Assembly (NCBI RefSeq): GCF_003351865.1
Contig: NZ_CP022242.1
Location: 310,001 to 374,000, forward strand
Direction: 5' to 3'
DNA from: Methanofervidicoccus sp. A16
GTDB taxonomy: Archaea > AGJL01 > Methanococci > Methanococcales > Methanococcaceae
Length of the DNA: 64,000 nucleotides
A model generated the notes under the pieces. It was not told where the DNA came from. It did no database searches and worked only from the letters and a program-made list of their open reading frames with translations. Every line of letters begins with the position of its first letter. Within the stretch, counting starts at the first letter, position 1. Positions 1 through 64,000 of the stretch are shown here, piece by piece. The position numbers and the translations under genes were made by a program.

Positions 1-80
1 CTATATTAGAATCCTTAACACTCCTCGTATCCTTTATGATCTTTAGTTGGGTATATCTTCATAGGGAGAGGGTGGAATAA
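1..80 (+). CDS. ehaF: C-terminal end of a membrane protein, probably EhaF (partial)
   Basis: Reading frame 3 is open from the window edge to a TAA at 78-80 and encodes 25 residues. They are a hydrophobic stretch (ILESLTLLVSF...) ending in a charged tail (HRERVE), as in the last membrane helix of a small integral membrane subunit. The stop overlaps the next start (TAATG), so it is translationally coupled to ehaG. The name rests only on the conserved eha gene order, where ehaF precedes ehaG. Too little remains to confirm the family. Confidence 0.6.
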   Translation, partial: ILESLTLLVSFMIFSWVYLHRERVE

Positions 81-778
81 TGGATATCGTCCAAAATATG
101 TTTAACTATTCTGTCTTTGCAGGTTTTGTAGTGGGGATGCTCTCCCTTATTGCTATAAGTTATCAAAGATCTGATATACACACTCTAATTTTAACTGATG
201 TTGTAGAGTGTGCTATGTTGGTTATTATTGCTGCTGTTGGGACCGATCTTGCTGAGGCCCTTATTCTTCCTGGTTTAGTTGTAGGGTTAGCGGAATTTTT
301 AGCAGTCTCTGAGATCTTGATACATAGGAACAAATTAAGGGAGAAGGAAAGAAGTAAAAAGATGTCAAAGTTATTTGAGGAGTTCTTAGTTGTAGAAGAA
401 CCTGAAATAATTGGAAAAATAGATCACTCTAAGATGGAGGTGCTTTACAGTGCTTCGAAGTTTATAAGTCTCATACTAGTTATCTACGGAGCATTTTTAA
501 CTGGATTTACAGGTGGAGCCGTGATGTCTGTTGGTTTGCTGTTCTATATCTTTTCCCAGGGGATAATTAATAGGGGGATATCTTCAGGGGATATAAGGAA
601 TTTTTGGGAAACTATTTCAGGATTTTCAGGGGTTATGTGGGCATTCTGGATACTCTTTGGATTCATAGGTTTCTACCTCTTTCCAGATCACTATATAACT
701 TTTCTTCTTATAGCAGGGGGTGCCTTAGCACTTAAGGTAGGTTCTAAACTTGGATTAATAGGAGATTTGAAATTTTAG
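80..778 (+). CDS. ehaG: Energy-converting hydrogenase A subunit EhaG (membrane)
   Basis: A 232-residue polytopic membrane protein with about six hydrophobic segments: one at 12-30, two between 40 and 80, and three between 130 and 225. A charged loop at about 85-125 (RNKLREKERSKKMSK) should face the cytoplasm. Eha couples ion flow to endergonic reduction of ferredoxin by H2, which replenishes intermediates of hydrogenotrophic methanogenesis. EhaG is one of its uncharacterised membrane subunits; the assignment comes from size, topology and place just before the NuoL/N-like EhaH. The start overlaps the upstream stop (TAATG), and 10 bases separate it from ehaH, so the genes lie in one operon. Confidence 0.8.
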   Translation: MDIVQNMFNYSVFAGFVVGMLSLIAISYQRSDIHTLILTDVVECAMLVIIAAVGTDLAEALILPGLVVGLAEFLAVSEILIHRNKLREKERSKKMSKLFEEFLVVEEPEIIGKIDHSKMEVLYSASKFISLILVIYGAFLTGFTGGAVMSVGLLFYIFSQGIINRGISSGDIRNFWETISGFSGVMWAFWILFGFIGFYLFPDHYITFLLIAGGALALKVGSKLGLIGDLKF

Positions 779-788
779 GTGGTAATGT

Positions 789-1451
789 ATGCCCTTTAAT
801 ATTACTTCTATATCAGGGGGTTTTTATGGATATATCCCCTTCGGAGATATTGTACTCTATATTACAGAGTTCTCTGCAATATCCTTTATAGTCGCCATGT
901 TCTTTACCTTAGTAGTCTACCTTACAAAGCCTGAGAAACAGTTGGAGTCTCAAATAGGAGGTTTTGATAGACTTAACTATGTTTCTCTAGAGGAGTTGAA
1001 GGTAAGAAGATTGATGGCCATCATCTGTGGTATCTGTACTGCATTTGCCATGCTTACTGGAGATCTCTTCAACTATGCACTCTTCCTCGCTGTAATAGGT
1101 ATAGCCAACATAGGTATCGTCTCGGCCGTTAAAAAGGAGTGGGTATTAAATGCTGCTTACTACTACGGTATAATAGCCATGATATCTACCCTCCCCCTCT
1201 TTGGAGGTGCTGCCCTGATACTGGCTAAAACTGGAACTCTTTCAATACTGGAGTTGGCAAGGGAACACTACGATCTACTCTTCCAGAAGATGCTCTACGC
1301 AGTAGGTATGGTTGGAGAGACTGGAGTTGCCCCCTTCTACGCTGCAAAGGCCGAGATGTTCAGAGCACCTGGAGCACCCTATATCCTGATGATACATCTA
1401 TCCTCCTTACTTATAGTAATAAGAACTGCAGAGATACTACTAACCATTTAA
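789..1451 (+). CDS. ehaH: Energy-converting hydrogenase A subunit EhaH (NuoL/N-like)
   Basis: A 220-residue integral membrane protein with hydrophobic helices at about 25-45, 75-110, 120-150, 160-185 and 195-220. The segment with GETGVAPFYAAKAEMFRAPG resembles the antiporter-like subunits of complex I and group 4 hydrogenases, where charged residues in helices conduct ions. It is much shorter than NuoL or NuoN, as expected for EhaH. In the family this subunit is thought to take part in ion translocation; that is family knowledge, not visible here. Two ATGs occur at 785 and 789, of which only 789 is in frame; the GGTGGT at 778-783 is its likely ribosome site. Confidence 0.82.
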   Translation: MPFNITSISGGFYGYIPFGDIVLYITEFSAISFIVAMFFTLVVYLTKPEKQLESQIGGFDRLNYVSLEELKVRRLMAIICGICTAFAMLTGDLFNYALFLAVIGIANIGIVSAVKKEWVLNAAYYYGIIAMISTLPLFGGAALILAKTGTLSILELAREHYDLLFQKMLYAVGMVGETGVAPFYAAKAEMFRAPGAPYILMIHLSSLLIVIRTAEILLTI

Positions 1452-1462
1452 AAGGGGATCCT

Positions 1463-1669
1463 ATGACACCTGAGAGAAAGAGTGGAATATTATCCCTTAT
1501 AGTTGGGATCTTAGGGTTTCTCTATATAATACTCTATCCAAAGAATGTACTAGTTATTTACTTAGGTACTGCCTTATTTACTCCCTTCATCCTCTACGGT
1601 GTAGGGATGATGTTTATTCCCAAAACTAGGCGGAAAAAGGAGGGGCTCCTTCCATTTAGAGGGTGGTAA
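1463..1669 (+). CDS. ehaI: Energy-converting hydrogenase A subunit EhaI (small membrane protein)
   Basis: A 68-residue protein with two predicted membrane helices (about 8-25 and 28-52) and a basic C-terminus (KTRRKKEGLL). It sits between ehaH and ehaJ with short spacers, and AGGGGATC precedes the ATG. Size, topology and position fit the small EhaI subunit. No catalytic or metal-binding residues are present, so the role is presumably structural within the membrane arm. The last codons carry the ribosome site (GGGTGGT) of ehaJ, which implies translational coupling. Confidence 0.72.
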   Translation: MTPERKSGILSLIVGILGFLYIILYPKNVLVIYLGTALFTPFILYGVGMMFIPKTRRKKEGLLPFRGW

Positions 1670-1671
1670 TT

Positions 1672-2559
1672 ATGGAGTTATCCAATATAAAATATGTAAT
1701 AGATGCACTGGCCTACAGTTTATACGCCTTTTTAGTGGGAGGACTACTGTTGGGACTACATAGGAAGATAGTAGCCAGGATCCAGGGAAGACCCGGTCCC
1801 CCTATTATTCAGTATATCCTTCATACCCTTAAATTCTACTTTAAGGAAATAACCTTTCCTATAACTGCAGGAAATCCTCTATACGTCTTTATAGCCCTGA
1901 TGAGTATAATGGTATGGATGTCTGCACTCTACCTTGGAGTGGTGTTTAATACCTCTTTACTAATACTCATGGGTCTCTACGTCCTCCAGAAGATAGTGGA
2001 GCATGGTTGTGGTCTCAGTAGCGGATCTCCCTATGGAAAGTTGGGAGGTGTAAGGAGTGTATTCTCCGCCGCTGCAGAGGTGCCACTCTTTGCAGTAATC
2101 GGTACTATATATCTCCTAACTAAATCCCTGATAATAGAGGATATTATAAGATATCAGGAGGTACATGGGCCCATAATCTTCCAACTACCTTTTGCAGCAT
2201 TTGCCTTCTTTGTACTTCTCCTTTCAAAGGCTCCAAATAGTCCCTTCGCAATAGTGAAGGATAAGAGTATAGTAAGTGGATACATCACAGAACACTTCGG
2301 TATCTTGGAATCCCTGATAATGGTAGCCGATGGGATAGCATGGTTCGTCCTCCTCTGGATATTTATAGGGGTATTTATCGGTCCTGTACTGATATCAGAT
2401 CCACTACTAACACTCCTTGGGATGGTAGTTTTAACCTTTATAATATCCCTTATCTGTGCCCTAACTCCTCTACTAACACCAAACCACTCAGTTATGATTC
2501 AGATACTTATAAGTGCCCTTGCTATTGTAGATCTACTACGTAGGGCTATTATGGGATAG
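1672..2559 (+). CDS. ehaJ: Energy-converting hydrogenase A subunit EhaJ (NuoH-like)
   Basis: A 295-residue membrane protein with about eight helices, homologous to complex I NuoH and the HycD/EchB subunits of membrane-bound hydrogenases. The signature RIQGRPGPP lies near residue 38, after the first helix, and acidic residues follow in later loops (VEHGCGL, AAAEVPL). NuoH-type subunits anchor the hydrogenase module to the membrane and help form the ion path. A GTG three codons upstream (1663) is also in frame, but the ATG at 1672 is preferred because GGGTGGT then sits at ribosome-site distance. Confidence 0.9.
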   Translation: MELSNIKYVIDALAYSLYAFLVGGLLLGLHRKIVARIQGRPGPPIIQYILHTLKFYFKEITFPITAGNPLYVFIALMSIMVWMSALYLGVVFNTSLLILMGLYVLQKIVEHGCGLSSGSPYGKLGGVRSVFSAAAEVPLFAVIGTIYLLTKSLIIEDIIRYQEVHGPIIFQLPFAAFAFFVLLLSKAPNSPFAIVKDKSIVSGYITEHFGILESLIMVADGIAWFVLLWIFIGVFIGPVLISDPLLTLLGMVVLTFIISLICALTPLLTPNHSVMIQILISALAIVDLLRRAIMG

Positions 2560-2571
2560 TTAGGTGGAATC

Positions 2572-2844
2572 GTGATAGAGATAAGATATATAGATTATCT
2601 CCTGATCTCCGTCTTTGTCCTCCTGATGATGGCAGTGTCTGTAACTCTTATGCAAATCAACGTACTTCACCTTGTTGTACTTATGACAGGGATACTCCTT
2701 ACAGTACTTCTACTTAGGTACAAGTATAGATCCTTAGGGAAGTTGATGGAAACCTTGGAGTTGTTATTTATGATGTTGGTACTTGTAGGTATAATCTACT
2801 TAGGATACAGGATGTACAGTATTTACTCTACGGGAGTCTTTTAA
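2572..2844 (+). CDS. ehaK: Energy-converting hydrogenase A subunit EhaK (membrane)
   Basis: A 90-residue hydrophobic protein with three predicted helices (about 8-28, 30-47, 58-80), separated by a short basic loop (RYKYRSLGK). It starts with GTG at 2572, supported by AGGTGG at 2562-2567. Position between the NuoH-like EhaJ and EhaL gives the name; the sequence has no motif that would identify it alone. Its function in the complex is unknown. Confidence 0.72.
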   Translation: MIEIRYIDYLLISVFVLLMMAVSVTLMQINVLHLVVLMTGILLTVLLLRYKYRSLGKLMETLELLFMMLVLVGIIYLGYRMYSIYSTGVF

Positions 2845-2855
2845 GGTGGTACTCT

Positions 2856-3170
2856 ATGGAGGAAGTGCCCTATAACCTACTCTGGTGTGTGTTATCCCTA
2901 ACCTTAGGGGGATTTATAGGGTTGTCTTACAGTTATAACAAGTATGTAAAACCCTACGTAGAAGGAAGTGTAGATAGGTTGGCGTTAGTATGTGCCATAC
3001 TTGGAGGCATATTGTTCTCAGTACCTCTACCTTACAGTATAAACTGCCCTCTCTCTCTGTTTCTATTAGGTATTCCCTTCGGTATGAGGCCAGGGTATGG
3101 CAGAGTTGAATTGATTATTGGTATATTCATTGCAACCTTAGGTTATCTAATTAAAAGTTTAATAGGTTAG
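2856..3170 (+). CDS. ehaL: Energy-converting hydrogenase A subunit EhaL (membrane)
   Basis: A 104-residue protein with three hydrophobic segments (about 8-28, 40-60, 62-100) and no conserved catalytic residues. It follows ehaK after 11 bases with an AAGGTGGT ribosome site and precedes the soluble EhaM by 5 bases. Name by synteny and size with the eha operon of methanogens; no biochemical role has been assigned in the family. Confidence 0.7.
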   Translation: MEEVPYNLLWCVLSLTLGGFIGLSYSYNKYVKPYVEGSVDRLALVCAILGGILFSVPLPYSINCPLSLFLLGIPFGMRPGYGRVELIIGIFIATLGYLIKSLIG

Positions 3171-3175
3171 ATAGT

Positions 3176-3589
3176 ATGGAGTTAGATATGGAGAAGATAG
3201 ATAGGATACAGTGTGAAGGTACCTGGGAACAGAAGTACAACATTATAAAAAACAGATACATTATGGAGGAGGTTATCGTACCTATTGCTAAGGTACTAGG
3301 ATTATCCCTAGATGAAGTTATAGAGTTGTTTGTAAGGGAGTACGACGGTGCTGACCTCTATGAAACCCATGCATTTGCAGAACAGGCTAGGATGGCATGT
3401 CTAGGGAGAAAGGTGGATATAGATCTAGGGTTATGTTGGATATGTGACTTTTATGGACTGTTATCAAAGAAGGAGGGGGATCTAATAAGAAAGAAGGTAG
3501 TTGAGGATGTACTGTTAAACAATATTCCATATAATGAGGCTCTGAAGAGGGGAAGAGAGTTACTTGTAAAACTATTAAAGGAAAAGTAA
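3176..3589 (+). CDS. ehaM: Energy-converting hydrogenase A subunit EhaM (soluble, DUF1959-like)
   Basis: A 137-residue soluble, largely helical protein rich in Lys and Glu, without membrane segments. It lies between the last small membrane subunit and the [NiFe] small subunit, which is where EhaM (a DUF1959 family member, from memory) is found. Two internal cysteines (LGLCWICDF, about residues 82-85) form a CxxC-like pair, but no full iron-sulphur motif is present. It may help assembly or stabilise the peripheral arm; this is inference. An alternative ATG occurs four codons inside (MELDM). Confidence 0.75.
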   Translation: MELDMEKIDRIQCEGTWEQKYNIIKNRYIMEEVIVPIAKVLGLSLDEVIELFVREYDGADLYETHAFAEQARMACLGRKVDIDLGLCWICDFYGLLSKKEGDLIRKKVVEDVLLNNIPYNEALKRGRELLVKLLKEK

Positions 3590-3604
3590 AGATTGGGAGA
3601 TAGA

Positions 3605-4066
3605 ATGATTAAAGAGTTCTTTAGAAAGAGATCTATACATGTATGTGTGGTGAATACGGGAGGATGTAACGGATGTGATATTGAGTTGGTATCTCTATTG
3701 GCATCGAGGTATGATATTGAACAGTACGGTATATACATCCACAACAACCCAAGGGAGGCAGATGTGTTAATAGTAACTGGGCCTGTCACTCTTCCTTGGA
3801 AGAACAGATTAAAAGAGTTGTATGAAAAAACTCCAGAACCTAAGATAGTTATAGCTTTTGGAGCCTGTGCCCTAAGTTGTGGTATATTCAAAGAGGGACA
3901 TGTATGTGGTCCTGTGAGTAAGATCATTCCAGTTGATGGAGTAATACCAGGATGTCCTCCAAGACCTTCCCAGATAATAGAAACTATATTGAAGGTAGTT
4001 CCAACCTCTGTAGCAGAGAGGGAAAGAATAGTTAAAGAGATAGAGAATACATCTCAGCAATCTTAA
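3605..4066 (+). CDS. ehaN: [NiFe]-hydrogenase small subunit EhaN
   Basis: A 153-residue NuoB/EchC-type small subunit that holds the proximal [4Fe-4S] cluster next to the NiFe site. The cluster ligands are visible as NTGGCNGCD near the N-terminus, GACALSCG in the middle and IPGCPPRP toward the C-terminus; an extra Cys lies in GHVCGPV. Electrons from H2 oxidised in EhaO pass through it to the polyferredoxins. The frame also opens at a TTG four codons upstream (3593), but ATG 3605 has GGGAGAT at ideal distance. A 55-base, very AT-rich spacer with inverted AATAATT runs separates it from ehaO. Confidence 0.92.
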   Translation: MIKEFFRKRSIHVCVVNTGGCNGCDIELVSLLASRYDIEQYGIYIHNNPREADVLIVTGPVTLPWKNRLKELYEKTPEPKIVIAFGACALSCGIFKEGHVCGPVSKIIPVDGVIPGCPPRPSQIIETILKVVPTSVAERERIVKEIENTSQQS

Positions 4067-4121
4067 AGATTAAAAATTAATAATTTTAATTATTATTTTA
4101 ATAATTATTATTAGGGATAGT

Positions 4122-5249
4122 ATGAATGTAGTACCTCTAGGTCCAATAAATCCTATTTTTAAAGAGCCTATTCGTATAAAACTTATTGTAGAAGGAGAGG
4201 TAGTTCTTGGAGCAGAGATTGAAATGGGTTATGTTCATAGGGGTATTGAGAGAATAATGGAGGGAAAACACTATCTGAAGGGAGTTCATCTCGCTGAGAG
4301 GGTTTGTGGTATCTGCTCTTATATTCATACCCAGACATTTGTAGAGTGTATAGAAAAAATATCCAATATAGAGGTGCCAGATAAGGCTAAGTATCTTAGG
4401 ATTATTGTTACAGAACTTGAGAGAATTCATAGTCATCTTATTGCTGTAGGTATGTTTGGAATGGCTATTGAGCATGAAACCCTAGGTATCTGGTGTTTGA
4501 ATATAAGAGAGAAAGTGATGGATCTATTGGAAACTATTACTGGAAATAGGATAAATATGGGTTTTAACGTAGTTGGTGGAGTTAGACAGGATATAAACAG
4601 GGAAATGTTAGAGAGTATCTATAGTACATTGGATACCTTGGAAGAGGATATAGAGAATATAATGGAGATCTTCAGTAAGGGACCTTTAATAAGTTTAAGG
4701 AGCAAAGGGATAGGTGTTATAGGCTATAAGGAGATAATGAAAACTAGGGCTGTCGGACCAGTGGCTCGAGCCTCTGCACTACCTGAAAGTGATTGGAGAC
4801 TAAGACATCCCACATATAAAGAATTGGACTTTAAACCAGTGTGGACTGAAGATGGAGACAACTACGCCAGGACGTTAGTTAGGTTGAAGGAGATATTTAC
4901 AAGTATAGAGTTAATAAGGAGGACACTTGAACTTTACGAGGAAAGTACTGGAATGGTGAGGAAGAAGGTAGACATAAAGGGGGGATCTGGGGAGTGGAGA
5001 AACGAGGCCTACAGGGGAGAGGTTACCTACAAGATCTCTATAACAGACGGGGGGATTATAAAGAAGATTCTTATCAGATCTCCCACAGTGATGAACCTCT
5101 CGGCATACAAGTATATGTTGAAAACCTGTCCCACAGTTTCAGATGCTGTTGCAACCTACGTCTCAATAGATCCCTGTATCTCCTGTACAGAGAGGACTAT
5201 ATACTTAGTAGATAGGAAGACTAAAAAGGTAAAACCTTACTTCAAATAA
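4122..5249 (+). CDS. ehaO: [NiFe]-hydrogenase large subunit EhaO
   Basis: A 375-residue catalytic subunit of a group 4 energy-converting hydrogenase. Both pairs of nickel-iron ligands are present: [11 protein letters not shown] near residue 61 and DPCISCTER close to the C-terminus. The protein does not end right after the second motif but has a short tail ([17 protein letters not shown]), so there is no sign of the C-terminal protease site used by many other [NiFe] enzymes. It oxidises H2 at the membrane and drives ferredoxin reduction for the first step of methanogenesis. Flanked by ehaN and the polyferredoxin gene in the same operon. Confidence 0.93.
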
Positions 5250-5261
5250 GGATGTGAAAGT

Positions 5262-6449
5262 ATGGCTTCTTCACTGTGGTATCTCTACATTCTTACAAAG
5301 AAGAAATTTATTAAAAGGTTTTTATCGGCGAAGACGGAAAAGGAGTATACTATACCTCCAAAGAGATTCAGGAAGGTTCCTCCCACTGTAAAGTATCCTG
5401 AGAGGTGTATAAGTTGTGGAGCCTGTGAAGGTTCCTGTCCACCCTTTGCTATAAAGATGGTATTCTTCCAGGATCATAACAAAAAACTACCTAAGATAGA
5501 TATTGGAGCCTGTATAGGTTGTGGAAACTGTGTAGAATCCTGTCCAACTAAGGTATTGGAGATTGGAAACTTAAGGGAGGAGACTTTAAGTCTACCTTGG
5601 AACGTTCCTAAATATAGATATTTCATAATAGACGAGGAGTTGTGTGTAAACTGTGGTTCCTGTAGGACAGTATGTCCAGTGAATGCTATAGATTACGATG
5701 AAAACACTCACATAATAGACACTAACAAATGTATTGGATGCGAGAGATGTATAGAGGCATGTCCTGTGGTGGACGCTATAAGAACCTACGATGAGAAAGT
5801 ACTAAAAGAGAGGTTCAACCTATGTTTTAAGATAAAATTTAACAGGATGTTGAAGGAGGAGGAAAAGGGTGATGTGATCTCCGAGGTTCCAAGGATTGTA
5901 AAGAGTCTATGTATTAACTGTGGAAACTGTGTAGATGTATGTCCAGGGAGTATAGATTTGGAGAATTACAAAGTTGTAGATTGTATAAAATGTGGTAACT
6001 GTATAGAGGTGTGTCCTACAGGCGCCATGAGGATAGGAGAAGTCCCAAGAGTATCTAAAATAAGAGATAAGTGCTACATTATAGGAGAAGATAAGTGTAT
6101 AGGTTGTAGAATATGCTACAGGGCCTGTACTGTAGGTGCAATAGACATCTGCTGTGATACTAGATTGCCCTATATAAATCCAGAGAAGTGTGTTAGATGT
6201 GGAGTGTGCTATAGAGAGTGTCCAGTTGAGGCTATATATTTAACTGATACGGAGAACTCCTTGAAACTCTATAGGGTTAGGAAGACGAGGGATTACTTTG
6301 AGTGTATGGTTAGTAGGGACTTATATGAGATCTCCAGGAGATATATACAGTTAAAAAGTGATCTGTTGGAGTTCTCTCAGAAGGAAGTTGAGAAATCTCT
6401 TAGTAAGATGGTGAATGAAAAAACTAGTTCCAATCAAAGTAATAGTTAA
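5262..6449 (+). CDS. ehaP: Polyferredoxin of the Eha hydrogenase, eight [4Fe-4S] motifs (EhaP-like)
   Basis: A 395-residue protein with eight CxxCxxCxxxC motifs, beginning CISCGACEGSC (about residue 49) and ending CVRCGVCYREC (about residue 318). Seven are followed by Pro; the seventh (CIGCRICYRAC) is followed by Thr. This supports up to eight [4Fe-4S] clusters that relay electrons from the hydrogenase small subunit toward soluble ferredoxin-dependent enzymes. The N-terminal 45 residues are basic and the last 70 form a charged helical tail. Known EhaP and EhaQ proteins differ in cluster number, so P versus Q is assigned by order only. It follows ehaO after 12 bases. Confidence 0.82.
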   Translation: MASSLWYLYILTKKKFIKRFLSAKTEKEYTIPPKRFRKVPPTVKYPERCISCGACEGSCPPFAIKMVFFQDHNKKLPKIDIGACIGCGNCVESCPTKVLEIGNLREETLSLPWNVPKYRYFIIDEELCVNCGSCRTVCPVNAIDYDENTHIIDTNKCIGCERCIEACPVVDAIRTYDEKVLKERFNLCFKIKFNRMLKEEEKGDVISEVPRIVKSLCINCGNCVDVCPGSIDLENYKVVDCIKCGNCIEVCPTGAMRIGEVPRVSKIRDKCYIIGEDKCIGCRICYRACTVGAIDICCDTRLPYINPEKCVRCGVCYRECPVEAIYLTDTENSLKLYRVRKTRDYFECMVSRDLYEISRRYIQLKSDLLEFSQKEVEKSLSKMVNEKTSSNQSNS

Positions 6450-6499
6450 GAAAACTGTGAATAGTTCTGGAATATGGATATAGTTAATGGTATTTTTAA

Positions 6500-6549
6500 T
6501 TATTATTTTTATTATTCTTTTAATCATTACTTTAATAGGAACTAGGATG
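6500..6549 (+). repeat. Relic of the dispersed repeat family (one end only)
   Basis: In the 127-base gap between the two polyferredoxin genes, the sequence ends in ATTACTTTAATAGGAACTAGG. Its TAATAGGAACTAGG part resembles the right terminus (TTGATGGGAACTAGGGT) of the repeats near 15 kb and 50-52 kb, and ATCATTACTTTAATGGGCATTAAGG occurs inside the copy at 49923-50210. No matching left end is present, so it is probably a decayed or partial copy. Confidence 0.45.
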
Positions 6550-6567
6550 GATAAAAAATAAAGTAGG

Positions 6568-7077
6568 ATGATTCTAATGACATTTGAGATGATACCTGTT
6601 AAGGATGTTATCTGTAAGTACTTTGAGGGAAACTCTGTAGAGATTAGTTTAAAGGATAAGGTAATCAGGAAGAATATAGTGATAGACCCTAAGAAGTGTA
6701 TATCCTGTGGTATCTGTGTAGAAACTTGTCCCTTGAAAATTATCAAATCCGATACTCCACATCCAAAGATAGATGTTGAAAGGTGTGTTTTCTGTGGCCA
6801 CTGTGTGGAGGCATGTCCAGTTGATGCAATAGAGATCGTATATCTTGTTGGAAAAGTTGTAAAGAATTATCTCTTGATATACAGGGTAGGTAGAAATAAG
6901 AAACTTGTGTACAATCCTAAGAGATGTATAATGTGTTTAGTCTGTAAGAAAAACTGTCCCTTTGGGGCTATTTATGTGGAGGATGAGAGTATTAAATTTG
7001 ATATGGAGAGATGCACCTTATGTGGTTACTGTGGGTATCTATGTCCCTGTGATGCTATAGGGTTTGAGGGGGATTAA
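6568..7077 (+). CDS. ehaQ: Ferredoxin-type protein with four [4Fe-4S] motifs (EhaQ-like)
   Basis: A 169-residue iron-sulphur protein with four CxxCxxCxxxC motifs: CISCGICVETC, CVFCGHCVEAC, CIMCLVCKKNC and CTLCGYCGYLC. They form two pairs separated by a linker (about residues 95-115), so it looks like two fused 2[4Fe-4S] ferredoxins. It should act in the electron wire of Eha after the eight-cluster protein. The start is uncertain: ATGs at 6568, 6577 and 6589 are in frame, and AGGATGAT at 6564-6571 would serve the one at 6577. The 118-base gap before it, wider than elsewhere in the operon, could hold its own promoter. Confidence 0.78.
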   Translation: MILMTFEMIPVKDVICKYFEGNSVEISLKDKVIRKNIVIDPKKCISCGICVETCPLKIIKSDTPHPKIDVERCVFCGHCVEACPVDAIEIVYLVGKVVKNYLLIYRVGRNKKLVYNPKRCIMCLVCKKNCPFGAIYVEDESIKFDMERCTLCGYCGYLCPCDAIGFEGD

Positions 7078-7137
7078 GGTTTTTATTTTTATTGTGATAA
7101 TTATAATAATTATAATTAAAATGATAAGGTGAGAGAG

Positions 7138-10100
7138 GTGGAGAGTTTTAAAGAGAAAAATTATGGTTTGTTGTGGGAGTATGATATAGGTTATATTGAA
7201 TCAATATCTATGTCTGCAGATGGAGAGTATATTGCTGTTGGTAGTGGGTATGGTGTTAGTCTCTTCAATAGAGAGGGGGAGTTGTTGTGGAAGTATAAGA
7301 CAGATAGGAGTGTTAACTCAGTCTCCATAACTCCTGATGGGGAGTATGTGGTTGCTAGGAGTGGATATTATATCTACCTCTTCAACAAAAGAGGAGAATT
7401 GTTGTGGAAGTATAAGACAGATGATAGTGTTTACTCAGTCTCCATAACTCCTGATGGGGAGTATGTGGTTGCTGGGAGTTGGGATAAACATGTCTACCTC
7501 CTCAACAAAAGAGGAGAATTGTTGTGGAAGTATAAGACATATGATAGTGTTAAATCAGTCTCCATAACTCCTGATGGGGAGTATGTGGTTGCTGGGAGTA
7601 GGGATGATCATGTCTACCTCTTCAACAAAAGAGGAGAATTGTTGTGGAAGTATGAGACAGGTGGTGGAGTTAACTCAGTCTCCATAACTCCTGATGGGGA
7701 GTATGTGGTTGCTGGGAGTAGGGATGATCATGTCTACCTCTTCAACAAAAGAGGAGAATTGTTGTGGAAGTATGAGACAGGTGGTGGAGTTAACTCAGTC
7801 TCCATAACTCCTGATGGGGAGTATGTGGTTGCTGGGAGTTGGGATGATCATGTCTACCTCTTCAACAAAAGAGGAGAATTGTTGTGGAAGTATGAGACAG
7901 GTGGTGGAGTTAACTCAGTCTCCATAACTCCTGATGGGGAGTATGTGGTTGCTGGGAGTTGGGATAAACATGTCTACCTCTTCAACAAAAGAGGAGAGTT
8001 GTTGTGGAAGTATAAGACAGGTTGGTATGTTTACTCAGTCTCCATAACTCCTGATGGGGAGTATGTGGTTGCTGGGAGTGGGATATATGTCTACCTCCTC
8101 AACAAAAGAGGAGAGTTGTTGTGGGAATATGGAATAGGTAGTGTTAAATCAGTCTCCATAACTCCTGATGGGGAGTATGTGGTTGCTGGGAGTAGGGATG
8201 ATCATGTCTACCTCTTCAACAAAAGAGGAGAAGTGTTGTGGAAGTATAAGACAGATGGTTGGGTTTACTCAGTCTCCATAACTCCTGATGGGGAGTATGT
8301 GGTTGCTGGGAGTCGGGATGATCATGTCTACCTCTTCAACAAAAGAGGAGAAGTGTTGTGGAAGTATAAGACAGATGGTTGGGTTTACTCAGTCTCCATA
8401 ACTCCTGATGGGGAGTATGTGGTTGCTGGGAGTGGGATATATGTCTATCTCTTCAACAAAAGAGGAAAAGTGTTGTGGAAGTATAAGACAGATGGTTGGG
8501 TTTACTCAGTCTCCATAACTCCTGATGGGGAGTATGTGGTTGCTGGGAGTGAGAATAAACATGTCTACCTCTTCAACAAAAGAGGAGAGTTGTTATGGGA
8601 GTATAAGACATATGATAAAGTATACTCAGTCTCCATAACTCCTGATGGGGAGTATGTGGTTGCTGGGAGTGAGAATAAACATGTCTACCTCTTCAACAAA
8701 AGAGGAGAGTTGTTATGGGAGTATTGGACAGGTAGTGTTAACTCAATCTCCATAACTCCTGATGGGGAGTATGTGGTTGCTGGGAGTGGATGGGAAGTTT
8801 ACCTCTTCAACAAAAGAGGAGAGTTGTTGTGGAAGTATTGGACAGGTGGTAGTGTTTACTCAGTCTCCATAACTCCTGATGGGGAGTATGTGGTTGCTGG
8901 GAGTGAGAATAAACATGTCTACCTCTTCAACAAAAGAGGAGAGTTGTTATGGGAGTATAAGACAGATTATATTGTATGGTCAGTCTCCATAACTCCTGAT
9001 AGAAAATATATAACTGCTGGAGGAGGTAGTGTCTATCTCTTTATCTCATTAGATATAGTATCAAAAACAATAAAAAACGCTAAATCAACAATCTCTCAAA
9101 TAAAATCCAAATACAGTGTTAAAGAGGCTGAACACCTACTTTCCCAGGCAGAATTAGCATTTAAGGAAGAAAATTATTTAAAAGCAAGAGAACTTGCTCT
9201 AAAGGCTAAGGAAAAAGCAATAGAAATAAATAAACAGGCTGAAAAAGCTGAAAATGCTATAAAAAACGCTAAATCAACAATTTCTCAAATAAAATCCAAA
9301 TACAGTGTTAAAGAGGCTGAGCATATACTTTCCCAGGCAGAATTAGCATTTAAAGAAGGAGAGTATTCCAAAGCAGAAGAACTTGCTCTAAAGGCTAAAG
9401 AGAGAGCAATAGAAATAAGTAAACAAGCAGAAAAAATTGAATCAAAAATAAAAAAACTAGAACCACAAACAAAAATAATCTACAACTTAGACAAATTACT
9501 AGAAAGTGCAAAAAAAGAACTTAAAGAAGGAAGCCTCCAAAACGCTTCATCATACCTCAACAAATGCGAAGAACTAATCAAAAAATCCAAACCAAAACTA
9601 AAAATCAAATTCCCAAACACATCCTTCACCTTAAACAAATGGACAAAAACGAATATAGAACTAACAAACGAGGGAGACGCCATAGCAAGAGAGATAACCC
9701 TCCAGTTCTCAGATGACATAGTGGTAAAAGACATACCAAAGATAGAAGTTAAACCAAGAAGTACACAAAAAATAGAACTAAACATAAAACCAGTATCCTT
9801 CGGAGACGTACCTCTCGAAGTTAAAATAAAATACCAAGATCACTTAAAAAGAAAGTACAAACTAGAAGATTTGATAGTACTCAAAGTCGAAGAAGAAACT
9901 ACAACCAGAAACATAGACATACCTCAGATAATACCGCCGGAGGTATTCCCACCAGAACTCTCAGATAGATACACAGAAACAGAGTACATTGGAAAGGGAG
10001 GATTTGCAAGGGTATTCAAGGCAAAACGTAAAAAAGACGGAGAATTAGTGGCAGTTAAAATACCTATCTCCATAGATGAATCCACAGGGAAATCCTTCAT

Positions 10101-11010
10101 AAGGGAGATAGAGAACTGGACAAAGTTAGATCATGAAAACATCGTCAAGGTTTACGACTACAACATCGTACCAATACCCTACTTCGAGGTAGAGTTGTGT
10201 GATCACTCATTGGCAGATATAGAGAAACCCTTAGATCCAGAGGAAGCAGGGAGGATAATATTCAACGTAGCAGAGGGATTAAAATACGCCCACTCCCAGA
10301 GGATCATCCACCAGGATCTAAAACCTCAGAATATACTACTTAAAAACAACATCCCAAAGATATCAGACTGGGGATTAAGTAAAGTTATGACAGAATCCAC
10401 CTCCTACTCAACAACAGGTGGAGGATATACACTCTTCTACGCCTCTCCAGAGCAGATAAACGGAGAAAAGAGAGACAACAGGACAGATATATGGCAGTTG
10501 GGAGTGATATTCTACGAGTTAGTTACCGGTGATCTACCGTTTAAGGGAGAAAATCCTATCGAGGTAGCCTCAGCTATAATACTGAAAGATCCTGTAAAAC
10601 CCTCGGAGATCAACCCAGAAGCAAAAGAAGTTGAAGATATAATAATGAAATGTCTAGAGAAAAATAAAGAAAAACGTTATCAATCTGTCAAAGAACTACA
10701 GAAAGATCTGGCAGAATACCTAGGAATAAAGTACAGAGAATCTCTAAGGTTAAGTGTAAGTAGAAGGGATTTCAGAAAGTCGGCTTATTACTGTGCTGAA
10801 CTACTCCTACTGAATATGAAGATCAACAACATAGTAGGTGCCTACAACTACGCTGTAGATCTCTTAGATTACACCAAGGGAGAAGATAGAGAGATAATCC
10901 AGAAGTTATGTAACCAGTTGAAAACCAGAATAGAGTACGGAATAAATGAGATCCCAGAGGAGTTAATCAAAGAGGTTGAGGTTATAATCAAAAAGTTAAG
11001 AAGAGTATAA
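7138..11010 (+). CDS. Ser/Thr protein kinase with 16-blade beta-propeller N-terminus
   Basis: A 1290-residue cytoplasmic protein without signal peptide or membrane helices. Order of parts: 16 WD40/PQQ-like repeats of about 40 residues (about 15-635; core SVSITPDGEYVVAGS...VYLFNKRGELLW); two helical repeats (about 640-800; KSTISQIKSKYSVKEAEH); a beta-sandwich domain (about 818-920); a protein kinase domain (about 940-1210); and a helical tail. Kinase landmarks are the glycine loop GKGGFARV (from 952), VAVK lysine 974, HQDLKPQN with catalytic Asp 1060, and DWG with Asp 1077, in place of HRD and DFG. GTG 7138 is chosen over GTG 7129 because GGTGAG at 7128-7133 precedes it. The partner gene downstream is a paralogue. 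Ligand and substrate are unknown. Confidence 0.85.
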   Translation: MESFKEKNYGLLWEYDIGYIESISMSADGEYIAVGSGYGVSLFNREGELLWKYKTDRSVNSVSITPDGEYVVARSGYYIYLFNKRGELLWKYKTDDSVYSVSITPDGEYVVAGSWDKHVYLLNKRGELLWKYKTYDSVKSVSITPDGEYVVAGSRDDHVYLFNKRGELLWKYETGGGVNSVSITPDGEYVVAGSRDDHVYLFNKRGELLWKYETGGGVNSVSITPDGEYVVAGSWDDHVYLFNKRGELLWKYETGGGVNSVSITPDGEYVVAGSWDKHVYLFNKRGELLWKYKTGWYVYSVSITPDGEYVVAGSGIYVYLLNKRGELLWEYGIGSVKSVSITPDGEYVVAGSRDDHVYLFNKRGEVLWKYKTDGWVYSVSITPDGEYVVAGSRDDHVYLFNKRGEVLWKYKTDGWVYSVSITPDGEYVVAGSGIYVYLFNKRGKVLWKYKTDGWVYSVSITPDGEYVVAGSENKHVYLFNKRGELLWEYKTYDKVYSVSITPDGEYVVAGSENKHVYLFNKRGELLWEYWTGSVNSISITPDGEYVVAGSGWEVYLFNKRGELLWKYWTGGSVYSVSITPDGEYVVAGSENKHVYLFNKRGELLWEYKTDYIVWSVSITPDRKYITAGGGSVYLFISLDIVSKTIKNAKSTISQIKSKYSVKEAEHLLSQAELAFKEENYLKARELALKAKEKAIEINKQAEKAENAIKNAKSTISQIKSKYSVKEAEHILSQAELAFKEGEYSKAEELALKAKERAIEISKQAEKIESKIKKLEPQTKIIYNLDKLLESAKKELKEGSLQNASSYLNKCEELIKKSKPKLKIKFPNTSFTLNKWTKTNIELTNEGDAIAREITLQFSDDIVVKDIPKIEVKPRSTQKIELNIKPVSFGDVPLEVKIKYQDHLKRKYKLEDLIVLKVEEETTTRNIDIPQIIPPEVFPPELSDRYTETEYIGKGGFARVFKAKRKKDGELVAVKIPISIDESTGKSFIREIENWTKLDHENIVKVYDYNIVPIPYFEVELCDHSLADIEKPLDPEEAGRIIFNVAEGLKYAHSQRIIHQDLKPQNILLKNNIPKISDWGLSKVMTESTSYSTTGGGYTLFYASPEQINGEKRDNRTDIWQLGVIFYELVTGDLPFKGENPIEVASAIILKDPVKPSEINPEAKEVEDIIMKCLEKNKEKRYQSVKELQKDLAEYLGIKYRESLRLSVSRRDFRKSAYYCAELLLLNMKINNIVGAYNYAVDLLDYTKGEDREIIQKLCNQLKTRIEYGINEIPEELIKEVEVIIKKLRRV
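7321..8998 (+). repeat. Tandem 120-bp coding repeat array of the propeller kinase
   Basis: Fourteen successive units of 114-120 bp share an almost identical core around CCTGATGGGGAGTATGTGG and another around TCTTCAACAAAAGAGGAGA. Synonymous sites are conserved as well, and three neighbouring units (about 7621-7980) are nearly identical over their full length. Variation is concentrated in the codons after GGGAGT and before the next GTT. This points to recent unit duplication or gene conversion, so unit number may differ between strains. Outer units (before 7321 and after 8998) are diverged. Confidence 0.9.
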
Positions 11011-11119
11011 TAAAAAATAATAAAAAAATCTAAAGGTAAAAAAGTAAAATAAGTGTCATTCTCCTAAATTATACTGGATACTAAAAATTGTGTAATATGT
11101 TTTATCTTTTAATTTTTTA

Positions 11120-11172
11120 TTTTTATAATCTTTATCATTATTTTTTTAACTATCCTTTTAATGGGAACTGAG
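11120..11172 (+). repeat. Relic of the dispersed repeat family between the kinase genes
   Basis: The 194-base gap between the kinase genes ends with TTTTAATGGGAACTGAGAT, close to the right terminus TTGATGGGAACTAGGGT seen elsewhere, preceded by the same kind of T-rich arm. No left end is visible. Probably a decayed copy. Confidence 0.4.
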
Positions 11173-11204
11173 ATAAAATTAAAAAACATCAAAAGGTTAT
11201 AAAC

Positions 11205-13544
11205 ATGCTCTCTAAAATCCTCAGGATCTTCAAGAAGAAAATTGACGGTAAAACAAAAGAAGAATGGTTAGATGAAGGCATATCTCTTAGTAAGGCAGGT
11301 AAATATAAAGAGGCACTGGAGTGTTTCGATAAGGTGTTGAAGATCGATCCCAACTGTGTAGATGGATGGTATAATAAAGGATTAGCCCTTAGTAAGTTAA
11401 AAAAATACGATGAAGCTATAAAATGCTTCGATAAGGCGTTGGAGATAGATCCAAAACATGCCCATGTATGGTACAACAAAGGATACATCCTCCTCAAATT
11501 AGGGAGATACGAAGAATCTATAAAGTGCTTTGATAAAGTATTAGAGATAGATCCAAGGGATAAGTATGCACTGTACAGTAAAGGATTTGCCCTTCTTAAA
11601 TTAGGAAGATTCGAGGAATCTATAAAGTACTTCGATAAGGCGTTAGAAGTAGATCCAAATTATCCCTTCACATGGTACAACAAGGGGTTTGCCCTCGTCA
11701 GATTAGAAAGATACGAAGAGGCAATAAAGTGCTTCGATAAGGCATTAGAAATAAATCCAAAATACGTCCATGCATGGGACAGTAAAGGATACGCCCTTTC
11801 CAGATTAGAAAGATACGAAGAGGCAATAAAGTGCTTCGATAAGGCACTGGAGATCAACCCTAAGTATGCCCGTGCATGGTACGACAAGGGATTTGCATTT
11901 AGTGAACTGGGAGTGCACAACGAGGCAATAAAGTGCTTCGACAAGGCACTGGAGATCAACCCTAAGTACACAGATGCACTCTACAGTAAGGGATTATCCC
12001 TCGATAAACTTGGAAGATACAGGGAGGCACTACAGTGTTTTAACAGGTCTTTACTTATAAAGGACGATCCTGAGGTAAGAAAGATCAAGGAGGAGATTGA
12101 AGAAAAATTAAAGAGGCCAGAGTTAAAGATTAATCTCCTAAATACCTCCTTCATTATAAACAGATGGGATAAGGTTGAGATGGAGGTAGTTAATAGGGGA
12201 GAAGTGGTAGCGAGGGAGATAACATTCCGATTCTCAGATGAGATCACCGTTAGAAACCTACCTAATATAGATATCGAGCCAAACAGTAAGGAGATTATAG
12301 AGTTCTTCCTCAAACCTATTGCCCTTGGAGAGGTGCCTGTTGAGGTTGAAATAAGATGTAAGGATCACTTGAACAAAGAATACAGATTCAAGGAGACTGT
12401 AACACTTGAAGTTATTGAAGGTAAGGAGGATATAACACCTATGGGATCCTCCTCTAACCAGAAAATTCTAAAAACACTCCATCCACAACTCCTGGAGAAA
12501 TACGTAGAGATAAAGTACATAGGAAGGGGAGGATTTTCAAAGGTATTCAAGGCAAAACGTAAAGATGGGAAGGAGGTTGCAGTTAAGGTACCTATCTCCA
12601 TAGATGAATCCATAGGAAAATCATTCCTAAGGGAACTTACAAACTGGACTAGGTTAAAACACAAGAACATCGTAAAGATCTACGACTACAACATCATGCC
12701 GATACCTTACTTAGAGATGGAGTTATGTGATCAATCCTTGGCAGATATAGAGAAGCCCTTAGATCCAGAGAGGGCAGGATGGATGATATTCAACATAGCA
12801 GAGGGATTAAAATACGCCCATTCTAAAAAGATCATCCATAAAGATCTAAAACCACAGAACATCCTTCTTAAAAACGGTATTCCAAAGATATCAGACTGGG
12901 GATTAAGTAAGATAATAACAGAATCTTCTTCTACAACTACAGATAGATACCATACTCCTCTCTACGCCTCTCCAGAGCAGGTTAAAGGCGAAGATAAAGA
13001 TGAGAGAACAGATATATGGCAGTTGGGAGTGATATTCTACGAACTAGTAACTGGAGAACTACCATTTAAAGGGGATAAATTCGAGGAAATAGCAATATCT
13101 ATAGTAACTAAGGAACCTAGGAAGCCCTCGGAGATCAACCCGAAGGCAAAAGAAGTAGAGGACATAATAATGAAGTGCTTAGAAAAAGACAGAGAGAAAC
13201 GTTATCAATCTGTAATGGAACTACAGAAGGATCTAGCAGAATACTTGGGAATAAAGTATAGAGAATCCTTAGAACTAAGTATAACTAAAAAGGACTTCGG
13301 AAGATCAGCCTACTACTGCTCTGAACTCCTACTGATGAATATGAAAGTTAACAACATGGTTAATGCCTATATCTATGCCTCAGATCTCCTCAATTACGCT
13401 AACGGTGAAGTGAAAGAACAGATCCAAGAATTATGTAACCAGTTGAAGTTTAGAATGGAGAATGGAATAAAAGACATTCCAGAAGAGTTAATCAAGAAGG
13501 CTGAGGTTATTACCCATAGGATAAAGGTAGATTCCTATAGGTGA
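11205..13544 (+). CDS. Ser/Thr protein kinase with eight N-terminal TPRs
   Basis: A 779-residue soluble protein. Eight tetratricopeptide repeats fill about residues 22-295 (repeating YxEAIKCFDKALEIDP, then W/LYxKGxALxxL); a beta-sandwich domain follows at about 305-405, then a kinase domain at about 432-695 and a helical tail. Kinase landmarks: GRGGFSKV from 440, VAVK lysine 461, HKDLKPQN with Asp 547, DWG with Asp 564, and YASPEQ. The beta-sandwich, kinase and tail closely match the preceding gene, so the two arose by duplication with an exchanged or rebuilt sensor module. TPRs usually bind peptides or other proteins; the partner is unknown. ATG 11205 follows a weak AAAGG site. Confidence 0.87.
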   Translation: MLSKILRIFKKKIDGKTKEEWLDEGISLSKAGKYKEALECFDKVLKIDPNCVDGWYNKGLALSKLKKYDEAIKCFDKALEIDPKHAHVWYNKGYILLKLGRYEESIKCFDKVLEIDPRDKYALYSKGFALLKLGRFEESIKYFDKALEVDPNYPFTWYNKGFALVRLERYEEAIKCFDKALEINPKYVHAWDSKGYALSRLERYEEAIKCFDKALEINPKYARAWYDKGFAFSELGVHNEAIKCFDKALEINPKYTDALYSKGLSLDKLGRYREALQCFNRSLLIKDDPEVRKIKEEIEEKLKRPELKINLLNTSFIINRWDKVEMEVVNRGEVVAREITFRFSDEITVRNLPNIDIEPNSKEIIEFFLKPIALGEVPVEVEIRCKDHLNKEYRFKETVTLEVIEGKEDITPMGSSSNQKILKTLHPQLLEKYVEIKYIGRGGFSKVFKAKRKDGKEVAVKVPISIDESIGKSFLRELTNWTRLKHKNIVKIYDYNIMPIPYLEMELCDQSLADIEKPLDPERAGWMIFNIAEGLKYAHSKKIIHKDLKPQNILLKNGIPKISDWGLSKIITESSSTTTDRYHTPLYASPEQVKGEDKDERTDIWQLGVIFYELVTGELPFKGDKFEEIAISIVTKEPRKPSEINPKAKEVEDIIMKCLEKDREKRYQSVMELQKDLAEYLGIKYRESLELSITKKDFGRSAYYCSELLLMNMKVNNMVNAYIYASDLLNYANGEVKEQIQELCNQLKFRMENGIKDIPEELIKKAEVITHRIKVDSYR

Positions 13545-13742
13545 ATTTGTTAGCAAACAATATTGAATATATTATTTAATTTAATAATTATTTAATTAGT
13601 GTATAACTCTCACCAACGATTATTTTACATTGTAGATCTCTATAACTTTTTACTAATAAAGGAGGATCGAAAAGAGTAAAAAATATTAAATAATAACTTA
13701 ATCTCTTTTACTTATATTTTTTCATAAATTAGGGAGATCCTT

Positions 13743-14825
13743 ATGGACACCAGAGGATACACCTTAGAAGAAAAGTTCCATACTTTTTTAGATATACTAA
13801 GTAGAGATTTAAAAGATATGCCAGCAGTTGAAAAGGTATCTATGGAGAATAAAGAGGTAGAAGAAAGAGCCTTTAAAGTACTTCTCTCCACCATACTTAG
13901 TGCTAGGACAAAGGACGAGGTTACATTAGAAGTCTCAAAAAGATTATTTGAAAGGGTAAAAACTCCTCAGGATCTTGTAGATATAGAGGAGGAAGAGTTA
14001 GAAAGACTTATATATCCAGTGGGCTTCTACAGAACTAAGGCCAAGTATCTAAAGAAACTAGGAAAGATGTTGATAGAGGAGTTCCAGGGTAAGGTACCAA
14101 GAAAACTGGAAGATCTTATAAAACTACCTGGTGTTGGGAGAAAAACTGGAAACTTAGTGATTACTCTCGCATACGACGACTACGGTATATGTGTAGATAC
14201 CCATGTCCATAGGATATGTAACAGATGGGAGTATATAGACACTGAAACTCCTGAAGAGAGTGAAATGGAGTTGAGGAAGAAACTTCCAAAGAGATACTGG
14301 AAGATTATAAATACATTACTTGTGAACTACGGTAAGAAAGTATGCTCTCCTACTCCAAAATGTAATCTATGTGCTGAAGAGATAAGGGAACTATGTCCTT
14401 ATTACTATAAAGTAAAACGTATAGAAGAGGTGCTAAAAAAATACAAGTTTAGGAAGGTTTCAAAAAACAATATTCCAGATAAAAAGGGCACCTACATATT
14501 AAAGATAATGTTAAAGAATCCTAAGAATATCACATATGGAAAAAATACAGAGAGGTTTAAAAAAGGTTATTACTTCTACGTAGGATCTGCCATGGGAGAT
14601 CGAAACAACCTGAAGAGAAGGATAGAGAGACACCTAAGAGAGGATAAGAAACTTCACTGGCATATAGACTATTTATTACAGTACGGTACTGTAAAAGAGA
14701 TATACGTCTCAGAGGAAGGTGTAGAGTGTGAAGTGGCCAAAGATTTAAGTTTCCTTGATAGTGTGGAAGGTTTTGGATCCTCAGATTGTGGTTGCAGAAG
14801 TCATCTGTTCTATATGAAGATTTAA
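13743..14825 (+). CDS. nth: Endonuclease III fused to a C-terminal Uri/DUF123-type domain
   Basis: A 360-residue bifunctional DNA repair protein. Residues 1-220 form an HhH-GPD glycosylase/AP lyase: helix-hairpin-helix LPGVGRKTG (128-136) with the catalytic lysine 134, VDTHVHRI with the catalytic Asp 152, and a four-Cys iron-sulphur loop ([10 protein letters not shown]...C). It removes oxidised pyrimidines from DNA. Residues about 240-360 resemble the Uri/DUF123 relatives of GIY-YIG nucleases ([38 protein letters not shown]). Nuclease activity of that part is inference. GGGAGATCC precedes the ATG. Confidence 0.85.
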
Positions 14826-15033
14826 ATTTTTGTTTAAAATAATTAAAAGATGACAAAATTAAATTAATAAATTCTCCAACTAAGAGTTTTCTACTATAAA
14901 AATAATAATATAAAAAACTATTTTATACAAAATAATATCTCCCTTGAGAATTTTAATAATATTAAAAAGATAATAAAAATAAATAAAAATAAAACTAAAA
15001 TAATTAATAATGGAGTATTATTTAAAACTGCCG

Positions 15034-15352
15034 ACCCTAGTTCCCATCAAGACTGTGATTAGAAGAATAATAAAAAAGTAATAAAAATCTTAAGAGGAAT
15101 AATAAAATAAACCTTAATTCTCATCAAAGTGATGATTTAAATAATAAAAATAACAAAAAATAATAAAATTAATAATAGCAACCTGTTAGAAAGGATCTGC
15201 TCCACTCCCATAGTATTTTAAAGTACCCTAGGAGAGACTATTTATCTCTTATTTTGATTTTAATATCTTCTTTTTATATTTTTTTATTATAATTAACTTT
15301 TTTATTATAATTATTGCTATTCTTATCAGGATTTTTTGATGGGAATTAGGGT
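15034..15352 (+). repeat. Dispersed intergenic repeat, full copy R1 (319 bp)
   Basis: Begins ACCCTAGTTCCCATCAA (15034-15050) and ends with the near-complement TTGATGGGAATTAGGGT (15336-15352), giving terminal inverted repeats of about 17 bp. A second, direct copy of the left terminus lies inside at 15111-15127. The core (about 15176-15270; AACCTGTTAGAAAGGATCTG) is shared with the copies at 49923-50210 (inverted) and 51359-51703. It has no coding capacity. It lies in the 793-base gap 14826-15618 between convergent genes; the rest of that gap is low-complexity A/T with no other feature I can support. Confidence 0.8.
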
Positions 15353-15618
15353 AATAATAATAAAGAAAATAATTACAAGGTAAAAAAGTAAATATATAAC
15401 CCTTATTCTCTAGACTGTATTAAATACTAAAGAAAGTATAGAGTTCCCTATAAAATTCTCTTTCTTAAAAGTTTTTGCCTTTTTTATATTATTTTTTACC
15501 GATTTTTAACTCTTTATTATTTTTTAGCCATTATTATAGTTTTAAAAATTATATCTATGAATATAAAAATTAAAAAACTTTCTAAAATTATTTTCTTTAA
15601 TAGAAATAATTTTTATTT

Positions 15619-16473
15619 TTAAATCTTCAAAATCCTCCTGCCCCACCTATGTGCCCAGCACTGGATACAGATACCAACTGGTAAAGAAGCAGTATGACAA
15701 CCCATATATTCAATAAATACATCTAACGCTGTAATACTTCCTCCAAGTCCCATAGTTCCAATACCTAACTTGTTTATATCCTCTAAAAGTTCCCTCTCCA
15801 ACTTAGCAATATCCCTGTTAGGATGCCTCTCTCCAATCCTCCTTAGAAGTGCCTTCTTTGCAAGTTTTAGGGCTATATCTGCAGTACCTCCCACACCTAC
15901 ACCTAGGATTATAGGTGGACAGGGTTTTCCACCAGCATTAGCCACAGTTTCCAGTACAAACCTCTTTATACCTTCTATGCCCTCTGCAGGAGTTAGCATC
16001 TTGAGGGCACTCATGTTTTCGCTACCTGCACCCTTGGGAAGTACCTTTATCTCTACCTCCCTATCTAACCTCTCATCCACCTCTATATCTATAAAGGGGG
16101 ATCCCAGTCCAACGTTTGTTTTAAGATTCTCCCTTGTAAAGGGATCTACTACGTTAGGTCTTAGAGGTATTTCCTCAGTTGCCCTAACTACCCCTTCCCT
16201 TATCCCATCTAAGATACGGAGAATCTCAGATGATGATATATTCTTTCCTACCCTAAGAAATACAACAGGCACCCCTGTATCCTGGCAGAGAGGTATAGAT
16301 CTATCCCTGGCAACCTCTATGTTCTTAAGAATAGCCCTTAGGATACTCCTTGAGATCTCACTCTCCTCCCTCTCCAGTGCAGATATGAGAGCCTTCTCTA
16401 CATCTTCAGGTACAGTTGTCCCTGTCTCCTTGAAGAGTTCCACTACTACCTCCACTATATCCTCACTTTTCAC
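15619..16473 (-). CDS. fumA: Fumarate hydratase class I, alpha subunit
   Basis: A 284-residue subunit of the oxygen-sensitive iron-sulphur fumarase, in which archaea split the enzyme into alpha and beta chains. Visible family segments are IPLCQDTGVPV (about residue 60), GKPCPPIILGVGVGGTAD and the C-terminal GICIQCWAHRW. Three of these cysteines should bind the catalytic [4Fe-4S] cluster. It interconverts fumarate and malate in the reductive branch of the incomplete citrate cycle. The beta subunit gene is not in this window. The gene lies 8 bases after a CBS-domain gene and is probably co-transcribed with it. Confidence 0.9.
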   Translation of the reverse strand: MKSEDIVEVVVELFKETGTTVPEDVEKALISALEREESEISRSILRAILKNIEVARDRSIPLCQDTGVPVVFLRVGKNISSSEILRILDGIREGVVRATEEIPLRPNVVDPFTRENLKTNVGLGSPFIDIEVDERLDREVEIKVLPKGAGSENMSALKMLTPAEGIEGIKRFVLETVANAGGKPCPPIILGVGVGGTADIALKLAKKALLRRIGERHPNRDIAKLERELLEDINKLGIGTMGLGGSITALDVFIEYMGCHTASLPVGICIQCWAHRWGRRILKI

Positions 16474-16481
16474 AGTACCAC

Positions 16482-17330
16482 CTAGGAATAAATCTCCCTG
16501 AGGAACGCTACAATATCCTTCTCTGTTATTACTCCTACTAAGTTATCTTTATCCTCTACCACTGGGAGAGCACCTATACCCTTATTGATCATGATCTCTG
16601 CAACACTTCTAAGGGAGTCCTCCCTACTTACCTTCACTGGATCCTTAGCCATTACCTCCTCAACTCTAACGTTTGTTATTTCCCTTACATTTCCAGTAGT
16701 CATACGGTTGAAGGCCCAGTCGCTACCTAACAGTCTTATAAAGTCTGTAGATGTTACCATACCTACCAATCTATCCTCAGATACTACTGGGAGTCTTCTA
16801 AATCCATTTCTCAACATAACCCTTGCTACGTCCTTCAACCTCATCCCTGGAGTGGCAACTATAGGATCCTCTGTCATATAGTCCTGGACAGTTTTACCCT
16901 CTATCTTGTCTATAAGATGGCGTATAACATCCCTCTCAGTTATAATGGATATTAGTATATCCTCTTTATCGATAACAGGAGTACCTCCTACATTCTTCTC
17001 AACGAATATATCTATTACCTCATCCAAGGGTGTAGATTCCCTTACACATACTGGATTGCTGGTCATTATCTCCTTTACAGGTTCATTTATTGCAGATAGG
17101 AGATTATGGTCATGTTTAAACTTCACAAGGTTGTACTTATTTCCTCCTCCCATAAAGTCCAGAATATCCATAGAAGTTACAATACCTTCAATCCTATCTG
17201 TACCTGCATCTACTACAGGTACCCTTCTACTACCACTGTTGTTCATCTTTGAAACTGCATCCCTTATGGTGGTAGAGGGATATACCTTTATAACATCTTT
17301 TTTATCCTTTATTACATCACCCACCCTCAA
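16482..17330 (-). CDS. Protein with four CBS domains
   Basis: A 282-residue protein made of four CBS domains, hence two Bateman modules, with no other domain. Repeating elements are visible as RRVPVVD...IEGIVTSMDIL, GTPVIDKEDILISIITERDVI, RRLPVVSEDRLVGMVTSTDFI and GALPVVEDKDNLVGVITEKDIV. Such modules bind adenosyl ligands (AMP, ATP, S-adenosylmethionine) and act as energy or metabolite sensors. It starts with TTG at 17330, chosen because GGAGGGGAG lies just upstream. It sits directly before fumarase alpha and after another CBS protein, which suggests, but does not prove, a regulatory link to central carbon metabolism. Confidence 0.88.
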   Translation of the reverse strand: MRVGDVIKDKKDVIKVYPSTTIRDAVSKMNNSGSRRVPVVDAGTDRIEGIVTSMDILDFMGGGNKYNLVKFKHDHNLLSAINEPVKEIMTSNPVCVRESTPLDEVIDIFVEKNVGGTPVIDKEDILISIITERDVIRHLIDKIEGKTVQDYMTEDPIVATPGMRLKDVARVMLRNGFRRLPVVSEDRLVGMVTSTDFIRLLGSDWAFNRMTTGNVREITNVRVEEVMAKDPVKVSREDSLRSVAEIMINKGIGALPVVEDKDNLVGVITEKDIVAFLREIYS

Positions 17331-17358
17331 AATCTCCCCTCCTTAAATTTTATTATAT

Positions 17359-17910
17359 TTAGATACTGTCGCTGTCTATACAGTTCTCACAGACGTACTT
17401 TCCATTTATGTATCTTAGACGCCCCTGGTTACCACATACTTCACATACTCCGTATATGGATTCTTGCTCCCTGGGATAATCCTCTCTATCCTTTATCTTA
17501 GATACCTCTATCATTATCTCGAAGATCTTAGGTGAGACAGAGACAATGTCGCTAACTGTAATTATACCTAAAAGTTTTCCATTCTCAACCACTGGAAGCC
17601 TCTTGATATTCTTCTTAGCCATCAACTTTGCAGCCTCTATAATTGTGGCCTTTGGAGATATGGATATAAGTTTTGGAGACACAATATCTTTAATCAAAAC
17701 CTCTTTTGATTTTAGATTTCTCGCAACAACTTTATGAACGAGATCCTTCTCTGTAATTAACCCTACTGGTTCCATTGAATCATCTACTACTACTAAACCT
17801 CCTATCTTCTTATTTTTTAGTATATTGGCAGCGTCGTAGGCAGTGGCATTTAACTTTACAGTCTCCACAGGAGTACTCATAACCTCACTTACAGTAATAT
17901 CAAATTCCAT
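17359..17910 (-). CDS. Two-CBS-domain protein with C-terminal zinc ribbon
   Basis: A 183-residue protein with two CBS domains (about 5-58 and 72-130) and a C-terminal zinc ribbon of two Cys pairs (CEVCGNQG and CENC, about 157-178). CBS pairs sense adenine nucleotides; the ribbon may bind zinc and a protein or nucleic acid. The frame is open four codons further upstream (ATG 17922), but ATG 17910 has GGTGAT at the right distance and is preferred. It is 28 bases upstream of the four-CBS gene, so the two and fumA may form one operon. Confidence 0.85.
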   Translation of the reverse strand: MEFDITVSEVMSTPVETVKLNATAYDAANILKNKKIGGLVVVDDSMEPVGLITEKDLVHKVVARNLKSKEVLIKDIVSPKLISISPKATIIEAAKLMAKKNIKRLPVVENGKLLGIITVSDIVSVSPKIFEIMIEVSKIKDREDYPREQESIYGVCEVCGNQGRLRYINGKYVCENCIDSDSI

Positions 17911-17978
17911 TACTATCACCATTTATAATTAACAATCGTTATAATTTATCTATATTTATTATCCAATATTTATAATTT

Positions 17979-18476
17979 TTATTTTAGATACGCCCTATTT
18001 GTTATCCCCTGACCTAATCCCTCATAAAGTGTAACCTCTATCCACTCTATGTTGTCCACATCTAACTTAAGAAGGGCCTTTTTAATAGCCTCTGTTATAT
18101 AAATAGAGAGTTCCTCCGCAGTGATCCCCTTTAACGGTAAAAGTAAAACATCCTCTAGAGGGAGTTTATACTCCTTTTTACATCTTCTATAGGAGTATAC
18201 AAAGTAGATATAGTCCTCTTCAATAGTGTACTTTATATGTGGATGATCTCTAGGCAACAACAGTTTATGATCTAAGCCTTGGCATACCTCTTTAACAATC
18301 TTTTTTAACACCTTAAAATCTACGACAAAGTTAAACTCTCCAGAGGGCCTTCCACCTAATCTTACATCTACGTAGTATGTATGGCCATGTATAGCCCCAC
18401 AGGATTCATGTCCAAATACTATATGGGCAGATGAAAATCTTAATCCCAAGTATAACCCTTTTAACTCCAGTATCAT
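17979..18476 (-). CDS. queD: 6-pyruvoyltetrahydropterin synthase family protein, QueD-like
   Basis: A 165-residue T-fold enzyme. Zinc ligands appear as FSSAHIV near residue 14 and the motif CGAIHGHTY (about 27-35). CxxxHGH is the pattern of 6-carboxytetrahydropterin synthase (QueD), which makes the precursor of archaeosine and queuosine; other family members make pterins, so the substrate is inferred. DHKLLLPRDHP and EELSIYI also match the family. The ATG at 18476 follows GAGGAAAAAA, a weak ribosome site. Confidence 0.78.
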   Translation of the reverse strand: MILELKGLYLGLRFSSAHIVFGHESCGAIHGHTYYVDVRLGGRPSGEFNFVVDFKVLKKIVKEVCQGLDHKLLLPRDHPHIKYTIEEDYIYFVYSYRRCKKEYKLPLEDVLLLPLKGITAEELSIYITEAIKKALLKLDVDNIEWIEVTLYEGLGQGITNRAYLK

Positions 18477-18849
18477 TTTTTTCCTCTTTTAATGATTTTA
18501 CTAATTTATTTGCTTATTTCCTAAAAGAATATAAAATCAACTGATAATAATTAAGGTTAACAGTAAAGGCAGAACAGTTTTTATCATGGTAAATTTTTCC
18601 TTTCTCCTTTCAAAAATAGGAAGAGAGATATAAATAATGTAGTAATAATGGAAATAATTTTAGTACTCTTAGATCTCAATATTTTATTTTACTATTTTTT
18701 AATGTTCAACAACTTTTAAAACTTACTTTTAAATTTTAATTATATTATTTATAATTATTAATAATTTATTTATATAGTAAATTTATAAAAAGAGGTTTAC
18801 CTATTTAACCTGTTGGAGTTAATTAAATCTTTCCAACCTCGGTGGAACT
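18477..18849 (+). promoter_or_regulatory. Divergent intergenic region with a likely promoter for the antiporter gene
   Basis: A 373-base A/T-rich region between divergent genes. TTTATATAG at 18768-18776 is a good archaeal TATA box for the rightward antiporter gene, and GGTGG at 18840-18844 is the ribosome site of its GTG start. No RNA gene or repeat is recognised in the rest. Confidence 0.5.
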
Positions 18850-20010
18850 GTGGAACTGTATATAACATTCTTTATTATAATAACCTCTATATTCCTAGTA
18901 CCTATCATCTTAAAGAGGTTCAACATACCAGGGATTACTGCTATAATGTTGGCAGGGATACTCATAGGACCTTACGGTCTTGGTATTGTAGATATTGATG
19001 AAGCTCTTAAAACCTTTTCTACCTTTGGAGCCATATTTCTCATGTTCTTGGCGGGAATGGAGGTGGATAATGAAACTCTAATTAGAGGGTTTAAAAGATC
19101 CCTATTTATCTCCCTATTTTCTGCAGTAATATGTGGTATTGGAGGATACTATATAGGAAGTCTTTTAGGTCTCGACTATCTAGGTGCCCTACTTTATGGT
19201 ATTATGTTCGCCTCTAACTCTGTAGGTATAGTTTACGCCCTTTTAGATGAGTTAGATATGATGAGATCAAAGTTTGGAACTATACTCCTGGGAGCTGTTG
19301 TACTATCCGAGGTACTAGGGATGATACTCCTGGCTACAGTATCCAAAATCAGTTTAAATCAGGGTTTAGAGGGATCTGTATTGTTTATTATACAGATACT
19401 CCTCTACATCTTAGGTTTATTACTACTAATTCCACTTATTACAAAGAAGATATTTAAGAGATTTGAAAAACTTCACTGTAGAAAGATACACTTTGTACTT
19501 CTAATAATACTTATCTCCATACTTATTGGAGAGTACGTAGGAATACACCCTATGATATGTGCATTTATTACTGGCGTGGCTGTATCTGAGGCCCTTACTA
19601 AGGAGGAGCATGATATCTTACTTAATAATAATCTAAATGCTATAGGCTACAGTTTCTTTATACCTATATTCTTCCTAACTGTAGGTATGAACACAAATAT
19701 TCGAATGCTGATGAACTTGGACAACTTGGGGATACTTGTTAGTACAGTTGGAGGTTTGATGATTTTAAAAACACTCTCTGGTTATCTCTCCTTTAAAATA
19801 ATAGGTTGTGATAGACTGAAAAGTCTCTATGGAGGTCTATTAACTATCCCTCAAATTTCAGCCCCCCTTGTTGTAGCCTCCGTTGGAAGAGATCTGGGAG
19901 TATTTCCCCATAGTTTATTTGTAACTGTAGTTGTGATGATACTTATAACGTCCATTATAGCCCCGATAGTTATTAGGTATTTAGTAGATAGATATCCCCC
20001 TACAGAATAG
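18850..20010 (+). CDS. Cation/proton antiporter, CPA2 family (NapA/KefB-like)
   Basis: A 386-residue membrane protein with about 12-13 helices, the Na+/H+ exchanger fold of the CPA2 family. Family features include the N-terminal PGITAIMLAGILIGPYGLG, FLMFLAGMEVD, FASNSVGIVYALLDELD and the C-terminal PLVVASVGRDLG. It should exchange protons for Na+ or K+ across the membrane, important in a Na+-dependent methanogen. The helix that in electrogenic relatives carries an Asp-Asp ion site reads GAVVLSEVLGMI here, with Ser-Glu instead. GTG 18850 is supported by GGTGG ten bases upstream. It lacks the C-terminal TrkA-N domain of Kef channels. Confidence 0.85.
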   Translation: MELYITFFIIITSIFLVPIILKRFNIPGITAIMLAGILIGPYGLGIVDIDEALKTFSTFGAIFLMFLAGMEVDNETLIRGFKRSLFISLFSAVICGIGGYYIGSLLGLDYLGALLYGIMFASNSVGIVYALLDELDMMRSKFGTILLGAVVLSEVLGMILLATVSKISLNQGLEGSVLFIIQILLYILGLLLLIPLITKKIFKRFEKLHCRKIHFVLLIILISILIGEYVGIHPMICAFITGVAVSEALTKEEHDILLNNNLNAIGYSFFIPIFFLTVGMNTNIRMLMNLDNLGILVSTVGGLMILKTLSGYLSFKIIGCDRLKSLYGGLLTIPQISAPLVVASVGRDLGVFPHSLFVTVVVMILITSIIAPIVIRYLVDRYPPTE

Positions 20011-20019
20011 ATAATCTCC

Positions 20020-20907
20020 TTATAGAATGGTGATCTCTCTACTACCTTCCACTCTATACTTCAGATCCTTTCCCTTGGCGTTATCCACCAGTAATTGGGA
20101 GATAGAGGGAGTGGTGTATATACCTACAATAGATGTAGTTATCCTTGGGTTTATCTCTAGGATGTATATATCATCTCCTTTTAATAGAATATCTACACCT
20201 ACATAACCATTTAAACCCTCTATCTCCTTAAGTGCCTTCACTGACTCCTCTATCATTCTATCTTTAAGTGGATGATCTATGTTGATCTCTCCTCCGATAT
20301 ATTTCCCATCCTTATAGTACTGTCTATTCAGGGATAAGGGATATAGTTTTTTCCCTACTATGAAACTTGCGGAGTAGGGCTCTCCCTCTATATGCTCCTG
20401 GACTATATAGTTTTCAGAGATTATCAGTTGATTGGAGCCTCCACAACCCTCTATCTCCTTTATTATGTATCTCTTTGGAGGTAAGGTTTTAGGAGTTTTA
20501 ACTACACCTTTTATCCTTTCGTAGGTTAGGTATTTGTTCCCACCTATTTTAACACCTTCACTGTGAGAACCTAAGTTTAAGATATTTCTCTCCTCTATTA
20601 ACTTAGTAAGTCTATAGAGCAACCTATCACTCTCAGGTGCAATTAAAAGGGCTCCCTCTATATCCTCTTTATTTAACACCTCTTTAATTGTTTCTATTAC
20701 ATCGGTATTCCTCTGAACATACACTTTCAGGTTGTCTCTATCTCTGTAATATTCTAAATGTTTTTCACCTATTACTGTAATAACTGTAAAATTACTATTT
20801 AGAAAGTCTTCCAACAGTCTATCAAACATTAATTTGCCCTCTTGGAGTATGCTGGGCTCTATATCTTCATTGCTCCCCACAGCGTACTCAAAAAGGAATA
20901 TACTCAT
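20020..20907 (-). CDS. mfnD: Tyramine-L-glutamate ligase (methanofuran biosynthesis), ATP-grasp
   Basis: A 295-residue ATP-grasp ligase. It matches the methanogen MfnD family in its start (FLFEYAVGS), the linker GNKYLTYERIKG, the nucleotide region PKRYIIKEIEGCGG, the conserved SFIVGKKLYPLSLNRQYY and the metal-binding end GYVGVDILL...LEINPRITTS. MfnD joins glutamate to tyramine in methanofuran synthesis, the C1 carrier of the first step of methanogenesis. Six codons of extra frame lie upstream (20925); ATG 20907 matches the expected N-terminus and has GGAGAAGGGAT before it. Other ATP-grasp amino-acid ligases cannot be excluded entirely. Confidence 0.82.
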   Translation of the reverse strand: MSIFLFEYAVGSNEDIEPSILQEGKLMFDRLLEDFLNSNFTVITVIGEKHLEYYRDRDNLKVYVQRNTDVIETIKEVLNKEDIEGALLIAPESDRLLYRLTKLIEERNILNLGSHSEGVKIGGNKYLTYERIKGVVKTPKTLPPKRYIIKEIEGCGGSNQLIISENYIVQEHIEGEPYSASFIVGKKLYPLSLNRQYYKDGKYIGGEINIDHPLKDRMIEESVKALKEIEGLNGYVGVDILLKGDDIYILEINPRITTSIVGIYTTPSISQLLVDNAKGKDLKYRVEGSREITIL

Positions 20908-20977
20908 AATATATCCCTTCTCCATTTTTATTAAATGTCCTTGAACTTAGAAATTTTTTATATAATAAAAATCCCTC

Positions 20978-21616
20978 TTATTTAACGTATTTTAGTATCT
21001 CCCTTAGATCTCTCCTCTCTATAGAAACATCGGCGTTTTTCTTTAATATTTCCTTTGCACAAAATGCTATACCAAAACCTGCCCTCTTAAACATACTTAT
21101 ATCGTTTGCACCGTCTCCCACAACTACAGTATCCTTTAAATCTATGTTTTCTCTCTTTGCAATCTCCTCAAGGATATCTCCCTTAGCAGTGGAACTCATC
21201 ACCCTTCCCCTTACCTCACCTGTTAACTTCCCATCCTTCACCACAAGTTCGTTAGAGTATGCATAGTCTAAATTTAGATCCTTCTTTATCTTTTCTGTAA
21301 CGATTGTAAATCCCCCACTTACTACACCTACAACATACCCTCTATTTTTAAGTTCCTCTATGGTTTCCTTTGCACCCTTTGTCAATCTCAACTTTGGAAT
21401 CAATTCCTTTACACTATCTATGGGCAATCCCTTTAAGAGTGCTACCCTCTTCCTCAGAGATTCCTCAAAATCTATCTTTCCATTCATGGCATCCTTAGTT
21501 ATCCTCTTTACATCTTCCTCTACACCTGCCAGTTTAGCCAGTTCATCTATTGTCTCCTCCTCTATTAGAGTACTGTCTAGATCAAAGAGCACAAGACCTC
21601 TTTTATTTTTTTTCAT
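20978..21616 (-). CDS. serB: Phosphoserine phosphatase
   Basis: A 212-residue HAD-family phosphatase for the last step of serine synthesis. The nucleophile motif is FDLDSTL (Asp about 13), followed by VVSGGF (motif II Ser), the Lys of SSTAKGD and the metal-binding VVGDGANDISM (motif IV). Size and sequence closely fit the archaeal SerB of known structure. The frame is open a further 29 codons to 21703, but that extension is hydrophobic and atypical, while GGTGATGGG lies exactly before ATG 21616; I therefore start there. It is 70 bases downstream (in transcription order upstream) of mfnD on the same strand. Confidence 0.93.
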   Translation of the reverse strand: MKKNKRGLVLFDLDSTLIEEETIDELAKLAGVEEDVKRITKDAMNGKIDFEESLRKRVALLKGLPIDSVKELIPKLRLTKGAKETIEELKNRGYVVGVVSGGFTIVTEKIKKDLNLDYAYSNELVVKDGKLTGEVRGRVMSSTAKGDILEEIAKRENIDLKDTVVVGDGANDISMFKRAGFGIAFCAKEILKKNADVSIERRDLREILKYVK

Positions 21617-21887
21617 CCCATCACCAGGAATAATATAATTTCCAATATTAACTATTAAAACTCTAATAAAAAGAAAACTACTTATATTAAATAAAACTCT
21701 CATAAAAATAATAAAATTATTATTAAAAAATATGACAAAAAAGAGTAATCTTATTGTTATTCTCTAACTGGGAAGGAGGGATATATTTTATTATTTTATA
21801 ATTTTATTAATTTTTATTTTAATTATTATAATTTTAAAAATATCTGTACTAAACAAATAACTAGTTTATAATTTTCAAAAGGATAAT

Positions 21888-22634
21888 ATGCTGAAATATC
21901 AGAAAGTTGGAGATATAGTTCTAGTAAAGAGAGATTTGTCTCAGGAGGAGATAGATTACATAGTGAATAAAACTAGGTGTAAAACGATAGTAAAATACGA
22001 AGGTATAAAAGGAGATCTTAGAAGACCAAAGATCAAGATAATATATGGCAGTGAGACCGAAACTATCCATAAGGAATACGGTTGTCTATTTAAATTGGAT
22101 GTATCGAAGGTTATGTGGAGTATGGGCAATATAGAGGAGAGGAAAAGGATGGCTCATATATCCCATCCAAGGGAAGTAGTAGTAGATATGTTTGCAGGAA
22201 TAGGTTACTTCTCTATACCTATGGCCAAGTACTCCAGGCCTAAGAGAATCTACGGGGTAGAGATAAATCCAGATGCCTACTACTATCTAGAGGAAAATAT
22301 TAGGTTAAATAAGTTGAAGAATGTTGTACCTATTTTGGAGGATAATAGGAATTTAGACCTTGAGAATATTGCAGATAGGGTAATAATGGGATACATACTT
22401 AAAACTAGGTTCTTCTTAGATAAGGCTTTTCAACTTCTAAAAGAGGAAGGAGGAGTTATACACTATCACGATACCTTACCTGAGAAGGCGATATATTCAG
22501 AGGGTGTTTGTAATATAATCAAAACTGCTGAAAATTACAATTATAGATTAACATCCTACCACGTACATATGATAAAAAAATATGCTCCAGGGGTATGGCA
22601 TATAGTGATAGATGCTAGGGTGGAGGGGCGTTGA
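21888..22634 (+). CDS. taw2: tRNA(Phe) wybutosine aminocarboxypropyltransferase (Taw2/TYW2)
   Basis: A 248-residue Rossmann-fold S-adenosylmethionine enzyme of the Trm5/TYW2 family. SAM motif VVDMFAGIGYFSIPMAKY (about 102-119), VEINPDAYYYLEEN and the acidic pocket EDNRNL are clear. The stretch WSMGNIEERKRM is the TYW2-type version of the motif that in Trm5 begins with SPRLSTER, which favours transfer of the aminocarboxypropyl group to 4-demethylwyosine at position 37 of tRNA-Phe over guanine methylation. Monocistronic on the plus strand; ATG follows AAAGGATA. Confidence 0.83.
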   Translation: MLKYQKVGDIVLVKRDLSQEEIDYIVNKTRCKTIVKYEGIKGDLRRPKIKIIYGSETETIHKEYGCLFKLDVSKVMWSMGNIEERKRMAHISHPREVVVDMFAGIGYFSIPMAKYSRPKRIYGVEINPDAYYYLEENIRLNKLKNVVPILEDNRNLDLENIADRVIMGYILKTRFFLDKAFQLLKEEGGVIHYHDTLPEKAIYSEGVCNIIKTAENYNYRLTSYHVHMIKKYAPGVWHIVIDARVEGR

Positions 22635-22677
22635 TCTTTTACCTATATTTGTGCTACAAAACACACAAAACCATAAC

Positions 22678-22687
22678 CTTTATATAG
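22678..22687 (+). promoter_or_regulatory. TATA box of the thermosome gene
   Basis: CTTTATATAG preceded by an A/C-rich stretch (AAAACCATAAC) fits an archaeal BRE plus TATA box. Transcription would start about 25 bases later, near 22710, leaving a leader of about 50 bases with the strong site GGAGGAGGTGGGAGG just before the GTG start. Confidence 0.7.
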
Positions 22688-22760
22688 AAGTTTGTAATCA
22701 TATATATACCGAAGGAGTAGAATATAAAGTAATAAAAAAATAAAAGGAGGAGGTGGGAGG

Positions 22761-24392
22761 GTGGCAGCAACCCAACCAATAGTAATACTACCTGAGAATG
22801 TAAAAAGATTTGTAGGAAGAGAAGCACAGAGAATGAACATATTAGCAGGGAGAGTTATAGCAGAAACTGTAAGAACTACCTTAGGTCCAAAGGGAATGGA
22901 CAAAATGTTAGTTGATGATTTAGGAGACATAGTTGTTACAAACGATGGTGTAACAATATTGAAAGAGATGAGTGTAGAGCACCCTGCTGCAAAGATGTTA
23001 ATTGAAGTTGCTAAGACCCAGGAGAAGGAAGTTGGAGACGGTACAACAACAGCAGTTGTTATAGCAGGTGAGTTGTTAAGAAAGGCTGAGGAGTTGTTAG
23101 ATCAGAACGTACACCCAACAATAATCATAAAAGGATACCAATTAGCACTTGAGAAGGCTCAGGAGATATTGAAGGAAATAGCAATAGATGTTAACCCAGA
23201 AGATAAGGACATGTTGAAGAAAATAGCAATGACCTCCCTAACTGGAAAAGGTGCTGAGAAGGCTAGAGAGAAGTTAGGAGAGATAGTAGTTGAGGCTGTT
23301 ACAACCGTTGTAGATGAAAACGGTAAGGTAGATAAGGATCTAATAAAGATCGAGAAGAAGGAAGGTGCTTCAGTAGACGAGACAGAGTTAATTAAGGGTG
23401 TAGTAATAGACAAGGAGAGAGTAAACCCACAGATGCCTAAGAAAGTTGAAAATGCTAAGATAGCACTACTCAACTGTCCAATAGAGGTAAAAGAAACTGA
23501 GACAGATGCTAAGATAAACATAACAGATCCTGCAAAGATGATCGAGTTCATAGAGCAAGAAGAGAAGATGATAAAGGACATGGTAGACCAGATAAAGGCA
23601 TCTGGTGCAAACGTAGTATTCTGTCAGAAGGGTATAGACGACCTTGCTCAGCACTACTTGGCTAAGGCTGGAATACTCGCTGTAAGAAGAGTCAAGAAGT
23701 CTGACATGGAGAAACTTGCTAAGGCTACAGGTGCAAACATAATAACAAACATAAAGGACCTTACAGCAGAGGACCTTGGAGAGGCTGGAGTTGTATCTGA
23801 GGAGAAGATTGCTGGAGACGCAATGATATTCGTAAGAGAGTGTAAGGATCCAAAGGCTGTAACAATCTTGGTAAGAGGTACAACAGAGCACATTGTAGAT
23901 GAGGTAGCAAGGGCAATTGAGGATGCAATTGGAGTAGTTGCCTGTACAATAGAGGACGGTAAGATAGTTGCTGGTGGTGGGGCAACAGAGGTAGAGTTGG
24001 CAATGAGATTGAGAGACTACGCCGATACAGTAAGTGGTAGAGAGCAGTTGGCAGTAAGAGGATTTGCTGACGCACTAGAGGTAATACCAAGAACACTGGC
24101 TGAAAACGCTGGTCTAGACGCAATAGAGATGATGGTAAACCTCAGAGCTAAACATGCAAATGAGGGTAATGCAGCATATGGGTTGAACGTCTTCACAGGA
24201 GAAATAGAGAACATGGTAGAGAATGGAGTTGTTGAACCATTAAGAGTCAAAACACAGGCTATCCAGTCAGCAGCAGAGGCTGCTGAGATGTTGTTGAGAA
24301 TAGACGATATAATAGCTGCTGAGAAATTAGACAGTAAGGACAAGAAAGGAGGCTCTGAGGACTTTGGAGGAGATGACTTGGGAGGTATGTAA
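22761..24392 (+). CDS. thsA: Thermosome subunit (archaeal group II chaperonin)
   Basis: A 543-residue chaperonin that assembles into double rings and folds proteins with ATP, with a built-in lid. Visible hallmarks: [13 protein letters not shown] and [10 protein letters not shown] near the N-terminus, [15 protein letters not shown] (ATPase Asp), [13 protein letters not shown], and the C-terminal Gly/Met tail (DLGGM). It starts with GTG at 22761 behind a very strong ribosome site (AGGAGGAGGTGGGAGG), as expected for an abundant heat-stress protein. Only one subunit gene is seen in this window, so the ring may be homomeric; further copies elsewhere cannot be excluded. Confidence 0.97.
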
Positions 24393-24413
24393 AACCTCCC
24401 AACAATATTTTTT
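24378..24413 (+). terminator. Hairpin terminator overlapping the thermosome stop codon
   Basis: A perfect 9-bp stem, TTGGGAGGT (24378-24386) with ACCTCCCAA (24394-24402), closes a 7-base loop that contains the TAA stop of the thermosome gene. It is followed by CAATATTTTTTACTT. Stem plus T-tract is typical of factor-independent termination; archaeal RNA polymerase needs mainly the T-tract. Confidence 0.65.
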
Positions 24414-24598
24414 ACTTATGTTTATATTCGTATATTTAAATATATTAATGCATTATGTGAAATAAATAGAGTGGAGATTAATGGAAATATTAAGAAATGG
24501 AATTGGTTATAAAGATAAATTATAAATAATAAAAACTAGTTTTTATTAATATACATTAGTATCTTTAAATAAATGAATATAAACCTCCATAAAAAAAA

Positions 24599-24675
24599 TG
24601 GTGGGCCCAGCCGGATTCGAACCGGCGACCCTCGCCTTGTAAGGGCGATGTCATAGCCAGCTAGACCATGGGCCC
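24599..24675 (-). tRNA. tRNA-Val (anticodon UAC)
   Basis: On the minus strand the sequence folds into a full cloverleaf: acceptor GGGCCCA with TGGGCCC, D arm around GGTCTAGCTGGCTATGAC, anticodon stem TCGCC/GGCGA with loop CTTACAA (anticodon UAC, valine), variable loop GGGTC and T arm GCCGGTTCGAATCCGGC. The discriminator A is followed by an encoded CCA (24599-24601). A run of eight T follows directly (24591-24598 on the complement) and should end transcription. No intron. Confidence 0.97.
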
Positions 24676-24697
24676 GAATATAACAATTACAATTTTA

Positions 24698-24707
24698 CTA
24701 TATAAAT
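24698..24707 (-). promoter_or_regulatory. TATA box of tRNA-Val
   Basis: Reading on the minus strand, ATTTATATAG lies 23 to 32 bases before the first tRNA base (24675), exactly where an archaeal TATA box should be if transcription starts at or next to the mature 5' end. Confidence 0.7.
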
Positions 24708-24738
24708 ATTACGGTTTAATGTATATACATGCACTACT

Positions 24739-25815
24739 GTGTTAAGGGAAACCATGAAAGATAAGGTACTTAAAAATTTTTTAAAAGATAGGGAAGAGAT
24801 AATAAAATACTCTTCAAAGAGAGATGAAAGGAGTATAGAGAAATTTAAAAAAATGTTAATGGAATTAAAGGAAGAAAAGAAGGTGAATATTGTAGCAGAC
24901 TACACAGAGTACAATCCTCTCCATTTGGGGCATAAGTACTGCCTAAGTAGAGGTAAAGAGAAGGGGCTCTTTATAAGTGTACTTCCTGGACCTCTTGAGA
25001 GGAGTGGTAGAGGGGTGCCCTATCTAGTAGATAGATACATAAGGGCGGAAATGGCTATAAGGGCAGGGGCAGATATTGTTATCGAAGGACCTCCTATGGG
25101 TATTATGGGCTCTGGGCAGTATATGGAGTGTATCGTCAAAATGTTCCACACTATAGGGGTGGATATCATACCTAGAGGGTATATAAGAGACAGTAATATG
25201 GAGAAAATAATAGATCTCATAAATAGAGGATATCACATCAGTGTAAAACCCTATAGAGTATCCTGTATCGAAACTGGAGAGTACATCTGTGAGAAACTTG
25301 AGATAGACAACTATGTAATAGCATCTTTATCATATACAATCTATAAACTTAACAAGAAGTATAACTTGAACTTCAATCCAAAGTTCTTATTTGTAGAGAG
25401 ATTAGAGGGTATAAATGGTAGCAAAATCAGGGAGTGTGTATATAAAGGTAGATTCGAGGAGATAAGGGGAATGATTCCTGAAACTACCTTGGAGGTTCTA
25501 GAGGAATATTCGAAGGGAGATATAGAAAGTATTATCCTAAAGAGATTTGAGGATAGAATATTGGAAACTGTCAACGAATACTCCCTTGAAAAGTATATTC
25601 CAAAGAATATAGGTGAAGTGTTGGAGAAAAATAGGCCCTATAAAAGTATTGAAGAGATTAAAGAAACTATACCTCAAGGTTTTTCTAAACATTTTAAGGA
25701 AAGGATTATATCAAGACTGGAGTGTAGAATAGAGAAGGATATTATCTCCGAATATATTAAAAACTATCCTCCTAAGATAAAGATCTTATCTATAAATGAA
25801 GATATATTATCCTAA
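24739..25815 (+). CDS. HIGH-motif nucleotidyltransferase family protein (TmcAL-like N-terminus)
   Basis: A 358-residue protein of the nucleotidyltransferase alpha/beta-phosphodiesterase superfamily. EYNPLHLGHKYCLSRG at about residues 55-70 contains the HxGH nucleotide motif, and GINGSKIREC (about 228-237) matches the second conserved ISSTxIR-type motif. The EYNPxHxGH form recalls the tRNA(Met) cytidine acetate ligase TmcAL, but the rest does not allow me to name the substrate. The C-terminal third is helical and charged. GTG 24739 and ATG 24754 are both possible starts; neither has a strong ribosome site. The gene is divergent from tRNA-Val. Confidence 0.65.
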   Translation: MLRETMKDKVLKNFLKDREEIIKYSSKRDERSIEKFKKMLMELKEEKKVNIVADYTEYNPLHLGHKYCLSRGKEKGLFISVLPGPLERSGRGVPYLVDRYIRAEMAIRAGADIVIEGPPMGIMGSGQYMECIVKMFHTIGVDIIPRGYIRDSNMEKIIDLINRGYHISVKPYRVSCIETGEYICEKLEIDNYVIASLSYTIYKLNKKYNLNFNPKFLFVERLEGINGSKIRECVYKGRFEEIRGMIPETTLEVLEEYSKGDIESIILKRFEDRILETVNEYSLEKYIPKNIGEVLEKNRPYKSIEEIKETIPQGFSKHFKERIISRLECRIEKDIISEYIKNYPPKIKILSINEDILS

Positions 25816-25960
25816 CTCTACCATATATTTTTTAACTCTCTAATAAATTATTATTTTAAAAATAACAATAACTTTAAATTTCTATTAAATAATCCTAATT
25901 ATAAAAATTATTATAAAAATATCAAAAAAGTAAAGATTAATTTTTTAGGAGGGGAATACT

Positions 25961-26629
25961 TTGCAAAAACAGAGGTTCTGTTTAGATACTACTGCTATCA
26001 CTGACAGTGAAGTTAGGAAATCTCTAAATGCCTCTACAATAACAGAATCTGCCGAAAAGATATTAGATCTTATTGCAAAATCTAGAATATATTTGGATAT
26101 ATCCTGCCACATACCTTATCCAAGTGTGTATAATGAGTTGATAGGTTTCTTAAAGAGGGAGGGGTGTCCAGAGGAGATTATAATAAAGGTGGATACCTGG
26201 TTGGTGAAGAAAACTCCAAATAGATACGAGATAAAACTACCTGCAGAGATACTCTACGAGTATATAAGGGATCTGAGAGAGAGGATAAATAAGGGGATGA
26301 GACTAAGCGAAAGTGCCATGTATGAAACTGCAGAGGAAATGTACAATCTTACAACAAAGGGGGAGGGAGAAAAGAGAGAATTAATAAACTCTGTACTCTC
26401 AAAGACCGTTAATACCTTTAGAAATAAGTACAGAAATGCCCTTAGAACTGGAACCCTTGACAGTGCTCCTGATTTAGATGTATTGCTCCTTGCAAAGGAG
26501 TTAGATGCTGCAGTTGTAGCCAGTGATGAAGGTATTGAGAAGTGGGCCCAACGCCTAGGTTTAAGGTTTGTTAAGGCAAAGGATTTCCCATTCATTTTAA
26601 AGGAGTACTTATCAGTTTGTAAAAAATAA
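25961..26629 (+). CDS. HARP-type protein-only RNase P (PIN domain, UPF0278)
   Basis: A 222-residue PIN-domain protein. The N-terminal RFCLDTTAITDSEVR contains the first metal-binding Asp, and the C-terminal SAPDLDVLLLAKELDAAVVASDEGIEKWAQ provides the other acidic residues. The whole sequence matches the family long annotated as RNA ligase partner protein (UPF0278), later shown to include HARP, a minimal RNA-free RNase P that trims tRNA 5' leaders. Archaea with HARP normally also carry RNA-based RNase P, so its role here may be auxiliary. It starts with TTG at 25961, supported by TTAGGAGGGG. No RNA ligase gene is adjacent. Confidence 0.85.
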   Translation: MQKQRFCLDTTAITDSEVRKSLNASTITESAEKILDLIAKSRIYLDISCHIPYPSVYNELIGFLKREGCPEEIIIKVDTWLVKKTPNRYEIKLPAEILYEYIRDLRERINKGMRLSESAMYETAEEMYNLTTKGEGEKRELINSVLSKTVNTFRNKYRNALRTGTLDSAPDLDVLLLAKELDAAVVASDEGIEKWAQRLGLRFVKAKDFPFILKEYLSVCKK

Positions 26630-26718
26630 GAGGGGTGTAAAGTAGAATCATTTTTAAATATTAACGTGAAATAATTTCTATTTTCCCATAGTTTCAGAAA
26701 TTATTATAAAATTCCATC

Positions 26719-27918
26719 TTAAATGGATGTTATTCTCTTTACTATCATAGTAGCATAACAGCCCTTCTTCAGTTGAAACTCCACGGTGATCTTATATCTA
26801 CCTTTATTTAATTCATCCTCTAAAAATTCTCCGTATCTTATCTCCTCAGGGATGGAGAGTATCCTTCTTTCAGTATAGGAGGGTTTTGAGAGATCTAGAA
26901 GTCTGTTGAAGTCCTCTATTCTTAATCCCTCTTTCTTTAAAATATCCTCTATGATCTTCCAGTACTCCTCCTTAACATCCTTTGTGTCTAGATCATGGGT
27001 TATAGTGGGAAAGGTTTCATCTTTCAAAGTATTAAGAACGTCCTCTTCTATATCTTTATAGAATAAAAAGGTTCCACAGTTATAATCCATGTATGTTCTA
27101 TCCTCTTTAGGAATATATTTCTTTAAAAGACTCTTTACAGATTCATTCCAGAGATAACTCTGATAAGCAGAGACGAACAACTTCTTCAACCTAATATCTA
27201 CGTACTTAAAGGCTTCCTTGAATCTCTCTTCCTCTCCTCCACCTTCAAGATACCTAATTATGTTGTGAAACATTCGATCCCTTATTCCTCTATCCTCCAT
27301 ATACCTGATAATAGACCTCCAATCCCCCCAATGACTCCTTATGTATCTTTTTAGATCTTTTATCAACTTGTTTTCACTCTTTTTATACCTCGTTAGTATT
27401 ATCTTAAGAGCCTCTTCGTAGTTCCCCATCATATACTCCTTGGCTATGAATTCCCCGCTTCTATATACACTTCCAAATCTCTGAGTGTCATAATAGTTAG
27501 GTACTCCCAAATGTAGTTTTTTCAGATTCTCCCCTATATCGGGAAGGTATTCTTTTTTGAGATATCTGATGGTAATCTTAAATTTATTTCCTGCCAACTG
27601 TCCTAACTTTAGAGAATTTCCTACTTTCCTTAGATATTTCAACTCCAGATTCTTCTCCCTTAGAGATAACACTCCATATTTTGCAGGGATGGTAATATGT
27701 TGGATTGTAATAGCGTGTCTATCCTTTAAACCACAGTAACCTATCTCCTTTAGAGGAATCTTGAATTTTTTGGATATATAGGACAACGTCCTTAAATTTT
27801 CCATATTTATCTTTTTTAATAAATAGAGATTAAAGGCATCTCCCTCATCAAGGGCATTCTCGTCTAGTATCTCCTCCACAATAAAATCCTCTGGAAGTTG
27901 TCTGATTTTCACCTTCAT
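26719..27918 (-). CDS. truD: tRNA pseudouridine synthase TruD
   Basis: A 399-residue pseudouridine synthase that modifies position 13 of tRNA. The catalytic signature GYCGLKDRHAIT (Asp at about residue 66) and the N-terminal FIVEEI are typical, and NYYDTQRFGS and SAYQSYLWN identify the archaeal/eukaryotic TruD/Pus7 group with the large inserted domain. Length matches archaeal members. It stands alone between plus-strand genes, with a 568-base gap upstream. Confidence 0.93.
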   Translation of the reverse strand: MKVKIRQLPEDFIVEEILDENALDEGDAFNLYLLKKINMENLRTLSYISKKFKIPLKEIGYCGLKDRHAITIQHITIPAKYGVLSLREKNLELKYLRKVGNSLKLGQLAGNKFKITIRYLKKEYLPDIGENLKKLHLGVPNYYDTQRFGSVYRSGEFIAKEYMMGNYEEALKIILTRYKKSENKLIKDLKRYIRSHWGDWRSIIRYMEDRGIRDRMFHNIIRYLEGGGEEERFKEAFKYVDIRLKKLFVSAYQSYLWNESVKSLLKKYIPKEDRTYMDYNCGTFLFYKDIEEDVLNTLKDETFPTITHDLDTKDVKEEYWKIIEDILKKEGLRIEDFNRLLDLSKPSYTERRILSIPEEIRYGEFLEDELNKGRYKITVEFQLKKGCYATMIVKRITSI

Positions 27919-28486
27919 ATTTTCTACCAGAAAGTTTTATATTTTTTTAGAATTATTCTATTTTACAGAATACAGTCTGAATACTTACACAGATAGTTTC
28001 CAATTGACAGAAGTTCGATCTTGTGTTTGGAGTAGGTCCAAGGTACTTTTAAAGAAGAAAGGTTTAGAGATTCATCATATATTTCTTTCAGTACTTAGAA
28101 CAGGCTCGAGTAAGTAAAAATGTTAACAATCGTTGAATTTAATTTCCATATTCTTGATTTTCTATTTATTATGAAAAATCTTTTTTGATGGAAACTAAAA
28201 CATTAGGGTTTTGATATAAAAATATTTTTTGTCTAAGATAATAATTAATAGGGAGGCAAATAAACATACAAAGGTTCAAAAGATATATGATAACTATAAA
28301 TAAAATTAAAAGAAAAAAAAAATCTTCTAAGTGTATAGCCCTTAAATAGGATTCCCTTAATAGATAAGTATTATTTTGTAATAAATTAATAATATAATTC
28401 CTATCGCTTTTGATAAAATGAAATTTTTTATAGTGATTATTATTTTTATTTTAAATTTTTTATAAAATATTTTTCAATGTGGGAAA
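27919..28486. other. Intergenic region between divergent truD and PP-loop ATPase genes
   Basis: A 568-base A/T-rich region that must hold promoters in both directions. TTTTTTGATGGAAACTAAAA at 28181-28200 resembles the terminus of the dispersed repeat family, without a partner end. I see no open frame of interest, RNA gene or clear TATA box. Confidence 0.4.
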
Positions 28487-29380
28487 ATGGGAAATATACT
28501 ATTTTCAGAGTGGACGAGAAGTTACAGAAAGTTAAATGATCTAAATCAATTGAAGGAGGATATTATAAATAACTTCCAGGAGTGGGGAGTGATAGATAAA
28601 AAGATAGTGTGTATGCTAAGTGGAGGTAAGGACAGTGCTACAGCCTTGGCGTTAGCCAAAGATCTAGGGCTCAATATATCCCTTGCTATCCATTTCACCC
28701 ATAGATGGAGTTGGCAACTCTCCAAGGAGGAGGCTAAGAGAATAGCAGATAGGTTTGATGTACCTATAATGTTCTACGATATTACCAAAGATCTGAAGAA
28801 GAGGACAAAGGGGGCAAAGGGGAGGAGTATATGCAGGATATGTAAGAATATAATGAAGAGTAGAACTATAAAGATAGCAAAGGAGGAAGGGGCTGAGGTG
28901 ATAATGACGGGGGATACCTCTGTGGAGAAGATATCAGGCCCTATTATGCAGTATCTAAAGGAGAAATACGGGGAGGTAAGATTTGAAAAGATGGAGTTAA
29001 CTCCAGTACCTAAGAAGTACAACTTTCTATTCTTCAGGCCACTTATAAGATGTGGATATGAAGATATACTGAAACTTGTAGAGTACTATAATATAGACGT
29101 TAGGAGGGTGTACGAGGCTGGAGATAGATGGGGTTTCTGGCGGGAGGGGTGTCCATTGCAGTACTGTGATAACGAGGCACTGATAACAGAGGAACTTTTA
29201 GATAAATTATATATATACAATGAGAGGATTACAAAGGTAGCCAGGGAGGACGGTAGATTTAGGGCATCTATAAGACTTCCCTCTAAGGAAATTATAGTTG
29301 TACCTGTTAAGGACGATGTAGATGATAGGGAGAAGGAGGAGTTTATAAAGAAACTGGGAGAGATCTTAGAAAAGTTGTGA
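28487..29380 (+). CDS. PP-loop ATPase of the adenine-nucleotide alpha-hydrolase/PAPS reductase type
   Basis: A 297-residue protein with the pyrophosphatase loop MLSGGKDSATALALAK (about 44-59), as in enzymes that adenylate a substrate before sulphur or nitrogen transfer. Two Cys pairs, RSICRICKN (about 120-128) and GCPLQYCD (about 223-230), could bind a metal or an iron-sulphur cluster, a pattern seen in tRNA thiolation enzymes. The exact substrate cannot be read from the sequence. It is 12 bases upstream of reverse gyrase and probably co-transcribed with it. Confidence 0.7.
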   Translation: MGNILFSEWTRSYRKLNDLNQLKEDIINNFQEWGVIDKKIVCMLSGGKDSATALALAKDLGLNISLAIHFTHRWSWQLSKEEAKRIADRFDVPIMFYDITKDLKKRTKGAKGRSICRICKNIMKSRTIKIAKEEGAEVIMTGDTSVEKISGPIMQYLKEKYGEVRFEKMELTPVPKKYNFLFFRPLIRCGYEDILKLVEYYNIDVRRVYEAGDRWGFWREGCPLQYCDNEALITEELLDKLYIYNERITKVAREDGRFRASIRLPSKEIIVVPVKDDVDDREKEEFIKKLGEILEKL

Positions 29381-29392
29381 TGGTGTTAGATC

Positions 29393-32300
29393 ATGATACC
29401 TATTATATACAAGGAGATGTGTCCCAACTGTTTTGGTGAGATCTACAGTAGTAGGTTGGAGTTAGGAGTGTGTGAGAGGTGTTTAGAGGAGGAGGGAGAG
29501 TATTCTAAGTTGGATCTCTGTAGAAAGTTGAGAAATAATAAGAATTTAGATAAATTAAAGGATTACTGTAGAATTTGGAATGAATTTAAGGAGTTTGAAA
29601 AGTTTTGTAAAAATTTAGGCTATGAACTCCTCAGTATTCAGAAGATGTGGGCTAAGAGGGTTTTGAAGAATAAGAGTTTCTCCATAGTTGCCCCAACTGG
29701 GGTAGGTAAGAGTTTCTTTGGAGTGTTGATGAGTCTCTATCTGGCAAGTAAGGGGAAGAGATGCTATATAATCCTACCTACAACTCTCTTAGTTAAACAG
29801 ACGTACGAGAGGGCAGTGTCCCTTATGGGAGATAGAGTTGGTGTAGTGTGTTATCACTCAGAGTTAAGTGAGAGGGAGAAAAGGGAGGTTAAGGAGAGGA
29901 TAGAGGGGGGGGACTTTCAGGTGTTGATTACAACATCTAACTATCTAACTAGGAACATGCCCAGTACAACCTTTGACTTTATATTTGTAGATGACGTAGA
30001 TGCACTTTTAAAATCCTCCAAGAACATAGATAGGACTTTACTACTTCTAGGCTTTAATAAAGAGTTGATAGATGAGGCTTACAGGATAATACTACTGATG
30101 AAGAGGAAGAACTTCGATAAGGGGTTGGAACTTAGGGAGAACTTAAAGAAGAAGATAGAGAACATTAAACATGGCTGTATAGTTATAGCATCTGCAACTG
30201 GGAAGAGTTATGGAGATAGGGTGAAGTTGTACAGGGAGTTGTTGGACTTTGAAGTTGGATACGGTATAAACAAGTTGAGGGATGTTGTTGATATCTACGA
30301 CGAGATAGATAGGGATAAGGTTTTGGAGTACGTTAAAACGTTAGGCTCTGGTGGTTTGATATTCATATCCCAGGATTACAGTTTAGAGATAGCAGAGGAA
30401 ATTGAGAATCTTTTAAAGGAGAACAACATAAAGGCTAAGGTTATCCATTCGAAGGATAAGGAGGGCTTTGAGGACTTTAAAGAGGGCAAGTTAGATGTAC
30501 TTATAGGGATGGCATCCTACTACGGGGTTCTAGTTAGGGGACTCGATATACCAGAGAGGGTAAGGTACGCCATATTCTACGGTATTCCAAAGATGAAGTT
30601 TAAACTTAGGGAGTACTTGGAGAAGGTAAGGGAGAGTAAAAAGATAGAGGTAGATATAGAGGGGAGATCCCTAGAGGAGATCGAAGAGATCTTAGAAAAA
30701 GATTTAAAGTTAAAGAACTTCTCCCTAAGGGTTGAAGGGGATGAGATATACCTCCTTATACCAGATATAAAAACCTACATACAGGCCTCAGGTAGAACCT
30801 CCAGGATGACAGAGTTCGGTTTAACAAAGGGTGCCTCTATACTACTTGTAGATGACTGGAAGTTATTTGAAAGTGTTAAAAAGTATATGTTGTTCAACTA
30901 CGAGAGTGAATTTAAAGATGTTAAGGAGGTTAATTTTGAGGAGTTAATAAGGAAAATCGATGAGGATAGGGAGAAAATTAAGGTGGGTAAGAGGAGAGGT
31001 AAGGTACCTGATATAATGAAGTCCATCCTTATGGTTGTAGAGAGTCCAAACAAGGCGAGGACGATAGCAAGTTTCTTTGGAAGGCCCTCGAGGAGAAAGA
31101 TCAACGGCGTAAATATCTACGAGGTTTGTATGGGGGACATAAACCTAATAATAACTGCCAGTGGTGGCCATATCTTCGATTTAGTTACAAAGGAGGGGTA
31201 CTACGGTGTAAAGATAGAGGATAATATCTATATCCCTATCTATATGGCAATAAGGAAGATAAATGGGGAGCAGATAACTGATCAGAAAGATATAGAGGAA
31301 ATAATAAGGGGGTTAATGGAGAAGGGGGAGAAGATCAACGTAATAAACTGTAAGGAGAATATAGAGACGATAAGGGAGATCGCAGATGAGGTAGATGGGG
31401 TGTTTATAGCGACAGATATAGATACAGAGGGGGAGAAGATAGGCTACGATATAGCCCTGAATATACTACCATTTAACAAAAACATCTACAGGATAGGGTT
31501 CAACGAGATAACCAGGAGGGCAATTTTAAGATCTGTAGATGCCTACAGGAGAGGTGAGGAGTTAAAGTTAGATGAGAACAAGGTTAGGAGTCAGTTAGTT
31601 AGGAGGATAGAGGATAGATGGATAGGGTTTAAACTCAGTCAGAAGTTGTGGGATGTTTTCAACAAGAATTACCTCTCTGCAGGTAGGGTGCAGACGCCAG
31701 TTTTAGGTTGGATAATAGAGAGGTACGAGGAACATAAGAAGAAGGTACCTTATCTCTCCCTAAGGTTGGAGTACGATATATACGTTGGAAAGGTATGGGA
31801 GGGGGAATTTAGGGGAGATGAGGTAGAGGTTGAGGTAGATCTCTATAAAAAAGATATCCCTCCACTACCACCATTTACCACAGATACCCTGTTGGAGGAG
31901 GCCACAAAGAAATTTTATCTAAGTACAGAGGAGGTTATGAGAATAGCCCAGGATCTCTTCGAACTTGGATTAACCACCTACCACAGAACCTCCTCCACAA
32001 GGGTATCCTTAGATGGTATGAGGGTTGCAAGGGAGTACTTGAAGTTGTCCAACTTGGAGGATTACCTTAAGAACAGGGAGTTTTACATGGAGGGGCCACA
32101 TGAGTGTATAAGGCCTACGAAACCGATGGATACTGGAGAACTTATAGAGTTTATAAAGGAGAACAACATAACCCTAAGTAAGAACCATATAAAGGTGTAC
32201 GACTTAATATTTAGAAGGTTTATTGCGTCCCAGATGAAGGAAACTACAGTACTCTACCAGGAGTTGTATATAAAAGATATAGATGAGAAGATAGAGGGTT

Positions 32301-32731
32301 ATGTAGATGTGGAGTTTGACGGTTGGAGTAGGATATACAACCTGAAGTTAAGGAAACTTCCAAAGATAGAGAAGGATAAGTTAAAGGTTTTAGAGTACAG
32401 TATAAGGAAGGTAAATAAGGTGCCACTTTACGATGAGGGGGAGGTTGTAAAACTTATGAAGGAGAGAGGTATAGGAAGGCCCTCCACCTACGCCCAGATA
32501 ATAAAGAAGTTGTTAGATAGAGGGTATGTAATAAAGAGTAAGAATAAAGGTAAGTTGATACCTACGAAGTTGGGAATAGAGGTTTATAACTATCTCATTA
32601 CTCACTATCCACAACTTATATCTGAGGAGAAAACTAGGGAACTTGAGGAAGTTATGGATAAGATAGAGAGGGGGGAGATGGATTATATAGAGGTACTACA
32701 TTCTTTAAAGTCTGTATGTGATAGGATATAA
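29393..32731 (+). CDS. rgy: Reverse gyrase
   Basis: A 1112-residue fusion of an SF2 helicase-like domain and a type IA topoisomerase that introduces positive supercoils, a hallmark of hyperthermophiles. The N-terminal zinc finger is CPNCFGEI...CERC (about 9-30); Walker A is APTGVGKS (100-107) and the DEAD-like box VDDVD. The topoisomerase part starts with the Toprim segment MVVESPNKARTIASFF (about 551), has DTEGEKIGYDIA, and the active-site tyrosine is Tyr 863 in TYHRTSSTR. There is no intein and no second Cys-rich zinc finger in the topoisomerase half. GGTGTTAG precedes ATG 29393. Confidence 0.97.
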   Translation: MIPIIYKEMCPNCFGEIYSSRLELGVCERCLEEEGEYSKLDLCRKLRNNKNLDKLKDYCRIWNEFKEFEKFCKNLGYELLSIQKMWAKRVLKNKSFSIVAPTGVGKSFFGVLMSLYLASKGKRCYIILPTTLLVKQTYERAVSLMGDRVGVVCYHSELSEREKREVKERIEGGDFQVLITTSNYLTRNMPSTTFDFIFVDDVDALLKSSKNIDRTLLLLGFNKELIDEAYRIILLMKRKNFDKGLELRENLKKKIENIKHGCIVIASATGKSYGDRVKLYRELLDFEVGYGINKLRDVVDIYDEIDRDKVLEYVKTLGSGGLIFISQDYSLEIAEEIENLLKENNIKAKVIHSKDKEGFEDFKEGKLDVLIGMASYYGVLVRGLDIPERVRYAIFYGIPKMKFKLREYLEKVRESKKIEVDIEGRSLEEIEEILEKDLKLKNFSLRVEGDEIYLLIPDIKTYIQASGRTSRMTEFGLTKGASILLVDDWKLFESVKKYMLFNYESEFKDVKEVNFEELIRKIDEDREKIKVGKRRGKVPDIMKSILMVVESPNKARTIASFFGRPSRRKINGVNIYEVCMGDINLIITASGGHIFDLVTKEGYYGVKIEDNIYIPIYMAIRKINGEQITDQKDIEEIIRGLMEKGEKINVINCKENIETIREIADEVDGVFIATDIDTEGEKIGYDIALNILPFNKNIYRIGFNEITRRAILRSVDAYRRGEELKLDENKVRSQLVRRIEDRWIGFKLSQKLWDVFNKNYLSAGRVQTPVLGWIIERYEEHKKKVPYLSLRLEYDIYVGKVWEGEFRGDEVEVEVDLYKKDIPPLPPFTTDTLLEEATKKFYLSTEEVMRIAQDLFELGLTTYHRTSSTRVSLDGMRVAREYLKLSNLEDYLKNREFYMEGPHECIRPTKPMDTGELIEFIKENNITLSKNHIKVYDLIFRRFIASQMKETTVLYQELYIKDIDEKIEGYVDVEFDGWSRIYNLKLRKLPKIEKDKLKVLEYSIRKVNKVPLYDEGEVVKLMKERGIGRPSTYAQIIKKLLDRGYVIKSKNKGKLIPTKLGIEVYNYLITHYPQLISEEKTRELEEVMDKIERGEMDYIEVLHSLKSVCDRI

Positions 32732-33326
32732 AGTATTTTACTCCAACTAAAAAATTATTATTTCATCAAAGTATTAACACGTACAACTCTTATTAGTAAA
32801 AAAGAATAAAATATTTTTAAGAAAAAGATTAATGGGATTTATCCAATCTCCTTTTAATGTTCAAAAAATATTTTTAGTGGATAAACTGTTATATCCAATT
32901 CATTTTTTTGAATAAACTCTTAAATAATTATTAGGATTTTTATTTTTTTATGATCATTCTTATAGTATATTTTGACATAAAACTCTAAGATCTAATTCTC
33001 ACTAAAATCTTGATAAAAAATATAATTATAAAAATTTATAAAAAATAAAAATTATTAAATTACCTAAAAAAGAATTCTGTAAATAGAAGTTATCACTTTA
33101 CTCCTCCAGTATACACAATGGTTCAAGAGATAATAACTGATTTTTTACTTTATAAAAAATATTAGATAAAAATAAAAATAATATTTATTATTTTTATCAC
33201 GAATATCTAAAATACTAAAAAAAATACTTACTGTTAATACCTTCCTGAAAGAGAGTAATCCTAATCAATTAGAGAGTTTTGCTTTTATATAAATATCTCT
33301 AATGACATTCTTCCTTAAAGAAAAAT
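32732..33326. other. Intergenic region between convergent genes
   Basis: A 595-base gap between the ends of reverse gyrase and a small Cys-rich gene. It is A/T-rich with poly-A and poly-T runs that may serve as terminators for both sides. No repeat terminus, RNA gene or significant open frame is recognised. Confidence 0.5.
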
Positions 33327-33518
33327 TTATCCCCTCTCTATAAAACCACATCCACATCTCCTTCCTCTTCCAGGACCTAATCCTCTACCTCCTCCGTCTA
33401 TCCTGTGAATATAGTTAGAAGGAGCGCCACAGTGTGGGCAGGTTTCAGGTTTTGGAGTACCATAGGGTACCTCAATTATACTTTGACAGTTGCTACATAG
33501 AAATTTTTTCATTTCCAT
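33327..33518 (-). CDS. Small zinc-ribbon-like Cys-rich protein
   Basis: A 63-residue protein with two Cys pairs spaced as a zinc ribbon or rubredoxin knuckle: FLCSNCQ near residue 6 and ETCPHCGAP near residue 27. A glycine-arginine stretch (GGGRGLGPGRGRRCGCGF) ends the chain and adds a CGC. Metal binding is very likely; the role is unknown. It starts immediately behind the stop of the upstream gene (TAAAATG), so the two small proteins are translationally coupled and probably work together. Confidence 0.7.
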   Translation of the reverse strand: MEMKKFLCSNCQSIIEVPYGTPKPETCPHCGAPSNYIHRIDGGGRGLGPGRGRRCGCGFIERG

Positions 33519-33519
33519 T

Positions 33520-33807
33520 TTATCCCAAGTATTCTTTCTTCTTTTTGATATTTCTTAATTTTTCCTCTAATATTTTTAACTCTTCTTTTAAATATTTAAT
33601 TCTTTCCTCTAGGTATTTCTCTATGTCTTCTTCTGATACATCTCTAGAGAATAGATCCCAGGCGTGAATTAATCTTCCCATTTCATCTATATAGAATGCA
33701 TGAGGACCAGATCCACATCTACAGGGACCTACATATCTAAATCTACTAAATGCTCCTGGAGTTAAGACATGTCTGCATATTCCTCTGAAAAATCTTCTTC
33801 CAAACAT
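33520..33807 (-). CDS. Small protein with Cys motif and coiled coil (DUF5320-like)
   Basis: A 95-residue protein. The N-terminal half is Gly/Arg/Phe-rich with a CRCGSGPHAF segment (about 30-40), and the C-terminal half (about 62-95) is a highly charged coiled coil (LEERIKYLKEELKILEEKLRNIKKKK). Similar small proteins accompany iron-sulphur and metal-cluster genes in anaerobes; I base DUF5320 on that general look only. ATG 33807 has GGTGAT at ideal spacing; a longer frame to 33819 lacks one. Coupled to the downstream Cys-rich gene. Confidence 0.65.
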   Translation of the reverse strand: MFGRRFFRGICRHVLTPGAFSRFRYVGPCRCGSGPHAFYIDEMGRLIHAWDLFSRDVSEEDIEKYLEERIKYLKEELKILEEKLRNIKKKKEYLG

Positions 33808-33834
33808 TATTATCACCATATTTCTTTTTTCTAA

Positions 33835-33854
33835 TAATACACATATGTGTAATA
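33835..33854. promoter_or_regulatory. 20-bp palindrome, candidate operator
   Basis: TAATACACAT followed by ATGTGTAATA is a palindrome with one mismatched pair, centred between 33844 and 33845. It lies 28 bases before the ATG of the minus-strand gene at 33807, just downstream of an A/T-rich TATA-like stretch (33851-33863 on the minus strand). This is a typical location for a repressor dimer site. The regulator is unknown. Confidence 0.5.
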
Positions 33855-33903
33855 ATATATATATTTTTCGGTTTACATTTATTAAAATTGATTATTTAAT
33901 ATC

Positions 33904-35145
33904 CTAAAGGGATATAGATTTTCTGTATATAATCAACATATTGTCTGATGGGCTCCTCCGATAGATATCCTCTAAATTCTCCAAATACTCCCCATTTATA
34001 TATTCTCTTAACTCCCTTCCCAGAGGACCTACAAGTATAAACTTAAAATAATTTCTATAATTACTTAGTATATTTCCTAATTTTTTAGTATCTATCTCCT
34101 CACAGGTGCATCCAAAATCTCCACCTATTACAACAACCCCTTCATTGAAGATACTTTTAAAATCTCTTATTGCATAATCTATAGATCTTACATCAAGCCC
34201 CGGATTTATGTTTTCAATAACGATGGGATTGTGGGATCTTATATTCATTCTACTCCTGATTTTGAAAGAGTAAATCCTATCAAGGATATCTTCCATGTCT
34301 AAAAAGTTTTTACAGATCTCAATGGCAAAGAGGGAGTTCTCTACGTAGTGAACCCCAAATACATCTCTGTTAAATTCTACAATTTTATCTTTATATCTGT
34401 ATTTCAGAGGGTACTTGGAGAGTATCTTCGCATCTTTCTTATCTATCTCAACTACATTGCCTTCTATTCTCCTTCCTACCTTACTGAAGTACTCCTCAAC
34501 AACCTCTCTGTTTATATATACCCTCTCACCTAATTTCATACTGGACATTTTTGCAAAAAGGGCATCCCTTAAACCTCTCCCTATAGGATAGTTTTCCAGG
34601 ACGTTTATAAGAGCCCCGTATCTACAGGATGTTATACCCAAAGATACCTCAAATATAAAGAGATCGTAGTTATCCAAGATATCATTCTCATACAATTTAT
34701 CTATACTCTTCAACACTGACACTGGTGTAATAGAGCCTCTATTACTGTTGTTTATAAAAATTTCATATTCTTTACTTAGTATGTGGGAGATAAGTTCCGT
34801 TGTAGTAGTTTTTCCCTTAACTCCCGTTATCTCTATAAATTTCCTATGTATGTTACCATACTTTTCCCTTATAATCTTTGAGATGGCATGATGAAAAGAT
34901 GTAAATCTACAGTTTATAGGGCAGTGTATGGGGGCTATTACCTCTTCATACTTGGAGATATCTGGTTTCTCCCTGTGCGGTATTATTTTTAAATATTTAA
35001 TTATATCGTTATATTTTTTTAGTATATCTCTATCTTTCTCTAACTTTCCGTAGATGTCCCAGATATGAATGTCTCTATATCCTAAGTTGTAGTACTCCTT
35101 TGCAACATCCAGTGCACCGTGGTTTATATCTATAAGAAGTATCAT
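33904..35145 (-). CDS. cfbE: Coenzyme F430 synthetase CfbE (Mur ligase family)
   Basis: A 413-residue Mur-ligase-like enzyme. The ATP-binding loop is ITGVKGKTTTTELISHIL (about 104-121), and the N-terminal half has the conserved IAPIHCPINCRFTSFHHA with two Cys. Mur ligases in methanogens that lack murein include CfbE, which forms the propionamide/lactam stage of the nickel tetrapyrrole F430, cofactor of methyl-coenzyme M reductase. The overall pattern (LLIDINHGALDVAKEY start, FEVSLG, GGDFGCTCEEID) fits CfbE. Other cfb genes are not adjacent. A different methanogen Mur-like ligase remains possible. Confidence 0.75.
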   Translation of the reverse strand: MILLIDINHGALDVAKEYYNLGYRDIHIWDIYGKLEKDRDILKKYNDIIKYLKIIPHREKPDISKYEEVIAPIHCPINCRFTSFHHAISKIIREKYGNIHRKFIEITGVKGKTTTTELISHILSKEYEIFINNSNRGSITPVSVLKSIDKLYENDILDNYDLFIFEVSLGITSCRYGALINVLENYPIGRGLRDALFAKMSSMKLGERVYINREVVEEYFSKVGRRIEGNVVEIDKKDAKILSKYPLKYRYKDKIVEFNRDVFGVHYVENSLFAIEICKNFLDMEDILDRIYSFKIRSRMNIRSHNPIVIENINPGLDVRSIDYAIRDFKSIFNEGVVVIGGDFGCTCEEIDTKKLGNILSNYRNYFKFILVGPLGRELREYINGEYLENLEDIYRRSPSDNMLIIYRKSISL

Positions 35146-35220
35146 AGTAGAATACTATGGAACTTACAATATATATTATTACTGAATAACTATTTTTTAA
35201 TAATTTTTAGATTATGTATT

Positions 35221-35713
35221 TTATCTCATTAACACCAGCCCAACCCCTTCAATAAATTTCATCTTCCAACCCTTTTTCTCTGCAACATTGTAGAAAGCCG
35301 TCTTAACAAGATTCTTCGAAAAGTTTAAGAATTTTCTTTGTCCTTAGATATTATTTTCTTTTTAATATCCTCTATAATTAGTATTTCAAAAACGTCATAT
35401 TTACTTATATTTTCATATATCCCAATTTCCTTATCATTAAATCTTTCTACAGCTTTGAAGTCTTTATTGTTAAGTATAAAACTTAAAGCAAGGACTAAAA
35501 GGGACACTTCAAATTGGGAATGGATATGTATATCAAGATCTGACAAAAAATTTCCACAACTACCATCTAGATAACTCTCGTAGTTTTCTATTATCTCATT
35601 CCACATATACTCTCTTTTCAAAAGGAAAATAGTCTATTTCCTTTCCAAGTTTCAAAACTTTCTTTGAAGGTTTCAAACAGTTTTTCTACACATTCTATTT
35701 TTTTATTAAACAT
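35221..35713 (-). pseudogene. Fragmented hypothetical gene (three reading-frame pieces)
   Basis: Three coding-looking pieces lie head to tail on the minus strand in different frames. First, ATG 35713 to TGA 35618 (MFNKKIECVEKLFETFKESF..., 31 residues). Second, 35325-35621 (98 residues; ATG at 35606, EIIENYESYLDGSCGNFL), overlapping the first end by 4 bases. Third, about 35221-35340 (KFLNFSKNLVKTAFYNVAEK..., ending VLMR). Amino-acid composition is ordinary and runs smoothly across joins, so a decayed gene or two genes with frameshifts is likelier than three small genes. The product is not recognised. Confidence 0.45.
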
Positions 35714-36136
35714 TTAAACCATTATCATTTAATTTTCTATTTCTTCTCTAACTGTTTTAGATATACATTATTAAATATAAAACCATATAAGAATTTTTTC
35801 TCATATAATGAAATATAATAAGAAAATGTTGGAAGAGGGTTTCATGTTAATCATGAATATAAAGTTAGAATAGATAACTTATAATAAGGAAGTTAAATCA
35901 TGAATTGTTGTAGTTAAGATAATTATACTATATAACAAATTAGTACTCAAAAAAATGCTTAAAGTATCAATTTCTGGATATTAAAAAAGGGAGAAGATTT
36001 CTTAACAGAACTAGTTTATAAACTAATTAAAATTGTCAATTTTTTCTCGATCTTATAAAATATTTTTAACTATTAAGTTGGAAAGGCTATAAAAAAATAA
36101 AAAATTATAATTTAAAAAACTAAAAATGGTGATAGT
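35714..36136. other. Intergenic region before ugd
   Basis: A 423-base A/T-rich region between the gene fragments and the UDP-glucose dehydrogenase gene. It should contain the ugd promoter; GGTGATAG at 36127-36134 is the ribosome site. No repeat or RNA gene recognised. Confidence 0.4.
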
Positions 36137-37465
36137 GTGAAAGTATCTGTAGTAGGAACTGGCTATGTGGGGTTGATTCAAAGTGTAGGGTTGGCTGAAT
36201 TTGGTTATAAGGTTGTTGGTATAGATATAGACGAAAGAAAGGTAAAACTTCTAAATAGGGGTATATCTCCCCTCTATGAAGAAGGATTGGATGAATTACT
36301 AAAGAGACATGTTGGAAAAAATCTAAAATTTACTACATCTTACGAGGAAATAAAAAATTCGGATATTATATTCCTATGTGTCGGAACTCCTCAAGATAAA
36401 GATGGAAATGCAGATTTAAGGTTTATCTACTCTGCAGTGGAATCTATAAAGAGACACCTCGATGATAGATACAGGATAATTGTTGTAAAATCTACAGTTC
36501 CAGTAGGTACAAATAGAAAAATTAAGGAAATGTTAAAAAATTACAATGTTGATATAGTTTCAAATCCAGAGTTTTTAAGGGAAGGAATTGCCCTTAGGGA
36601 TTTCTTCAATCCTGATAGGATAGTCTTAGGATTTGAGGACGTGAGTAACTCCCGTCCCGTAGATATTATGAAGGAGGTATATAGGTACTTCTTAGACAAA
36701 GGAGTACCCTTTATTATCACAGATTGGGAGAGTGCAGAGTTAATAAAGTACGCTGCCAACGCCTTCCTTGCAACAAAGATATCCTTTATAAACGAGATTG
36801 CTAAGTTGACAGATGCAGTTGGTGGAGATATTAAAACTGTTAGTAGGGCGTTGGGGTTAGATGAGAGGATAGGAAATAAATTCCTAAATGCAGGTATTGG
36901 GTATGGGGGTAGTTGTTTCCCAAAGGATGTAAAGGCACTTATAAGACAGTTTGAAAGTAGGGATATTGAGTCCAAGTTAATAAAGGCTACAGATGAGGTG
37001 AATGAGGAACAAATATACTGGTTTTTAAACAAGATAAAGAGGTATTATGGAGATCTAAATGGGAAAACCTTTGGAATATTGGGATTGGCTTTTAAACCTA
37101 ACACCGACGATTTACGGGAGAGTAGAGGTATAAAACTGATAGATCTACTACTGAGGGAGGGAAGCATAGTTAAATGTTATGACTACGTAGAGAAAGCTAG
37201 GGAAAACACCATAGAGAGGTACAGGTTGAATACCTCAGGGGCTTACTATGGATATAATCTTTATGTTTTGGACGACCTCTATGAAACTGTGAAAGATGTG
37301 GATGGGATTATAATAACTACAGAGTATCCTCAACTTAGGGAGGAGGATTGGAGTAAGATAGGTGATTTAGTAAGGGAAAAGGTTGTGTTTGATGGTAGGA
37401 ATATCTTAGATAAGGAGAGGATAAAGGAGTTAGGGTTTAAGTACTTTGGAGTTGGAAGGAATTAA
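36137..37465 (+). CDS. ugd: UDP-glucose 6-dehydrogenase family protein
   Basis: A 442-residue NAD-dependent enzyme that oxidises a UDP-sugar twice, to the uronate. The N-terminal Rossmann motif is GTGYVGL (from about 7), the catalytic Cys 260 lies in YGGSCFPKD, and TPQDKDGNADL and GLAFKPNTDDLRESR are family signatures. UDP-glucose is the most likely substrate because an epimerase of the UDP-glucuronate type follows the nif island at 50277; UDP-N-acetylmannosamine dehydrogenases are the main alternative. GTG 36137 follows GGTGAT. Here it is cut off from the other sugar genes by about 12.8 kb of nif/mod DNA. Confidence 0.87.
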   Translation: MKVSVVGTGYVGLIQSVGLAEFGYKVVGIDIDERKVKLLNRGISPLYEEGLDELLKRHVGKNLKFTTSYEEIKNSDIIFLCVGTPQDKDGNADLRFIYSAVESIKRHLDDRYRIIVVKSTVPVGTNRKIKEMLKNYNVDIVSNPEFLREGIALRDFFNPDRIVLGFEDVSNSRPVDIMKEVYRYFLDKGVPFIITDWESAELIKYAANAFLATKISFINEIAKLTDAVGGDIKTVSRALGLDERIGNKFLNAGIGYGGSCFPKDVKALIRQFESRDIESKLIKATDEVNEEQIYWFLNKIKRYYGDLNGKTFGILGLAFKPNTDDLRESRGIKLIDLLLREGSIVKCYDYVEKARENTIERYRLNTSGAYYGYNLYVLDDLYETVKDVDGIIITTEYPQLREEDWSKIGDLVREKVVFDGRNILDKERIKELGFKYFGVGRN

Positions 37466-37774
37466 TTACAATCCTCTTAACAAAATTAAAACAATTTATA
37501 AAAATAATTATTAAAATAATTAAAATAAATATAAAAAAATTAAAAACATAAAAATAAAATAAAGAAGAACTAAAATCAAATTAAAAAATCTAAGATATTA
37601 AAACACTTAAAAAAGAATTGCATAAAAGTAGAAATCATGTCATAATTTTCCTTAGTTTTCCCAAGTACTGAAGAATGAGTAATTCTCCCTAAGGATCGTA
37701 TATGAAAATTACTCTATTTTTATTATTTTATAGTTATCTAGGATATTGTATATTGACTATATTAAATAATTACA

Positions 37775-37878
37775 ACCCTAGTTCCCATCAAGATTGTAAT
37801 TAGAAGAATAATAAAAATAATGATTATCATAATAAAATAAAAAAATAATAAAAGTTTCTAAGAGGAATAATAAAATTA
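37775..37878 (+). repeat. Dispersed repeat, left end only (R4)
   Basis: ACCCTAGTTCCCATCAA (37775-37791) followed by GATTGTAATTAGAAGAATAA matches the left arm of the copies at 15034 and 51359. Similarity fades after about 37880 and no right terminus follows before the next gene. It lies in the 749-base gap 37466-38214 between convergent genes. The rest is A/T-rich, with a possible imperfect hairpin region at about 38040-38085 (CTTCCAGTGCTTAGGAGTG), which I cannot name. Confidence 0.6.
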
Positions 37879-38214
37879 ATAAAATTCTGATAGATGTAAA
37901 AAATAAAATAACTCTTTCTTCCCTATATCTAGACACTGGATAAACAGGCAGAATTACTTTTTAATTTTTTTAGTTTTATCCTTATTTCGTATTTTATTAT
38001 TATTTTTTATAATAAGTAATCCCAATATTTAAAGGATTCTCTCCTGTACTTCCAGTGCTTAGGAGTGTAGGAGGAAGAGAATAATGACCGTAGAGTTTCT
38101 ATTCTTTAAGTATTTTATTTTTCCCTTTTATCTTAAAACTTAAATTAATTTATTATTTTTTTAGATTATTTTAATTTTATTTTTTTATGTTCTTGATTAT
38201 ATTTTCCCATACAT

Positions 38215-38676
38215 TTAATCTTTTAATCCTTTACATCCATTATCAAAATTGCAATCTCCACAGGCAACACATGTTAATCTGCCCTTTACCCCTACTCCCA
38301 CAGTATTCAGTCCAGTGATTATTTTTTTATTTTTAAAATTATCTGCAATACATTTCAAACCTGCTCCACATCCAAGAACAAGTATTGAATCAAAAGAGTT
38401 ATCATCAATATCCTCTGCCAATTTTTTAACTGCACTGTAATTACATAATCCCTCTTCTATAGTATTAGGTAATTTGTTATTTTTTAATATTTTAAACCCA
38501 TTTTTAATTAATATATCCTTCATCTCCTCAGTTTCTTTGGGGCCACCTGTTTTACTAATCCTTGCACATATTCCACAACCAATAACCATTAGAGTTTCAG
38601 TGTTTTTTTCTATCAATTTCCTTTTAATTTCCTCAATGTCTTTTTTAACTGTTATTGTAGGCATATTAGCCCTCAT
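38215..38676 (-). CDS. Small Cys-rich protein, MTHFR C-terminal-domain-like
   Basis: A 153-residue soluble protein with Cys motifs spread along the chain: GCGICARIS (about 34), ILVLGCGAGLKCIAD (about 100) and the C-terminal CVACGDCNFDNGC (about 136-148). The pattern resembles the small C-terminal module found beside methylenetetrahydrofolate reductases (MTHFR_C/MetV-like), which likely binds an iron-sulphur cluster. No MTHFR gene is adjacent. ATG at 38664 (fifth codon) is an equally good start. It stands between two repeat copies, next to the molybdate transport genes, and its role there is unknown. Confidence 0.6.
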   Translation of the reverse strand: MRANMPTITVKKDIEEIKRKLIEKNTETLMVIGCGICARISKTGGPKETEEMKDILIKNGFKILKNNKLPNTIEEGLCNYSAVKKLAEDIDDNSFDSILVLGCGAGLKCIADNFKNKKIITGLNTVGVGVKGRLTCVACGDCNFDNGCKGLKD

Positions 38677-38723
38677 TTATGATATTTATATTCTTTATTC
38701 TATTATTTTATTATTATTTATTT

Positions 38724-39016
38724 ACCCTAGTTCCCATCAAAAGAATAGTTTAAAAGATTAATAAAGATAATAATTATAAAAATAATAAAAATAATAAAGA
38801 AAAGATTTTAAAATAAAAACTTCTATCATCTCAGATATAAAATTTTAAAAATAATATTGAAGGAGAATGATCCTCTGTATACCTTCCAATATAATGGATA
38901 TCAGAGTAAGGTTTTCTATCTTAACTAAGTGATTAGAAAGATCCTAGAATGCTTAATAGTTTTTATATTGATTGTTTTCATTGTTCTTTTAATTACTACT
39001 GATGGGAACTAAGGTT
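38724..39016 (+). repeat. Dispersed repeat with different core (R5, about 293 bp)
   Basis: Left terminus ACCCTAGTTCCCATCAA (38724-38740) and right terminus CTGATGGGAACTAAGGTT (38999-39016) form inverted repeats like those of copy R1. The core (GGAGAATGATCCTCTG, near 38863) is unlike that of the copies at 15, 50 and 51.5 kb. No coding capacity. It fills most of the 379-base gap between the Cys-rich gene and modC, at the left border of the nif/mod block. Confidence 0.7.
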
Positions 39017-39055
39017 ATTTATTTTTTAAAATTTTTTTATTTTTTATTTAATTAT

Positions 39056-40207
39056 TTATTTTTTAAATCCTCTACACTTACAGGATCTTTTTTTATCTAA
39101 ATCACATTTTTTACCACAGAGGGGATGAGGAGCATCCTTAGAGAATAGCACTACTACTTCATCCCCTATCTCATAATCCAATAAATTCCTTGTGGTAATG
39201 GAGTATAGATCCAAAGGACCGATATCTACAGTAACCTTTAATAAAGAGCCGTTGGGAATTATATCAATAACCTTCCCCCTTAGTATATTATAATCCTTTG
39301 GATATTTTTTAACTATCTCCCTTCTGTTTTTAATATTCTCCAATATAACATCCTCAGGATGGATACATAATGATATTTCCCTTACCCTTTCAAATATGGG
39401 ATATTTTTTAACCTTTATATTGAATTTTGAATTATTGTTATTTATTTCTACTATTGCATCGTCTTTTTCTAATTTTAATATAGTACCCTTTAAGATATTT
39501 TTTACTCCAACAAATTTTGCAACAAACTCATTTTTTGGATGGTAAAATATCTCCTCTGGCTTTCCAACCTGTTGTAGGATTCCCTTATTCATTACTGCAA
39601 CACTATCCCCTAACAACATGGCCTCTGTTAAATCATGGGTTACATATAGGCCTGTAATCCCCAACTTCTTTAAAATCTCCCTTAACTCCTCCCTTAATCT
39701 CTCCCTTAAAACAGGATCCAAGGCACTCAATGGTTCATCCATCAATAAAACACTTGGATCTATTACTAGAGCCCTTGCCAAGGCAACCCTCTGTTTCTGC
39801 CCTCCACTTATTTGGGATATTTTTTTATCCTTTATATGTTGGATTTCAAGTATCTCCATTATTTCATTTACCCTACTTTTAATTTCAGATTCCTGTAATT
39901 TTCTTATTTTCAATCCAAAGGCTATATTCTCATATACGTTTTTATGGGGGAATAGGGCATACTCCTGAAAAACAAACCCTACGTTCCTCTCCTGTGGGGG
40001 GTAGTTATCCATTAACTCGTCGTTTATTATTACACTTCCCCTATCCTGCTTTATCAATCCTGCAATGATCTTTAAAAGGGTAGTCTTTCCACAACCACTC
40101 GGTCCCAACAGTACCATTATCTCCCTATCCCTTACACTTAAATTTATTCCATTTAAAACCATCTGCCCATTAAATTCCTTTGATATGTTATCCAATACAA
40201 TCATCAT
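39056..40207 (-). CDS. modC: Molybdate/tungstate ABC transporter ATP-binding protein
   Basis: A 383-residue ATPase that energises molybdate uptake. Walker A GPSGCGKTT (about 34-42), signature ISGGQKQRVALARAL, Walker B VLLMDEPLSALD and the switch His of THDL are present. The C-terminal third forms the TOBE-type domain (about 240-365) that in ModC can bind oxyanion. It ends with a Cys-rich tail CGKKCDLDKKRSCKCRGF, uncommon for this family. ATG 40207 follows GGGGGGTAAA; the frame runs on to a TTG at 40219 without support. Last gene of modABC, which should supply Mo for the nitrogenase next door; WtpC (tungstate) is the alternative. Confidence 0.88.
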   Translation of the reverse strand: MMIVLDNISKEFNGQMVLNGINLSVRDREIMVLLGPSGCGKTTLLKIIAGLIKQDRGSVIINDELMDNYPPQERNVGFVFQEYALFPHKNVYENIAFGLKIRKLQESEIKSRVNEIMEILEIQHIKDKKISQISGGQKQRVALARALVIDPSVLLMDEPLSALDPVLRERLREELREILKKLGITGLYVTHDLTEAMLLGDSVAVMNKGILQQVGKPEEIFYHPKNEFVAKFVGVKNILKGTILKLEKDDAIVEINNNNSKFNIKVKKYPIFERVREISLCIHPEDVILENIKNRREIVKKYPKDYNILRGKVIDIIPNGSLLKVTVDIGPLDLYSITTRNLLDYEIGDEVVVLFSKDAPHPLCGKKCDLDKKRSCKCRGFKK

Positions 40208-40224
40208 TTTACCCCCCAAAATAC

Positions 40225-41013
40225 TTAGTTCTTTTTTAATTTTCCATAGCCTATTCTTTTAAATAGTGCCAAGATTCCAAAGGATATCAATATTAGAATC
40301 AGGGAGAGAATATTTGCAACCTCTCTATTTCCACTCTGGGCACTGTTAAATATGGCTATAGGCAAGGTACTCAAAAGACCGCTAACCATCATAGTGGCTC
40401 CAAATTCCCCCATTGCCCTGGCATAGGTAAGTATTACTCCAGATATGATTCCAGGTTTTGATAGGGGCAGGATTATCTCTTTAAATATCTCATACTCCCC
40501 TGCTCCAAGGGTCTTTGAGGCGTCAATTAGTGAGGGAGGTATATCCTCAAAGGAGGTTTTAACACTTCTTACCATAAAGGGAAGTGCCACAAAGGTTTGG
40601 GCAAGGATGATTGCAAAGGTACTGAACATTATGGTTATCCCTAAGAGGTGTAATGGATATCCAATTATCCCATACCTTCCAAAGGTTATTAGAAGTAAGT
40701 ATCCTGCAACGGTGGGGGGTATTACCAAGGGAAGGTTGATCATAATATCCAATACCTCTTTAAATGGAAACTCCTTATAGGTTAATAGATAGGCCAAGGG
40801 AATCCCGATAAAAAATGAGATTATGGTTGATATAAGGGATGTAATTACACTTAAAATCAAAGGGCCCAGTATATCCCGGTAATCGATAGAGACATTTAGA
40901 TTTAACCCTATATTGTATAGTAATGCCAAGAGGGGCATAACTATCAGTAGTGTAAATGCTCCAATACTTAGCCCCATTAAACCCTTCATTAGTAATGTAC
41001 CTATGTTATTCAT
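40225..41013 (-). CDS. modB: Molybdate/tungstate ABC transporter permease
   Basis: A 262-residue inner-membrane permease with about six helices. The cytoplasmic EAA-type loop that docks the ATPase is visible as DASKTLGAGEYEIFKEIILP (about 172-191), followed by PGIISG. It lies between modA and modC with short spacers (17 and 20 bases), so the three are one operon. ModB and WtpB are close relatives and cannot be told apart here; the nif context favours molybdate. Confidence 0.88.
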   Translation of the reverse strand: MNNIGTLLMKGLMGLSIGAFTLLIVMPLLALLYNIGLNLNVSIDYRDILGPLILSVITSLISTIISFFIGIPLAYLLTYKEFPFKEVLDIMINLPLVIPPTVAGYLLLITFGRYGIIGYPLHLLGITIMFSTFAIILAQTFVALPFMVRSVKTSFEDIPPSLIDASKTLGAGEYEIFKEIILPLSKPGIISGVILTYARAMGEFGATMMVSGLLSTLPIAIFNSAQSGNREVANILSLILILISFGILALFKRIGYGKLKKN

Positions 41014-41033
41014 AATCCACCCAATTATTATAA

Positions 41034-41852
41034 TTACTTAGAGATAACTACCACCAATTCACTCTTTGCAAATATTTTGTAATCCTCAACAAATCCATCC
41101 CTTTTAAGAATCTCCATATACCTTACACTTGGAGTAGCAAAGACATCTGCTCCATTTTCACCCCCCACTGCTCCCCCCTTTATTCTCTGGGTTAATGTAC
41201 CAGAACTTGCAAATAGGAAATTTACCCTACATCCAGTTTTCCTTTCAAATTCTTTTCCCATCTCTTTGAGCATATTTGCCATTCCTGCACCTCCATAAAC
41301 AACTATACTTCCATCGAGATGTTTTGGAGTGTAGGGCTTTGGATCCCTAACAGTGCCAATGTATCCGTATTTTTTTAATATCTCCTGTCCCTCCTTTGAA
41401 ATAATAAATTTTATAAATTCCTCTCCTTCTTTTTTATTATCACTATCCCTCAGTACTGCAATGGAGTATTCAGGAAAAACGTTTATTTCCTTTGGGATTT
41501 CAATGATCTTTACTTTATCTCCCTCCATAATTGCATCAGGTTTATAGATAAATCCTGCATCCACTTCCCTTGTAATCACCTTATCTAAGACTGCCCTAAC
41601 AGTAACATCCTTTGATACTATGTTATTCTCTATCTTTTCTGCAAGTTCTGGATTGGATTCTCTTAAATTATCTATAACTTCCATGGCATATCTTCCAGCG
41701 GGAACATGCTCTGGATTCCCTATGGCTATGGTTACCCCTTCCCTGCCTAAATCCTCAAACTTTGTTATTATTATGTTTCTACTGGTGGTACATCCAGAGA
41801 GTACTGTAGTAATAAGCAACATGGAAATGGATATTATCAATATTCTTTTCAT
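41034..41852 (-). CDS. modA: Molybdate-binding lipoprotein (substrate-binding protein)
   Basis: A 272-residue extracellular solute-binding protein. The N-terminus is a lipoprotein signal: KR, a hydrophobic stretch, then LSGC (lipid-anchored Cys about residue 21). Later segments (SIVVYGGAGMANMLKEM, FLFASSGTLTQRIKGGAVGGENGADVF) match ModA-type proteins, where Ser residues bind the oxyanion. The order of lobes looks unusual: the segment that normally opens ModA/WtpA (VYGGAGMA...FASSGT...GADVFA) lies in the C-terminal third, after the PDAIMEGDKV and GTVRDPKPY part. The gene is preceded by its own predicted NrpR operator, separate from the nif transcript. Confidence 0.85.
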   Translation of the reverse strand: MKRILIISISMLLITTVLSGCTTSRNIIITKFEDLGREGVTIAIGNPEHVPAGRYAMEVIDNLRESNPELAEKIENNIVSKDVTVRAVLDKVITREVDAGFIYKPDAIMEGDKVKIIEIPKEINVFPEYSIAVLRDSDNKKEGEEFIKFIISKEGQEILKKYGYIGTVRDPKPYTPKHLDGSIVVYGGAGMANMLKEMGKEFERKTGCRVNFLFASSGTLTQRIKGGAVGGENGADVFATPSVRYMEILKRDGFVEDYKIFAKSELVVVISK

Positions 41853-41904
41853 ACTGTCCCTCTACCTATTAGGAATGTAATATCCTGTATTGGTTAAATA
41901 ATAA

Positions 41905-41918
41905 GGAAGTTAATTTCC
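41905..41918 (-). promoter_or_regulatory. Predicted NrpR operator of modABC
   Basis: GGAAGTTAATTTCC is a perfect GGAA-N6-TTCC, the operator of the methanogen nitrogen repressor NrpR. It lies 53 bases before the modA start; TTATAAC near 41927-41933 (complement) could be the TATA element, which would put the site over the transcription start. Repression under ammonium and release by 2-oxoglutarate are family knowledge. Confidence 0.7.
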
Positions 41919-41982
41919 GGTATGGTGTTATAAAAATATAATTAATAACATAATAATAATTTTAATAATAAATTTTATAAAA

Positions 41983-43374
41983 TTAATAATAATTTTTAAA
42001 AATACTTAAACCCTCATAATCCTCTGACGATTCTATTAAAAGGTTTATAATATCCTCAGCAATTCTCAATGCCCCATTGTATCCTAACATTGGTTTTCTA
42101 TGGTAGCCATGCCTATCAACAACAGGGAATCCAACCCTTAATAAAGGTATTCTCTCTTCATTTGCTATATACCTCCCCCTATAATCTCCAATGATAATAT
42201 CAACAGGTCTCTTCTTTATGTAATTATGAAGTTGATATAGGTCGCCACCTTCAAATATAGTTATTTTTCCATTGTTTTCCATCGATATCTTTTTTATTTC
42301 AGAGATGAAGTGTGGGGTTTCAGTGTTGGATAAAACTGCAACAACCTCCATCCCCATTTCAAAGGCAAAATTTGTTAATCCAATAACCTTATCAGGATCT
42401 CCGAATATAGCCACCCTCTTATTCCTTAATACATCATTTCCATCCACTATGGCATCTATTGCATAGCCCCTATCCTCCCATAGGGACTCTGGAATTTCCT
42501 GGCCCGATATATTAGATAGTGTTTTTATAAAGTTATTGGTGTTTTCAATTCCTATTGGGAACTTTAAATTGTAGGATGGCACTCCAAGAGTTTCAAGATA
42601 CTTTGCTCCATCAATACCCTCCATTCCAAAGGATAAGGTAGATTTTGAATTGGGAGATTCCTCTATATCTCTAACTGTTGCCTCACACTTTGGAAATCTC
42701 TCCTTAGGAAGTCTCAATGGCCTATCCAAAGTGGTTATATCTGTAAGTAATCTATAACCTATATTCATTTTTCTTAGTATGTTCTTTATCTCTTTAACAT
42801 CCCCTGGATTGACAAATCCAGGTATTATGTTTATTTTATCTGACTTTAAGGAATTCCCTTCTAATTTTTTATTCTTCTCTTTATTCTTTTCAGTGATGGT
42901 TTTTATTATCTCTTTTAAGGTATTGTTGTATCCATCAATATGGGTACCCCTGTAGGAGAGAGTACTAACACCTACTAAGTAGGTTCCATTGTTATCTTTA
43001 TGAATATTCTCAGAAATTCTTTTTAACTCCCTTTGAATATCCTCTCCAATTATTTCACTTAATCCTGTGGTCATTGTTACAATTAAATCAGGATCTCTAT
43101 TCTCCAGTATATTTTTAATACTGGACTCTATAATATCACTTGCTCCATATATTGCGGAGATCTCATAAAAACCTGTAGTGGCAATTTCAACAGGTTCCTT
43201 AAAATGCTTTGCCAAGGTATTCTTTACATAATTGGCACATCCCTGGGAGCCATGAACAAGGGGAAATGCCCTGTATATTCCAAGTACTGCCATGACCCCT
43301 CCCATTAACTGATTCATCTTTGGAGGGTTTATAGTTAATGACCTTTCCTCCCTATTAATGACCTCTATTGGAAT
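41983..43374 (-). CDS. nifN: Nitrogenase cofactor assembly protein NifN
   Basis: A NifK paralogue that with NifE forms the scaffold for the iron-molybdenum cofactor. Conserved parts include FPLVHGSQGCANYVK, the GFYEISAIYGASD region and VAIFGDPDKVIGLTNF. An ATG at 43317 would give 444 residues, but it cuts into the family's N-terminal core: the 22 open codons before it encode REERSLTINPPKMNQLMGG, as expected for NifN. No ATG, GTG or TTG occurs there. ATT at 43374, placed after GGTGG, is the best start (463 residues). Alternatively a base was lost next to GTG 43382. It follows nifE by 13 bases and is the last nif gene; nifX is absent. Confidence 0.82.
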   Translation of the reverse strand: MPIEVINREERSLTINPPKMNQLMGGVMAVLGIYRAFPLVHGSQGCANYVKNTLAKHFKEPVEIATTGFYEISAIYGASDIIESSIKNILENRDPDLIVTMTTGLSEIIGEDIQRELKRISENIHKDNNGTYLVGVSTLSYRGTHIDGYNNTLKEIIKTITEKNKEKNKKLEGNSLKSDKINIIPGFVNPGDVKEIKNILRKMNIGYRLLTDITTLDRPLRLPKERFPKCEATVRDIEESPNSKSTLSFGMEGIDGAKYLETLGVPSYNLKFPIGIENTNNFIKTLSNISGQEIPESLWEDRGYAIDAIVDGNDVLRNKRVAIFGDPDKVIGLTNFAFEMGMEVVAVLSNTETPHFISEIKKISMENNGKITIFEGGDLYQLHNYIKKRPVDIIIGDYRGRYIANEERIPLLRVGFPVVDRHGYHRKPMLGYNGALRIAEDIINLLIESSEDYEGLSIFKNYY

Positions 43375-43387
43375 ATTCCCACCTTAA

Positions 43388-44728
43388 TTAATTTATAAGT
43401 TTCCAGATCTTTGAATTAATTGCTCCATGAACTTCATCTGCAAAATTTATAAAGCCATCAAACCCAACATAACTCTTTTTGCCTCCCCTCCCATATACAA
43501 AGGGCACCCCAAGTTTATGTACTAAATACCTTATGTGATTATCTGATATGACCACATCTGCATCACTTTCAACTATGGCCCTTTCCAGTTCGTAACTGTT
43601 GGGATTGTCCAGTACAACAGTTCCCTTTGGGATCTTTTTAAGTATTTCCTTGTAATTTTTCTCATTCCCAAAGTATGTGGCTACCCCTGCTATATCCATA
43701 TTGAGATCATTTTTAAGGGGATCGATATAGTTAAGTACCCTCTGAGCACCATGGGATATAAATACCCTTTTGCCCTTGAGGTTTTCCCTATAGAATTCCA
43801 ATTTTTCCTTTATTCTCTCCAAGTTTTCTATTATGAAGTTTTCAACTTTATCCTTATCTATGTTAAGGGCCTTACCTATGTTTCTCAGGGTCATCGAGCA
43901 ATTTTCAATACCAAAGAAATTCCCCTTAATATAGGGAATTCCATATTCCTTGTACATCATTTTGGCCAAATACATTGAACTTTTAGTACAATGTACAATG
44001 TTGATCTTTGCCCTATCCATTACCCTTATTTTGTCAATAGTTGCATTATCTGTAAATGAGCATAAAACTCTAATACCTATCTTGGATAGCATATCCTCTA
44101 TAATCTTAGCCTCCTTTACACTGGAAAATCCTCCTATAACATTTACATCATAGGGAGTACTGTGGAATTCCTCCTTTTTACTACCTATTATTTTAAAAAG
44201 TTGTCTATTTGCTATCTTGTGTCCCTCATTTTGAGTAGCCCCTTTAAAACCTGCACAGTCAAAGTATATAACAGGTATTCCAATTTCCTCACTGGCTTTC
44301 TTTGTTATTCCCTGTAAATCATTACCTATTAGCCCTGGAATACAGGTTTCATATACAAAAATTGCATCGGGATTGAACTCCTCTGAGGCCTTTAATATGG
44401 CTTTGTATAATTTCTCTTCACTATCGAATATAATATCCCTTTCTTGAATATCCGTTGTAAATCCGTATCCATAGGATTGGGATCGGTAATCCCAGGAGTA
44501 ATAGGCACAACCTATGGGAGAATGTACTAAATGTATAACATTTTTTATCTGGTTACATATTACCACCCTACATCCATGAAAGGTACATAGTCTCTCAGTG
44601 GAATTTCCAGGTTGGGTGTATTTGCAGTAGGATGAAGTATCAATCTCATGTTGTTCCCTGGCCTTTGAAGTATCCCTATTTTCAACGAGTATATTTTTAT
44701 TGCAATTTTCTTCTGTGTTATATAGCAT
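43388..44728 (-). CDS. nifE: Nitrogenase cofactor assembly protein NifE
   Basis: A 446-residue NifD paralogue and partner of NifN in cofactor maturation. The N-terminal core has the cluster cysteines in CKYTQPGNSTERLCTFHGC and SPIGCAYYSWDYRS, then YETCIPGLIGND and NIVHCTKSSMYLAKMM. A 35-residue polar N-terminal extension precedes the core. It ends with VGFDGFINFADEV. It is separated from the small unknown gene upstream by 132 A/T-rich bases, the widest gap in the cluster, which may contain a secondary promoter. Confidence 0.93.
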   Translation of the reverse strand: MLYNTEENCNKNILVENRDTSKAREQHEIDTSSYCKYTQPGNSTERLCTFHGCRVVICNQIKNVIHLVHSPIGCAYYSWDYRSQSYGYGFTTDIQERDIIFDSEEKLYKAILKASEEFNPDAIFVYETCIPGLIGNDLQGITKKASEEIGIPVIYFDCAGFKGATQNEGHKIANRQLFKIIGSKKEEFHSTPYDVNVIGGFSSVKEAKIIEDMLSKIGIRVLCSFTDNATIDKIRVMDRAKINIVHCTKSSMYLAKMMYKEYGIPYIKGNFFGIENCSMTLRNIGKALNIDKDKVENFIIENLERIKEKLEFYRENLKGKRVFISHGAQRVLNYIDPLKNDLNMDIAGVATYFGNEKNYKEILKKIPKGTVVLDNPNSYELERAIVESDADVVISDNHIRYLVHKLGVPFVYGRGGKKSYVGFDGFINFADEVHGAINSKIWKLIN

Positions 44729-44860
44729 ATTAATCCCATAAAAATTTTTTAAATTATAATAATTAAAAGTTAATTTTTCTTATAATGTAGAATCCTGTAT
44801 AATAGAATAGATAAATTATTATAATATTATTATAATAATAATTTTAAGCCCTAATTTTTA

Positions 44861-45184
44861 TTAAACCCAATTAATACCCTTAGATTTACAGATATTCCTT
44901 ATTTCCTCCACAATTTCCTCTGCAACTCCATATTTTTTAATATCCTCTAAACTATTTACAAACTCTGGTCTTCCATAACCCCCAGTGCCGTACTTCTCAA
45001 TAAGATATTTTGCCACGATTATGGGAATTCCTTCCAGGTTAGTTACCTGTACCAATACATCCCCTTCAACGGGCCTCTCTTCTTTCCCTATCTGAAATGT
45101 GACATATGTAAATTCATCACCGTCATTTACACATTTTCCTTTTTTATCATAGAACTTCACTAATCTAATTTTCATATCTGACAT
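44861..45184 (-). CDS. Undescribed small protein between nifK and nifE
   Basis: A 107-residue soluble protein of mixed alpha/beta look: a beta-rich N-terminal half (MKIRLVKFYDKKGKCVNDG, EFTYVTFQIG) and a helical C-terminal half (EDIKKYGVAEEIVEEIRNICKSKG). Two Cys (about 18 and 100) are too far apart for a simple metal motif. It does not resemble NifX, NifZ, NifT or the AnfG/VnfG delta subunits as I know them. It starts 15 bases after the nifK stop with GGATGATATC before the ATG, so it is surely co-expressed with nitrogenase. Its position between structural genes and the cofactor scaffold suggests a role in nitrogenase maturation or protection. Confidence 0.7.
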   Translation of the reverse strand: MSDMKIRLVKFYDKKGKCVNDGDEFTYVTFQIGKEERPVEGDVLVQVTNLEGIPIIVAKYLIEKYGTGGYGRPEFVNSLEDIKKYGVAEEIVEEIRNICKSKGINWV

Positions 45185-45199
45185 GATATCATCCTTTAC

Positions 45200-46606
45200 T
45201 TATTGTTGTTTTCGATCCCATGGAACCTTTGTATCCAGTATTGTATTTACTATCTCATCGAAGAACCTTAGTGATCCCATGTATCCCACTATAGGCCATC
45301 TGAAGTATCCAACTCTATCGTATATTGGGAAGCCCATTCTAACGAGTCCAATACCCATATCTCTGGCTATAGGCACTCCCCCCCTTGGATGTCCTATGAG
45401 TAGATCCACTTCCTTTTCCTTCACTGATTTCTCAAAGTCCCAAAGGTCTGAGAACTGTACCTCAATACCTACATTGTACTCCTTGGCTATGGCCTCCATC
45501 TCCTTCTTGTAGGTCCTTGAAGGTGTCTGGGTATTCACTACAACAGGTTTCATTCCAATCTCACAGCAGAACCTTGCCACTGCAACTACGAAGTCTGGAT
45601 CGCCAAATATACCTACTTTTTTGTCCATCGTGTAATGTATGGTATCGGCAATTGCATCTATGAGTTTGCCCCTTTCATCCAAAAGTTTATCTGGAATACT
45701 TCTTCCTGTAACCTTTGCAACATTTATTATAAAGTCATCGGTATTTTTTAGGCCAATGGGCAATCCATAGTATGCATCCACTTTGTACCTTCTTCTAAGT
45801 AACTCGGCTCCCCCCCCTCCTGCATCTCTACATAGGGCAAAGGTGGCCTTTGCATTTGGGGCATCTACAAACTCCTCTAGTTCAGTCCCACACCTTGGAT
45901 AGTGAGGTATTTCACCGATGGGTTCCCTAAGGGGCTGATAAAGGGTTTCACTTATATCAAATAGTACTGAGTAATCCTCTTTATCCTTTAACCCAAAGAT
46001 TTCAAGTATTCTTTTTATCTCAAGTATATCTCCAGGGTTAACACCAAATCCTGGAATAATGTTTATCTTCTCAGGTTCCTTTTCATTGTCCTTTTTTCCA
46101 AGAGTGCTAATAAAGGCCTTTGCAGCATTGTCATATCCAGTAACATGGCTCCCCTGATAGGATGGACAGTGAATTGGAATTATTGGCAGTTTTGCCTTTT
46201 CCTCACCTAACTCCCTGGCGATCTTCTTTTTAGCAGCCCTTATAAATGCCTCTATGTCATCTCCAATGGTTTCAGAGGAGCATGTTGTAATTACAGATAT
46301 TGCATCGGGATCATACCTTGCCACCAAGTTAGTTAAACCATCAACAAGGTTGTTCATACCACCGTATACTGCAGCATGTTCGTGAAAGGATGCGGTGGCT
46401 ATGGATACAGGTTCCCTAAAGTGTCTATTAAAGGCATATCTAGCATAGGTGGTACATCCCTGGGAACCTTGAACAAAGGGAATTGTACCCTTTACCCCAA
46501 GTGATGCCCACATTGCACCTATTGGCTGACATATCTTATTGGGATTAATTGTACCCTTTCTCTGTTTTTGAATATAGCAAATTTCTCCTGCTATAACTTC
46601 ACTCAT
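45200..46606 (-). CDS. nifK: Nitrogenase molybdenum-iron protein beta chain
   Basis: A 468-residue beta subunit. P-cluster ligands are in ICQPIGA, QGSQGCTTYARYAF and VITTCSSETIGDD; HEHAAVYGG and IGHPRGG are typical. With NifD it holds the P-cluster that passes electrons to the cofactor. The chain is shorter than that of many bacterial NifK, lacking their N-terminal extension, as usual in methanogens. The start overlaps the end of nifD by 8 bases, so the two subunits are translationally coupled. Confidence 0.95.
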   Translation of the reverse strand: MSEVIAGEICYIQKQRKGTINPNKICQPIGAMWASLGVKGTIPFVQGSQGCTTYARYAFNRHFREPVSIATASFHEHAAVYGGMNNLVDGLTNLVARYDPDAISVITTCSSETIGDDIEAFIRAAKKKIARELGEEKAKLPIIPIHCPSYQGSHVTGYDNAAKAFISTLGKKDNEKEPEKINIIPGFGVNPGDILEIKRILEIFGLKDKEDYSVLFDISETLYQPLREPIGEIPHYPRCGTELEEFVDAPNAKATFALCRDAGGGGAELLRRRYKVDAYYGLPIGLKNTDDFIINVAKVTGRSIPDKLLDERGKLIDAIADTIHYTMDKKVGIFGDPDFVVAVARFCCEIGMKPVVVNTQTPSRTYKKEMEAIAKEYNVGIEVQFSDLWDFEKSVKEKEVDLLIGHPRGGVPIARDMGIGLVRMGFPIYDRVGYFRWPIVGYMGSLRFFDEIVNTILDTKVPWDRKQQ

Positions 46607-48035
46607 TTAAATCCCCCTTATAGTTTTTGAATTTATCCTCGCCCTCCTTTAATACATCCCATATTGGATGGCATACAGCTTTGTAAATGTCCCTTGCAAA
46701 ATTTACAAATCCTCTATAACCTGCATAGGGACCCTCCTCATAGGAGTGTGAATTAATTGTTGGAATACCATACTTCCTGAATAGATATCTCTCCTTCAAT
46801 CCTACGAGCATAAAATCTGGATTGTAGGTTTTTACTGCCTCCTCAAGTTCAGGTTCATTTGGAGCATCTATAACGAGTATGTCCTTTATACCGATCTCTC
46901 TGAAGTTTTTATTTAACTTCTCATAATCATCTATATGGGAAAAGGTACAGCATGCTACAACATATTCAATTCCAAGATCCTTCATAGCCTTTACCCAGTG
47001 CCAGGTTCTTGGTCCCCCTACGTATACCATACAGGTTTTTCCCTCTAATTTTGATCTATAATACTCAAGTTTAGGTTTTATAATTTCCATTTCTTCCTTT
47101 ATAACTTGATCAACTCTTTCCTTTGGTAAATCCAGGGCTTCAGCAATCTCATAGAGTGATTTAGATGTCTCTGACAATCCAAAGAATGTAACCCTTACAT
47201 ATGGTATATCGAATCCATCCTTTATCATGTGGGCAATATACTCGGCTGATCTTTGACAATGCACTATATTCAACTTAACATCCAATAACTTAAATAGATC
47301 ATCCAAGGAGGCATTTCCTGTAAATGTTGCTACATGCCTACATCCAATCTTTTCAAGTAAGGGCTTTATTACACTAACATCCCAATCCATGTTGTATTCT
47401 CCAATTAATGCCACATCATAGGGAGTTTTTTCCTCTTCAGACATACGTTTTTCAGGGTATTCATTTATTTTTGACTTTAACCATCTATAGAATGTTACAT
47501 TGAAAACGTGGTGGCCTTTAGATTGGGAAACGCCACAGAAACCAGGGCTATTAATGGCAAGGGCCGGTTTTTTTGTATTTTTTTCAACATTCCTTGCTAC
47601 AGCTTCTACATTGTCTCCAATTAACGCCGTAGGACATGTTGTATATATAATGGTACCTTTTGCTTCTGGGAACTCCTCCATTGCCTCAAGACATGCTTTT
47701 TCTAAGGTTCTCTCACCACCATATACTATGTCTGATTCCTGCATATCACTACAGAAGCAATATCTTCTATGGAGTTCATTATCTGATAGATTCCTCCTTG
47801 TTCCCCAGGTATAGTAGGCACAGCCTATGGGCCCATGGACCATATGGATTACGTCCTTTATAGGTCCCCCTACCACTCCCCTTGATCCAGCAAATGCACA
47901 GCCCCTTTCAGTCATATCTCCTGGAACTGTGTTAGTATTACATGCTGGAAGAAGATTTTCTTCAGGATCATAAACATAGGTATGCTTCATCCTTTCTGGA
48001 ATAAATCTATCACAATCTAGTAGGATATACGGCAT
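46599..48035 (-). CDS. nifD: Nitrogenase molybdenum-iron protein alpha chain
   Basis: A 478-residue alpha subunit with the active site. P-cluster cysteines lie in CNTNTVPGDMTERGCAF, HGPIGCAYYTWGTRRN and TTCPTALIGDN. The cofactor ligands are Cys in NIVHCQRSAEYIAHM and His in INSHSYEEGPYAGYRGF; SQSKGHHVFN carries the catalytic His. All key residues are in place, so the enzyme should be active. No anf/vnf-type G subunit is nearby, in agreement with a Mo enzyme and the adjacent molybdate transporter. Confidence 0.96.
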   Translation of the reverse strand: MPYILLDCDRFIPERMKHTYVYDPEENLLPACNTNTVPGDMTERGCAFAGSRGVVGGPIKDVIHMVHGPIGCAYYTWGTRRNLSDNELHRRYCFCSDMQESDIVYGGERTLEKACLEAMEEFPEAKGTIIYTTCPTALIGDNVEAVARNVEKNTKKPALAINSPGFCGVSQSKGHHVFNVTFYRWLKSKINEYPEKRMSEEEKTPYDVALIGEYNMDWDVSVIKPLLEKIGCRHVATFTGNASLDDLFKLLDVKLNIVHCQRSAEYIAHMIKDGFDIPYVRVTFFGLSETSKSLYEIAEALDLPKERVDQVIKEEMEIIKPKLEYYRSKLEGKTCMVYVGGPRTWHWVKAMKDLGIEYVVACCTFSHIDDYEKLNKNFREIGIKDILVIDAPNEPELEEAVKTYNPDFMLVGLKERYLFRKYGIPTINSHSYEEGPYAGYRGFVNFARDIYKAVCHPIWDVLKEGEDKFKNYKGDLNE

Positions 48036-48068
48036 ATTATCACCTATTTTAAATTATTATATTTTCCA

Positions 48069-48455
48069 TTAATTTCCTATGGCATCCTTTCCCCTTTCTC
48101 CAGTTCTTATCCTGAGGGCCTCCTCTACAGGTAAAACAAATATTTTACCATCTCCAAAATTCCCAGTCCTATTTACCTTTGAAATTACTCCCACAACCAG
48201 TGGAACATCTTCATCCTCTACAACTATGGAAAGCAGTCTCTTTGGGATGTATTTAATAAACCTCCCCTCTTTTTCTCCTTCCTCTATTATTTTTTGAATA
48301 TCTACAACTTCAGGCATATTTACTGAAAAGTATCCCTTCTGTTTTCCCCTTCCAAAACATTCCATTATTGTTACTGCTGGAAAGCCCACAGCATCAAGAG
48401 CCTTTGCAGTTTTTGAAACTTTGTTCGGGTTTATTATCGCTATAACCTCTTTCAT
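48069..48455 (-). CDS. nifI2: PII-like nitrogenase regulator NifI2
   Basis: A 128-residue PII family protein. Its place between nifH and nifD is unique to the NifI subgroup. The N-terminal AIINPNKVSKTAKALDAVGFPAVT and C-terminal NFGDGKIFVLPVEEALRIRTGERG follow the PII fold; the T-loop is long and atypical (RGKQKGYFSVNM). With NifI1 it blocks dinitrogenase when ammonium is present and is released by 2-oxoglutarate. Thirteen bases downstream of nifI1. Confidence 0.93.
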   Translation of the reverse strand: MKEVIAIINPNKVSKTAKALDAVGFPAVTIMECFGRGKQKGYFSVNMPEVVDIQKIIEEGEKEGRFIKYIPKRLLSIVVEDEDVPLVVGVISKVNRTGNFGDGKIFVLPVEEALRIRTGERGKDAIGN

Positions 48456-48468
48456 ATCCTCACCAACG

Positions 48469-48786
48469 TTAAATCCCTTTTTCTCCTGTTCTAATGGTGT
48501 AGGCCTCTAGGATGGGCTGGATGAATATTTTACCATCTCCAAAATTCCCTGTTTTAGCAGAGGTTTTTATCAATTCCACAACCTCATTCACTTCATCATC
48601 ATTTACAGCAATTAACAACATAGTTTTTGGTAACTCCTCATAGAATACCTCTCCAACCTTTAAACCTCCCTGCTTTCCTCTACCTACAACGTTTATTTTT
48701 GTAAAAGCAGGATATCCTGCACCTTCCAATGCATCTACAACATCATCTACTTTATCTGGTCTAATAATCGCTTTTATCATCTTCAT
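48469..48786 (-). CDS. nifI1: PII-like nitrogenase regulator NifI1
   Basis: A 105-residue PII protein (IIRPDKVDDVVDALEGAGYPAFT, VVGRGKQGG, NFGDGKIFIQPILEAYTIRTGE). The short T-loop with GRGKQGGLKVGEV is characteristic of NifI1. It acts in a heteromeric complex with NifI2 in post-translational switch-off of nitrogenase. Located 89 bases after nifH, preceded by GGTGACAATATG. Confidence 0.94.
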   Translation of the reverse strand: MKMIKAIIRPDKVDDVVDALEGAGYPAFTKINVVGRGKQGGLKVGEVFYEELPKTMLLIAVNDDEVNEVVELIKTSAKTGNFGDGKIFIQPILEAYTIRTGEKGI

Positions 48787-48875
48787 ATTGTCACCATTTT
48801 TAAAATTTATATTCTATTGCAAAAATAGAGGATTTATTATTTTTATTTGATTTATTCTCATAATAATTATAATAA

Positions 48876-49739
<864 letters not shown>

Positions 49740-49754
49740 TCAGGTTTTATATTG

Positions 49755-49768
49755 GGAAATATAATTCC
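49755..49768 (-). promoter_or_regulatory. Predicted NrpR operator 2 of the nif operon
   Basis: GGAAATATAATTCC matches GGAA-N6-TTCC perfectly and lies 24 bases before the nifH start, within the leader. It is 33 bp from the other operator, about three helical turns, so the two lie on the same DNA face and could bind NrpR cooperatively. Confidence 0.75.
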
Positions 49769-49787
49769 TATATGTTATGGATAATAC

Positions 49788-49801
49788 GGAAATATATTTC
49801 C
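49788..49801 (-). promoter_or_regulatory. Predicted NrpR operator 1 of the nif operon
   Basis: GGAAATATATTTCC is a perfect GGAA-N6-TTCC and fully palindromic. It begins 26 bases downstream of the nifH TATA box, so it should overlap the transcription start and block polymerase when NrpR is bound. Confidence 0.8.
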
Positions 49802-49826
49802 TGTTAAATAGTAGTGCAGTATCTAC

Positions 49827-49834
49827 TATATAAA
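49827..49834 (-). promoter_or_regulatory. TATA box of the nif operon
   Basis: On the minus strand TTTATATA (complement of TATATAAA) is preceded by an A-rich BRE-like stretch (AATAGAAAAG). Transcription would begin about 25 bases later, near 49801, at the first NrpR operator. Confidence 0.7.
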
Positions 49835-49922
49835 CTTTTCTATTTTATTAGTTTAAATAAATAAAATAATGAATATATAAAGTTATAAATATATGATTTT
49901 ATAAATACATAAAGTTATAAAA

Positions 49923-50210
49923 ATCCTAATTCCCATCAAAAAAATTCTAATAAGAATAACAATAATTATAATAAAAGTAATATAAAAAGAAGAGATTAAT
50001 AAGAGATAAATAACCTCTCCTGGGATACTATGTAAGTGGAGTAGATCCTTCCTAACAGTCTGCTATTGTTAATTTTATTATTTTTTTTATTATTTAAATC
50101 ATTACTTTAATGGGCATTAAGGTTTATTTTATTATTCCTCTTAAGATTTTTATTATTCTTATTATAATAATTATTATTCTTCTAATCACAATCTTGATGG
50201 GAACTAGGGT
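49923..50210 (-). repeat. Dispersed intergenic repeat, inverted full copy R2 (288 bp)
   Basis: Bounded by ATCCTAATTCCCATCAA (49923-49939) and TTGATGGGAACTAGGGT (50194-50210). Read on the minus strand it follows the copies at 15034 and 51359 through arm, internal terminus-like motif and core (GACTGTTAGGAAGGATCTAC). It lies between the nif promoter and the epimerase gene, at the right border of the nif island, and is inverted relative to the copy 1.1 kb further on. The rest of the 546-base gap 49731-50276 is the nif control region and the epimerase leader. Confidence 0.8.
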
Positions 50211-50276
50211 TATAAAAATAATTAATAATTTAATATATAATTTGCAATAATCATTAATATTTAAAAAGTTGAGAAA

Positions 50277-51257
50277 ATGAGATACAATAACATCTTAATC
50301 ACTGGAAGTGCAGGGTTTATAGGGTTTCACCTATGTAGGGAGATACTGGAAAGTTATAACGACGTGGAGATCTTAGGTATTGACAACATGAACAACTACT
50401 ACAATCCTTTTTTAAAAGATATGAGGAACAATATTTTAAAAGAGTATAAGGGTTATACCTTCCTAAGGTTGGATTTTTCAGATTATCCTAAGTTAGTTGA
50501 GAGTTTAAAAGATAAGGATATCGATCTAATAGTCCATTTAGGGGCTCAGGCCGGGGTAAGGTATTCATTGAAGGATCCCTGGGCCTATGAAAGATCCAAT
50601 GTGTTAGGTACTATGAACATCTTTGAATTTGCCAGGAGATTCGATATAGATAAAGTAGTTTATGCCTCCTCCTCTTCAGTTTATGGTGGTAATAAAAAAA
50701 TTCCCTTCAGTGAGGATGACAGAACAGATAGCCCTATATCCCTCTACGCTGCAACGAAGAGATCCAACGAACTTATGGCATATACCTACCATCACCTCTA
50801 CGGTATAGAAATGGTGGGGTTGAGATTCTTCACAGTTTATGGGGAGTGGGGAAGGCCAGATATGGCGTACTTTAAATTTGCAAAGAGGATACTTTTGGGA
50901 GAGCCTATAGATGTTTATAATTATGGGAATATGGAGAGGGATTTTACTTACATATCTGATGTTGTAGATGGGATGATCTCTTCCATTGAGAGGAGTTTCA
51001 GTTATGAGATATTCAACCTTGGGAATTCAAAACCTGTAAAGTTGATGTACTTCATAGAGTTGTTGGAGAGGTATCTCGGTAGAACCGCTAAGAAGAACTT
51101 CTTACCTATGCAGGAGGGAGAGGTTCCAGTAACTTATGCCGATATAAGTAAAAGTAGGGAGTTGTTGGGGTATGATCCAAAGGTGTCTATTGAGGAGGGG
51201 CTTAGGAGGTTCTGTAGTTGGTTTTTGGATAATAGGGAGTGGGTTTTGAGGTTGTAA
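50277..51257 (+). CDS. NAD-dependent sugar-nucleotide epimerase, UDP-glucuronate 4-epimerase type
   Basis: A 326-residue short-chain dehydrogenase-type epimerase. NAD motif GSAGFIGFHL (from 10), SSSSVYGG and catalytic YAATK (Tyr about 158) are present. HLGAQAGVRYSLKDPWAY and RFFTVYGEWGRPDMAYFKF are the segments typical of the UDP-glucuronate to UDP-galacturonate group. It would act directly after the dehydrogenase at 36137, to which it probably was once adjacent. GTTGAGAAA precedes the ATG; two repeat copies flank the gene. Confidence 0.83.
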   Translation: MRYNNILITGSAGFIGFHLCREILESYNDVEILGIDNMNNYYNPFLKDMRNNILKEYKGYTFLRLDFSDYPKLVESLKDKDIDLIVHLGAQAGVRYSLKDPWAYERSNVLGTMNIFEFARRFDIDKVVYASSSSVYGGNKKIPFSEDDRTDSPISLYAATKRSNELMAYTYHHLYGIEMVGLRFFTVYGEWGRPDMAYFKFAKRILLGEPIDVYNYGNMERDFTYISDVVDGMISSIERSFSYEIFNLGNSKPVKLMYFIELLERYLGRTAKKNFLPMQEGEVPVTYADISKSRELLGYDPKVSIEEGLRRFCSWFLDNREWVLRL

Positions 51258-51358
51258 TATTTTGATGGAATAAAATAATTAAGTAGAATTATCGTTATAA
51301 TAAAAGTATTATACATAATCATTGAGAGCATCATAACATAAAATTTGTTATAAAAATA

Positions 51359-51703
51359 ACCTTAGTTCCCATCAAGATTGTGATTAGAAGAATAATAAAA
51401 ATAATGATTATTATAATAAGAATAATAAAAATCTTAAGAACAATAATAAAATAATTCTGAAAGTATAGAGATAAAAAAGAATAACCTTAATTTCCATCAA
51501 AGTAATGATTCAAATAATAAAAAGGATAATAAAATTAATAATAGCAACCTGTTAGGAAGGATCTACTCCACTTCCATAGCATCTTAGAGCATCCTAGGAG
51601 AGATTGTTTATCTCTTATTTGATTTTAATATCTTCTTTTTATAAGTTTATTTTTTATAATTATTGTTATTCTTATTAGGATTTTTTTTGATGGGAATTAG
51701 GGT
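51359..51703 (+). repeat. Dispersed intergenic repeat, full copy R3 (345 bp)
   Basis: Left terminus ACCTTAGTTCCCATCAA (51359-51375), internal terminus-like motif CCTTAATTTCCATCAA (51485-51500) and right terminus TTGATGGGAATTAGGGT (51687-51703). The core (about 51540-51640; AACCTGTTAGGAAGGATCTA) is nearly the same as in the copy at 15034-15352. No open frame. It fills half of the 708-base gap 51258-51965; the remainder is A/T-rich and should hold the asparagine synthase promoter. Confidence 0.82.
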
Positions 51704-51965
51704 TATAAAATAATAACTTAGGAGGTAATAAGAATGGAATTTTAAAATTTTGGAAATGCTTAGGAAAAAGATAAATTTTACTGATTTTTACTTTTTTATT
51801 ATTCTTATTATTTTTATTTTAATTATTTAAATTAATTTAAAATGTTTATTGCTTAATTACAATATTAATGGGTAATAGAATTATCACTATTTTTTTATTG
51901 GAATTCTTGATATAAATTAAAACTTAGGAGATATTATAACATACAAAAGATAAGGAGATAAAAAC

Positions 51966-53852
51966 ATGTGTGGTATCAACGGCATTGTAAGATTAAGAGA
52001 TAAAGTAAGTAAAGAAGAGATTGAAAAAATGAATAGAGCGATAGAGCATAGAGGTCCTGATGATAGGGGGGCATATATAGATAATAAGGGTTCCATAGGT
52101 TTAGGACATGTTAGGCTATCTATCTTGGATCTAAGTGAGAGGGGACATCAACCTATGGGCTACGATGTTGAGAGTGGTAGAATTATCTACAGGGATGAGG
52201 AACTTGATAATACTGATTTAATAATTGTTTATAATGGAGAGATATACAACTACTTAGAGTTAAGGGAGAAGTACAACTTAAAAACTGAGACTGGGGCAGA
52301 TACTGAGGTTATTTTGAAACTCTACAACATGTTAGGTACAGAGTGTGTTAAGGAATTCAATGGGATGTGGGCATTTGCAATCTACGATAGAGGTAAAAAT
52401 ATTGTTTTTTTCTCCAGGGATAGGCTGGGGGTTAAACCTCTCTACTACTACTGGGATGGGGAGGAGTTTATATTCTCCTCTGAGTTGAAGGGCATACTTG
52501 CTGTGAAGGAGATAAATAAAAGGGAAAATATAAATAAAGAATCTGTTCAACTCTACTTTGCCCTGGGATTTATACCCTCTCCCTATTCCATATATAAAAA
52601 CATCTATAAGTTAGAACCGAGGCAGAATCTAATTTTACATCTGGATAATTTTAAGATCGAGAAGTATTATTATTGGGAATTACCTGAGTACAACCCTATC
52701 TACGATAAAAAGAAGTTGATCGAAGAGGGGAGGTGGTTATTGAAGGATGCTGTGAGGATAAGGATGAGAAGTGATGTGCCAGTTGGTGCCTTCTTAAGTG
52801 GAGGTTTAGATAGTTCTACTGTTGTTGCAGTTATGAGGGAGTTTACAGATCTAAGTAAGTTACATACCTTTTCCATAGGTTTTGAGGGGGAGTGTGATGA
52901 AACTCCCTATATAGAGGAAGTTGTGAAAACTTTTAAAACTAACCATCATCATTACTACTTTAAAGAGGAGGATTTTTTAGAGTTGATCGATAAATATTCT
53001 TGGGTTTACGATGAGCCCTTTGGGGATTACAGTGGTTTCCCTACGTATAAAGTTAGCGAGTTGGCTAAGGAGTACGTTACTGTTGTTTTAAGTGGAGATG
53101 GAGGAGATGAGGTTTTTGGAGGTTATTTAATCCATTTAAGTGGATATAGGATAGATTTTATAAAGAAATTACCACAGATATTGAGGATTATAGGATCAAA
53201 AATACCTGCAAAAAGGAATTTAAACAGTTATGCCAATCTATATTTACTAAAAGAGGCCTTTAAACTATCTTTAGAGGATCCAGAGAATTTTTATTCAAAA
53301 TTTTTGGAAAATGTTGCTATAAGGCCTGAAATCTATAAGAAATGGACATCCGAAAAGTTAAAATATTGTTTAAAAAAAGGCAATAATAAATTGGGAGAGG
53401 CATTGAGAATCTTTGATTTACTCTATAATTCTTTGGCAGATAACTTTTTGGTTAAAGTTGATAGGGCGTCTATGGCACATGCCTTGGAGGTAAGAAGTCC
53501 CTTTTTAGATTATAGATTTGCAGAGTTCAGTCAGAGAATACCTACAGAGTGGAAGGTTGATCTATTTAGAACTAAGAAGTTGATGAGGGAGATAATTAAA
53601 GACATTTTACCTAAGAAAATTGTTAAGAGGGGGAAGCAGGGATTTACTCCGCCTCTTGAAGATTGGATATTGAAGGAAAGGTATTTGAATGAGATATTTG
53701 AAAAGATTGAGATTTTGAAGGAGATCGATGAGTATCTCTATGAGTTTTATAAAGAAAAAGTTTTTAAGTATAAGAATGAGAGATTTTATAGGATTTATTT
53801 AATTAGGTTGTTCCTGTTTATAAAATGGTGGGAGAGATGGATAGGGGATTAA
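51966..53852 (+). CDS. asnB: Asparagine synthase (glutamine-hydrolysing) family protein
   Basis: A 628-residue class II amidotransferase. The N-terminal nucleophile is Cys 2 (MCGINGIV), followed by IEHRGPDD, IVYNGEIYNY and GADTEVIL. The synthetase half has the PP-loop AFLSGGLDSSTV (about 272-283), VLSGDGGDEVFGGY, and DRASMAHALEVRSPFLD. It could make asparagine or, given its place among sugar genes, transfer ammonia to a uronic acid carboxylate of a surface glycan. The latter is an inference from context; similar genes occur in glycan loci of related methanogens, from memory. AAGGAGAT precedes the ATG. Confidence 0.88.
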   Translation: MCGINGIVRLRDKVSKEEIEKMNRAIEHRGPDDRGAYIDNKGSIGLGHVRLSILDLSERGHQPMGYDVESGRIIYRDEELDNTDLIIVYNGEIYNYLELREKYNLKTETGADTEVILKLYNMLGTECVKEFNGMWAFAIYDRGKNIVFFSRDRLGVKPLYYYWDGEEFIFSSELKGILAVKEINKRENINKESVQLYFALGFIPSPYSIYKNIYKLEPRQNLILHLDNFKIEKYYYWELPEYNPIYDKKKLIEEGRWLLKDAVRIRMRSDVPVGAFLSGGLDSSTVVAVMREFTDLSKLHTFSIGFEGECDETPYIEEVVKTFKTNHHHYYFKEEDFLELIDKYSWVYDEPFGDYSGFPTYKVSELAKEYVTVVLSGDGGDEVFGGYLIHLSGYRIDFIKKLPQILRIIGSKIPAKRNLNSYANLYLLKEAFKLSLEDPENFYSKFLENVAIRPEIYKKWTSEKLKYCLKKGNNKLGEALRIFDLLYNSLADNFLVKVDRASMAHALEVRSPFLDYRFAEFSQRIPTEWKVDLFRTKKLMREIIKDILPKKIVKRGKQGFTPPLEDWILKERYLNEIFEKIEILKEIDEYLYEFYKEKVFKYKNERFYRIYLIRLFLFIKWWERWIGD

Positions 53853-53862
53853 AGTGATATTC

Positions 53863-54699
53863 ATGAGAAATCCTAAAATTTCAGTAGTTATGGCAACATA
53901 CAGGGAATCTGAAAAATATTTGAGAAAGTCAATAGAGTCAATTTTAAATCAAACATTTCAAGATTTTGAATTTATTATAATTTTAGATGATCCAAACAAT
54001 GAAAAGAATGAAAAATTAATAGAAGAGTACGCTAAAAAAGATAAAAGAATAGTTTTTTTAAAGAATGAGAGAAATTTAGGTAGGGGTGCCAGTAGAAATA
54101 GGGCTATTGATATTGCTAAGGGAAAATATGTTGCTATTATGGATGCAGACGACATCGCACTACCTGAAAGATTGGAAAAACAATTTAACTATTTAGAGGA
54201 AAATGAAGATGTAGATCTTCTATTTACCTGGGCTTATTGGATCGATGAAAGGGATAATATTATAGGGAGGTTTAAACCTGAGAGATATAAAATAAAAAAT
54301 ATAAAAAAATATTTTTTTAGGGAGCATTTACTTGTACATCCTAGTATGATGATAAAAACAGAGATATTAAAAGAATTAAAATATAATGAAAATTTACTTA
54401 GATCCCAGGATTATGATCTCTGGATCAGATGTATTTTAAATAACTACAACTTTGATGTAGTTGAAGAGTTTTTGTTGAAATACAGAGTAATAAGGGAAAA
54501 TATTGAAAAAAGAATAAAGAAACAGATAAATTACTCCAAGTATTCTACTCTAATCCTTCGGAAGTATAAAAAATATTTTTATAGAGATATTTATTTTTGG
54601 AAGGTTTTCTTTTTTCACATATCTATGTACATTTTTTTGATAATTGTACCGAAAGGTTTAATTAAAGAGTTGGTAAGAATAAAGGATAAAAAACAATAA
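53863..54699 (+). CDS. Family 2 glycosyltransferase
   Basis: A 278-residue GT-A enzyme. VVMATYRESEKYLRKSIESIL at the N-terminus, GASRNRAIDIAKGKYVAIMDADD (metal-binding DAD) and SQDYDLWIRC are the family 2 signatures. A C-terminal hydrophobic segment (about 245-265) with flanking basic residues suggests association with the membrane. It probably adds a sugar to a lipid-linked glycan. A GTG at 53854 is in frame, but ATG 53863 with GTGAT ahead is preferred. Two bases separate the frame of asnB from the GTG. Confidence 0.87.
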   Translation: MRNPKISVVMATYRESEKYLRKSIESILNQTFQDFEFIIILDDPNNEKNEKLIEEYAKKDKRIVFLKNERNLGRGASRNRAIDIAKGKYVAIMDADDIALPERLEKQFNYLEENEDVDLLFTWAYWIDERDNIIGRFKPERYKIKNIKKYFFREHLLVHPSMMIKTEILKELKYNENLLRSQDYDLWIRCILNNYNFDVVEEFLLKYRVIRENIEKRIKKQINYSKYSTLILRKYKKYFYRDIYFWKVFFFHISMYIFLIIVPKGLIKELVRIKDKKQ

Positions 54700-54713
54700 A
54701 ATGGTAGGGATAT

Positions 54714-55593
54714 ATGAAAGAGATAGATATTTCAGAGTATCATCAAAAACTAAGATCTATTAAATATACAGAAGACATAGGTATAAGAGGAATAATTGAC
54801 AAAAGTACTTATGCACTTTATGATTATAATTATAAGAAGATATTTTTGGATAATTTTGATAGTAGAGATATAAATATATTAGAAATTGGTCCTGGGAATG
54901 GACATTTTGCAGATTGGTTAATAGCAAATGGTTATAAAAATATAACTTTAGTGGATATAGAACATGATAATTGTAGATATCTGAGAGAAAAATACAAAAA
55001 TGTAGAAAGTATAAACGTTATAAATAACGATGCGATTAGTTATTTAAAAAATTGTGAAATGGAATTTGATGTTATTATTACTAGACATTTAAATAGAACA
55101 TCTACTATATAATGAGATTTTCAAATTTTTTGGATATTCTTATAATATATTATCAAAAGAAGGAGTATTAATAAATGCAACACCTAATGCTCAAAATTTA
55201 GTTTATGGTTGTTATATGAGATACAATAGTTTTTCCCACCACATACTCTTTACTCCAAATTCCTATTACGAATTTTCAAAACAGTGGTTTGATACATACT
55301 TTATTGATGAGAAAATGCTTTCACCATTTAAATTACTAAGTTATTATTTCTCTAAAGATGTCGATAAAAAAATTAATTATTTAAGGAATTTATTAAATTT
55401 AAATAGTGAAAATAATAGTAGTAGCAATATAAATAAAAATAATAAATCATTATTTGAAAAATTCAAAATGTTATATGAATATACCAAGAGATACATCGCC
55501 TGGAAAAAATCTATAAAATTTTCAAAAAAATTCTTACCAGATGAAAACGTGTTTTCTATAGTCTTTATCGCAATTTCGAAACCTAAAAAATAA
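54714..55593 (+). pseudogene. SAM-dependent methyltransferase split by a one-base frameshift
   Basis: The first frame (54714-55112) encodes a class I methyltransferase core: ILEIGPGNGHFADWLIANGY and LVDIEHDN, then ends abruptly after DVIITRHLNRTSTI. Removing one A from the run at 55091-55093 joins it in frame to IEHLLYNEIFKFFGYSYNIL and SKEGVLINATPNAQN and on to the second frame (open to 55593). The restored protein has 292 residues and reads DVIITRHLIEHL, exactly the class I methyltransferase pattern. Either the gene is inactivated or phase-variable, or the assembly has an error. It would methylate a sugar of the surface glycan. Confidence 0.85.
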
Positions 55594-55610
55594 TTTTTTG
55601 TGTGAGATTT

Positions 55611-56612
55611 ATGAAAACATGTGCAGTAATTGTTACCTATGGAAATAGATTTCATTTATTAAAGAAAGTTATTGAAGGATGTCTTGAGGAAAAGGTAGAT
55701 AAAATAATAGTTGTCGATAATAACTCTCTCCCTGAAAGTAGAGAAAATATTAAGAAATTAGAAAAAGAAATTCCTAACTTGGAAGTTATATATTTAGATG
55801 AAAATAAAGGATCGGGGGGAGGATATAAAATTGGATTACAAAAGGCGTATAATGATGAAGAGTGTGAATTTATCTGGCTGTTAGATGATGACAACAAACC
55901 TGAAAAGGGTTCTTTAAAAATTCTAAAGGATTTTTGGAAAAAATTAAATGTAAAAGAAAAAGAAAAAAATGTTGCATTACTATCCAATAGACCATCACGT
56001 CCATTTTATAAAGAAACTGCCATTAAAAATGATGAGAGGATTATATTGGGGAGGATAAATAGTTTTATAGGATTTCATGTATTAGATCTCCCTTATATTG
56101 TTGTTAGATTTTTAAAAAGAGTATTACTTAAGGAAAATATTGATAAATATATAAGTGATAAAAATTGGGGTATTGTCCCTGTAGCACCATACGGAGGTTT
56201 GTTTTTTCATAAAAAATTGATAGATGTTATTGGATATCCTATGGAGGAATTTTTCTTGTATCAGGATGATTTTGAATATACCTACAGAATTACAGAGAAA
56301 GGTGGAAAGATCTATTTAATATTAAATAGCATAGTTGAAGATTTAGAAAAGAGTTGGGCTGGTGGAACGACTATATTTCATGATTATAACAAGGGTCCAA
56401 AAATGAGGGTGTATTATACAGTAAGAAACAGGGTTTATTTTGATTTAAAATATAGGGTTACAAATAAACCTCTATATATTTTGAATATGATTTTATTTAA
56501 AACTCTGTTGTTTATTTTTAATGGTTTTAAAAGTAATAAAGTATTCAATATGGCAGTTGAGGATGGAATGAAAGGAAAGTTAGAAAAAGTAGATCTTGAG
56601 AAATTGGGCTAA
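55611..56612 (+). CDS. Family 2 glycosyltransferase, rhamnosyl/galactofuranosyl-transferase type
   Basis: A 333-residue GT-A enzyme: VIVTYGNRFHLLKKVIEGCL, IIVVDNNS, DENKGSGGGYKIGLQKAY and the metal motif WLLDDDNKPE. The phrase PYGGLFFHKKLIDVIGYP, then EEFFLYQDDFEYTYRI and the WAGGTT...YYTVRNRVYF block are typical of enzymes that transfer rhamnose or galactofuranose from dTDP/UDP sugars. GTG 55602 is also possible. Part of the plus-strand glycan operon. Confidence 0.85.
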   Translation: MKTCAVIVTYGNRFHLLKKVIEGCLEEKVDKIIVVDNNSLPESRENIKKLEKEIPNLEVIYLDENKGSGGGYKIGLQKAYNDEECEFIWLLDDDNKPEKGSLKILKDFWKKLNVKEKEKNVALLSNRPSRPFYKETAIKNDERIILGRINSFIGFHVLDLPYIVVRFLKRVLLKENIDKYISDKNWGIVPVAPYGGLFFHKKLIDVIGYPMEEFFLYQDDFEYTYRITEKGGKIYLILNSIVEDLEKSWAGGTTIFHDYNKGPKMRVYYTVRNRVYFDLKYRVTNKPLYILNMILFKTLLFIFNGFKSNKVFNMAVEDGMKGKLEKVDLEKLG

Positions 56613-56631
56613 TTAAAACCAATGTGGTATT

Positions 56632-57843
56632 ATGAAAATCCAATTTTTAATAAACTCCTTAATTTCTGGAGGGGCGGAGAGGGTAGCAGTAAATCTGTTG
56701 AACGAATTATCTAAAAGAGGATATACTATATTATTATATACTTTAGAAAAAGATAAACACTACGACACTGATAAAAATATTTTATATAAATCATTATCTA
56801 ATTTTACTGGAGAAACATATAGTATTATAAGGATTATTTATCTACCAGTTGTAATTATTAAATATTTTACAGAAACGTTAAAGAACAAACCGAACATCCT
56901 TATCTCTTTTCTTGAACTGTCTAATTTTATAAATATTTTTGTAGGGAAAGTGTTATTAAATAAGAAAGTGATAGTATCAATACATACAAATCCTTTAATA
57001 ATGTACCCTAAGAATACAATTTATGGAAAAATTCATAATTTTCTAATAAAACTCCTCTATCCAAAAGCAGATAGAATCATAGTAGTATCCAAAAAAATAA
57101 AAAATATTTTATCAAATTATTATTACATCCCAGAAGAAAAAATAGAGGTTATCTACAATCCTCATCATATCCAAAACTACCTAAAACTCTCAGAGGAACC
57201 GATAGAAGAAAAATACAGTGAAATTTTTAAAAACTCCTTCGTATTTATCAACATAGGGAGACTAACAGAGGCTAAAGGACAGTGGTTCCTAATCAGGGCA
57301 TTTAAAAAAGTTGTTGAAAAACATCCAAATGCTAAATTAATAATCCTCGGAGAAGGAGAGTTAAGAGAAAAATTAGAAGATCTGATAAGAAAACTCGAAT
57401 TGGAGAATAACGTCTTTCTCTTAGGAGTCCATAAGAACCCATTTAAGTTTTTAAGGAATTCCCAGTGTTTTGTTTTTCCATCGTTATGGGAGGGCTTACC
57501 TAACACCCTAATTGAAGCCCTAACCCTCAACCTTCCCATCATCTCCACAGACTGTGAAACTGGACCCAGGGAGATCCTCGCTCCAGAGTTAGATATAGAG
57601 GAGAAGATTAACTACCCCTACTTTGGAAAATATGAGATACTTATAAAACCCTTCCCTAGGAAGTATATCTTTAAAGATTTAGAGGAGAAACCTCTAATAG
57701 AGCAGGAGAGACAGTTGGCTGATTTGATGATCAGGATAATTGAGGATAAGGAGTTAAGAGAAAGGTACTCTAATGGTTTGGAGAGGGCGAGGGATTTTGA
57801 TGTTGAGGAGGTTATTGGGAGATGGGAGGAAGTGATAAGATGA
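56632..57843 (+). CDS. Family 4 glycosyltransferase
   Basis: A 403-residue GT-B retaining glycosyltransferase. Donor-binding features are FINIGRLTEAKGQWFLIRAF (about 205-224), IILGEGELREKLE, and FVFPSLWEGLPNTLIEAL with the conserved acid pair; the N-terminus has INSLISGGAERVAVNLL. It transfers a sugar from a nucleotide donor during surface glycan assembly. Base composition changes near 57200: the first half is A-rich like its neighbours, the second half richer in G and C, hinting at a mosaic origin. Its stop overlaps the next start (ATGA). Confidence 0.87.
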   Translation: MKIQFLINSLISGGAERVAVNLLNELSKRGYTILLYTLEKDKHYDTDKNILYKSLSNFTGETYSIIRIIYLPVVIIKYFTETLKNKPNILISFLELSNFINIFVGKVLLNKKVIVSIHTNPLIMYPKNTIYGKIHNFLIKLLYPKADRIIVVSKKIKNILSNYYYIPEEKIEVIYNPHHIQNYLKLSEEPIEEKYSEIFKNSFVFINIGRLTEAKGQWFLIRAFKKVVEKHPNAKLIILGEGELREKLEDLIRKLELENNVFLLGVHKNPFKFLRNSQCFVFPSLWEGLPNTLIEALTLNLPIISTDCETGPREILAPELDIEEKINYPYFGKYEILIKPFPRKYIFKDLEEKPLIEQERQLADLMIRIIEDKELRERYSNGLERARDFDVEEVIGRWEEVIR

Positions 57844-59447
57844 ATGTAGAGGTAGATATAGTCTCAATTAAATATAAGAACGAAAGAATAGATCTAACTG
57901 ATAACCCTTATCCATCATTAAAAAACCTTGAAAAATACTTAGATCTTATTATAGAACTATGTAAAGGAGTATATAAAAACAATAACTTAATAGGAAGAAA
58001 AGAATTTGAAAATCTACTTTATTACTCTTTTTTATACTATCTAGTAAACTGGGATAACATCTATCACTCCAATCAAGTTCCCTACATCAATTGGTACAAC
58101 TTTAAAAATAGTATAGATAATATTTTAAAAAATAGGGAAAGTATAGAGGTATTTTTAGACTATAAATACCTCAACATTGAAATATTCGAAGAGTACTTAA
58201 AGGAAATTTACAGTATAAAAATAAAGAGAAAAAACAAAAATATTTTAATAGATTACTTTATTAAACATTATCATGGTAGTCTTATCTATCTTATGTTTTT
58301 AATTAGAAAAATGTTAATGAATAAAAATATTAACGAAAATTTTTCTGTTTTATTCAGTACAGATTACAACAGATATTTCCTAAATAAAAGGTTCTTCGGC
58401 ACTCATCTCTTTAACTACGAGCCTTTTAAAAAGTTAGTTAGAGATCTTGGTATAGAGGATTTTAATTACAAAATATTATACACCAAGTACAATCCCTTTA
58501 ATCTTAAAGACTATCTGTTAAACTTCTATAAGAAAGAAAAAGAAGAATTGTTTATCGAGGAAATCTTAGATTTAAAAATAGGATTAAATTTAATACTTAA
58601 TATAAATAAGATATATAGGAAAAATATCGATTTTAATATAGAAAAAGAAGATTTTAATAAATACTTTATATATAGAATGTTTAAAATTTTCGTTAAACAT
58701 AAACTACCTTTCATACTCTGGATCTATCTATCTGTTAAGGAATTCATAAAGAATACTAACATTAAAGTGTTCATAGGAGATTCTGAAAAGAGTTTCATGT
58801 CCCATATATTTAACCTTTACAAGATCAATGAAGGTATGATAAAAACTGTAGTTTTCAGTCATGAACTTATAAACAAAAACTATGCTGTAATACCAGTATC
58901 TAACAAAAATAGATTAATACCGGATTTGAAATTGGTTTGGAACGAAAATATCAAAAAACTACTGATTCAGAGGTACAACTATCCTCCTGAAAAGGTTTTA
59001 GTGTTTCCAGATCCAAGGTTCTTGTACTGGAGAGGTATGCCTAAAAGGGAAAAAACTATCTTGTTAATCTCACAAGGTTCTCCTATCTTTTATGAACAAG
59101 TATTTGAATTATCTAAGGAAGGAGTTTTAAATAATTTAGGGTATAAAGTGCTCTTTAAACCTCATCCAGGTGAGTATTATATAAGCAAATCTTATATTGA
59201 AAAATTAAAAAATCTTAAAGGTATAAAGGTTATAGACAACCTTAACTTTATTCCAGAGTACGCTGTAACTATGACATCTACCTTAGGTTATGAACTTTTA
59301 AATGCTGGAAGTAAAGTTTATTTTATAGATGAGAAAGCTAGAGAAATATTTTTAATAGATGATAAATTATTTAAAAAAATATATAGACGAAATTTAAAAG
59401 AGGTATTTTGTGAAATTTTAGATACCAACCATTACATTAATGCTTAA
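57840..59447 (+). CDS. Hypothetical protein, possible GT-B polysaccharide transferase
   Basis: A 535-residue protein rich in Lys, Asn, Tyr and Ile, with no signal peptide. The first 370 residues show no motif I recognise. The C-terminal part has VLLISQGSP-like TILLISQGSPIFYEQV, LFKPHPGEYY, IDNLNFIPEYAVTMTSTLGYELLNAGSKVYFID, which resembles capsule-polysaccharide or sialyl/polysialyl-type transferases with KPHP and S/T-TLGYE motifs. The context supports a glycan enzyme. The start at 57840 overlaps the stop of the previous gene; GGAGGAAGTGAT precedes it. A longer frame (57822) exists. Confidence 0.6.
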   Translation: MNVEVDIVSIKYKNERIDLTDNPYPSLKNLEKYLDLIIELCKGVYKNNNLIGRKEFENLLYYSFLYYLVNWDNIYHSNQVPYINWYNFKNSIDNILKNRESIEVFLDYKYLNIEIFEEYLKEIYSIKIKRKNKNILIDYFIKHYHGSLIYLMFLIRKMLMNKNINENFSVLFSTDYNRYFLNKRFFGTHLFNYEPFKKLVRDLGIEDFNYKILYTKYNPFNLKDYLLNFYKKEKEELFIEEILDLKIGLNLILNINKIYRKNIDFNIEKEDFNKYFIYRMFKIFVKHKLPFILWIYLSVKEFIKNTNIKVFIGDSEKSFMSHIFNLYKINEGMIKTVVFSHELINKNYAVIPVSNKNRLIPDLKLVWNENIKKLLIQRYNYPPEKVLVFPDPRFLYWRGMPKREKTILLISQGSPIFYEQVFELSKEGVLNNLGYKVLFKPHPGEYYISKSYIEKLKNLKGIKVIDNLNFIPEYAVTMTSTLGYELLNAGSKVYFIDEKAREIFLIDDKLFKKIYRRNLKEVFCEILDTNHYINA

Positions 59448-59451
59448 AATT

Positions 59452-60507
59452 CTAATCCACAAATTCCCACCTTAAGGGTGTTCCCTTAGGAATATCATAT
59501 CTAGCTTTACGACCTAAAATGTCTTTTAAATATTTGGGAGGCAATCCATAACCTGGTCGGATGGATTTTACATTCTTTTCTGTAAACAGCTCTCCTTTCT
59601 TTACATCTTCAACTATATATAAAGATCTTCTAAATTTTTTTATCTCTTCTTCACTCTTATCTGTACCATATCTAACATCTCCCAAAGCCTTTTCAACGTT
59701 CCTAATCGCCTGAACCATGGTTTTGAATTCTTGTGGTTCTAATGAAAATGCTGAATCTGGTGTTTGAATTGAACGAGATAATGTAAAGTGTTTTTCAACT
59801 ATTGATGCCCCTAATGCTACAGCTGCTATAGGTATCTCTATTCCCAATGTATGATCTGATAATCCCACTGGAACACCAAAAGTTTCCATCATATTAGGTA
59901 TTGTCTTTAAATTCATACTTTCATATGGTGCTGGGTATGCACTTGTGCATTTTAATAGAATTATTTGATTATTTCCTTTTCTCCTCACAGCTTGAATAGC
60001 CTCTTCTATCTCTCCTAATGTAGCCATTCCAGTAGAGATTATTATCGGTTTTCCAGTTTCAGCAACTTTTTCTATGAGTGGAATATCAACAATTTCGGGA
60101 GATGCTATCTTATATGCAGGAACTCCCAATTCTTCAAGAAAATCAACTGCTGTAGGATCAAATGGTGTGGAAAAAAAATCAAGACCTAGTTTGTTAGCAA
60201 TTTTTTTTAATTCCTTATGCCAATCCCATGGCATGTATGCTTCTTTGTATAACTCATATAACGTTTTTCCATCCCATAAAGTTCCCCCTTTAATTTTAAA
60301 CTCGGGACGACCAACATCTATGGTTATTGTATCTGGAGTATATGTCTGAACTTTAACAGCGTCAGCACCTGCATCTTTAGCTGCTTCTATGAGTTTTACT
60401 GCTGTTTCAAAATCTTGGTTATGATTTGCCGAAAGTTCTGCTACTATATATACTGGATATTTAGGACCTATTTTTCTACCATTTATTTCTATATAAGGTA
60501 TTTTCAT
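59452..60507 (-). CDS. pseI: Pseudaminic acid synthase
   Basis: A 351-residue NeuB-family enzyme that condenses phosphoenolpyruvate with a six-carbon amino sugar to the nonulosonic acid. VAELSANHNQDFETAVKLI, DAVKVQTYTPDT, FFSTPFDPTAVDFLE, GLSDHTLG and VEKHFTLSRSIQTPDSAFSLEP are characteristic; GxxDSAFSLEP favours PseI (pseudaminic) over NeuB. A C-terminal SAF (antifreeze-like) domain occupies about 290-350. GGAGGGATC precedes the ATG. The ends of this gene and the convergent 57840-59447 gene are only 4 bases apart. The other pse genes follow upstream on the same strand. Confidence 0.9.
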   Translation of the reverse strand: MKIPYIEINGRKIGPKYPVYIVAELSANHNQDFETAVKLIEAAKDAGADAVKVQTYTPDTITIDVGRPEFKIKGGTLWDGKTLYELYKEAYMPWDWHKELKKIANKLGLDFFSTPFDPTAVDFLEELGVPAYKIASPEIVDIPLIEKVAETGKPIIISTGMATLGEIEEAIQAVRRKGNNQIILLKCTSAYPAPYESMNLKTIPNMMETFGVPVGLSDHTLGIEIPIAAVALGASIVEKHFTLSRSIQTPDSAFSLEPQEFKTMVQAIRNVEKALGDVRYGTDKSEEEIKKFRRSLYIVEDVKKGELFTEKNVKSIRPGYGLPPKYLKDILGRKARYDIPKGTPLRWEFVD

Positions 60508-61168
60508 AAAGATCCCTCCATTTATCTTTTTTTGATAACCACTCTTCTTTTAATGTACTCATTATAATCACATCCTTAAAAACACCGTTTTTAAACTTAA
60601 ATTTCCTTAAAGTTCCTTCTTTCTGAAAGAACTTACTGTATAAACGAATTGCTACAATATTATCACTAAATACCTCAACTTGGACTCTATTTAAGTTTAA
60701 TACATCAAAAGAAAATTTTAATAAAGTATATAGCATTATTTTACCAAATCCTTTTCCTTTAAATTTTTCATTTCCAATATAAATTCCAATTGATGCACTT
60801 TTATCATTTATGCCAATATTAGACAAACCAACTACTCCAACTGGATCATTATCGTATTCAACAAGAAAATAAACAGCATCGTTATTTGTTCTAAGTCTAT
60901 GGACCCAATTAAAATGTTCTTCCAGAGTTATTATGTGATCGGTATACATCCATTTCCGAATTTTATCTTTATTTCTCCAGTTTCGTATAATTTCTAATTC
61001 TTCTCTATTTAAATTTATTATATTTAAAAACTTTAATTTTCCAAAATCAAAATTCAACGTTAATAGTTCACTAAATTTATATTTATAGTTAATATTATCA
61101 TTTATAGTTATAAATTTAGAGTTTTTATAATATATAAATTTTTCAAAATTATCCCTAATATACCCCAT
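60476..61168 (-). CDS. pseH: GNAT N-acetyltransferase of the PseH type
   Basis: The C-terminal 180 residues form a GNAT acetyltransferase: LEIIRNWRNKDKIRKWMYTDHIITLEEH is the PseH start, and IYIGNEKFKGKGFGKIMLYTLLKF is the acetyl-CoA loop. PseH acetylates the 4-amino group of the altrosamine intermediate. The first 45-50 residues are foreign to PseH; their frame runs on upstream of the ATG (KTSEIIKAIIDT) and, with one frameshift near 61210, into the fragment at 61206-61448. The gene overlaps pseI by 32 bases. Confidence 0.82.
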   Translation of the reverse strand: MGYIRDNFEKFIYYKNSKFITINDNINYKYKFSELLTLNFDFGKLKFLNIINLNREELEIIRNWRNKDKIRKWMYTDHIITLEEHFNWVHRLRTNNDAVYFLVEYDNDPVGVVGLSNIGINDKSASIGIYIGNEKFKGKGFGKIMLYTLLKFSFDVLNLNRVQVEVFSDNIVAIRLYSKFFQKEGTLRKFKFKNGVFKDVIIMSTLKEEWLSKKDKWRDLYENTLYRNKW

Positions 61169-61205
61169 AGTATCTATTATTGCTTTAATTATTTCAGAAG
61201 TTTTG

Positions 61206-61448
61206 TTAATAATAGACTGTTTCTACATCTAAGATTATATAAATTGCAAACACTCCACCCTTAAAATACTCTATTATATTACCAGGAATATTTTTGAAAT
61301 AATTAATTACTATAAGAATATCAAAAGATTTTTCCATTAGTATATTGAATGTGAGTTCATCCAAAAATATAAACTCACAATTTAATTTATTAAGATTCTT
61401 TTTTAGAAGCGTTTTAAATGATCTATCTCCTACTAATGCTATTTTCAT
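61206..61448 (-). pseudogene. N-terminal domain fragment, probably once fused to pseH
   Basis: An 80-residue frame starting MKIALVGDRSFKTLLKKNL and ending DVETVYY. It has a Rossmann-like beginning and the phrase IPGNIIEYFKGGVFAIYI, reminiscent of formyltransferase-like N-termini. A one-base frameshift between about 61204 and 61216 would continue it as SIINKTSEIIKAIIDTMGY into the N-terminal extension of the PseH gene, giving one protein of roughly 320 residues. The start overlaps pseG by 26 bases, so it is expressed with the pathway unless dead. Confidence 0.6.
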
Positions 61449-62427
61449 ACTTTACAACCTCTGCGACAATTCTCTTTGCACCTAATCCATCAATAAGTTT
61501 TTTACCGATTTCACTACGAAGTTTTCTTTCATGATAATCATTTAAAATTTCTAAACTTTCAAGAATATTTCTTTCTAAATTATTATTTTTATATTCTCCA
61601 GCGTACACTAAAAATCCAAATTTTTGAAAATATTGTGCATTTAACCTTTGATTTTCAGCGACTACTATTCCTATTGTTGGAACACCTACTCTTGCTAATT
61701 CATATAACGTCAGACCACAACTTGAAATTGCAACATCACTTAATAACATTAAGTTCAACATATCCTTAGTGTCTAAATCAAAATAGAAGCTTATGTTTGA
61801 TCCTTTATATTTTGATATGTAAGTCATATCTTTAAAAGCCCTACCTATTACAACATGAAAATTGTATGGCATATCTTTTAGGAGTCCTAACATTTTCGGA
61901 GTTAAATTTCTTACATCTTCGCCACCAAAGGTTATCATGATGTTTTTAAGATCTTTATCTATTTTTTTAGATGGAATATTCCAAAACTCTTTCCTAAGTA
62001 TAATATATTTAGAACCTAAGAGATAAAGCATATTTGAATGTTTTTTATAATTTAAGAATTCACCATAGATCGTTGGAGATACTATTATATCTGCATTATA
62101 CTGTAATCTATTATAATCATCAATTACTATTACTATATTATTATTTTTTTTTAAAGTTGAATATACTTTCCCCGGAGCTAAATACGAGTCGATTATTAAA
62201 ATCGAATCTTTCATTAACTTTGCATTTTTAATCCAATTTTCAATTTTATACTGGATATTTCGATTTTTCAGGAATTCATCCACTTTTTTATCTCCATTAA
62301 CTATAAGAACAGGTTCTAGATCATACTCTTTAAATGCCTCATACAACGCCAAACATCTTGTGATATGTCCCAAACCTATTTCAGACCCTCCTTCTGTTAA
62401 AATTATAACTTTATTTTTACTTATCAT
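61423..62427 (-). CDS. pseG: UDP-2,4-diacetamido-trideoxy-altropyranose hydrolase PseG
   Basis: A 334-residue GT-B-like nucleotide-sugar hydrolase that releases UDP in pseudaminic acid synthesis. The N-terminal ILTEGGSEIGLGHITRCLAL with its Gly/His catalytic region, IDDY, IMITFGGEDVRNLTPKML and the C-terminal SSCGLTLYELARVGVPTIGIVVAENQ are diagnostic. ATG 62427 lies 14 bases after GGGTGA; a GTG start at 62439 overlapping the preceding stop is the alternative. It overlaps the downstream fragment by 26 bases. Confidence 0.88.
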   Translation of the reverse strand: MISKNKVIILTEGGSEIGLGHITRCLALYEAFKEYDLEPVLIVNGDKKVDEFLKNRNIQYKIENWIKNAKLMKDSILIIDSYLAPGKVYSTLKKNNNIVIVIDDYNRLQYNADIIVSPTIYGEFLNYKKHSNMLYLLGSKYIILRKEFWNIPSKKIDKDLKNIMITFGGEDVRNLTPKMLGLLKDMPYNFHVVIGRAFKDMTYISKYKGSNISFYFDLDTKDMLNLMLLSDVAISSCGLTLYELARVGVPTIGIVVAENQRLNAQYFQKFGFLVYAGEYKNNNLERNILESLEILNDYHERKLRSEIGKKLIDGLGAKRIVAEVVKYENSISRR

Positions 62428-62431
62428 ATAT

Positions 62432-63277
62432 TTATTCACCCTGATTCAGATATTTTCGTAAAATATTAGCAGCAGTTTTTAAATCCTGAAGTTCCAATAT
62501 TTTTATGGCATCTATTACCTCCTCTTTCTCTGAAATATAGATTTTCTTCTGTTGAATCTTTTTATTTATCAGTTTAAGCCAGGGTTTTTCCTTGAAGAGT
62601 CTTATGATATCCTCTAAACCAAATAATTCATTTTTAGTATATAGATAGTCATAAACTGAACATAACAGAGCATAATCTTCCTCAGTATCTAAGGTTATTC
62701 TTATTGTAGGATCTGTCAAGTGAGATGGAGCCCTGATATTCATGAGTCTGTATCTAGAATTTGGATTCTTATATATATAAGGAGTAACATGTTCCCGTTC
62801 AAATGTTCTTGTTGCATTAAAGTACGCTTCCTTAAGGCATTCAAAACTAAAAACTTCTACGTCCTGCCCTCTAGGGAAAGTATTTTCCAAAGTATTTGAA
62901 ACATAATCTACATTATTATCGATATATTTTTTAATAACCATATCAATTACATTTGGATCTATACATGGACAATCACTTGTTATACGAACAATAACATCAA
63001 CTGAAAATTCTTTTGCGGTATGGTAATAACGGGAAAGTACATCTTTTTCACTACCTCTAAAAATTCCTACATTCATTTTTGTTGCAATATCTACAATTCT
63101 CTCATCTTCTGGTTTTGTTGTAGTTGCCACAATAACCTCATCTGCAAGTTTTGAGACTTTACATCTTTTAATAACTTGTTCCAAAACTGTTGTTTTACTG
63201 TTGTATGGAAGAGGAAGTAGTACTTTCATCGGTAGGCGAGTTGAACTAGTTCTAGCCTGAATTATAATTCCAATCAA
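62432..63277 (-). CDS. pseF: Pseudaminic acid cytidylyltransferase-like protein (SpsF/PseF type)
   Basis: A 281-residue cytidylyltransferase. IIIQARTSSTRLPMKVLLPL (nucleotide loop), VATTTKPEDERIVD, GSEKDVLSRYYHTAKEF, RITSDCPCIDP and TLDTEEDYALL are the hallmarks of the SpsF group that activates nonulosonic acids with CMP. A lysine-rich C-terminal extension (about 235-281) is not part of the core. It starts with TTG at 63277, supported by AAGGTGAAAA. Ten bases separate it from the aminotransferase gene upstream. Confidence 0.85.
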   Translation of the reverse strand: MIGIIIQARTSSTRLPMKVLLPLPYNSKTTVLEQVIKRCKVSKLADEVIVATTTKPEDERIVDIATKMNVGIFRGSEKDVLSRYYHTAKEFSVDVIVRITSDCPCIDPNVIDMVIKKYIDNNVDYVSNTLENTFPRGQDVEVFSFECLKEAYFNATRTFEREHVTPYIYKNPNSRYRLMNIRAPSHLTDPTIRITLDTEEDYALLCSVYDYLYTKNELFGLEDIIRLFKEKPWLKLINKKIQQKKIYISEKEEVIDAIKILELQDLKTAANILRKYLNQGE

Positions 63278-63286
63278 CTTTTCACC

Positions 63287-64000
63287 TTAAGATTTAGAGT
63301 ATTTATTTATTACTTCAAAAAGAGTATTTTCAATGTAATTAATTTCCTCTTCAGAAAGTCCAGGAAATATTGGAATACTTAACTCCCTTCTGTAGAACTC
63401 CTCCGCTTTAGGACAAAGTCCTTTGGAGTATCCTAGTTTTTGATAGTAAGGATGCCAATATACAGGAATATAATGGACTTGGACAATTATTCCTTTTTCT
63501 CTTAACTCCCCGAAAATATTTACTTTTTTTGAATAATCTTTTAATTTAATTGGAAAAATATGCCAACTTGATTTTGCGTATTCCTTCTCAATGGGTAGAT
63601 CGAATAGTTCTACATCTGCGAAGTCATTCTTATATTTTTTAGCTATTTCTCTTCTTTCTTTAAGAAATCTCTCGATCTTTCTAAGTTGAGATAACCCCAA
63701 TGCACATTGAATATCAGTAATTCTGTAGTTATATCCAAGCTCATGCATTTCATAATACCAATCTCCCTCAGAGGAATTTAAAAACTTTCTTTTATCTTTT
63801 GTTATCCCATGCTGTCGAAACATGAGAAGTTTTTCATAAAATTCTTCTCTATTTGTACATACAGCACCTCCTTCCCCTGTAGTTATAATCTTCACGGGAT
63901 GAAAACTGAATATTGTCATATCCGCTAACGCTCCAATATTTTTTCCTTTATATTTTGCACCAAGGGCGTGGGCAGCATCTTCAATAAAGATCAGATCATG
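63287..64000 (-). CDS. pseC: DegT/DnrJ/EryC1-type aminotransferase, probably PseC (partial)
   Basis: The frame stays open to the right edge, so the N-terminus is missing. The 237 visible residues start inside the conserved IEDAAHALGAKYKGKNIG and contain the pyridoxal phosphate lysine in FSFHPVKIITTGEGGA, then RQHGITKDKR, YNYRITDIQCALGLSQL and KGIIVQVHYIPVYWHPYYQ. This family adds the 4-amino group to a UDP-4-keto sugar; the adjacent pseF-G-H-I genes identify it as PseC. The dehydratase PseB should lie beyond the edge. Confidence 0.88.
   Translation of the reverse strand, partial: HDLIFIEDAAHALGAKYKGKNIGALADMTIFSFHPVKIITTGEGGAVCTNREEFYEKLLMFRQHGITKDKRKFLNSSEGDWYYEMHELGYNYRITDIQCALGLSQLRKIERFLKERREIAKKYKNDFADVELFDLPIEKEYAKSSWHIFPIKLKDYSKKVNIFGELREKGIIVQVHYIPVYWHPYYQKLGYSKGLCPKAEEFYRRELSIPIFPGLSEEEINYIENTLFEVINKYSKS

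Follow-up and report, generated by a model that had tools for sequence, protein, structure and literature searches.

A small gene separates nifK from nifE

The analyzed window, a 64,000-nucleotide stretch of the Methanofervidicoccus sp. A16 genome, carries a nitrogen fixation cluster in the order nifH-nifI1-nifI2-nifD-nifK-[hp1]-nifE-nifN-modABC (Table 1). The gene studied here, hp1, had been predicted from the sequence as a small open reading frame (ORF) inserted after nifK and before nifE and belonging to the nif operon, and both points proved correct: flanked by these two genes, an ORF of 107 codons with an ATG start occupies exactly positions 44861..45184 of the minus strand, preceded by a purine-rich leader (AAAGGATGATATC-ATG). 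The nifK stop codon lies 15 bp from its start, and 132 bp separate it from the downstream nifE. The next gene past nifN is modA (at 41852), which is not NifX-like. No Rfam elements were found in the region 40000-51000.

Table 1. Features of the nif cluster in the window, in order of transcription.
Feature	Position	Strand	Basis and remarks
Pair of exact NrpR operator-like sites (GGAAN6TTCC) ahead of nifH	49755..49801	+	Both sites (at 49755 and 49788) fit the search pattern without mismatch
nifH	48876..49730	-	Orthologs 73-93% identical, conserved order
nifI1	48469..48786	-	PII-type ORF, conserved order; G033 ortholog matches PII structures in the PDB
nifI2	48069..48455	-	PII-type ORF, conserved order
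nifD	46599..48035	-	Matches PDB nitrogenase alpha chains
nifK	45200..46606	-	15 bp upstream of hp1; 75-95% identical in all hp1-bearing genomes
hp1 ortholog	44861..45184	-	107 aa; ORF and 12 orthologs, directly following nifK in each case
nifE	43388..44728	-	Downstream of hp1, no operator-like site in between
nifN	41983..43317	-	No nifX after nifN

Besides the sites ahead of nifH, the pattern search returned an exact GGAAN6TTCC site at 41905, preceding modA, and one more exact match within nifK, at 45693, and none between hp1 and nifE. The motif is not enriched in the window, and only the position of the sites argues for a role as NrpR operators. The stretches before modA (41872-41918) and before nifH (49755-49801) hold exact or near-exact operator-like sites, which suggests that the mod and nif operons may be under joint nitrogen control.

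Several neighboring genes have features of their own. The molybdate-binding protein ModA (41034-41852, minus strand) is circularly permuted relative to the ordinary ModA of genome G007, and likewise relative to that of G023: the C-terminal half of the G007 protein aligns with residues 29-164 of the window protein and the N-terminal half with residues 183-272, and the window protein retains a lipoprotein-type signal sequence at its N-terminus. The ModA of G033 is collinear with the whole of the window protein (61%), so the window genome is not alone in having the permutation. The gene after modC (38215-38676, minus strand) encodes a cysteine-rich protein of 153 aa that has no Pfam match; G031 and G033 likewise have a counterpart behind modC, and the gene is possibly linked to nif/mod. 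Lastly, the top PDB match of the window NifD is 9spz (873 bits), followed by the vanadium nitrogenase protein VnfD of A. vinelandii (402 bits), and every MoFe alpha chain in the PDB scores below VnfD (at most 346 bits).

hp1 is a real, fast-evolving gene without a named protein family

Orthologs of hp1 were present in 12 of the 36 genomes of the phylum, directly 3' of nifK in every case, with a gap of 11-281 bp. The order-wide and phylum-wide genome sets are the same 36 genomes, and the exhaustive profile search that covered them revealed no further convincing member. For those pairs where it could be computed, dN/dS was 0.03-0.29, and hp1 is under purifying selection. With twelve orthologs in a shared position and these dN/dS values, hp1 is a real gene and more than a chance ORF. 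Mean identity was 49% for hp1, compared with 82% for NifK and 88% for NifH, and the pairwise distances of hp1 track those of NifK (r=0.84); its product is a real but fast-evolving protein.

That hp1 matches no named Nif family, as originally proposed, was confirmed by HMM and profile searches. Neither the window protein nor any of the 12 members could be assigned to a Pfam or NCBIfam family, the output being limited to sub-threshold noise (MCM winged helix, ErpA_rel, leuS), and searches of the PDB by sequence and by profile gave nothing credible. A match to PDB entry 8h2i was rejected as a repeat artefact. We also rejected an ErpA/A-type Fe-S carrier: NF033940 (ErpA_rel) was matched by 3/12 members at E>=0.02, with the window protein reaching 15 bits against a cut-off of 65, and there is no conserved cysteine; no ErpA_rel members were found in the order. 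Viral and plasmid collections contained no relative of hp1, and the scan of GTDB contigs, run solely with peptides from the window protein, is sensitive to close relatives only. An AlphaFold2 model based on three sequences (window, L001, L002) had a pLDDT of 41.5, too low for the model to be of use.

The hp1 family has been described in two other methanogens

The gene had been regarded as undescribed, which is not the case: it is a new ortholog of the hp1 family that was described and deleted in Methanocaldococcus sp. FS406-22 by Lie et al. 2022 (PMC8809328). In that strain, hp1-hp2-hp3-fd follow nifK, and hp4 precedes nifE. An in-frame deletion of hp1 left growth on N2 near wild type (data not shown in that paper), and removing hp1-hp2-hp3-fd together was not deleterious (growth curves at 75 deg C) and shortened the lag (PMC8809328).

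A second description concerns the 'nifX' of Methanothermococcus thermolithotrophicus, whose operon is nifHI1I2DKXEN (PMC9765008). Under diazotrophy nifI1I2HDKX were strongly induced, with log2FC values of 7.0-8.8, compared with 5.3 for nifE and 4.6 for nifN; the authors found no homology between this 'nifX' and the NifX of M. maripaludis, and suggested an association with the nitrogenase complex (PMC9765008). Genome G033 shows the same nifHI1I2DKXEN order with an hp1 ortholog 79% identical to that of the window, and by position and operon order the window hp1 is the counterpart of the M. thermolithotrophicus 'nifX'.

hp1 and nifX mark two nitrogenase lineages

Sixteen of the 36 genomes carry nifK or nifN, and the remaining 20 have no nif. 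A single NifDK lineage, with NifK 75-95% identical to that of the window, accounts for 12 of the 16, and exactly these 12 carry hp1. The other four belong to one genus (g2), which we infer from its operon and its NifX to be Methanococcus. Their nitrogenase is of a different lineage (NifK 44-47% identical), and a PF02579 NifX adjoins nifN; hp1 was found neither in these four nor in the 20 genomes without nif. Among the 36 genomes of the phylum, hp1 is thus confined to the nif clusters of thermophile-type Methanococcales (12/36). The proposed link to a heat-loving diazotroph holds in so far as all 12 genomes fall in this nif lineage, but it is not strict, as hp1 has been reported in the mesophile M. 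aeolicus as well as in M. okinawensis (PMC8809328).

Within the 16 nif-bearing genomes, hp1 and nifX are mutually exclusive. This pattern is one evolutionary contrast between two nitrogenase lineages and not a repeated replacement. The predicted absence of nifX was borne out: none follows nifN, and no PF02579 protein was detected anywhere in the window genome (1.50 Mb, 99.94% complete). The same search was negative in G003, G030, G031 and G033 (G031 being only 54% complete), and in other hp1-bearing genomes PF02579 proteins occur elsewhere in the genome. In the window genome NifB is short and lacks the C-terminal NifX-like domain: its match ends at model position 291 of 441.

This distribution, together with the lack of any PF02579 protein in the window genome, is what one would expect if the hp1 product functionally replaced NifX/NafY and carried NifB-co or FeMo-co between NifB, NifEN and NifDK, as the original prediction had it. 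NifX binds NifB-co via H35, and NafY likewise has a cofactor-binding histidine (PMC13128457). By contrast, the window Hp1 contains no histidine and none is conserved in the family; its two cysteines, C18 and C99, are not conserved either, and the family has no conserved cysteine. An hhalign comparison with 10 PF02579 sequences gave a probability of 0.3%, and no member of the Hp1 alignment matches PF02579. Moreover, hp1 is retained in genomes without NifN, a poor fit to a NifENX-type hand-over, and it is dispensable for diazotrophy in FS406-22 (PMC8809328); the NifX of M. maripaludis is itself dispensable (cited in PMC9765008). We therefore consider a cofactor carrier of this kind very unlikely.

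hp1 goes with nifDK and not with nifEN

Five hp1-bearing genomes (G003, G007, G014, G034 and G035) had no nifN match. In G014, hp1 lies beside nifK (1064049) and nifE is found ~217 kb away (844968), and in G034 nifE is on a different contig from nifK-hp1. That hp1 is kept without NifN, and stays beside nifK when nifE moves, ties it to NifDK rather than to NifEN. Among the accessory genes of the 12 genomes, hp1 is the sole one present in all of them; hp2, the second most frequent, was convincing in seven.

The hp2 family itself (e.g., L083:9457-9723 and L078:7558-7866) comprises proteins of about 85-100 aa with an MCxGEIG start and the motif VGDKIMVYNSY. It has no Pfam match and by eye resembles HypC-type hydrogenase chaperones; the gene follows hp1 in some genomes and nifN in others. 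In G029, nifE (L077:10422-11773) is split into two ORFs of 112 and 309 aa, owing to a frameshift or an assembly error.

A stable third subunit, comparable to VnfG/AnfG (the delta/gamma subunit of V-/Fe-nitrogenases), would agree with the similar size of Hp1, the strict adjacency to nifK, a transcript level like that of nifDK, and a window NifD that is closer to VnfD than to MoFe alpha chains. The genes for VnfG/AnfG sit between D and K. None of the hp1 members matched PF03139, and no genome of the order reached the cut-off of this model, whereas the control Methanosarcina did. In addition, the structure of NifDK has been solved from a protein whose NifK (9spz_B) is identical to that of the hp1-bearing genome G003 (100% over 462 aa), yet no Hp1 chain was found among PDB sequences, including the 9spz/9sq3 NifDK entries. 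This suggests that, at least in the 9spz/9sq3 preparation, Hp1 is no obligate stable subunit of NifDK, to which it may bind loosely or transiently. Given that FS406-22 also grows on N2 without hp1 (PMC8809328), we judge a third subunit to be improbable.

A proposed conditional accessory role at NifDK

The explanation that we favor, tentatively and with a little less than even confidence, is that Hp1 is a small conditional accessory protein of NifDK, involved in its assembly, stability or protection. hp1 closes a nifH-I1-I2-D-K-hp1 block, and its expression level in the window is expected to resemble that of nifDK, as it does for the M. thermolithotrophicus counterpart. The protein would act on the NifDK (MoFe-type) protein as a transient assembly, stabilizing or protecting factor whose help may matter under some conditions only, and it would neither carry a metallocluster nor take part in the NifE/N scaffold step. 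We infer NifDK as the physical target, and the kind of help, from linkage and expression. The original prediction had allowed for NifDK maturation, and some action on NifDK is indeed possible. The near-wild-type growth of the FS406-22 hp1 deletion fits a conditional role. Several points count against an accessory protein of NifDK: the solved 9spz/9sq3 NifDK comes with no Hp1 chain in the PDB, a regulator would show the same operon position and co-evolution, and loss of hp1-hp2-hp3-fd in FS406-22 even shortened the lag (PMC8809328).

Regulation is the main rival, though we regard it as rather unlikely. Hp1 might regulate NifDK or protect it conditionally, in NifI1/I2 switch-off or, in a CowN-like manner, upon exposure to CO, ammonium shock or heat. 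It shares an operon with nifI1 and nifI2, evolves fast compared with NifK, and its loss did not alter growth noticeably when cells were cultured steadily on N2 (PMC8809328). However, nifI1/I2 are present without hp1 in the Methanococcus lineage, and neither CowN nor any other named protector turned up as similar in the Pfam/NCBIfam searches. The harmless deletion in FS406-22, and the lag shortened by the four-gene deletion (PMC8809328), could also mean that hp1 is a passenger carried along with the nif cluster and of no use in nitrogen fixation. Against this stand its maintenance under purifying selection in 12/12 genomes across two families and its invariable position next to nifK, even where the rest of the cluster is rearranged, and we consider a passenger about as improbable as a third subunit.

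No nitrogen fixation is known at higher temperatures than that of this group of methanogens, which achieves it with a very small gene set. As the only accessory gene common to all examined members of this nitrogenase lineage, hp1 may be what a minimal, heat-stable NifDK requires in addition to the core genes. More speculatively, and on balance unlikely, Hp1 could be a new nitrogenase-associated protein that binds the NifDK of this deep-branching thermophile lineage and conditionally protects or matures it, needed where, as in the window genome, all NifX-type proteins have been lost; it would have gone unnoticed because testing was confined to one species at 75 deg C.

Comparison with known systems

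Like Hp1, NifX/NafY (PF02579) are small proteins encoded in a nif operon, and in M. maripaludis dispensable ones (cited in PMC9765008); they differ from Hp1 in family, in the cluster-binding histidine and in the location of the gene after nifN. AnfG/VnfG (PF03139) share with Hp1 a size of about 110 aa and a gene encoded with the catalytic subunits, and differ in that their HMM does not match Hp1, that hp1 follows nifK, and that the solved NifDK has no Hp1 chain.

The hp1 of FS406-22 is, like that of the window, the first gene past nifK, has no detectable motif and is limited to nif clusters. Its published gene order recurs in G007 (hp1-hp2-hp3(ATP-cone)-fd followed by hp4-nifE, the last two overlapping by 4 nt), whose hp1 is an ortholog of the window gene at 41-42% identity (E=1.1e-19). 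In contrast, the window hp1 stands alone, without hp2, hp3, fd or hp4 before nifE, which is followed directly by nifN, present here. The M. thermolithotrophicus gene has the same operon order and modABC nearby. Its name, 'nifX', is misleading, since no member of the hp1 family matches PF02579, and showing that hp1 is not NifX clears up this misleading gene name in the literature.
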